Shown here one piece after another: positions 1 to 33,627 of a stretch of 33,627 nt of DNA. Under the pieces are notes generated by a model. It did no database searches, was not told the DNA's origin, and was given only the letters and a program-made list of their open reading frames with translations. The position numbers and the translations under genes were made by a program. The stretch comes from Daejeonella sp. (GTDB taxonomy: Bacteria; Bacteroidota; Bacteroidia; Sphingobacteriales; Sphingobacteriaceae). The stretch spans positions 1 to 33,627 of the forward strand of contig JAURKO010000141.1 of the NCBI GenBank assembly GCA_030831705.1. The letters are read 5' to 3'. Positions within the stretch are counted from its first letter, which is position 1. Each line of letters starts with the position of its first letter.

Positions 1-960
1 ATACTCTTCTATCAGGTATTCTCCAACTAATCCGGCATGCCAAGAAGTTCCGCAGGCAACAATTATAATCCGGTCAATACTTTTTAGTTTTTCTGTATAT
101 TCTTTAATGCCGCCCAGCTGGACATAACCCTCGGCAGGATATATGCGACCTCTCATACAGTCTTTAATAGACCTCGGCTGTTCAAAAATCTCTTTAAGCA
201 TGAAATGGTCAAATCCCCCTTTTTCAAGCATTTCGAGTTTTAGCTCCAGTTCTTGAACGTAGGGAATTTGAATAGTATTGTCAATATTTTTTATCAATAT
301 TTCATCTCTATCAATAAAAGCAATTTCGTTATCATTCAGGTAAATCACGTTTTTAGTATATTCTATGATTGGGGAAGCATCAGAGGCAATAAAATATTCA
401 CCTTTTCCAACTCCAAGGACCATAGGGCTACCCTTGCGTGCAGCAATTAATTCATCAGGTTTATCCTGATCCATTATCACAATGGCATAAGCACCAATCA
501 CTTTATCGAGTGCAATTCTGACTGCCTCCCTAATGTCAAGGGCAGTCTGTGATTGGATATCTTCAATTAAATGTATCAGAACTTCAGTATCTGTATCACT
601 ATTAAAAATATGCCCTCTTGACAATAATGTTGCTTTCAGGCTGGAGTAGTTTTCTATAATTCCGTTGTGGATAATCGCAAGGCTACCATTACCAGATGTA
701 TGAGGATGTGAATTGCGGTCTGATGGTTCGCCATGTGTTGCCCAACGAGTATGGCCCATGCCCATAGTTCCATAAAGGTTTTTCCCTTCTACGGAACGCT
801 TTAGATCGCTTACTTTTCCGGCTTTTTTATAGATATTCAGATTGCCATTCATAAGCGCCACTCCAGCGCTGTCATATCCTCTATACTCCAGTCTTTGGAG
901 TCCTTTGATAATTATAGGCCAGGCATCACGATGTCCGATGTAACCAACAATTCCACACAT
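1..960 (-). CDS. glmS: Glutamine--fructose-6-phosphate aminotransferase, N-terminal part (truncated at window start)
   Basis: Reverse complement from 960 reads ATG TGT GGA ATT GTT GGT TAC ATC (MCGIVGYI), the N-terminal Cys nucleophile of class-II GATase/GlmS; open through position 1 (320 codons). Confidence 0.93.
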   Translation of the reverse strand, partial: MCGIVGYIGHRDAWPIIIKGLQRLEYRGYDSAGVALMNGNLNIYKKAGKVSDLKRSVEGKNLYGTMGMGHTRWATHGEPSDRNSHPHTSGNGSLAIIHNGIIENYSSLKATLLSRGHIFNSDTDTEVLIHLIEDIQSQTALDIREAVRIALDKVIGAYAIVIMDQDKPDELIAARKGSPMVLGVGKGEYFIASDASPIIEYTKNVIYLNDNEIAFIDRDEILIKNIDNTIQIPYVQELELKLEMLEKGGFDHFMLKEIFEQPRSIKDCMRGRIYPAEGYVQLGGIKEYTEKLKSIDRIIIVACGTSWHAGLVGEYLIEEY

Positions 961-1205
961 AATTATAATTTAATTTAACGAAACTTAATATTTTAAAATC
1001 TCACACCTACCTGTCGATAGGCAGGGAAACATAGTTTTTAAACTTTGATTCTAGCTATGTGATTTACAAGCTATGTGTCCTTTAAAGCGAAGTTTAGGTC
1101 AATCCTATGTGGTTAGATATTGATCTTTAGACATCTTTATATCGAACTCACGTTAATTTAATAAAACTAATACTTTGCGGGAAGTAAATATGAATTTGAT
1201 GGGGC

Positions 1206-2585
1206 TTAATTAATTTTGCTGTATATAATTCTGAGCTTCATTTGATAGCTCAATCCTGATTTTCCACTTCCAAGTATAGACCCGCCTGCAGTACTTCCTG
1301 AAACTACCGGACCAACCGATCGATTGTAATCGGCATTGACTGGCGCAATAAAGGTGTCGTATTGTTTTAACTTACCTTTTAGGATGTCCTGTATATAGCT
1401 TGTGATTTGAAATTTGTATTGATTTTTATTTGAGTCATAAAAACCGCCAAAATCAGCATCAGTTAAAGAAAATGCTGCTTCTGTGCTAAAATCAGGTATG
1501 AATTGTCTCTGACTTGCAATGTCAGTGCGGTACATGATTAGTCTCGAAGCGGGTTTAAATCCGTCTGATCTGCCAATAACAGATACAATTAGCTCTGCTT
1601 TATTGATGGTAATATTTCCAAGATTTTTTAGTTTCTCAATATGGGGAAAGCGAATCTTTGTGCGAAGTCCTGCCAATCCTTGAACATAAGTAATATTCTG
1701 TTGGCTGGTACTATTCAAATTTGCAGGTATAGCGGTACCGGTGTAGTCATGTTTAAAGTCGGCGATTACAGGTAACGTGTTATTGACAATCGGAAATTTG
1801 TGCAATACTGTATCAGTTGTCGCCCCATTTTGACTTTTATAATAAATTTCCAGTTTGCTCGAGTCGGTTAGATTGAAGAATGCTATCCCCCCCGGACCTG
1901 TACTCTGTGCTTTATTAATGGTGAGATAAAATCCTTTGACTGCTTTGTTTAGGAGGTCATTGCTACTTAAAGTAGTGGTGCTGGCATTAAGAAAGTTTGT
2001 AGTAACAAAATTTGAATTGATTGGAATTCGCATTTGGGGTGGCTTACTTACTGTTTTATCTGGCTTCCCTGTCACAATTTCATTGATTCGTACGCTGTCC
2101 CTGATACTAAATCTAAGTCTCCTACTACCAATTACAGTAGATGCATAGCTTTGAGGCTGCGTATTATAATATTGAACGGAGGTACTTAATGGATTATTTA
2201 GCTGATGAACATCAACTTGAAAATTCGATGTGCTATCACCGTAAAATTCATTAGCATAATAGAGCACCAGTACTGCCGAATCTAATACCGGTAATGTTCC
2301 GAAAGAAAGCCCGGGAGGATCCATAGTCAGGGACATTGCAATATTCGCAGTTGTTTTTCCGAAAATGGGATCAATAAAATGCCCAAGAGGATACTTAGAT
2401 AAGGTATTGGTAACCATGGTATCATCCTTTGCCGTGAAGGATACTAAAGTTATTGTATCTGTAAAAGTACCCGTAACTGCCGTAGAAGGGTCAACCTCAA
2501 GTCCGATAGAATCTGTGTTCTGGCAGCTACTTAAAATAAAAAGACTTATCAACAAGGTTAATAAGTCTAGTTTGTATAATTTCAT
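1206..2585 (-). CDS. DUF4270-type lipoprotein
   Basis: 459 aa, signal peptide with lipobox (LFILSSC|Q), beta-rich Bacteroidota lipoprotein; resembles DUF4270 proteins by motif memory. Confidence 0.8.
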   Translation of the reverse strand: MKLYKLDLLTLLISLFILSSCQNTDSIGLEVDPSTAVTGTFTDTITLVSFTAKDDTMVTNTLSKYPLGHFIDPIFGKTTANIAMSLTMDPPGLSFGTLPVLDSAVLVLYYANEFYGDSTSNFQVDVHQLNNPLSTSVQYYNTQPQSYASTVIGSRRLRFSIRDSVRINEIVTGKPDKTVSKPPQMRIPINSNFVTTNFLNASTTTLSSNDLLNKAVKGFYLTINKAQSTGPGGIAFFNLTDSSKLEIYYKSQNGATTDTVLHKFPIVNNTLPVIADFKHDYTGTAIPANLNSTSQQNITYVQGLAGLRTKIRFPHIEKLKNLGNITINKAELIVSVIGRSDGFKPASRLIMYRTDIASQRQFIPDFSTEAAFSLTDADFGGFYDSNKNQYKFQITSYIQDILKGKLKQYDTFIAPVNADYNRSVGPVVSGSTAGGSILGSGKSGLSYQMKLRIIYSKIN

Positions 2586-2673
2586 CCGTATTACATTAAA
2601 TTTTAAAAGCTTGCAGACTCTTTACAACTCCTGGTAATTCCTCCTTATTTTTATTAGGTCTGCTTATTTACAA

Positions 2674-3498
2674 TTAAATTAATGAAACTAATTCCTCAGT
2701 AACAATTTCTTCGTAAAGGTTGTAATAATTTTCGTAATCTGCAGTGGAATTGAATTCTAAAAGCGGTTTATTGCATTTTTTAACAAACTTTAACACTTCT
2801 TCGTTAATATTTTCACAAGCACATACTACCGCATCAGAATAGGAGATTGCTCCAAGATTCAAAGCTGTATTAGTGGCACGAGAATAAATATCAGTATGAT
2901 CTGCATTCATTCCATTCATAATTGCTTTGGTAGCAAATTCAGAACTAAGTGAATTATCAAAATTATCATCATATACAGAGTAAACAACTTTTGCGTTTTT
3001 AAAAGCTGGATCATCTTTATATAAAGTTTTTAAATAAGCAGGTACAAGTGCGCTCATCCAGCCATGACAATGAACTATATCAGGAGACCAGCCTAATTTT
3101 TTTACAGTTTCTAGAGCTCCTTTACAGAAAAATATGGTTCTTTCATCGTTGTCGGCATAGAACTTATTGTTGTTATCTGTAAAGACATGCTTTCTCTGAA
3201 AGTATTCTTCATTATCAAGGAAATAAACCTGCATTCTGGCAGAAGGAATAGAGGCAACCTTTATAATTAATGGATTGTCGTTATCATTTATCATGATATT
3301 CATACCTGAAAGCCGGATTACTTCATGTAATCTGTTGCGTCGTTCGTTAATATTGCCGAAACGTGGCATTAGAATCCGGATTTCAAATCCCTTATCCTGC
3401 ATCGCCTGAGGCAAGTGGCGGGTAATTTCGGAAATTTTGGTAAGTTCAAGGAAAGGCGACATCTCATGCGTAATAAAAAGAATCTTCGTTTTTGCCAT
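2674..3498 (-). CDS. Glycogen/starch synthase-like protein, GT5 N-terminal domain only
   Basis: Internal Met16 of the ORF (MAKTKILFITHEMSPFLELTKISE) matches a GlgA-like N-terminus; 'DIVHCHGWMSALVPAYLKT' is GT5-like; no C-terminal GT-B domain. Confidence 0.82.
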   Translation of the reverse strand: MAKTKILFITHEMSPFLELTKISEITRHLPQAMQDKGFEIRILMPRFGNINERRNRLHEVIRLSGMNIMINDNDNPLIIKVASIPSARMQVYFLDNEEYFQRKHVFTDNNNKFYADNDERTIFFCKGALETVKKLGWSPDIVHCHGWMSALVPAYLKTLYKDDPAFKNAKVVYSVYDDNFDNSLSSEFATKAIMNGMNADHTDIYSRATNTALNLGAISYSDAVVCACENINEEVLKFVKKCNKPLLEFNSTADYENYYNLYEEIVTEELVSLI

Positions 3499-3644
3499 CT
3501 CCGGTCTGATTAATTTAAGTGTAAGAAATTTTTCGAACCACAAATGTAAGCATTATCTTATAAAATATCAATGAATTAGGTAAGTTGTTTTGGTTGTGTT
3601 TAACTAAATAACCATTTTTGACTGCATTTAAATCAAATTGTAAT

Positions 3645-4499
3645 TTGAAAATCTTTAATAAAAGGGAAGATATACACCATCATCTGAATAATTTAAGGTC
3701 AGCAGGTAAATCCATTGGATTTGTTCCGACTATGGGTGCATTGCATGCCGGCCATCTATCCTTAATAGAGGCAGCCCGCAACAAGACTGATGTGGTAGTT
3801 TGCAGTATTTTTGTAAATCCAACCCAGTTTAATGACAAAAAAGATTTAGAGAATTATCCGAGGACATTAAAGGAAGATCTCGAAAAATTGAGAGCTTTTA
3901 AGTGCGATATATTGTTTTTGCCAGAAGTAGAAGAAATGTATAATAGTTCGGAAATCTGGAAAATCAGTCTGGGTGATCTGGATAAGATACTTGAAGGAAA
4001 AATAAGACCAGGTCATTATCAGGGGGTGACGCAAATCGTAAACAAATTGTTTGATACGCTAAAACCAGACTTTGCTTTTTTTGGCCAAAAAGATTACCAG
4101 CAGGTAATGGTAATTTCCCATATGGTGAGAAAGATGAAGATCGATGTCAAAATTGTTGTTTGTCCCATCATCAGAGAAATGGATGGTTTGGCAATGAGTT
4201 CCAGGAATGTTTATCTCTCACCCGAAGAAAGAATCCAGTCGCTTGCATTATACCATGCGTTAACATTGGCTCAAAACTTATTCGAAACGCAATCTATTGT
4301 TGAGACAAAAAAAAGGGTAAGATCTTTTCTTGATTCATGCCCTGGAATAGAGACCGAATATTTTGAAATTTTTAATGCTCGTACATTTAAGCCTCTCAAC
4401 TCAAAGAACGCAGAAGTAACCATCGCTCTGATAGCAGCCAAAATTGGGAAAATCAGGATCATAGATAATATGTACCTGAATAAAGGAAATTCACATTGA
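3645..4499 (+). CDS. panC: Pantoate--beta-alanine ligase
   Basis: MGALHAGHLSLI, FVNPTQFN, FFGQKDYQQ, MSSRN motifs. Start uncertain: the ORF track uses TTG 3618; TTG 3645 (MKIFNKRED) fits the family N-terminus better. Confidence 0.93.
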   Translation: MKIFNKREDIHHHLNNLRSAGKSIGFVPTMGALHAGHLSLIEAARNKTDVVVCSIFVNPTQFNDKKDLENYPRTLKEDLEKLRAFKCDILFLPEVEEMYNSSEIWKISLGDLDKILEGKIRPGHYQGVTQIVNKLFDTLKPDFAFFGQKDYQQVMVISHMVRKMKIDVKIVVCPIIREMDGLAMSSRNVYLSPEERIQSLALYHALTLAQNLFETQSIVETKKRVRSFLDSCPGIETEYFEIFNARTFKPLNSKNAEVTIALIAAKIGKIRIIDNMYLNKGNSH

Positions 4500-5494
4500 G
4501 AATTTTACCAAAAAATTGGGTCAGATATCTAATTGTTCTGACACTTGGAATTTTATTGCTTTACTTAGCTTTTAAAGGGCAAGACCTCAACAAAATGATT
4601 TCTGATTTACAGAAGGCGAATTTTGAATGGGTAATTCTTTCCATCATAATAATTTTGATAGCTCATTTTCTCAGAGCATACAGATGGAATTTGATGATCG
4701 GCTCGCTTGGTCATGGTACACCTTCTTTAATGAAGACTTTTCATGCGTTAATTATGGGATATCTTGCCAATCTGGCTTTCCCGCGCATGGGGGAGTTGGC
4801 GAGGTGCACAGCGCTAAATAAATCTGACAAAATTCCTGTAACAAAGCTTTTAGGTACAGTGATTGCAGAACGTGTAGTTGATTTATTGATGCTGGGCTTA
4901 ATATTTTTACTCGCTATTTTGTTAGAGTTTAAATCATTATCTGGATTTTTAAACGAGCATGTACTGAGCAAGTTTAGTGGTAGGATAGGAGAAATTATCT
5001 TGATTATGTTAGGATTAATTCTCCTTTCTGTGAGTAGTACCTTCTTAGTAATTATGATTAAAAAAAGAAAATGGGGATTCACCGAGCCTATCTTTCATTT
5101 TTTTTCAGGTATGAAAGCAGGAATTCTAACTTTAAAAAGATTGGATAATAAAGCAGGATTTCTGCTCAGTTCGGTATTGATATGGGTGCTCTACGGACTT
5201 TCTTCATACTTCTGTTTTTTTGCTCTGAACGCTACTTCATCTCTGGGCCCGGGAGCCGCTCTCTCAACTTTAGTATTTGGAAGTCTTGCAATGATTGCTC
5301 CAGTCCAGGGAGGAATAGGCGCATTTCACTGGATGGTCTCAGAGGGTTTGCTAGCATATGGTATATCCAAAACTGATGGACTTTCTTACGCGTTGTTAGT
5401 TCATACAAGTCAAACAATAATTATCCTTTTTATTGGTTCATTAAGTTTAATTTTGTTTCTAAAGGAATCTAATCGTAAACAATCCAATGAGTAG
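4496..5494 (+). CDS. Lysylphosphatidylglycerol synthase TM-domain / UPF0104 flippase-like membrane protein
   Basis: 332 aa polytopic protein with 'AHFLRAYRWNLMIGSLG' and 'PRMGELARCTAL' motifs; TTG start overlapping the panC stop (TTGA). Confidence 0.85.
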   Translation: MRILPKNWVRYLIVLTLGILLLYLAFKGQDLNKMISDLQKANFEWVILSIIIILIAHFLRAYRWNLMIGSLGHGTPSLMKTFHALIMGYLANLAFPRMGELARCTALNKSDKIPVTKLLGTVIAERVVDLLMLGLIFLLAILLEFKSLSGFLNEHVLSKFSGRIGEIILIMLGLILLSVSSTFLVIMIKKRKWGFTEPIFHFFSGMKAGILTLKRLDNKAGFLLSSVLIWVLYGLSSYFCFFALNATSSLGPGAALSTLVFGSLAMIAPVQGGIGAFHWMVSEGLLAYGISKTDGLSYALLVHTSQTIIILFIGSLSLILFLKESNRKQSNE

Positions 5495-5981
5495 GCTAGA
5501 AAACATTAAAAATAAGATCTATACTCAGGCAGACTTAAAGGCCATACTGAATGTTTGGCGTTTGCTCGAAAAGAAAATAGTTTTTACAAATGGATGCTTT
5601 GATCTTTTACATCTGGGGCACATAGATTATTTATCAAAGGCGGCTGATATGGGAGATAAACTGGTTATCGGACTAAATTCTGATGCTTCTGTTGCAGCCT
5701 TGAAGGGTGCTGGCAGACCTATTTCTGATCAAATTTCTAGGTCAGTATTGCTGGCTTCATTTTCCTTTGTGGATGCAGTTGTTCTATTTGATGACCCTAC
5801 TCCGATTCAGCTTATCGAATGGGTTAGGCCAGATGTTCTTGTTAAAGGCGCTGATTATACCATTGATAAGATTGCTGGTGCCGAAATGGTAATGCAGTAT
5901 GGTGGATTAGTAAAGACTATCGATTTTTTAAATGGCTATTCTACCAGCCTTATTGAGAAAAAGATAAAATCCAATCCTTAA
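5487..5981 (+). CDS. rfaE2: D-glycero-beta-D-manno-heptose 1-phosphate adenylyltransferase-like nucleotidyltransferase
   Basis: FTNGCFDLLHLGHIDYL cytidylyltransferase HxGH motif, VKGADY, STSLIEKI-like C-terminus. Confidence 0.88.
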   Translation: MSRLENIKNKIYTQADLKAILNVWRLLEKKIVFTNGCFDLLHLGHIDYLSKAADMGDKLVIGLNSDASVAALKGAGRPISDQISRSVLLASFSFVDAVVLFDDPTPIQLIEWVRPDVLVKGADYTIDKIAGAEMVMQYGGLVKTIDFLNGYSTSLIEKKIKSNP

Positions 5982-6123
5982 TTATCAATTGAGTATCATA
6001 ATTCAAAAAAATAAGGTGCTTTCCTTGATCCTGGCTATAATTATCACAAATATTTCTTAATATTAACGTTAGACCAATTACTGATTACGCCTAAAGATTT
6101 TTTTAGGTTAAAAACCATTTAGT

Positions 6124-7263
6124 ATGTTTTTTGAATTTACGGAAGAGCAGCTGATGATTCAGCAAGCAGCCAGAGATTTTGCTATATCAGAGTTAAAGCC
6201 TGGTGTAATAGAAAGGGATGAACACCAAAAGTTCCCATATGAACAGATCAAGAAACTAGGAGAGCTTGGTTTCATGGGTATGATGGTTGACCCAAAGTAT
6301 AATGGATCTGGGCTGGATACTATTTCCTATGTACTGGCTATGGAAGAGCTCTCGAAAATAGATGCTTCTGCTTCCGTTGTAGTTTCTGTTAATAATTCAT
6401 TGGTCTGTTTCGGACTTGAGAAATATGGTTCTGACTTTCAAAAGGAAAAATATTTGAAACCGCTTGCATCTGGAGAAAAAATAGGTGCTTTTTGCCTTTC
6501 TGAGCCCGAAGCAGGCTCTGATGCGACTTCACAGCAAACCAGCGCAATTGATATGGGGGATTATTACCTTTTGAATGGCACTAAAAACTGGATCACGAAT
6601 GGCGGAAATGCATCTACCTACCTGGTTATAGCCCAAACCAATCCCGCACAAAGGCATAAGGGAATCAACGCTTTAATTGTTGAAAAAGGTATGGCAGGTT
6701 TCACAATTGGCCCTAAAGAAAATAAACTTGGAATACGTGCATCTGACACCCATTCTCTAATGTTCACGGATGTAAAAGTTCCTAAGGAAAATCGTATCGG
6801 CGAAGAGGGATTTGGATTTTCTTTTGCTATGAAAACATTGGATGGTGGCCGGATAGGAATTGCCGCACAAGCTCTCGGAATAGCTTCGGGGGCATATGAG
6901 ATGGCTTTGCAATATTCCAAAGAACGTCGGACATTCGGAAAACCAATTTCGTCACATCAGGCAATTCAGTTTAAACTTGCAGATATGGCTACTGAAATTG
7001 AAGCTGCCAGAATGCTATGCTTAAAAGCTGCCTGGTTAAAAGACAAAGGACTACCCTATGCCCTAGCAAGCTCAATGGCTAAGCTTTTTGCCTCGCAGGT
7101 AGCAATGAAAACCACTATAGAAGCAGTACAAATTCATGGGGGTTATGGATTTGTTAAAGAATTTCACGTTGAACGACTGATGCGGGATGCAAAGATTACC
7201 CAAATTTATGAAGGAACATCTGAAATTCAACGTATTGTGATCGCCCGTGAGATTTTAAAATAG
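6124..7263 (+). CDS. Acyl-CoA dehydrogenase
   Basis: 379 aa; CLSEPEAGSDA, NGTKNWITNGG, QIHGGYGFVKEFHVERLMRDAKITQIYEGTSEIQR motifs. Confidence 0.95.
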   Translation: MFFEFTEEQLMIQQAARDFAISELKPGVIERDEHQKFPYEQIKKLGELGFMGMMVDPKYNGSGLDTISYVLAMEELSKIDASASVVVSVNNSLVCFGLEKYGSDFQKEKYLKPLASGEKIGAFCLSEPEAGSDATSQQTSAIDMGDYYLLNGTKNWITNGGNASTYLVIAQTNPAQRHKGINALIVEKGMAGFTIGPKENKLGIRASDTHSLMFTDVKVPKENRIGEEGFGFSFAMKTLDGGRIGIAAQALGIASGAYEMALQYSKERRTFGKPISSHQAIQFKLADMATEIEAARMLCLKAAWLKDKGLPYALASSMAKLFASQVAMKTTIEAVQIHGGYGFVKEFHVERLMRDAKITQIYEGTSEIQRIVIAREILK

Positions 7264-7280
7264 TTAGACAGGTTTATTCT

Positions 7281-8525
7281 ATGAACAATTACTTCAAAAT
7301 TCTAGTATACTTTTTTGTAATCAGCTGCTTTTGGGCTTGTCGGGATAACTCCGATAATCAATTAAAGACAGGAATCTGGCGAGCTACCCTGAAGACCTCC
7401 ACGGGTGCCGAAATACCTTTTAATTTTGAAGTAAGCGATTCAGCAAATCATAAATTTTTGGATGTTTTAAATGGAGATGAAAGATTCAGAGTGAATGAAA
7501 TATCAGAAGTTTCAGACTCCATAGTTATTCAGATGCCTCTCTTTGATTCTAAGATTATGGCAAAAATCGAGAATGGGTCTTTAAGCGGACAATGGATTAA
7601 AAATTTTGCAGATAGTAGTGAAGTAATGAATATAGAGGCCAAAAAAGGGCCTTCATGGAGATTTTTCAAGACAAAAACGAAGTCTGAATTTGTTGTGACA
7701 GGCCGTTGGTCTGTTACCTTTCAGGATGCAAAGACCGGTAAGTCTGTTGCTGCCATTGGTGAATTTATACAGCAGGAAGGCCGTCTTCTTGGTACTTTTT
7801 TGACCAGTACAGGCGATTACCGCTTTCTTGAAGGAACTGTTGCAGGTAATAAATTTTATCTGTCATGTTTCGATGGCAGTCACGCCTTTCTGTTTACAGG
7901 TAAATTGTTGGATAATAACACTATAGTGGATGGGAATTTTTATTCCGGACTTTCTGCTGTTCAAACATGGACTGCTAAGCGGGATGAAAAAGCACTCCTT
8001 CCTGATGCTTATACCATAACATCTCTGAAGGATGGATTTGATTCTATAGATTTTTCTTTTCCTGATCTGAATGGTAAAAAGGTATCTCTGTCTGATTCAA
8101 AATTTAAAAATAAAGTTGTTTTGGTGCAATTCTTTGGATCATGGTGTCCAAATTGTATGGATGAAACTGCCTATTTAGTTCCATTCTATAAAAAGTACCG
8201 TGAAAAAGGGCTTGAAATTGTTGCTCTGGCTTATGAACGTACTTCTGATTATGAACGTTCAAAACAAAATGTTTTACGATTTCGCAAAAGGTTTGGCGTT
8301 CCATATGACATGTTGATTACCGGATATACCAATGACAAAGCTGAAGTGGCTAAAAGTTTACCCATGTTAAAGAGTTTTATGGGCTTTCCAACATTGATTA
8401 TTATCGATAAAAACGGTAAGGTGAGAAAAATACATACCGGTTTCAGCGGACCAGGTACTGGGGTTCATTATGCTGAATTTAAAAATGAATTCGAAAAAAC
8501 AATTGATAATTTATTACTTGAGTAA
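7281..8525 (+). CDS. TlpA-family thioredoxin lipoprotein
   Basis: Lipobox 'SCFWAC'; C-terminal thioredoxin fold with GSWCPNC active site and 'GFPTLIIIDKNGKV'. Confidence 0.88.
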   Translation: MNNYFKILVYFFVISCFWACRDNSDNQLKTGIWRATLKTSTGAEIPFNFEVSDSANHKFLDVLNGDERFRVNEISEVSDSIVIQMPLFDSKIMAKIENGSLSGQWIKNFADSSEVMNIEAKKGPSWRFFKTKTKSEFVVTGRWSVTFQDAKTGKSVAAIGEFIQQEGRLLGTFLTSTGDYRFLEGTVAGNKFYLSCFDGSHAFLFTGKLLDNNTIVDGNFYSGLSAVQTWTAKRDEKALLPDAYTITSLKDGFDSIDFSFPDLNGKKVSLSDSKFKNKVVLVQFFGSWCPNCMDETAYLVPFYKKYREKGLEIVALAYERTSDYERSKQNVLRFRKRFGVPYDMLITGYTNDKAEVAKSLPMLKSFMGFPTLIIIDKNGKVRKIHTGFSGPGTGVHYAEFKNEFEKTIDNLLLE

Positions 8526-8654
8526 CAGGGGAATCTGTCTCACTAATAGCAATAGAAAAGCGTTTGCAATTCACGGAATCCTGTTAAAACAGCATTAAAA
8601 AACCAATACTTACGTATTAAAACTCCAAATTCACCAGAAAAGAAATTCCTGCTT

Positions 8655-10772
8655 ATGAAAATAAGATTTATACTCTATCCTTTGCTCGTTTCCATAGTAC
8701 TCATCATGGCATGCTCTGCTCCAAGGATGGTTAATCTGGATCCTGTTACTTTGGTTGAAAATGCAAAAGGCTCACTGGTTTACAGGGGAAGTTATACCAA
8801 GAATATAGATATCATCAATACGCGACTTGATCTAAGTTTTGATTGGGATAGTGCCCATGTGATCGGAAAGGCTACCATTTTTGCAAAGCCTTATTTCTAT
8901 CCATCTGATCAGCTGGTTTTGAATGCCAATGGCTTTCGTTTGAATTCCGTTTCATTGATCAAAAAGGATGATAAAATACCTTTGAGGTATATTTACGATG
9001 GTAAGCTTCTGAAGATCAGTCTGGATAAAAGCTACACAAGAGATCAGAATTTCACAATCTTTATCGACTATGTAGCAATGCCAAATAAATTGAAAATTGG
9101 TGAGGATATAGCCTCTGCCGGTGATCGGGGAATTTATTTTATAAATAGAGATGGTAAGGACAAAGGTAAACCAAGGCAAATCTGGACTCAAGGAGAAACT
9201 GAATGTAATTCGAACTGGTTTCCTACCATAAACGGTACACAGGAAAAGATGACTCAGGAATTAAATATTACAGTTCCTAATGAGTTTGTTAGCCTTTCTA
9301 ATGGTACTCTGGAGATTTCAACTTTGAATGGTGACGGTACTCGTACAGACAGCTGGAGGCAGAAGCAACCACATTCTACATATTTGACTATGCTTACAGT
9401 TGGAGACTTCGTAATTACCAAAGATCATTGGCGGGACAAGGAATTGAGTTATTACACTGAACCCGAATATGCATCTAATGCTAAAATGGTGTTTGGCAAA
9501 ACACCTGAAATGATGGAGTTTTTTTCAAATAAGTTGGGCATTGAATATCCCTGGGATAAATACTCCCAGATTGTAGTCAGGGATTTTGTGAGCGGAGCCA
9601 TGGAAAATACTACCGCTACTGTTTTTTTTGAAGGTTTGAATATGTCAGAAGGACAATTTCTTGATGAAAATCACGAAGATATTATTGCACATGAACTGTT
9701 TCATCATTGGTTTGGTAATTTGGTAACTGCTGAATCCTGGGCTAATCTGCCTCTGAATGAATCATTTGCTACTTACGGGGAATATCTTTGGGAAGAATTT
9801 AAATACGGCAGGGATCAGGCTGATGTAAAAGGCCTGGAAGACATGTCGATTTATCTCGCAAACAAAAGAAAAACAGAACCCGATGTGATAAGGTTTGATT
9901 ATGCAGACAAAGAGCAAATGTTTGATGAGATTAGTTACCATAAAGGTGGTAGAATTCTGCACATGCTTAGAAAGACAGTTGGAGATGAGGCTTTTTTTGA
10001 ATCTTTAAAACTTTATTTAACCAAACATTCTTTTAAAACTGCCGAAATTCATGATCTCCGTCTTGTATTTGAAGAGATTAGCGGGATGGATCTAAACTGG
10101 TTTTTTAATCAATGGTTCCTTGCCTCAGGGCACCCAGTTTTAAGTATTCAGAGTTCCTATGACCAAATTAAAAGAGAGATTAAAGTCGGTATTACTCAAG
10201 ATCAGAATCTTACTGAAACTCCTCTTTATCGTATTCCAATTTCAGTTGATATCTATTCCGGGGGAAAGATTGAACGCAAAGAAATTGTTCTGGACAGGCA
10301 AAATCAATCTTTTATTTTTCCTTCACTTAGCCCTCCTGATCTTGTAAATGTCGATGCTGAAAAATACATTCTCGCTGAAAAAAATGAGATTAAAAGCGTT
10401 CAGGAGTATGTTTTTCAATATCAGAATGCACCTTTATTCATGGACAGGATTGAAGCAATATTAAAATTAAAGGATCTTAAAGAGGATGCTTCCGCAAAAG
10501 AATTAATGGTCTCGGCTATTAAGGATAAGAGCTGGCTGATTCGTCATACGGCATTATCTGTTGTTGAACATTTATCTGATGAAGAAAAAAAGGCTGTTTA
10601 TGGAACATTGAAAGATCTTGCAATTAATGACAAAGTTTCGCAAGTTAGGGCTGCAGCAGTCGAAAAACTTGGGAAATATTATAGAACTTCAGAAAACAAG
10701 GAGGTATTTGCTTTGACTGCCAAAGACAAATCTCCAGTTGTAATTAGTGCAACCGCTGCTGCAAGACAATAG
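8655..10772 (+). CDS. M1 family metallopeptidase (aminopeptidase), lipoprotein
   Basis: 705 aa; GAMEN exopeptidase motif, HELFHH...NESFATY zinc site; lipobox 'LIMAC'; HEAT-like C-terminus. Confidence 0.94.
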   Translation: MKIRFILYPLLVSIVLIMACSAPRMVNLDPVTLVENAKGSLVYRGSYTKNIDIINTRLDLSFDWDSAHVIGKATIFAKPYFYPSDQLVLNANGFRLNSVSLIKKDDKIPLRYIYDGKLLKISLDKSYTRDQNFTIFIDYVAMPNKLKIGEDIASAGDRGIYFINRDGKDKGKPRQIWTQGETECNSNWFPTINGTQEKMTQELNITVPNEFVSLSNGTLEISTLNGDGTRTDSWRQKQPHSTYLTMLTVGDFVITKDHWRDKELSYYTEPEYASNAKMVFGKTPEMMEFFSNKLGIEYPWDKYSQIVVRDFVSGAMENTTATVFFEGLNMSEGQFLDENHEDIIAHELFHHWFGNLVTAESWANLPLNESFATYGEYLWEEFKYGRDQADVKGLEDMSIYLANKRKTEPDVIRFDYADKEQMFDEISYHKGGRILHMLRKTVGDEAFFESLKLYLTKHSFKTAEIHDLRLVFEEISGMDLNWFFNQWFLASGHPVLSIQSSYDQIKREIKVGITQDQNLTETPLYRIPISVDIYSGGKIERKEIVLDRQNQSFIFPSLSPPDLVNVDAEKYILAEKNEIKSVQEYVFQYQNAPLFMDRIEAILKLKDLKEDASAKELMVSAIKDKSWLIRHTALSVVEHLSDEEKKAVYGTLKDLAINDKVSQVRAAAVEKLGKYYRTSENKEVFALTAKDKSPVVISATAAARQ

Positions 10773-10817
10773 ATAATCAGAATTTTCTGTTTATCAGGAA
10801 TGCAGGAATAAAGAGGT

Positions 10818-11165
10818 TTAATCTGCTTTATCTGATTTAAATGCTGAAAATATCATATTAATCAGAGCCAATACAATAGCAAATAAAACTGCAGAAATAA
10901 AACCGTTGGTATTAAATGATTCCATCAGGTTGTCAACCAGAAGCACCATTAAAACGGTAATAATAAACGAAACTAAACCTAGTGTCAGAAAATTGATTGG
11001 AAAAGTTAGTACTCGAAGAATTGTTCCTATTGTAGCGTTTGATAATGCAATGAGTATTCCTGCAATTATAGCACTCCAGAAACTTTCTACATCAACTCCC
11101 GGTAGAAGGTAAGCAGCAAGAGCAACAGCTGCTCCCATTAAAATAATTTCGATGATTACCCTCAT
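10818..11165 (-). CDS. Phage holin superfamily IV-like small membrane protein
   Basis: 115 aa, four predicted TM segments, 'LTFPINFLTLGLVSFIITVLMV' typical of this family (not indicative of a prophage). Confidence 0.8.
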   Translation of the reverse strand: MRVIIEIILMGAAVALAAYLLPGVDVESFWSAIIAGILIALSNATIGTILRVLTFPINFLTLGLVSFIITVLMVLLVDNLMESFNTNGFISAVLFAIVLALINMIFSAFKSDKAD

Positions 11166-11180
11166 ATTTTTTATTTTTAA

Positions 11181-11651
11181 ATGAAATTAAACATGAAATT
11201 GAAAAATCTATTCCACATATCAATAGTTATTTTGATTTTATTTAATTCTTGCAGACAGGAGACTGTTCATAATGCTACCCAGAAAAAATTGATAATCAGA
11301 TTTAATCCTGAAAGCAATTCTTTAGAATTAATCGGATTGGCTAATCATGTTATTGAGGAATTAAAATCTGATTCTCTGCCTGATTCTCTCTGGACGAATT
11401 TTTTCGCTGTTTATGAAGATTCGAATGATCCTGAAATGAGGGATTTTCAGCCGGCCACAGAAGGCGCATACACAATTGAAGGAGACCTGATTCGTTTTAA
11501 GCCAAAAATTGATTTCAGGAGGAACCAGTTGTATTTTGCAAGGTGTTACACAAAACTATTGCTACAGGATGCGGAGGATTTGATTGAAACACGCGAACTG
11601 TTTAATTCAGATGGGTTTACTGAATATAAATTCTATCTCTCAAAAAAATAA
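11181..11651 (+). CDS. Hypothetical lipoprotein
   Basis: 156 aa with signal peptide and lipobox (ILFNSC|R); no family recognised. Confidence 0.65.
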   Translation: MKLNMKLKNLFHISIVILILFNSCRQETVHNATQKKLIIRFNPESNSLELIGLANHVIEELKSDSLPDSLWTNFFAVYEDSNDPEMRDFQPATEGAYTIEGDLIRFKPKIDFRRNQLYFARCYTKLLLQDAEDLIETRELFNSDGFTEYKFYLSKK

Positions 11652-11679
11652 GATCTGTAAATGTATTGAAACCAGGTAT

Positions 11680-11709
11680 TTGTAATCACGGATAGTTTTT
11701 TTATATTTG
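11680..11709 (+). promoter_or_regulatory. Bacteroidota-type promoter (TTG-N19-TATATTTG) upstream of rimP-nusA-infB
   Basis: TTG at 11680-11682, 19-nt spacer, TATATTTG at 11702-11709, matching consensus TTG-N17-20-TAnnTTTG. Confidence 0.75.
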
Positions 11710-11722
11710 CATCGATCTGAGA

Positions 11723-11753
11723 AGAGCCCCGACATTATCGGGGCTCTTTTTTT
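11723..11753 (+). terminator. Intrinsic terminator/candidate attenuator in the rimP leader
   Basis: Perfect 10-bp stem AGAGCCCCGA / TCGGGGCTCT with 5-nt loop CATTA, followed by T6 (TTTTTT). Confidence 0.85.
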
Positions 11754-11791
11754 ACCAAATGTTTTTCATGTGGGATTTAAAAAAGATCGTT

Positions 11792-12256
11792 ATGAATATA
11801 GAAAACCGTGTAATTGAGTTAGTTGAAGAAAAAATTGCTGACCGTCCTGATTTGTTTATTGTGGATGTTCAAATGCATAATAGCGGGATTTTATCTATTT
11901 TAGTGGATGGAGACAATGGAGTTGCAATAAGTGATTGTGTCGCTATAAGTCGGCATGTAGGTTTCCATCTTGAAGAGGAAAATACCATTGAGCAAGCATA
12001 CAGACTGGAAGTTTCCTCGCCAGGAATAGATACCCCACTTAAATCAATACGCCAGTTCCGGAAAAATATTAACCGTTCATTAAAAGTTAAGCTGACAGAT
12101 GGGAACATCCGGGAAGGGAAATTGTTGAGCGCAGATGATTCTGGAATAACCATACAAGAAATTATCAAGGAAAAAGGTAAGAAAGCAGTTACGATTGAAA
12201 GTTTTATTCAAATTACAGATATATCAGAAACACTAGTTTTAGTGAGTTTTAAATAA
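11792..12256 (+). CDS. rimP: Ribosome maturation factor RimP
   Basis: Position directly before nusA; 'YRLEVSSPGIDTPLK' RimP motif. ORF track starts at 11759; ATG 11792 (MNIENRVIEL) preferred. Confidence 0.93.
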   Translation: MNIENRVIELVEEKIADRPDLFIVDVQMHNSGILSILVDGDNGVAISDCVAISRHVGFHLEEENTIEQAYRLEVSSPGIDTPLKSIRQFRKNINRSLKVKLTDGNIREGKLLSADDSGITIQEIIKEKGKKAVTIESFIQITDISETLVLVSFK

Positions 12257-12288
12257 CGTTAGTCCCGGACTGACAAATTCAATAAAAA

Positions 12289-13524
12289 ATGAGCAATATT
12301 AATTTAATCGATTCATTCCAGGAGTTTAAAGACTTCAAGAATATTGACCGTCCTACGGTTATTAGTGTATTGGAAGAGGTTTTCCGTAGCATGTTACGGA
12401 AGAGGTATGGTACCGACGAAAATTGCGATGTGATCGTCAACCCTGATAACGGGGATTTGGAGATCTGGCGTACAAGAACGGTTATGGAAGATGGATTTTC
12501 AGAAGACGATGATCTGGAAATTGAACTTGCCGAAGCAAAAGTAATTGATTCTGACCTTGAGGTTGGAGATGATTTTATTGAACAAATTACCCTTGAAAGT
12601 TTTGGTCGCAGAGCGATTCTTGCTGCCCGACAGACCTTGGTTTCAAAAATCCTGGAACTTGAAAAAGATGAGATTTTCAAGAAATATAAAGACCGTGTTG
12701 GAGAGATAGTAACTGGTGAAGTTTATCAGGTTTGGAAGAAAGAAACGTTAGTTCTCGATGATGAAGGGAATGAACTTTTATTGCCTAAAACTGAACAAAT
12801 TCCTGCAGATTATTTCAAAAAAGGCGATTCTGTCCGCGCAATCATAGAGAAAGTAGAAATGATTAATGGTAATCCAAAGATTATTATCTCTCGTACTGCA
12901 CCGGAATTCTTGCAACGTTTGTTTGAGATGGAAGTTCCTGAAATATTTGACGGACTAATAACAATCAAAAAAATTGTTCGTGAGCCCGGTGAGCGTGCTA
13001 AAGTTGCGGTTGAATCTTATGATGATAGAATTGACCCTGTTGGTGCTTGCGTAGGTATGAAAGGATCCCGTATTCATGGTATTGTTCGCGAACTCAAAAA
13101 TGAAAATATTGATGTGATTAACTTTACAAATAATATTTCATTGTATATTCAAAGAGCATTGAGTCCGGCGAAGATTACAAGCATCAAACTTGATGATGAA
13201 GAAAAGAGAGCCGCTGTTTATCTAAAACCTGATCAGGTTTCATTAGCAATCGGCCGTGGTGGTCACAATATTAAGTTGGCCGGAAAGCTTACTGGATATG
13301 AAATTGATGTTTACCGTGAAGTGCATGAAGATGATGAGGATGTGGATATCGAAGAATTTTCAGATGAAATTGAAGGATGGATTATCGACGAATTCAAACG
13401 TGTTGGCTTAGATACAGCGAAATCTATTTTAAGTTTGTCTGTAGATGAATTGGTTAAGCGTACTGATCTGGAAGATAGTACAGTGAAAGATGTGATTGAG
13501 ATTCTTAAGTCAGAATTTGAATAA
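12289..13524 (+). CDS. nusA: Transcription termination/antitermination factor NusA
   Basis: S1 and KH domains: 'DPVGACVGMKGSRIHGIVRELKNENIDVI', 'LAIGRGGHNIKLAGKLTGYEIDV'. Confidence 0.97.
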   Translation: MSNINLIDSFQEFKDFKNIDRPTVISVLEEVFRSMLRKRYGTDENCDVIVNPDNGDLEIWRTRTVMEDGFSEDDDLEIELAEAKVIDSDLEVGDDFIEQITLESFGRRAILAARQTLVSKILELEKDEIFKKYKDRVGEIVTGEVYQVWKKETLVLDDEGNELLLPKTEQIPADYFKKGDSVRAIIEKVEMINGNPKIIISRTAPEFLQRLFEMEVPEIFDGLITIKKIVREPGERAKVAVESYDDRIDPVGACVGMKGSRIHGIVRELKNENIDVINFTNNISLYIQRALSPAKITSIKLDDEEKRAAVYLKPDQVSLAIGRGGHNIKLAGKLTGYEIDVYREVHEDDEDVDIEEFSDEIEGWIIDEFKRVGLDTAKSILSLSVDELVKRTDLEDSTVKDVIEILKSEFE

Positions 13525-13640
13525 TTTATTAGATTACTTTTTTTTGAGAAATTTTGGGTTCAAGAAAAAGCCAAATCCTCAAAACATTTAACATATAAAA
13601 AACGTACTTTTGTACAAAAATAGCGAGGTTAAAATAATAA

Positions 13641-16600
13641 ATGTCAGAAGGTAAAAGCACAAATTTACTTAAAGCTGCGAAAGAGCTGAATATCGGCTTA
13701 AACACCGCGGTGGAGTTTTTAGGGAAAAAGGGTCATAAAGTTGATGCCAGGCCCAATACGAAACTCACCGAAGAGATGTACGATGTTCTTCTTAAGGAGT
13801 TTCAGGGTGATAAAATCGTAAAAGAAGAAGCTAAACAAATTGTTATTGGCAAAATTCGGCGTGATGATATTCCTGTAGGTAACGAGAAGGCTGAGCCACA
13901 GCTTTCAAAAGATTTTGAACAAGAGGAGATTCTCATCAAGAATGTTAACACATTCACTGCCCCCCTTGTTGATAAGCCTAAAGCTGAACTTCAGGAGACA
14001 GTTGATATTGAGCCTAAGCTAGAAGAAGCTGGATTGCCCGGTGTTAAAGTGGTGGGAAAGATCAATTTAGATGATTTAAATTCAAAAACCCGACCTGATA
14101 AAAAAATTCAGGAACCCGAAAAACCTAAGGTTACTCCGGCACCTGCTATAAAAATTGAGGAGCCTGTTTTCGATAAAGAACCAGAGGTAATTCCTCAGCC
14201 TGCTGCTGAAAAGGTTAAACCTGAAGTTGAAGTGGTGACTGTAGCGGAAGTCAAAGAATCCATTGAAAAGTCTGAAGAACCTGTTGAGATTCAACCTGAA
14301 ATAGCAGCAAAAAATTCAGTAACCGAAGAAAAACAAGAAAATATACCAAATACACAAGAAAGTAATCCTAATGCTACCGTCATTCGTGCGAAAGCTGATC
14401 GGTTATCCGGTCCGAATGTAATCGGCAGAATCGATTTGCCTTCCGCGCCTGCCCGTCGCGGACAGCCGGTTGCCTCTTCGTCTAGCGCAGCTGGTGCTGA
14501 TCAAAAGCGCAAGCGCAAGCGCAAGGATAATGCTCCCGGACAGCCCGGACAATCTGGAGGCCAGCCTCAACAGCAGGGACAGCAGGGTCAGCAAGGCGGA
14601 GGATTTCCTCGTCCTGCACCCGGAGCAGGTTATCAGGGTAATCGTCCTGATTTCAGGAATGCGAGACCCGGACAAGGAAATACAGCCGGTACTGGTGGTG
14701 CCCGTCCTGATTTCAGGAATAAGCCCCGTACACCTGAAGCTCCAAAAGCAGAACCAACAGATAAAGAAATTCAGGATCAGATTAAAGCAACGCTTGCACG
14801 TTTAAGTGGAGCTGGAAAATCTGGAAAATTTGCACAACGTGCTAAATTACGGCGTCAGAAACGCGATGATGTTGCTCAGACTGCAGAAGATGCGGCATTA
14901 GAAGCAGAAATGCAGTCTAAGACCATTAAAGTTACCGAATTTGTTACCGCCAATGAGCTCGCTCTGATGTTGGATGTACCTGTTACTCAGGTTATCTCAA
15001 CTTGTATGAGTCTTGGAATGTTTGTTTCCATCAATCAAAGGCTTGATGCAGAAACTCTGACAATCGTTGCAGATGAGTTTGGCTATGAAGTTGAATTTGT
15101 AAAGCCTGAAGATGAAGAGATTGGGTTGCTTGAAGAAGCTGATAGTCCTGAAGACCAATTAGCAAGAGCTCCTATTGTAACCGTGATGGGGCACGTAGAT
15201 CATGGTAAAACCTCTTTACTTGACTTTGTTCGTAAGACTAATGTGATTGCAGGTGAAGCAGGTGGAATTACTCAGCACATTGGTGCCTATGAAGTAACTC
15301 TTGAAAATGAGCGCAAAATAACTTTTCTGGATACTCCGGGTCACGAAGCTTTTACAGCTATGCGTGCCAGAGGCGCCAATGTTACCGATATTGCAATTAT
15401 TGTGATTGCTGCTGATGATAGTGTGATGCCTCAAACGCGTGAAGCTATTAATCATGCACAGGCTGCAAATGTGCCGATTGTATTTGCATTCAGTAAAGTT
15501 GATAAGCCTGGTGCCAATGCGGATAAGATTCGTGAGCAGCTTTCTGCAATGAACATTCTGGTTGAAGACTGGGGTGGAAAATATCAGAGTCAGGAAATTT
15601 CAGGTAAAACTGGAGTAGGTATCGATCTTTTACTCGAAAAAGTTTGCCTGGAGGCAGATATGCTCGAATTGACAGCCAACCCAAACAAACGTGCAGTAGG
15701 TACAGTTATTGAAGCAGCATTAGATAAGGGCCGTGGAATTGTTACAACCGTGCTTATTCAGGCCGGAACACTGCGTGTTGGTGATGCGATACTTGCTGGT
15801 GGATATAGCGGTAAGGTAAAAGCATTACATAATGAGCGCGGGGTTAAATTGGATCATGCAGGGCCTTCAACACCGGTACAGGTTTTGGGTATGCAAGGTG
15901 CACCAACTTCAGGAGATAAGTTTAACGTGATGGAAAGTGAAGTTGAAGCCCGTCAGGTTGCTAACAAAAGATTACAGTTACAACGTGAGCAGGGTTTACG
16001 TACTCAGAAACATATTACTCTCGATGAGATCGGACGTCGTTTGGCGATTGGAAACTTTAAAGAGCTGAATGTAATCGTTAAAGGTGACGTGGATGGTTCA
16101 ATCGAAGCATTATCCGATTCTTTATTGAAACTTTCTACTGAACAGATACAGGTAAATATTATACATAAATCTGTGGGTCAGATATCTGAATCGGATGTAT
16201 TGCTGGCTTCGGCTTCTGATGCAATTATCATCGGTTTCCAGGTTCGTCCATCTGCAAGTGCTCGTAAGTTGGCTGAAGCAGAACAGATTGATATCAGACT
16301 TTATTCAATTATCTACGATGCCATCAATGAGGTGAAAGCCGCAATGGAAGGTATGCTTGATCCTGAATTTGAAGAGAAAATTACTTCAAACGTTGAAATT
16401 CGTGAAGTATTCAAGATCAGTAAAGTGGGTACCATTGCAGGTTGTATGGTACTCGATGGAAAGATCACTAGAAACAGCAAGGTGCGTATTATTCGTGATG
16501 GTGTAGTTGTTTATACCGGAGAATTAGCTTCATTGAAGCGCTTCAAGGATGATGTGAAAGAGGTTGCTACAGGTTATGAGTGTGGTTTGAATATTCAGAA

Positions 16601-16670
16601 CTTTAATAATATTGAGGTTGGTGATATCGTAGAATCATACGAACAGGTTGAAGTGAAACGGAAATTGTAA
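13641..16670 (+). CDS. infB: Translation initiation factor IF-2
   Basis: 1009 aa; [29 protein letters not shown]2 domains; long low-complexity N-terminal extension. Confidence 0.97.
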
Positions 16671-16687
16671 TCGGAATAAATATTTTT

Positions 16688-16715
16688 AAAAGCGATCTAT
16701 TGGATCGCTTTTTTT
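16688..16715 (+). terminator. Intrinsic terminator of the rimP-nusA-infB operon
   Basis: AGCGATC-TATTG-GATCGCT stem (7 bp, extended by A/T) followed by a T tract, 18 nt after the infB stop. Confidence 0.85.
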
Positions 16716-16755
16716 GTTTTGGCTTATTGATGTATAATCTATTTATCTAGCAGGT

Positions 16756-17565
16756 TTGGGCTTAAGAAAAGAATTTAGAAGGCTTAAAAGAAGCATACAA
16801 ATGAGACTTAAATCAGGTGATATTAAGCTTGAGTTAGGCCGGGTTGCTGATTACAAGCACTTTACCGTTGGGTATGCTCATGTATTCGAGAAACCTTTTA
16901 AATTTCATCACGGTCCGAGTTTTGCAGAATCTTATATTGAACTTTTCGAGACAGAAATTTACAGGTTCAAACCTAGCGCCGGCTCAGGGATTATTCTTGA
17001 TTGTGGTGCAAATATGGGTCTGAGTGTATTGTATTTCTCACTTAATTATCCAGACCATCATATCATCGCTTTCGAACCGGATGCAGATATTTTCGCAATT
17101 TTGAAAGAGAATGTGGAGACTTTCGGACTAAAAAATGTAACTCTTTATCAAAAAGCAGTTTGGACCCAAAAAGAAACCTTAAAGTTCTTTACTGATGGCG
17201 GCATGGGTGGCAGAATAAATAATGAGTACTCTAATCAGGTGCCCAAATTTATCGAAGCTGTTCCTTTGCTTGATTACCTGACACCAGATGTAGATTTTCT
17301 GAAAATTGATATTGAAGGAGCTGAGGATACTGTTTTGAAATATTGCGGAGCGGGTTTGCAAAATGCAAAGCATATCTTTTTTGAATACCATAATAATGTG
17401 AATTCAAAACAAACACTACATCAACTTCTTGCACTGGTTGAAAGTTTAGGTTTCCATTATTATATAAAGGAATCAGCTACCAGAAAACGTCCGTTTGTAG
17501 ATACCAGACTCATCTGCGAGAGCTTTGATATGGCCATTAATGTTTTCTGTTATAGGGAAAAGTAA
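16756..17565 (+). CDS. FkbM family methyltransferase
   Basis: 'IILDCGANMGLSVLYFS', 'IIAFEPD', 'DFLKIDIEGAEDTVL' motifs; TTG start. Confidence 0.9.
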   Translation: MGLRKEFRRLKRSIQMRLKSGDIKLELGRVADYKHFTVGYAHVFEKPFKFHHGPSFAESYIELFETEIYRFKPSAGSGIILDCGANMGLSVLYFSLNYPDHHIIAFEPDADIFAILKENVETFGLKNVTLYQKAVWTQKETLKFFTDGGMGGRINNEYSNQVPKFIEAVPLLDYLTPDVDFLKIDIEGAEDTVLKYCGAGLQNAKHIFFEYHNNVNSKQTLHQLLALVESLGFHYYIKESATRKRPFVDTRLICESFDMAINVFCYREK

Positions 17566-17572
17566 GCTTAAA

Positions 17573-18517
17573 CTAATCAGAAAAGATTCTTCTTATTTTT
17601 CCGCCCCAAAGCTCTTTCAGAGCGAAATTCAGTTTACTAAAAACGTTTTTTTTATTTATACTGAAAAGTAAATCACGATTCCTGTAGATTAGCTTCAACA
17701 GCCCGAAAGAAAAATATTCCTCTTTATTCTTTTTAAATTCAGCATAGAGTTTTTTTATAAACTCAGGGTTTTTATTCTTGGGATAATTAACGCAAGACTT
17801 TATCCAAAGAAGCTTTTGTTCAAATTTTATGGAAGCAGAAATTGGATTTTTGAGTGTATTATCTCTTTTACGTTTTAAAATATTAGTATCTGCTTTTTGA
17901 TGCTGTCGATATTTTACCAGGCTTTCTTCAATAAAATCTATGCTACCGAGATTAGTGCCTACATATCCCATCCACCAATCATGAAAATAGGCTTCTGGAA
18001 AAGGTAAGAGCTCATTCCTCAGTTCTTTTTTCATTAACACTGAATGTCCTGAAATGCAGTTAAAGAATAAAAATACTTCAGGTTGATCACCCCGATACAA
18101 ATTCATAATATCCGACATATAAAGGCTTAAGGATTCACCATTTTGGTCTACAAATTCGGAATCATGGTAGATCAGTAAATTATTGCCGATTGCCTTTACC
18201 TGTTTCTCTATCTTATTTAAATCCCAGATATCATCCTGATCGGATAAGGCTATAAAATCACCATTGCACAAGCTCATGGCTTTTTCAAAATTTCTGATAT
18301 AACCCAGATTTTGAGGATTAATAAATAATTTGATGAAGGAGTACCTGGCTGAATATTCCTTTAGAATGTTTAATGTATTATCAGTAGAGCAGTCGTCAAC
18401 AACAATTAGCTCAATTTCCGGATAACTTTGATTGACAATCGAATCCAGTTGTTGTTTTAAGTAAGCGTCACCGTTATAAGTACATAAAGCTATGGAAACC
18501 AGTTTTTTATCATTCAT
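17573..18517 (-). CDS. Glycosyltransferase family 2
   Basis: 'VSIALCTYNGDAYLKQQLDSIVNQSYPEIELIVVDDCSTDNT', 'LSDQDDIW'. Confidence 0.92.
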   Translation of the reverse strand: MNDKKLVSIALCTYNGDAYLKQQLDSIVNQSYPEIELIVVDDCSTDNTLNILKEYSARYSFIKLFINPQNLGYIRNFEKAMSLCNGDFIALSDQDDIWDLNKIEKQVKAIGNNLLIYHDSEFVDQNGESLSLYMSDIMNLYRGDQPEVFLFFNCISGHSVLMKKELRNELLPFPEAYFHDWWMGYVGTNLGSIDFIEESLVKYRQHQKADTNILKRKRDNTLKNPISASIKFEQKLLWIKSCVNYPKNKNPEFIKKLYAEFKKNKEEYFSFGLLKLIYRNRDLLFSINKKNVFSKLNFALKELWGGKIRRIFSD

Positions 18518-18519
18518 TT

Positions 18520-20355
18520 TTATTCATTGAATGTTTGCATATCAATCAATTTCCTGTATAGACCATCTGCTCTGATTAGTTCATTGTGGGTTCCTTGTTC
18601 TTCAATCATACCATTCTCAAGAACAATTATCTGGTCGGCTTCCTGTATGGTGCTAAGGCGGTGAGCAATAACAATAGAAGTACGGTTCTTCATTAAATTT
18701 TTCAACGCGTTCTGCACTACTTTTTCTGATTCAGTATCTAAAGCGGATGTCGCTTCATCAAGCAGAAGGATAGGAGGATTGGCTAGAACAGCTCTTGCGA
18801 TGCATATCCGTTGTTTTTGACCTCCTGAAAGTTTCATCCCCCGGTCTCCGATATTGGTTTGATAACCCTCTGAAGTATTGATAATAAACTCATGCGCGTT
18901 CGCAATCTTGGCGGCTTCGATTACTTCTTCCTTTGTAAAGGATCTTCCAAAGGTGATATTTTTGAAAATGGTATCATTAAAAAGAATAGATTCCTGATTC
19001 ACTATTCCCATTAATGCTCTGACATCGCGCATGCTGATATCCTTTATATTAACATCATCCAGAAGGATTTCACCGCTAAGTGGATCGATAAATCTTGGAA
19101 GTAGATCCATGAGCGTTGTTTTTCCTCCACCGGAAGGACCAACCAAAGCCACTGTACTACCTTTTAATATTTTAAAATTGATGTTTTTTAATACTTCTTT
19201 TTCACCATAAGCGAAAGAGATATTTTTCAATTCGATACAGTCGTTGAAGGAGCTTTTTGAAACCGGGTTTACTTTATCGGTAATACTTTCAGGGGCATCA
19301 AGTAATTGAAATACCCGTTCACCTGCAGATATTCCCTGAGAGATATTCCCAAATGCTTCTGAAATGGCTTTTGCAGGATTAATGATTTGCGAGAATATGA
19401 TGATATAGCCAATAAATTCAGCCCCCTTAAGATCCGAGCCATCCTCTAAAATCAAAGTACCACCATAGAAAAGAAGTGCAGATACGGTAATTACCCCCAT
19501 CATTTCTGAAACAGGCGCTGCCAGTAAAACCCGTCTTGCCAGCCTCCTGTGGATCTTACTGGTCCAAATATTAATTGTATTGAATTTCTCCTGAATATAC
19601 TGCTCAGCATTAAAGGACTTAATGATTTTAACTCCATTGAGTCCTTCATCTATACTGGAAACCAACACTCCTAATGATTCCTGAGCTGCAGTCGCATGTT
19701 TCTTAAGCCGTTTAACTATTAGTGAGATGAGCAAGCCAGAGACTGGAATCAGAATCAGTGCAAAAAGAGTCAATTTAGCAGATATGGTAAATAGTACGGC
19801 AAAATTTAGAATAATTGCAATCGGCTCTCGTAAAATAACTTGTAAGGATCGTATAATCGAGTCCTGAATAGTCACCACGTCGGTCATAAATCTCGAAATC
19901 AGATCTCCTTTACGCTGAGTACTGAAGTATTGAATATCTATATTGGTTAGCTTTTTGAAAATACTGCTTCGAATACGAGTTACAATCATTAATCTGAAAT
20001 TCTCAATCACCCTGGCCGATAAATATTTAAAGACATTACTCAGTACGACAGAAACAACAATGGCAATACTGACCATTTTTAAAGCGCCAACCTTACCCGA
20101 AGTGTTGATGATGCTTTGGAAATAATAGTAAAATAAATCTTTAAAATAACTCAGGCTGTAATCAAATGAGGGTGCAGAGGTCAATGCACGTGCTCCGGTT
20201 GTACCAGATTGATCGAATAAGAGCTCGAAAACAGGGATTAGTAAAGTGAAGTTAAGAAGTCCGAATATTATCCCTAATGCCGACAGGAAAAAGAATGGAA
20301 TCGCAAATTTCTGTACGGGAGAAGCAAAAGCAAACAGTCGTAAAAAGGTTTTCAT
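18520..20355 (-). CDS. ABC transporter, ATP-binding and permease (MsbA-type)
   Basis: 611 aa TM domain + NBD: GPSGGGKTT, LSGGQKQRICIARA, LLLDEATSALD. Confidence 0.93.
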   Translation of the reverse strand: MKTFLRLFAFASPVQKFAIPFFFLSALGIIFGLLNFTLLIPVFELLFDQSGTTGARALTSAPSFDYSLSYFKDLFYYYFQSIINTSGKVGALKMVSIAIVVSVVLSNVFKYLSARVIENFRLMIVTRIRSSIFKKLTNIDIQYFSTQRKGDLISRFMTDVVTIQDSIIRSLQVILREPIAIILNFAVLFTISAKLTLFALILIPVSGLLISLIVKRLKKHATAAQESLGVLVSSIDEGLNGVKIIKSFNAEQYIQEKFNTINIWTSKIHRRLARRVLLAAPVSEMMGVITVSALLFYGGTLILEDGSDLKGAEFIGYIIIFSQIINPAKAISEAFGNISQGISAGERVFQLLDAPESITDKVNPVSKSSFNDCIELKNISFAYGEKEVLKNINFKILKGSTVALVGPSGGGKTTLMDLLPRFIDPLSGEILLDDVNIKDISMRDVRALMGIVNQESILFNDTIFKNITFGRSFTKEEVIEAAKIANAHEFIINTSEGYQTNIGDRGMKLSGGQKQRICIARAVLANPPILLLDEATSALDTESEKVVQNALKNLMKNRTSIVIAHRLSTIQEADQIIVLENGMIEEQGTHNELIRADGLYRKLIDMQTFNE

Positions 20356-20396
20356 AAATAGAGTTCAAATACAAAGCTAATCATTTTGAAAGATGT

Positions 20397-21404
20397 CTAA
20401 TTTCGTTTTAAAATGATAGTTTGACCTTTAACCATCTCATTCATTATGTGGATGACATCATCAACACTTATTTTGCTTTCATGGCTACTCATCAATTCTT
20501 TGAAATTTTTTCTGGACTGTCTCGCGGGGTTGAGAGTATGCAAAAACATTGCGACACTTTTGTAATAGTAGAATTTTAAGCCAATCCAGATGAAAAGAAT
20601 ATCGAAAATAATGATTTGCAGAAACCAAAAGGCTAACTGAATTCTGTTTAAATGTATTGCGTGAACATAAAGCCTGTTTCGAAAGAAAATTGCCTTTACC
20701 CAGCTCTGTGTCCGGTAATTTTTTGTTGTTGACGAATGGTCATGAATACAATGCGATTTAGGATCATAATAACATTTCCAACCTAAGCGCCATGCCCGTA
20801 ATCCCAATTCAAAGTCCTCACAGTAAAATGGTGAAAAGATTTCATCAAATCCACCGATTTCCTTCAGTTTTTTTGTGTCGATCAGCGCATTTGCACCTGA
20901 TAAATAGGCGGTTGGAGTAAAAAAATCTTCATTTTCAAGTCGGTAAAAGTTATTGGCTTTAATTTTAAAGCCGGAGTATTTTAAAAATCGTGCGGTATCC
21001 TGAATTTCACCATTTTTAGCCCCAATAATTTTACTCATCACTCCAAAGGTATCGGGAAGATCAAAATACTTGAATTGGCTTTCAAAGAAATCATTATTTA
21101 ACTCGATATCAGTATTTAATAGTAGAACCAGCTCTTTCCCGGCGTTTACTATTCCCTTATTACAACTGACTGAAAAACCCTGATTTTTTTCATTGACTAT
21201 CAAGTGCGCCAACGGATAATTTTGTTTGATAAAAACTACGGAATTATCTGTTGAACAATCATCAATAATGATGATTTCATAATCTATTTTGGTACTATTT
21301 AAGGCTTCATAAACAGAAGGCAAGTTTTGCTCCAGAAGGTGCTTGCCATTGTAATTTGGTATAATAACAGAAATACTTTTCTTGGAATATAGCGTATTGG
21401 TCAT
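20397..21404 (-). CDS. Glycosyltransferase family 2
   Basis: 'ISVIIPNYNGKHLLEQNLPSV', 'EIIIIDDCSTDNS', 'GGFDEIFSPFYCEDFELGLRAWRLGWKCYYDP'. Confidence 0.92.
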   Translation of the reverse strand: MTNTLYSKKSISVIIPNYNGKHLLEQNLPSVYEALNSTKIDYEIIIIDDCSTDNSVVFIKQNYPLAHLIVNEKNQGFSVSCNKGIVNAGKELVLLLNTDIELNNDFFESQFKYFDLPDTFGVMSKIIGAKNGEIQDTARFLKYSGFKIKANNFYRLENEDFFTPTAYLSGANALIDTKKLKEIGGFDEIFSPFYCEDFELGLRAWRLGWKCYYDPKSHCIHDHSSTTKNYRTQSWVKAIFFRNRLYVHAIHLNRIQLAFWFLQIIIFDILFIWIGLKFYYYKSVAMFLHTLNPARQSRKNFKELMSSHESKISVDDVIHIMNEMVKGQTIILKRN

Positions 21405-22279
21405 CGGGTAATTTTATAGTTTTTATACTCTCCGATTCTCCACTGCCAGAGGTCTTCAATTTTTTGTAAAATACGACGTCTCAGACTCATTTTCTTCTTT
21501 AAAATTGTTGGATCAACCTTGAACGTCCAGTTTCCAACCTCAATCCGCTTTTGCATAACCTGAGGATGTTTATCTTGAAATCTGATCAGGCGGTCGGCAT
21601 TGCCATAATCAAACTCAACATTTTCAGGCAGATGCTCCTGAATCCAGGAATCTTCATGGTAAAATTTATTGAAGTTACGAACCTTATTTCCAAGTCCGGC
21701 TGGTGGCTGAACCCAACCATAATGATAGATGTAGGCATCTATTGGTTTTACTTTTATTTTTCTTCCATTTTTTCTAAAACCTTGTGCATCCCGGTAAGAA
21801 TGAATCTGAGGGTGAAATTTTAGTATTCTCACTTCATTTCTGTACCAACGGCGTGATGAAGCTATGAAATCATATGAGCCATAAAAATGAAGGTATTTAA
21901 ACAAGAGCCCTTCTATATTTTCATTATTCAAGTTTTCTTCCATTGCTTTTTTTATAGCAGGAAGATATTTTTCGTGCACACACTCATCACCCTGAATATA
22001 AAAGGCCCAATCGGTATCTTTCGAAATTGCTGCATAAGCTTTATCCGTTTCCTGAGCGAACGTGCGCCCACCCTCACGGATGCTTTCATCCCAAATGGTA
22101 TGAATGATTTTAATTTTTGGAGAACCGATACCTTCAATAAGTTCCAGAGTATTGTCAGTACAATCGCCAACTGCAATTACAAATTCATCGCAAACAGGCA
22201 AAACAGATAAAATTGCCTGTACCACAGGGTAGTCATTATTAACAGCATTACGTATGAATGAAAAACCTGTAACTTTCAT
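21401..22279 (-). CDS. Glycosyltransferase (GT2-like)
   Basis: 'MKVTGFSFIRNAV...VLPVCDEFVIAVGDCTDNT', 'DWAFYIQGDECVHE'; 4-nt overlap with the next gene. Confidence 0.85.
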   Translation of the reverse strand: MKVTGFSFIRNAVNNDYPVVQAILSVLPVCDEFVIAVGDCTDNTLELIEGIGSPKIKIIHTIWDESIREGGRTFAQETDKAYAAISKDTDWAFYIQGDECVHEKYLPAIKKAMEENLNNENIEGLLFKYLHFYGSYDFIASSRRWYRNEVRILKFHPQIHSYRDAQGFRKNGRKIKVKPIDAYIYHYGWVQPPAGLGNKVRNFNKFYHEDSWIQEHLPENVEFDYGNADRLIRFQDKHPQVMQKRIEVGNWTFKVDPTILKKKMSLRRRILQKIEDLWQWRIGEYKNYKITR

Positions 22280-22521
22280 GGTGGTGTAATATTGGACAAA
22301 GTTAAATAAATTAACCTCAGCTCCATTTAAGGAAGGATAAAAGATAGGTTATTAATTAAATGGCTAAGATCTGGATTCGCAATGATTAGATTTTTGAAAC
22401 CAATACCACCGTATTATAGGCTGATTCAGTCCTTTTCTTAAGCCTGTTGTTGTAAAATCGCTTTCCCAGGCTTAACATGACTGAATTGTAAAATGAAATA
22501 AAAAACAACTTACTTTGTAGC

Positions 22522-23424
22522 ATGCAGCCAGATAAGCATAGTAATTCAATACAGATCAAAGACTATAAAAAGTTAGCCAGGGAGTTAACCATGGTAGAAA
22601 ATGATTTGCCAGGTTCAGATGACTTGTTAAAAGGCCTCAAATTAGGTAATGCATTAGTCATTGGAATAACAGGCCCTCCTGGGGCAGGGAAAAGTACGCT
22701 GGTTAATGCAGTAATAAATCAATTGAGTGTTCAAGGTAAGCAAATTGCTGTCCTCGCTGTTGATCCAACATCCCCGTTTAATCTAGGATCACTCCTTGGT
22801 GATCGTGTCAGAATGGCGGAACAGTTTACTAAACCAAATGTTTTTATCCGTTCATTGGCAACCAGAGGTTCTCTGGGGGGCTTATCTGGAAAAACAATTG
22901 AAATGTGCGATGTTCTCAAAGCTGCCGATTTCGATTTTATTATAGTTGAAACTGTAGGAGTAGGTCAATCGGAGGTTGAAATTGCCGGACTTGCAGATGT
23001 CAGCGTTGTAGTACTAGTTCCTGAGTCTGGTGATGAGATTCAGAATATGAAATCAGGTTTAATGGAGATAGCAGATATATTTGTTGTTAACAAATCTGAC
23101 AGGGAAGGTGCTGATACTTTTGCTAATAACCTCAAAAAACTTGTCCACCAGAGGCCAGAGCCTATTCCTGTTATCAAAACAGTTGCGGATAAAGCCATTG
23201 GAATTGAAGAACTGGTGAAGGCAATCGAAAGCCGGTCTGCAAAGGAAAATTCAAGACGGATATTTTTATTGGCAGAAAAAGCCTGGAAGTTGCTACAGCA
23301 GAATAAAATGAGGAGCATCAATAAAATGCAATTGCAACAGCAAATAATCAAAGCTTCAGCTGATCCGGATTTTAATCTTTATAAGTTTATAGATTCTTTT
23401 CAAATTGATTTTAAGAATTCATGA
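22522..23424 (+). CDS. meaB: Methylmalonyl-CoA mutase-associated GTPase MeaB
   Basis: 'GITGPPGAGKSTLVNAV', 'VAVDPTSPF'-like, 'FIRSLATRGSLGGLS', 'VETVGVGQSE' motifs. Confidence 0.93.
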   Translation: MQPDKHSNSIQIKDYKKLARELTMVENDLPGSDDLLKGLKLGNALVIGITGPPGAGKSTLVNAVINQLSVQGKQIAVLAVDPTSPFNLGSLLGDRVRMAEQFTKPNVFIRSLATRGSLGGLSGKTIEMCDVLKAADFDFIIVETVGVGQSEVEIAGLADVSVVVLVPESGDEIQNMKSGLMEIADIFVVNKSDREGADTFANNLKKLVHQRPEPIPVIKTVADKAIGIEELVKAIESRSAKENSRRIFLLAEKAWKLLQQNKMRSINKMQLQQQIIKASADPDFNLYKFIDSFQIDFKNS

Positions 23425-24700
23425 TTGATTCTATTTCTTCTATCTCAACAGGAATATCATCCATCAGATCAATATTGCCATCTTTTGTAATTAAAATATT
23501 ATTCTCAATTCGTATTCCCAAGCCTTCTTTAGGAATGTAAATTCCAGGTTCACAAGTCAAAATATTTCCAGCTTCAAAAGGTTTATATCTACTGGCAAAA
23601 TCATGCACATCTAAACCCAGATGATGGGAAGTGCCGTGCATAAAATATTTTTTATAAAGCGGAGCTTTGGGATCTTGTTTAGCGATGTCCTGCTTGTCAA
23701 GTAAGCCAAGTAAAATCAATTCAGATTCAACTATTTTACCAACTTCCGAATGGTATTCATTCCATATAGTAGCTGGAAGCAGCATCTTTCTGGCTTCTTT
23801 CATTATTCTCAGAACCGCACTATACACATCTTTTTGTCGTTTACTGAAACGTCCATTTACCGGTACGGAGCGACTCATATCAGCATTGTAATTTGCATAT
23901 TCTGCACCAAAGTCAAACAAAATCACATCACCGTCTTTGCAGATCTGGTTGTTATCGTTGTAGTGTAGGATGTTTGCATTTTTTCCCGATGCGATGATTG
24001 GATTGTATGCATGCCCGCTTGACCTTTGCCTTAGAAATTCGTGTATGATTTCGGCCTCAATTTCATATTCAGCTACTCCTGGTTTTATGAATTTTAGAAT
24101 TCTAACAAAAGCATCCCGGGTAATTTCACATGCTTTTTTAGTTAGCTCAATCTCGATTTCGGATTTTACAGGACGCAGCTCACGCATGATTAAAGCAGCC
24201 CGTTCATATTTATGTAAAGGGTAAAGATTTTTAATTTTTTCTATAAATCTGATGTCTTGATATGGAACCTGATGTACATAGCGATCATTCTCATTCGTAT
24301 TCAGATAGATATTATCGGCATAACTAATTATGGAGGGAAGTATGTTCCAGAATTCTTCTAACCAGTATACATTTTTGATTCCGGAAGCGTTTTTTGCTTC
24401 CGATACAGTTAATTTATGGCCTTCCCACACGGCTATGTGCTCATTGGTTTGCCTTATAAATAGTATTTCCTTGTATAAAGGGTTAGGGCAATCAGGAAAT
24501 AATAATAAAATAGTTTGTTCCTGGTCAATTCCACTCAGGTAAAATAGATCGGCATTTTGTTTGAATATATGGGTTTGATCGCCACTCCTTGGAAATTCGT
24601 CATTAGATTGAAATATGGCTATAGAGTTCGGAGATAGCTTTTCTGTGAAATTTTCGCGATTTTTTTCGAATAAATGCTTGTCAATGCAGGGGTATTTCAT
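23411..24700 (-). CDS. Aminopeptidase P family (M24) protein
   Basis: 429 aa; 'HAYNPIIASGKNANILHYNDN', 'LFDFGAEYANYNADMSRS', 'HGTSHHLGLDVHD', 'CEPGIYI'. Confidence 0.93.
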   Translation of the reverse strand: MKYPCIDKHLFEKNRENFTEKLSPNSIAIFQSNDEFPRSGDQTHIFKQNADLFYLSGIDQEQTILLLFPDCPNPLYKEILFIRQTNEHIAVWEGHKLTVSEAKNASGIKNVYWLEEFWNILPSIISYADNIYLNTNENDRYVHQVPYQDIRFIEKIKNLYPLHKYERAALIMRELRPVKSEIEIELTKKACEITRDAFVRILKFIKPGVAEYEIEAEIIHEFLRQRSSGHAYNPIIASGKNANILHYNDNNQICKDGDVILFDFGAEYANYNADMSRSVPVNGRFSKRQKDVYSAVLRIMKEARKMLLPATIWNEYHSEVGKIVESELILLGLLDKQDIAKQDPKAPLYKKYFMHGTSHHLGLDVHDFASRYKPFEAGNILTCEPGIYIPKEGLGIRIENNILITKDGNIDLMDDIPVEIEEIESIMNS

Positions 24701-24785
24701 GATGTTTATTCATTATTTTGTGCAGGAAAATTAATTTTTTAACGTAAATTTAATTGAGAAAATGATTGGAACTTGGTTTGATTAT

Positions 24786-24815
24786 TTGCACAAGTCAAAC
24801 TTATGACTATTTTTG
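24786..24815 (+). promoter_or_regulatory. Bacteroidota-type promoter of the ompA-like gene (TTG-N19-TATTTTTG)
   Basis: TTG 24786-24788, 19-nt spacer, TATTTTTG 24808-24815, 45 nt upstream of ATG 24861. Confidence 0.75.
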
Positions 24816-24860
24816 TGTAAATTACACTAAAGAATTTTGTTAACCTTTAAAAAAACGATT

Positions 24861-26246
24861 ATGAATTATTCTACATTAAAGAAAGCCCTCGTGTTTTCAT
24901 TAGTAGCTCTGCTGGGCCTCGGTGAGGTTTCGGTAGCACAAGATGCTACTAGCTCTTCAGCCAAAGTGTTTGGTGGAAGGGCCCAGTACAGAACCTGGAG
25001 TTTAGGTGTCAATGCTGGAGTTCTTGCACCTGTTGTTATGGTGGGTGGAACTAATGATTTTTCTAACTGGAGTCCAACTTTAGGATATGGCCTGACATTA
25101 AGAAAGCAATTAGATCATATTTTCGGTGTTCAATTAGGATATCAGTCAGGTCAGCTTTCGTATGATAATGGTGGTGCTACAGTTAACCTTGGTCTAGGAT
25201 CACGTACTGATGGAATCACACAAATCAGCAGTGCAGTTGATTTAACTGGTGTTGCAAACGTTGGATCGATTGATTTCTTAAAAAGAGAAAACTCTTTAAA
25301 TTTCAATCTGAAAGCTGGTCTTGGTAGAGTTGCTTACAACTGGAAAGAAATTAATCCTAATGCAACTCCTGCAAAAGGAACTTATGGTCCTAACAAAGAT
25401 CGTAATAACATCCGCGACATCTATGTTCCAGTTGGTGCTTCTGTGAAATTTAAAGTTTCTGATCGTACTAATTTCGATCTTGGTTACACCATGAATTTCT
25501 TAGATGCTGATAATCTTGATGGTACCAAAGGAAAAGGTTTCACAAGAGACAAGTGGTCTTATGCTTCTGCAGGTGTTGAATTCTCATTGGGTTCTAAAGC
25601 TAAATCAAATTTAGATTGGGTTAACCCACTTGCCATGATGTATGATGAATTAAAAGATCCAACATTACGTCAGGAAGTTGAAGCATTAAAAGGTCGTGTA
25701 AGCGCACTTGAAGCTGCTGATCTGTTAAAAGATTCAGATGGTGATGGTGTTGCTGACAAATTAGACAAATGTCCAAATACTGAAGCTGGAATTAAAGTTG
25801 ATGGTTCTGGATGTCCTCTAGATGTTGATGCTGATGGTATTCCTGATTCAAAAGATGCTTGTCCTACTGTTAAAGGTATCGCAAGATTGAATGGATGTCC
25901 TGAGTTTGCAGCAGCTGGTCCTGTTGTTCCAATTCAGTTTGAGTTTAACTCTTCTGTTTTAAGAACTTCAGCTTATTCAGTTCTTGACGGATTAGCTTCT
26001 TCATTAAAAGCAAATACATCTGCTGTTGTTCAGTTAGACGGTCACGCTTCTGCTGAAGGTACTGAAGAATATAACATGACTTTATCAAGAGACAGAGCAA
26101 ATTCAGTTAAAACCTATATGGTAAATGCTGGTATTGCTTCGAACAGAATTGCTACTACTGCATATGGCGAAAGCCGTCCGGTTGCATCTAATGCAACTGA
26201 AGCAGGACGTACTCAAAATCGTCGTGTTGAAATCAAACAACAATAA
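24861..26246 (+). CDS. OmpA family outer membrane protein with thrombospondin type-3 repeats
   Basis: Signal peptide; beta-barrel N-terminus; 'DSDGDGVADKLDKCPNT...DVDADGIPDSKDACP'; C-terminal OmpA domain. ORF track starts at TTG 24837; ATG 24861 preferred. Confidence 0.93.
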   Translation: MNYSTLKKALVFSLVALLGLGEVSVAQDATSSSAKVFGGRAQYRTWSLGVNAGVLAPVVMVGGTNDFSNWSPTLGYGLTLRKQLDHIFGVQLGYQSGQLSYDNGGATVNLGLGSRTDGITQISSAVDLTGVANVGSIDFLKRENSLNFNLKAGLGRVAYNWKEINPNATPAKGTYGPNKDRNNIRDIYVPVGASVKFKVSDRTNFDLGYTMNFLDADNLDGTKGKGFTRDKWSYASAGVEFSLGSKAKSNLDWVNPLAMMYDELKDPTLRQEVEALKGRVSALEAADLLKDSDGDGVADKLDKCPNTEAGIKVDGSGCPLDVDADGIPDSKDACPTVKGIARLNGCPEFAAAGPVVPIQFEFNSSVLRTSAYSVLDGLASSLKANTSAVVQLDGHASAEGTEEYNMTLSRDRANSVKTYMVNAGIASNRIATTAYGESRPVASNATEAGRTQNRRVEIKQQ

Positions 26247-26271
26247 ACAATATTGTATATAAGCATATTGT

Positions 26272-26320
26272 AAAAAAAGAATCCCGTGTCGAACTTTCGA
26301 CACGGGATTCTTTTTTTTTT
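26272..26320 (+). terminator. Strong intrinsic terminator after the ompA-like gene (possibly bidirectional)
   Basis: GAATCCCGTGTCGA / TCGACACGGGATTC stem of at least 14 bp, flanked by A7 on the left and T10 on the right. Confidence 0.92.
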
Positions 26321-26334
26321 AATAATTTCGAGGT

Positions 26335-26472
26335 ATGTATTTTTTCAGAAAGCACGATCCTAACAGGCCTTCAAGTTTCAATCTGAAGGTTATGCACATA
26401 ATTAATACTGTTGCAATTCTGCTATTTCTTGGGGGTATCATTTACAAACTATTGGAGTGGTATGTGTTTTAA
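26335..26472 (+). CDS. Small single-TM membrane protein (45 aa), absent from the supplied ORF track
   Basis: ATG...TAA translating to MYFFRKHDPNRPSSFNLKVMHIINTVAILLFLGGIIYKLLEWYVF; GAGGT just upstream of ATG. Confidence 0.65.
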   Translation: MYFFRKHDPNRPSSFNLKVMHIINTVAILLFLGGIIYKLLEWYVF

Positions 26473-26536
26473 GATTTAGTAGAGGGGTTATTAAATCGTC
26501 TTAATGGATTCCCATTTTGACAAGTAATTGTAAATC

Positions 26537-26917
26537 ATGAAGTCAATTGTTTATACCGATAATGCTCCTGCACCAATTGGGCCTTATAGTCAGGCTGTGC
26601 TAACGGGAAATATGTTATTTATATCAGGTCAGATTGCAATTGACCCTGCAACAAACCAGGTGATTAATGGAAGTATTGGCGATGAAGCACGACAAGTTAT
26701 GAAGAATTTGGAGGCTCTATTATCAGCATCCGACCTGTCATTCGAAAGTGTGGTTAAAGCCACCATTTTCTTAAGTGACATGAACCATTTTGCCGAAGTC
26801 AATGAAATCTATGGTTCTTACTTTATTTCAAATTTTCCGGCAAGAGAAACTGTTGCTGTTCTTGGATTACCCAAAAATGTCAATGTAGAAATATCAATGA
26901 TTGCAGTTAAGGCCTGA
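26537..26917 (+). CDS. ridA: RidA family enamine/imine deaminase
   Basis: 126 aa; 'APAPIGPYSQAVLTGNMLFISGQIAIDP', 'VVKATIFLSDMNHFAEVNEIY', 'ARETVAV'. Confidence 0.95.
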   Translation: MKSIVYTDNAPAPIGPYSQAVLTGNMLFISGQIAIDPATNQVINGSIGDEARQVMKNLEALLSASDLSFESVVKATIFLSDMNHFAEVNEIYGSYFISNFPARETVAVLGLPKNVNVEISMIAVKA

Positions 26918-26919
26918 AA

Positions 26920-27849
26920 TTGAAAGCTGGCAGACTAAAGTATTTTTTGGCTGCAGTTTTATCTGTGGTAATCTGGGGGTTTTTCTCTATCCCGCTTCGT
27001 AAAATACAACTTTATCCTTCAGATGAAATACTATATTACAGATTATTTACCTCTTTAATATTAACATGGGGTTTTATTTTACTGTTTCGAATTAAGCAGA
27101 TAAAATTAGATCTAGATTATTTTTACTCTCTAAGCCATAAAGACCGCAACAAGTTTATAATTCTTTGCCTCTTATCAGGGCTATTAATAAGTGGGAATTG
27201 GTTTACCTATATTTATGCAGTAAACAATGTCAATTTAAAGTCGGCAGCATTTGCCTACATGGTTTGCCCACTGATTACATCCCTTGCAGGTTTTTTGATT
27301 CTTAATGAGCATCTTGGTAGATTTAAGCTTATTGCACTTGGAATTGCTAGTCTAAGTATTTTTATTCTGGCACAAGGTTCTATGAGGGATGTATTATGGT
27401 CTATATTTATTGCAGCGCTCTATACTTTCTTCCTGATTGTTCAAAAGGTATTGAATAAGGTCGACAAGTTTAATATGCTGGGCCTTCAACTATTGATTGC
27501 CTCAATATTCATATTTCCTTTTTATATGTTTAGTTTTGACAGTTTTCCTTCAGACACTTATTTCTGGATAAATATCCTGATAATTGCAATTTTCTTTACA
27601 ATAATACCGTTGTATTTAAGTCTTTATGCGCTCATTGGTATGCCCTCTTCTACCTTAGGGATCATTATTTATCTTAACCCTATTGTTGCTTTTGCAGTTG
27701 CATTTTTCTACTTTCACGAAGAAATAAGTTTGCATCAGCTATATGCTTACTTGTTGCTATTTATTGCTATTGTAGTTTTTAACTGGAATATAATAAGAGA
27801 AATAATTTTTAAAGTTCCGGCTAATGATTTGCCGGAGATTACTCCCTAA
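26920..27849 (+). CDS. EamA/RarD-like drug-metabolite transporter
   Basis: 309 aa, about 10 TM segments, 'VIWGFFSIPLRKI', 'ISGNWFTYIYAVNNVNLKSAAFAYMVCPL'; TTG start. Confidence 0.88.
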   Translation: MKAGRLKYFLAAVLSVVIWGFFSIPLRKIQLYPSDEILYYRLFTSLILTWGFILLFRIKQIKLDLDYFYSLSHKDRNKFIILCLLSGLLISGNWFTYIYAVNNVNLKSAAFAYMVCPLITSLAGFLILNEHLGRFKLIALGIASLSIFILAQGSMRDVLWSIFIAALYTFFLIVQKVLNKVDKFNMLGLQLLIASIFIFPFYMFSFDSFPSDTYFWINILIIAIFFTIIPLYLSLYALIGMPSSTLGIIIYLNPIVAFAVAFFYFHEEISLHQLYAYLLLFIAIVVFNWNIIREIIFKVPANDLPEITP

Positions 27850-27854
27850 CTGGA

Positions 27855-29960
27855 TTGACAGAGCAAATCTTAAAAACTCCTATTGAGTATTTAAAAGGTA
27901 TAGGTTCTCAGCGTGCAGAGATTCTTAAGAAGGATCTTGAGATCTTTACCTATGACGACCTTTTGAATTATTATCCGTTCCGGTATATAGATAGAACCCG
28001 TTTTTATAAGATTCGTGAGCTTAGTCCCGATTTACCCTCAGTGCAAATTCTTGGAAGGATCATTTCAAAAGAAGTGTTGGGCGAAAAGCATACAAAAAGG
28101 CTTGTTGCCCGCTTTAAGGATGATACAGGAAGTATAGAATTAGTATGGTTTCAAAGTATTCGATGGATTGATAAAATTATTCAACCAGGGTCTGTATTTA
28201 TCGCCTTTGGTAAACCTGTAATATTTAACGGACACTTTTCCATCTCGCACCCCGAACTTGAACCTTATCAACCTAATATAGAAAATAAAGGTAATTTAAC
28301 CCTCCAGCCAGTTTATAGCTCCACTGAAAAATTAAAGCAATTCAACCTTGACAGTAAGGGTATTCAAAGAGCTCTGGCTGTACTAATAGATCAGGTAATC
28401 AGGCAAATAAAAGAAACTCTGCCTGAATATTTATTGAAAAGTCATAAGCTAATTAGCTTACAAAAAGCTTTGTATAATATTCATTTTCCAGAAAACAGTC
28501 AAATACTTAAGGATGCAGAGATTCGTTTAAAATTTGATGAGTTGTTTTTTATACAATTAAAACTTTTACGGACTAAACTTTTACGGACTCAGAAATTTAA
28601 AGGTGCTGTCTTTAATAATGTCGGTGATAATTTTAACACGTTTTATTCAGAAAAATTACCTTTTAAACTCACTGATGCCCAAAAGCGTGTAATTAAGGAA
28701 ATTAGGCAGGATACTCAGCGAGGAGTTCAAATGAATCGGCTGCTCCAGGGTGATGTGGGTAGTGGAAAGACTGTGGTAGCTTTAATGATCATGCTTTTGG
28801 CAATAGACAATGGCTATCAGGCATGTATAATGGCGCCTACTGAGATTCTAGCTCAGCAACATTACTTGTCAATTAAAAGCCTGTTAGGCGATGACTTTAT
28901 CAATTTGGAAATACTGACAGGGTCTACTTTGAAAAAGGCTAGGGTAAGTCTTCATCAGCGCTTGGAGAATGGTGAACTTGATATTCTTGTTGGGACACAT
29001 GCATTAATTGAAGATGTAGTTAAGTTTAAAAATCTGGGACTTGTAGTGATTGATGAACAACATCGATTTGGAGTGGAGCAGCGGGCAAAATTATGGCGCA
29101 AAAATGTGATTCCACCTCATGTTTTGGTAATGACAGCAACTCCAATTCCACGTACATTAGCCATGACTCTTTATGGAGATCTTGATGTTTCAATTATCAA
29201 TGAACTTCCAGCGGGAAGAAAACCAATTAAGACTGTTCATTTATTTCATAGCCAACGCTTGAGGATGTTTGGTTTTATGCGTGAAGAGATTGCCAAAGGC
29301 AGGCAAATTTATATTGTTTACCCTTTGATTAAAGAAAGTGAAAAGCTTGATCTTTTATATCTTGAGGCAGGAATTGAATCCATTAATGATGAGTTTCCGA
29401 TGCCTGAATATCAGATCAGTATTGTTCATGGTAAACTGGCAGCTAAGGATAAAGCTTCAGAAATGCAGCGTTTTGTAAAAGGGGAAACACAGATTATGGT
29501 AGCTACAACTGTAATTGAAGTTGGAGTCAACGTACCAAATGCCAGTGTAATGATTATTGAAAATGCCGAGCGCTTCGGTTTATCTCAACTACATCAATTA
29601 CGTGGAAGGGTTGGCAGGGGTGCTGAACAATCATTTTGTATTTTAATGTCAGGAAACAAGTTAAGTAGTGATGCCAGAACTCGATTGGAAACAATGGTAA
29701 GAACCATCGATGGCTTTGAGATCGCAGAAATTGATCTTCAGCTCAGAGGTCCGGGAAATATTGAAGGAACGCGGCAAAGTGGAGTGCTTGATTTAAAATT
29801 AGCCGATCTTAGCATAGATCAGAAACTTTTAGCCGAAGCCCGGGAAACTGTTATAAAGGTTCTTGAGGATGATCCTGAATTAAAAAATGAATCAAATCTA
29901 CTATTGAGACAGTATTTTGAACAGAAATCAGCTGGAATCAGCTGGGACAAAATATCCTAA
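27855..29960 (+). CDS. recG: ATP-dependent DNA helicase RecG
   Basis: 701 aa; 'LLQGDVGSGKTVVALM', 'APTEILAQQHY', 'VIDEQHRFGVEQR', 'MTATPIPRTLAMT', 'QLRGRVGRG'. Confidence 0.96.
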   Translation: MTEQILKTPIEYLKGIGSQRAEILKKDLEIFTYDDLLNYYPFRYIDRTRFYKIRELSPDLPSVQILGRIISKEVLGEKHTKRLVARFKDDTGSIELVWFQSIRWIDKIIQPGSVFIAFGKPVIFNGHFSISHPELEPYQPNIENKGNLTLQPVYSSTEKLKQFNLDSKGIQRALAVLIDQVIRQIKETLPEYLLKSHKLISLQKALYNIHFPENSQILKDAEIRLKFDELFFIQLKLLRTKLLRTQKFKGAVFNNVGDNFNTFYSEKLPFKLTDAQKRVIKEIRQDTQRGVQMNRLLQGDVGSGKTVVALMIMLLAIDNGYQACIMAPTEILAQQHYLSIKSLLGDDFINLEILTGSTLKKARVSLHQRLENGELDILVGTHALIEDVVKFKNLGLVVIDEQHRFGVEQRAKLWRKNVIPPHVLVMTATPIPRTLAMTLYGDLDVSIINELPAGRKPIKTVHLFHSQRLRMFGFMREEIAKGRQIYIVYPLIKESEKLDLLYLEAGIESINDEFPMPEYQISIVHGKLAAKDKASEMQRFVKGETQIMVATTVIEVGVNVPNASVMIIENAERFGLSQLHQLRGRVGRGAEQSFCILMSGNKLSSDARTRLETMVRTIDGFEIAEIDLQLRGPGNIEGTRQSGVLDLKLADLSIDQKLLAEARETVIKVLEDDPELKNESNLLLRQYFEQKSAGISWDKIS

Positions 29961-29996
29961 AACAGTGATTTTAAAAAATGTTGTAATCTGTATAAA

Positions 29997-31376
29997 ATGA
30001 AATTCTATAAAGTTCTGTTACCAGCTCTTTTTATTGGAGCTTCACTATTTGCGCAAAATACTGACTCTCTAATAATCCGAAGGATTCATGATGAGGCTCT
30101 GGCCGATGGTCATGCTTATACTAATCTGGCTTATTTATGTAAAAAAATCGGACCCAGGTTAAGTGGCTCTCTGAATGCGCAAAAATCTGTCGAGTGGACA
30201 AAAAAGCTTATGGAAGACTATGGTTTTGATAGGGTCTATCTTCAGGAAATTATGGTCCCAGTTTGGGAACGAGGAGCAAAAGAAGTGGCTTATATTATTG
30301 AGGGTAATACGAAAATACCAGTGCCTATCGCTGCCCTTGGTGGTTCTATTGCAAGCCCCCTGAAAGGTTTAAGTGCTCCAATCTTGGAAGTCCGGAGTTT
30401 TGAAGAATTAAAAGGGTTAGGTGAACAAGTTGTAAAAGGCAAAATCATATTTTTCAACCGGCCTTTTGATCCTAAGTTTGTAAATACCTTCGATGCATAC
30501 GGGGGTGCTGTCAATCAGCGCGGTCAGGGGGCAATTGAAGCTGCAAAACTTGGAGCTGTTGGAGTTATCGTTCGCTCTATGTCAAGTGTTGTTGATGATT
30601 TTCCACATACCGGAGGAATGCGTTATCAGGATGGTGTAACAAAAATTCCAGCTGCTGCTATCAGCACAAAAGCTGCTAATTTATTGAGCCAGAAATTAAA
30701 GCTTCGAAAACTACCTGTTATTCAATTTTATTTTAAGATTAACTGTCGCACCTTACCTGATGCGGTATCCTATAATGTGATCGGTGAGATTCTAGGAAGT
30801 GAAAACCCTGACGGAATAATCACGGTTGGTGGGCACCTTGATTCATGGGATCTTGCTGAAGGTGCTCATGATGATGGAACCGGAATTGTACAATCAATTG
30901 AGGTTTTGAGAATCTTTAAGGCATTAAACATTAAGCCAAAAAACACCATAAGGGCAGTAATGTTTATGAATGAAGAAAATGGATTGCGCGGTGGCGCTAA
31001 ATATGCAGAGCTTGCCAGGCAGAAAAATGAAAAGCATATTGCAGCCATGGAATCTGATGAAGGTGGATTCACACCGCGTGGATTCTCTATCGAAGGAGCC
31101 CCGGAAGCGCTAGCTCATTTTTCTAAGTGGAAACCACTTCTTGAACCTTATCAGGTAGATCGTATTAAAAGCGGAGGAAGTGGAGCTGATATCGGACCTT
31201 TGCGCGGTATTCCCGGAATAGTTTTGATTGGCTTCAGGCCAGATGCACAGCGTTATTTTGATTTGCATCACTCAAGTAATGATGTGTTTGAAAATGTTAA
31301 CAAGCGTGAATTGGAACTCGGAGCTGCTTCCATGGCTAGTTTGATCTATCTGATTGATCAGTACGGTACGCGATAG
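29997..31376 (+). CDS. M28-like secreted metallopeptidase with PA domain
   Basis: 459 aa; signal peptide; 'VGGHLDSWDLAEGAHDDGTGIVQ', 'FMNEENGLRGG', 'FDLHHSSNDVFENV'. Confidence 0.9.
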   Translation: MKFYKVLLPALFIGASLFAQNTDSLIIRRIHDEALADGHAYTNLAYLCKKIGPRLSGSLNAQKSVEWTKKLMEDYGFDRVYLQEIMVPVWERGAKEVAYIIEGNTKIPVPIAALGGSIASPLKGLSAPILEVRSFEELKGLGEQVVKGKIIFFNRPFDPKFVNTFDAYGGAVNQRGQGAIEAAKLGAVGVIVRSMSSVVDDFPHTGGMRYQDGVTKIPAAAISTKAANLLSQKLKLRKLPVIQFYFKINCRTLPDAVSYNVIGEILGSENPDGIITVGGHLDSWDLAEGAHDDGTGIVQSIEVLRIFKALNIKPKNTIRAVMFMNEENGLRGGAKYAELARQKNEKHIAAMESDEGGFTPRGFSIEGAPEALAHFSKWKPLLEPYQVDRIKSGGSGADIGPLRGIPGIVLIGFRPDAQRYFDLHHSSNDVFENVNKRELELGAASMASLIYLIDQYGTR

Positions 31377-31410
31377 TTATGAGTATGAATAGCTTATTAT
31401 ATAGTATTTG

Positions 31411-32685
31411 ATGACTGAATCCGCGTCCTTACTGGTTAAAAGTGATCCCTACATCGCCATGCGTTTTCCGGAGTTCCGCTCCTATCTGACTATGCGTTTT
31501 TTATTCACTTTCGCCTATCAGGTACAGGCTGTTGTTGTTGGATGGCATATTTATCAGCTGACCAAAGATCCGCTTTCTCTGGGGCTTATTGGCCTTGCAG
31601 AGGCTATCCCATCGATAACCGTGACTCTTTATGGTGGGTATATTGCCGATAAATCGGATAAAAAGAAGTTAATGATCTGGATCATCCTTGCGATGCTGCT
31701 ATCAAGTTTTGTGCTGGCACTTGTATCTAGTCCTGAGGGTTTAAAGTATTTGGGACGTAAATCTGTCATTTTGATTATGTATCTGATGATATTTTTTGTG
31801 GGAATGGCCAGAGGATTTTACTCACCTACCGCCTTTACATTAATGGCTCAGATTATACCCAGAGCTCATTATGCAAATTCATCGACCTGGAACACAGGAA
31901 TCTGGCAGGTTGCTTCCATTATGGGGCCTGCGGTTGGGGGCTTATTGTATGCTTTCAGTGGTATTACAGCCTGTTTTGTAGTGATCGTCAGTTTCATGGC
32001 GATGGCATTAGCATGTATCGTATTTTTTGTTAAAAATTATCCACCTCAGTTTGTACCCAGGGAAAATATATTTAAAAGTCTTTCAGAGGGTATCAAATTT
32101 GTCTTTAATAACAAAATGATATTAGGTGCATTAAGTCTGGATATGTTCTCTGTATTTTTTGGAGGCGCTGTTGCACTGATGCCCATTTTTGCTCATGATA
32201 TTTTAAAAGTAGGTTCTGAGGGACTTGGTTTCTTGCGTGCTGCTCCAGCTGCAGGTGCGGTAATCACGATGTTTATTATGGCTAAGTATCCGCCAATGAA
32301 CAAACCCTGGAGAAACCTGTTGTTGGCTGTTGCCGGTTTTGGCATATCTATTATCTGTTTCGGACTTTCACGAAATTTTTATCTGTCTTTGGTCTGCCTT
32401 TTTTTCGAAGGAGCATTTGACAGTGTGAGTGTAATAATTCGTTCAACGATATTACAATTATTAACCCCTCAGGAAATGCGGGGTAGGGTTTCTGCCGTTA
32501 ATGGCATGTTTATTAATTCATCGAATGAAATTGGTGCATTTGAATCGGGAGCAACCGCAAAACTAATGGGGACTATTCCTTCAGTGCTTTTTGGAGGTGC
32601 TATGACACTGTTAATTGTATTTTTTACTTATTTGAAAACCAAAAAACTTGTCCCCTTGAGACTAAAACAAATCAACAAAGATTAG
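31411..32685 (+). CDS. MFS transporter
   Basis: About 12 TM segments, 'GGYIADKSDKKKLM' MFS loop motif. ATG 31411 immediately follows the TTG 31408 used in the ORF track. Confidence 0.9.
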   Translation: MTESASLLVKSDPYIAMRFPEFRSYLTMRFLFTFAYQVQAVVVGWHIYQLTKDPLSLGLIGLAEAIPSITVTLYGGYIADKSDKKKLMIWIILAMLLSSFVLALVSSPEGLKYLGRKSVILIMYLMIFFVGMARGFYSPTAFTLMAQIIPRAHYANSSTWNTGIWQVASIMGPAVGGLLYAFSGITACFVVIVSFMAMALACIVFFVKNYPPQFVPRENIFKSLSEGIKFVFNNKMILGALSLDMFSVFFGGAVALMPIFAHDILKVGSEGLGFLRAAPAAGAVITMFIMAKYPPMNKPWRNLLLAVAGFGISIICFGLSRNFYLSLVCLFFEGAFDSVSVIIRSTILQLLTPQEMRGRVSAVNGMFINSSNEIGAFESGATAKLMGTIPSVLFGGAMTLLIVFFTYLKTKKLVPLRLKQINKD

Positions 32686-32897
32686 ATTCTGTTAGTTTTA
32701 CCTAAAACGAAATAGATAATAGAGCCAAGAATTGGTGCAATCAGTATCAAAATGAGCCAGAGTAGTTTCGTGTTGGTTGGTTTGTTGCTTTTCAACAAGT
32801 CAATTAAAGTATAAATGACCAATATTGCCCATAAAATTCCAAACAGAAAACGGAAAATGTTTCCAATAAAAAGTAGAGTTATTAGTGTGATCATCAT
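32682..32897 (-). CDS. Small PLDc_N-type membrane protein
   Basis: 71 aa, two TM segments, 'WAILVIYTLIDLLKSNKPTNTKLLWLILILIAPILGSIIYFVLGK' resembles PLDc_N. Confidence 0.8.
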   Translation of the reverse strand: MMITLITLLFIGNIFRFLFGILWAILVIYTLIDLLKSNKPTNTKLLWLILILIAPILGSIIYFVLGKTNRI

Positions 32898-33048
32898 ATT
32901 TTTCGTTTTTTACCAAACAGTTGGAAGAGTACAGCCTAAAGATACGGCGCAATAATTATAAAAACGATTCATGCTATTTTCTGCAATTCTGTAAGAATAA
33001 ATGAACTGCAGCTGTATACAAAAGCCAATGGTTTTCTAACCATGAACC

Positions 33049-33273
33049 TTATCGAAATTGTTTTTGGCTCCTGCCAACAATCAAATAAAGTAATTCTCCG
33101 ATTAAAGGAACAAAAATCACAATAATAGTCCAAAGTAATTTATTGACAGGTTCGTTAAATTTTGAGCGGGTTATGTCGATGATACAATAGATTTTCAGGA
33201 TAAGCAATGGTATAATAAGCGTTAAAATAAAAATTTCTAAAGCCCCAATGTTAATGTAAAGCAAATTGTTCAT
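33049..33273 (-). CDS. Small PLDc_N-type membrane protein
   Basis: Likely Met19 start (MNNLLYINIGALE); 'KLLWTIIVIFVPLIGELLYLIVGRSQ' PLDc_N-like, paralogous to 32682-32897. Confidence 0.75.
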   Translation of the reverse strand: MNNLLYINIGALEIFILTLIIPLLILKIYCIIDITRSKFNEPVNKLLWTIIVIFVPLIGELLYLIVGRSQKQFR

Positions 33274-33531
33274 TTCATTTTTTTTTATAAATATAAAAAA
33301 ACTATAGTTCTTTGGCATGCTTGTCACCTTTTAGAAAGCAGGGTCTGTTTCTCTTTACCCCGTGTTCTGCCCTATTTTTTTGCTGGAAATTTAATAGATA
33401 TCATGAAATTCCGTATCGCAAAAAAGATAGAGCTGCCACTCGGGTTTGTTTAATAGGACTTATGGTTCTATTACCTGAAGCTCCTCCCGATGAAAAACAG
33501 CTCCGGGTAAAATAAACCTTACCGAAGGAAG

Positions 33532-33549
33532 TTCTGGCCTTTGCCAGAA
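33532..33549. repeat. Palindromic hairpin (TTCTGGC-CTTT-GCCAGAA)
   Basis: Perfect 7-bp arms with 4-nt loop in noncoding sequence. Confidence 0.75.
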
Positions 33550-33567
33550 TGACAATGCATTTCCATG

Positions 33568-33589
33568 TGGTTGGTGTTTTCACCAACCA
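33568..33589. repeat. Palindromic hairpin (TGGTTGGTG-TTTT-CACCAACCA)
   Basis: Perfect 9-bp arms with TTTT loop; related hairpin GGTACGGTG-AGAA-CACCGACC at 33608-33627. Confidence 0.8.
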
Positions 33590-33627
33590 TTTGATAGATG
33601 GTTCTTGGTACGGTGAGAACACCGACC

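Follow-up and report, generated by a model that had tools for sequence, protein, structure and literature searches.

The DNA analysed here is a 33,627-nucleotide stretch from Daejeonella sp. (the window), which carries a lipoprotein gene, rimP, nusA, and infB in one direction. Ahead of rimP, a promoter leads at once into what looks like an intrinsic terminator. This arrangement raises the question of whether the hairpin controls the rimP-nusA-infB operon or serves another purpose, such as ending transcription of the neighboring gene. The source genome is 87% complete, and its nearest relatives are Daejeonella genomes.

Architecture of the rimP leader

The features of the locus are listed in Table 1. 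The −33 element TTTG occupies positions 11679–11682 (TTG from 11680) and is separated by a 19-nt spacer from the −7 element TATATTTG at 11702–11709. Experimental mapping in B. thetaiotaomicron has placed the centres of the two elements of this promoter class at −7 and −33 (PMC7366714), and by its elements the leader promoter is of this housekeeping type. Centring the −7 element as in B. thetaiotaomicron gives the predicted +1 of Table 1; with that start, an RNA terminated at the T tract would be approximately 40 nt long.

The 11-bp GC-rich stem consists of the 5′ arm AAGAGCCCCGA (11722–11732) and the 3′ arm TCGGGGCTCTT (11738–11748), joined by the loop CATTA (11733–11737). The T tract runs from 11747 to 11753, overlapping the end of the 3′ arm, and ends 38 nt before the rimP ATG. 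A preliminary description of this DNA had proposed a TTG-N19-box promoter, a T tract, a 5-nt loop, and a rimP ATG at 11792, and all these coordinates were confirmed on the sequence; its stem of 10 bp is in fact one pair longer. The 38-nt segment 11716–11753 folds at −23.2 kcal/mol (z = −7.4), which was equalled in 0 of 200 shuffles, and the inner palindrome of the hairpin occurs only once in the source genome. A stock terminator scan of the window did not list the hairpin at 11722–11753, probably owing to a stem extension that swallowed the T tract.

Table 1. Coordinates of the rimP leader and its operon in the window.
Feature	Position	Strand	Basis
Bacteroidota primary-sigma promoter: TTTG (−33) - 19 nt - TATATTTG (−7)	11679..11709	+	sequence
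Initially transcribed region; predicted TSS ~11712–11714	11710..11721	+	12 nt from box to stem
Putative intrinsic terminator/attenuator hairpin AAGAGCCCCGA-CATTA-TCGGGGCTCTT and T tract	11722..11753	+	fold, genome uniqueness, covariation
Leader remainder, predicted in read-through transcripts only	11754..11791	+	sequence; no conserved antiterminator pairing
rimP (ribosome maturation factor)	11792..12256	+	start conserved; present in 148/151 family genomes
nusA	12289..13524	+	ORF of 411 aa; aligned with 84 relatives
infB (IF2)	13641..16670	+	ORF of 1009 aa
Operon-end terminator-like hairpin	16688..16712	+	terminator scan

An in-frame ATG is also present at 11759; it is absent in relatives, whose protein start matches 11792. 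In-frame stops noticed in RimP of a few genomes are the ordinary stop codons of those genes. At E ≤ 0.001, RimP was not detected in the sampled genomes of families f16 (6/6), f43 (3/3), and f60 (2/2), which are listed as 95–100% complete; the protein may be lost or very divergent in these families.

The fold of the window also pairs a 5′ CGAUC with GAUCG just ahead of the start codon. Across Daejeonella, this pairing has a mean of −5.8 versus −5.3 for re-paired controls, which reach down to −6.4. An antiterminator was therefore rejected, as the pairing of the 5′ end with the pre-start region is no better than in the controls.

Conservation and specificity of the promoter-hairpin unit

Leaders were sampled from 80 named Sphingobacteriaceae contigs, 30 family-genome loci, and 20 more loci of the family, as well as from 48 other Bacteroidia families, represented by 60 genomes. 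A leader was counted when an exact TAnnTTTG box was followed within 55 nt by a stem of at least five pairs, with at least four G-C and at most one G-U, and then by at least five T in eight positions. The promoter, hairpin, and T tract were found at every Sphingobacteriaceae locus (131 of 131, with 112 distinct sequences). Outside the family, 54 of the 60 genomes have them, which covers 42 of the 48 other families. The same fixed rule found 0 of 955 dinucleotide-preserving shuffles. Six leaders did not match: L146, L158, L175, and L178 have a variant hairpin by eye, and none was seen by eye in L148 and L167. The TTG at the −33 position is present in 133 of 166 distinct leaders. Among the 185 leaders, the gap between box and stem is 6–29 nt (12 nt in the window), and the stem ends 11–98 nt before the start of the rimP match. 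The region ahead of the stem varies across the class. On this distribution, promoter and terminator are retained together as one unit. The proposal that a promoter leads at once into an intrinsic terminator before rimP-nusA-infB is thus borne out by sequence, fold, and class-wide conservation. A riboswitch, a T-box, and a leader-peptide attenuator were all rejected, since 6–29 nt from box to stem leave no room for them and the window has no Rfam match.

In other Bacteroidota classes (L211–L230), inspection by eye revealed a hairpin and T tract just ahead of rimP in most sampled genomes. The stems there are G-first in some cases (AGTGGG..CCCACT) and C-first in others (GCCCG..CGGGC), which suggests more than one change of arm order within the phylum.

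In the window, the lipoprotein gene is co-directional with the operon and ends at 11651, 70 nt ahead of the stem, as might be expected if the hairpin were merely the terminator of this gene. Such a role is unlikely, because at many loci the upstream frame is divergent from the operon; the longest upstream frame lay on the opposite strand in 33 of 70 loci scored by a crude ORF test. Moreover, the upstream neighbors belong to at least five homology groups, yet the hairpin is constant, and the TAnnTTTG box precedes it in 185 of 191 leaders. It is thus highly improbable that the promoter stands there by accident, with the hairpin ending the lipoprotein transcript and perhaps insulating the operon.

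The combination is also specific to this leader. The control DNA of 634 kb, composed of the window, 260 kb of D. lutea, and 340 kb of a genome from another family, contains 526 TAnnTTTG boxes, 87 of which also have TTG at the −33 position. A terminator lies within 35 nt after the box in 9 of the 526, and the same distance holds for 3 of the 87 two-element promoter-like sites, all three being rimP leaders. In 50 of 197 class genomes, the palindrome GAGGGGAC-N2-9-GTCCCCTC occurs in exactly one copy per genome, as against 3 genomes for a control pattern. The single copy is the rimP leader in 49 of these 50 (47 via coordinates and 2 via reading the DNA) and lies away from rimP in one, G203. Of 20 genus members, 11 carry the window's own palindrome exactly once; in ten of them it adjoins the rimP coordinates, and the remaining copy is that of the window.

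The string GAGGGGAC-N3-7-GTCCCCTCTTTT was also noticed in 88 viral-contig stretches (L251–L330). When 91 viral matches of GAGGGGAC/GTCCCCTC/TTTT were scored, 0 had the promoter box before them and 0 had RimP after them, and a role as phage decoys was rejected. These identical viral hairpins apparently serve as ordinary 3′ terminators and are not leaders tied to a promoter.

Covariation and exchange of the stem arms

Stem pairs were counted by a script in the register of the structure (25 distinct stems × 8 pairs), because MAFFT alignments shifted the register. Standard pairs occupy 198 of 200 stem cells, whereas 2000 shuffles gave 143 on average and never more than 159, and double compensatory changes, i.e., G-C/C-G exchanges, occur at every one of pairs 4–8. 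Selection bias is small because nearly all leaders had the stem. Conservation in relatives, which had been set beforehand as a test, holds across the class, with covariation in the stem.

The 5′ arm is G-rich (GAGGGGAC/GTCCCCTC) in 154 of the 185 leaders and C-rich in 31 (17 distinct), the latter being exactly the Daejeonella lineage. In the window and this lineage, and within Bacteroidia only there, the arms are inverted, GAGCCCCGA/TCGGGGCTC. The earlier suggestion of a Bacteroidota equivalent with unrelated sequence does not hold, since most Bacteroidia share the G-rich/C-rich signature and the inversion is confined to the Daejeonella lineage. G056 and G067, assigned to the same genus by GTDB, retain a G-first stem (GAGGGAAC/GTTCCCTC), and stems of intermediate look with T·G wobbles (GAGTCCCG..CGGGGCTC) are also present. 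Inverted stems cluster strongly on the NusA tree; as its deepest forks are not resolved, one swap with reversals and more than one swap are both compatible with it. The swapped hairpins are more stable, with a median of −19.5 versus −14.7 kcal/mol for the direct ones.

Three contigs have public names that conflict with the sequence: L031 and L032, titled Sphingobacterium thalpophilum, and L042, titled Flavihumibacter soli, fall with Daejeonella by RimP, NusA, and leader.

The NusA alignment contains six residues enriched in the inverted lineage, each of which is also found in some direct-stem species. Co-evolution of NusA with the arm swap was rejected, as no residue is diagnostic. The swap can be regarded as a natural experiment on whether the GGG/CCC signature is read by sequence, for which NusA has been proposed, or whether hairpin strength is sufficient. 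Across the class, the stem is conserved more than a plain terminator would require, which suggests recognition. In the Daejeonella lineage, the swap without a diagnostic change in NusA favors hairpin strength over arm sequence, so the evidence leans towards strength being what matters, at least there.

Relation to known leaders and putative mode of control

Among the nearest counterparts is the rimP-leader, a terminator described in Firmicutes and Gammaproteobacteria (Naville and Gautheret 2010, PMC2965389). It has been called the most ubiquitous attenuator of bacteria. The preliminary description had placed it in Proteobacteria, which is correct for Gammaproteobacteria and incomplete in that Firmicutes also have it (PMC2965389). 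The rimP-leader is defined by its place in the 5′ UTR (4–130 nt before the first gene), its terminator form, the lack of a larger element, and GGGc(...)gCCC, and recognition of its stem by NusA was proposed by the same authors (PMC2965389). The window element likewise lies in the 5′ UTR of rimP-nusA-infB at a distance within the 4–130 nt range, consists of a hairpin followed by a T stretch, and has neither an antiterminator nor a larger conserved structure. GGGc(...)gCCC is present in the other 154 class leaders, whereas the window and the Daejeonella lineage have CCCCG..CGGGG. In contrast to the rimP-leader, a promoter box stands 6–29 nt ahead of the stem throughout Bacteroidia. Rfam RF01770, the Gammaproteobacterial form, gave no match in the window, and the best score among ten loci tested was 27.9 bits (L031) against a cut-off of 47. 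Bacteroidia leaders at large look like the same kind of element as the rimP-leader; the window element, with its arms inverted and GGGc(...)gCCC lacking, is classed as a variant acting like it. This extends a known attenuator type to the whole class and probably to the phylum, whose members include important groups of the gut and the environment. None of the papers searched described a rimP leader from Bacteroidota, although the supplementary lists of PMC2965389 may already include Bacteroidetes examples.

B. subtilis NusA is reported to autoregulate by stimulating termination in the 5′ leader of nusA (reviewed in PMC12288461), and a 180-nt leader has been reported for the rimP transcripts of this species (PMC2965389). 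Both there and in Bacteroidia, an intrinsic terminator leads the NusA operon, which encodes a termination-stimulating factor. The effect of NusA was measured on the B. subtilis leader; for the Bacteroidia hairpin, placed almost at the predicted start, NusA dependence is a prediction. NusA regulates its own operon in E. coli too, according to a statement in PMC6511841 that cites earlier work. In S. agalactiae (gbs0413-gbs0418), a short RNA ends 31 nt past the TSS at an intrinsic terminator before rimP-nusA-infB (PMC4448216). The geometry is nearly identical to that of the window, but the phylum is another one, and the short RNA and shared TSS, established by RNA-seq there, are sequence-based predictions here. 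In the main text of two B. thetaiotaomicron transcriptome papers, rimP and nusA are not mentioned.

Collectively, these observations indicate that the element is probably a transcription attenuator of rimP-nusA-infB, with NusA, by analogy, as the most likely controller. The data cover the promoter, hairpin, T tract, conservation, specificity, and covariation, and from these we infer termination in vivo and control by NusA. RNA polymerase would start at the housekeeping promoter, and the nascent RNA would form the GC hairpin and U tract within approximately 40 nt. Many polymerases would stop at the U tract, releasing the ~40-nt RNA, and others would read through into the genes, so that read-through would set the output of the operon. 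As the distance from start to hairpin is too short for a sensor RNA, control would act on the terminating complex itself. Since NusA stimulates intrinsic termination, high NusA would lower operon expression and low NusA would allow more read-through.

A real attenuator or throttle without NusA feedback, i.e., a constant promoter-proximal brake or one governed by another factor (RimP, NusG, an r-protein, IF2, or growth-rate effects on polymerase), is a less probable alternative that still carries some weight. NusA stimulates most intrinsic terminators of B. subtilis (PMC12288461), and conservation is therefore no specific sign of feedback. The 6–29 nt ahead of the hairpin fit no conserved sensor element, the strong class-wide conservation of the stem hints at a sequence reader, and no NusA residue cleanly divides inverted from direct lineages. 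Against this, of the proteins encoded in the operon, NusA is the one with a known action at terminator hairpins, and feedback by it on the operon is documented for B. subtilis and, in the statement cited above, E. coli (PMC12288461; PMC6511841).

The hairpin lies at the extreme 5′ end, its stem sequence is kept across families, and a short form is made from the same place in S. agalactiae (PMC4448216), all of which would also suit a stabilising 5′ mRNA hairpin or a dedicated gene for a tiny, trans-acting RNA of ~40 nt. However, a protective hairpin needs no T tract, yet the T tract abuts the stem. A trans-acting sequence fits poorly with a Daejeonella stem that is differently ordered but paired and with a pre-stem region not conserved across the class. 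The identical viral hairpins, which lack the promoter box and resemble ordinary 3′ terminators, also speak against both roles, which are quite improbable. Somewhat less improbable, but speculative, is a distinct form of attenuation in Bacteroidota, coupled to the promoter, with termination at about +40, near promoter escape, in which the released hairpin RNA or the terminating complex would be read by sequence. The Daejeonella lineage would then have re-encoded the signal by exchanging its arms, with the regulation left intact.
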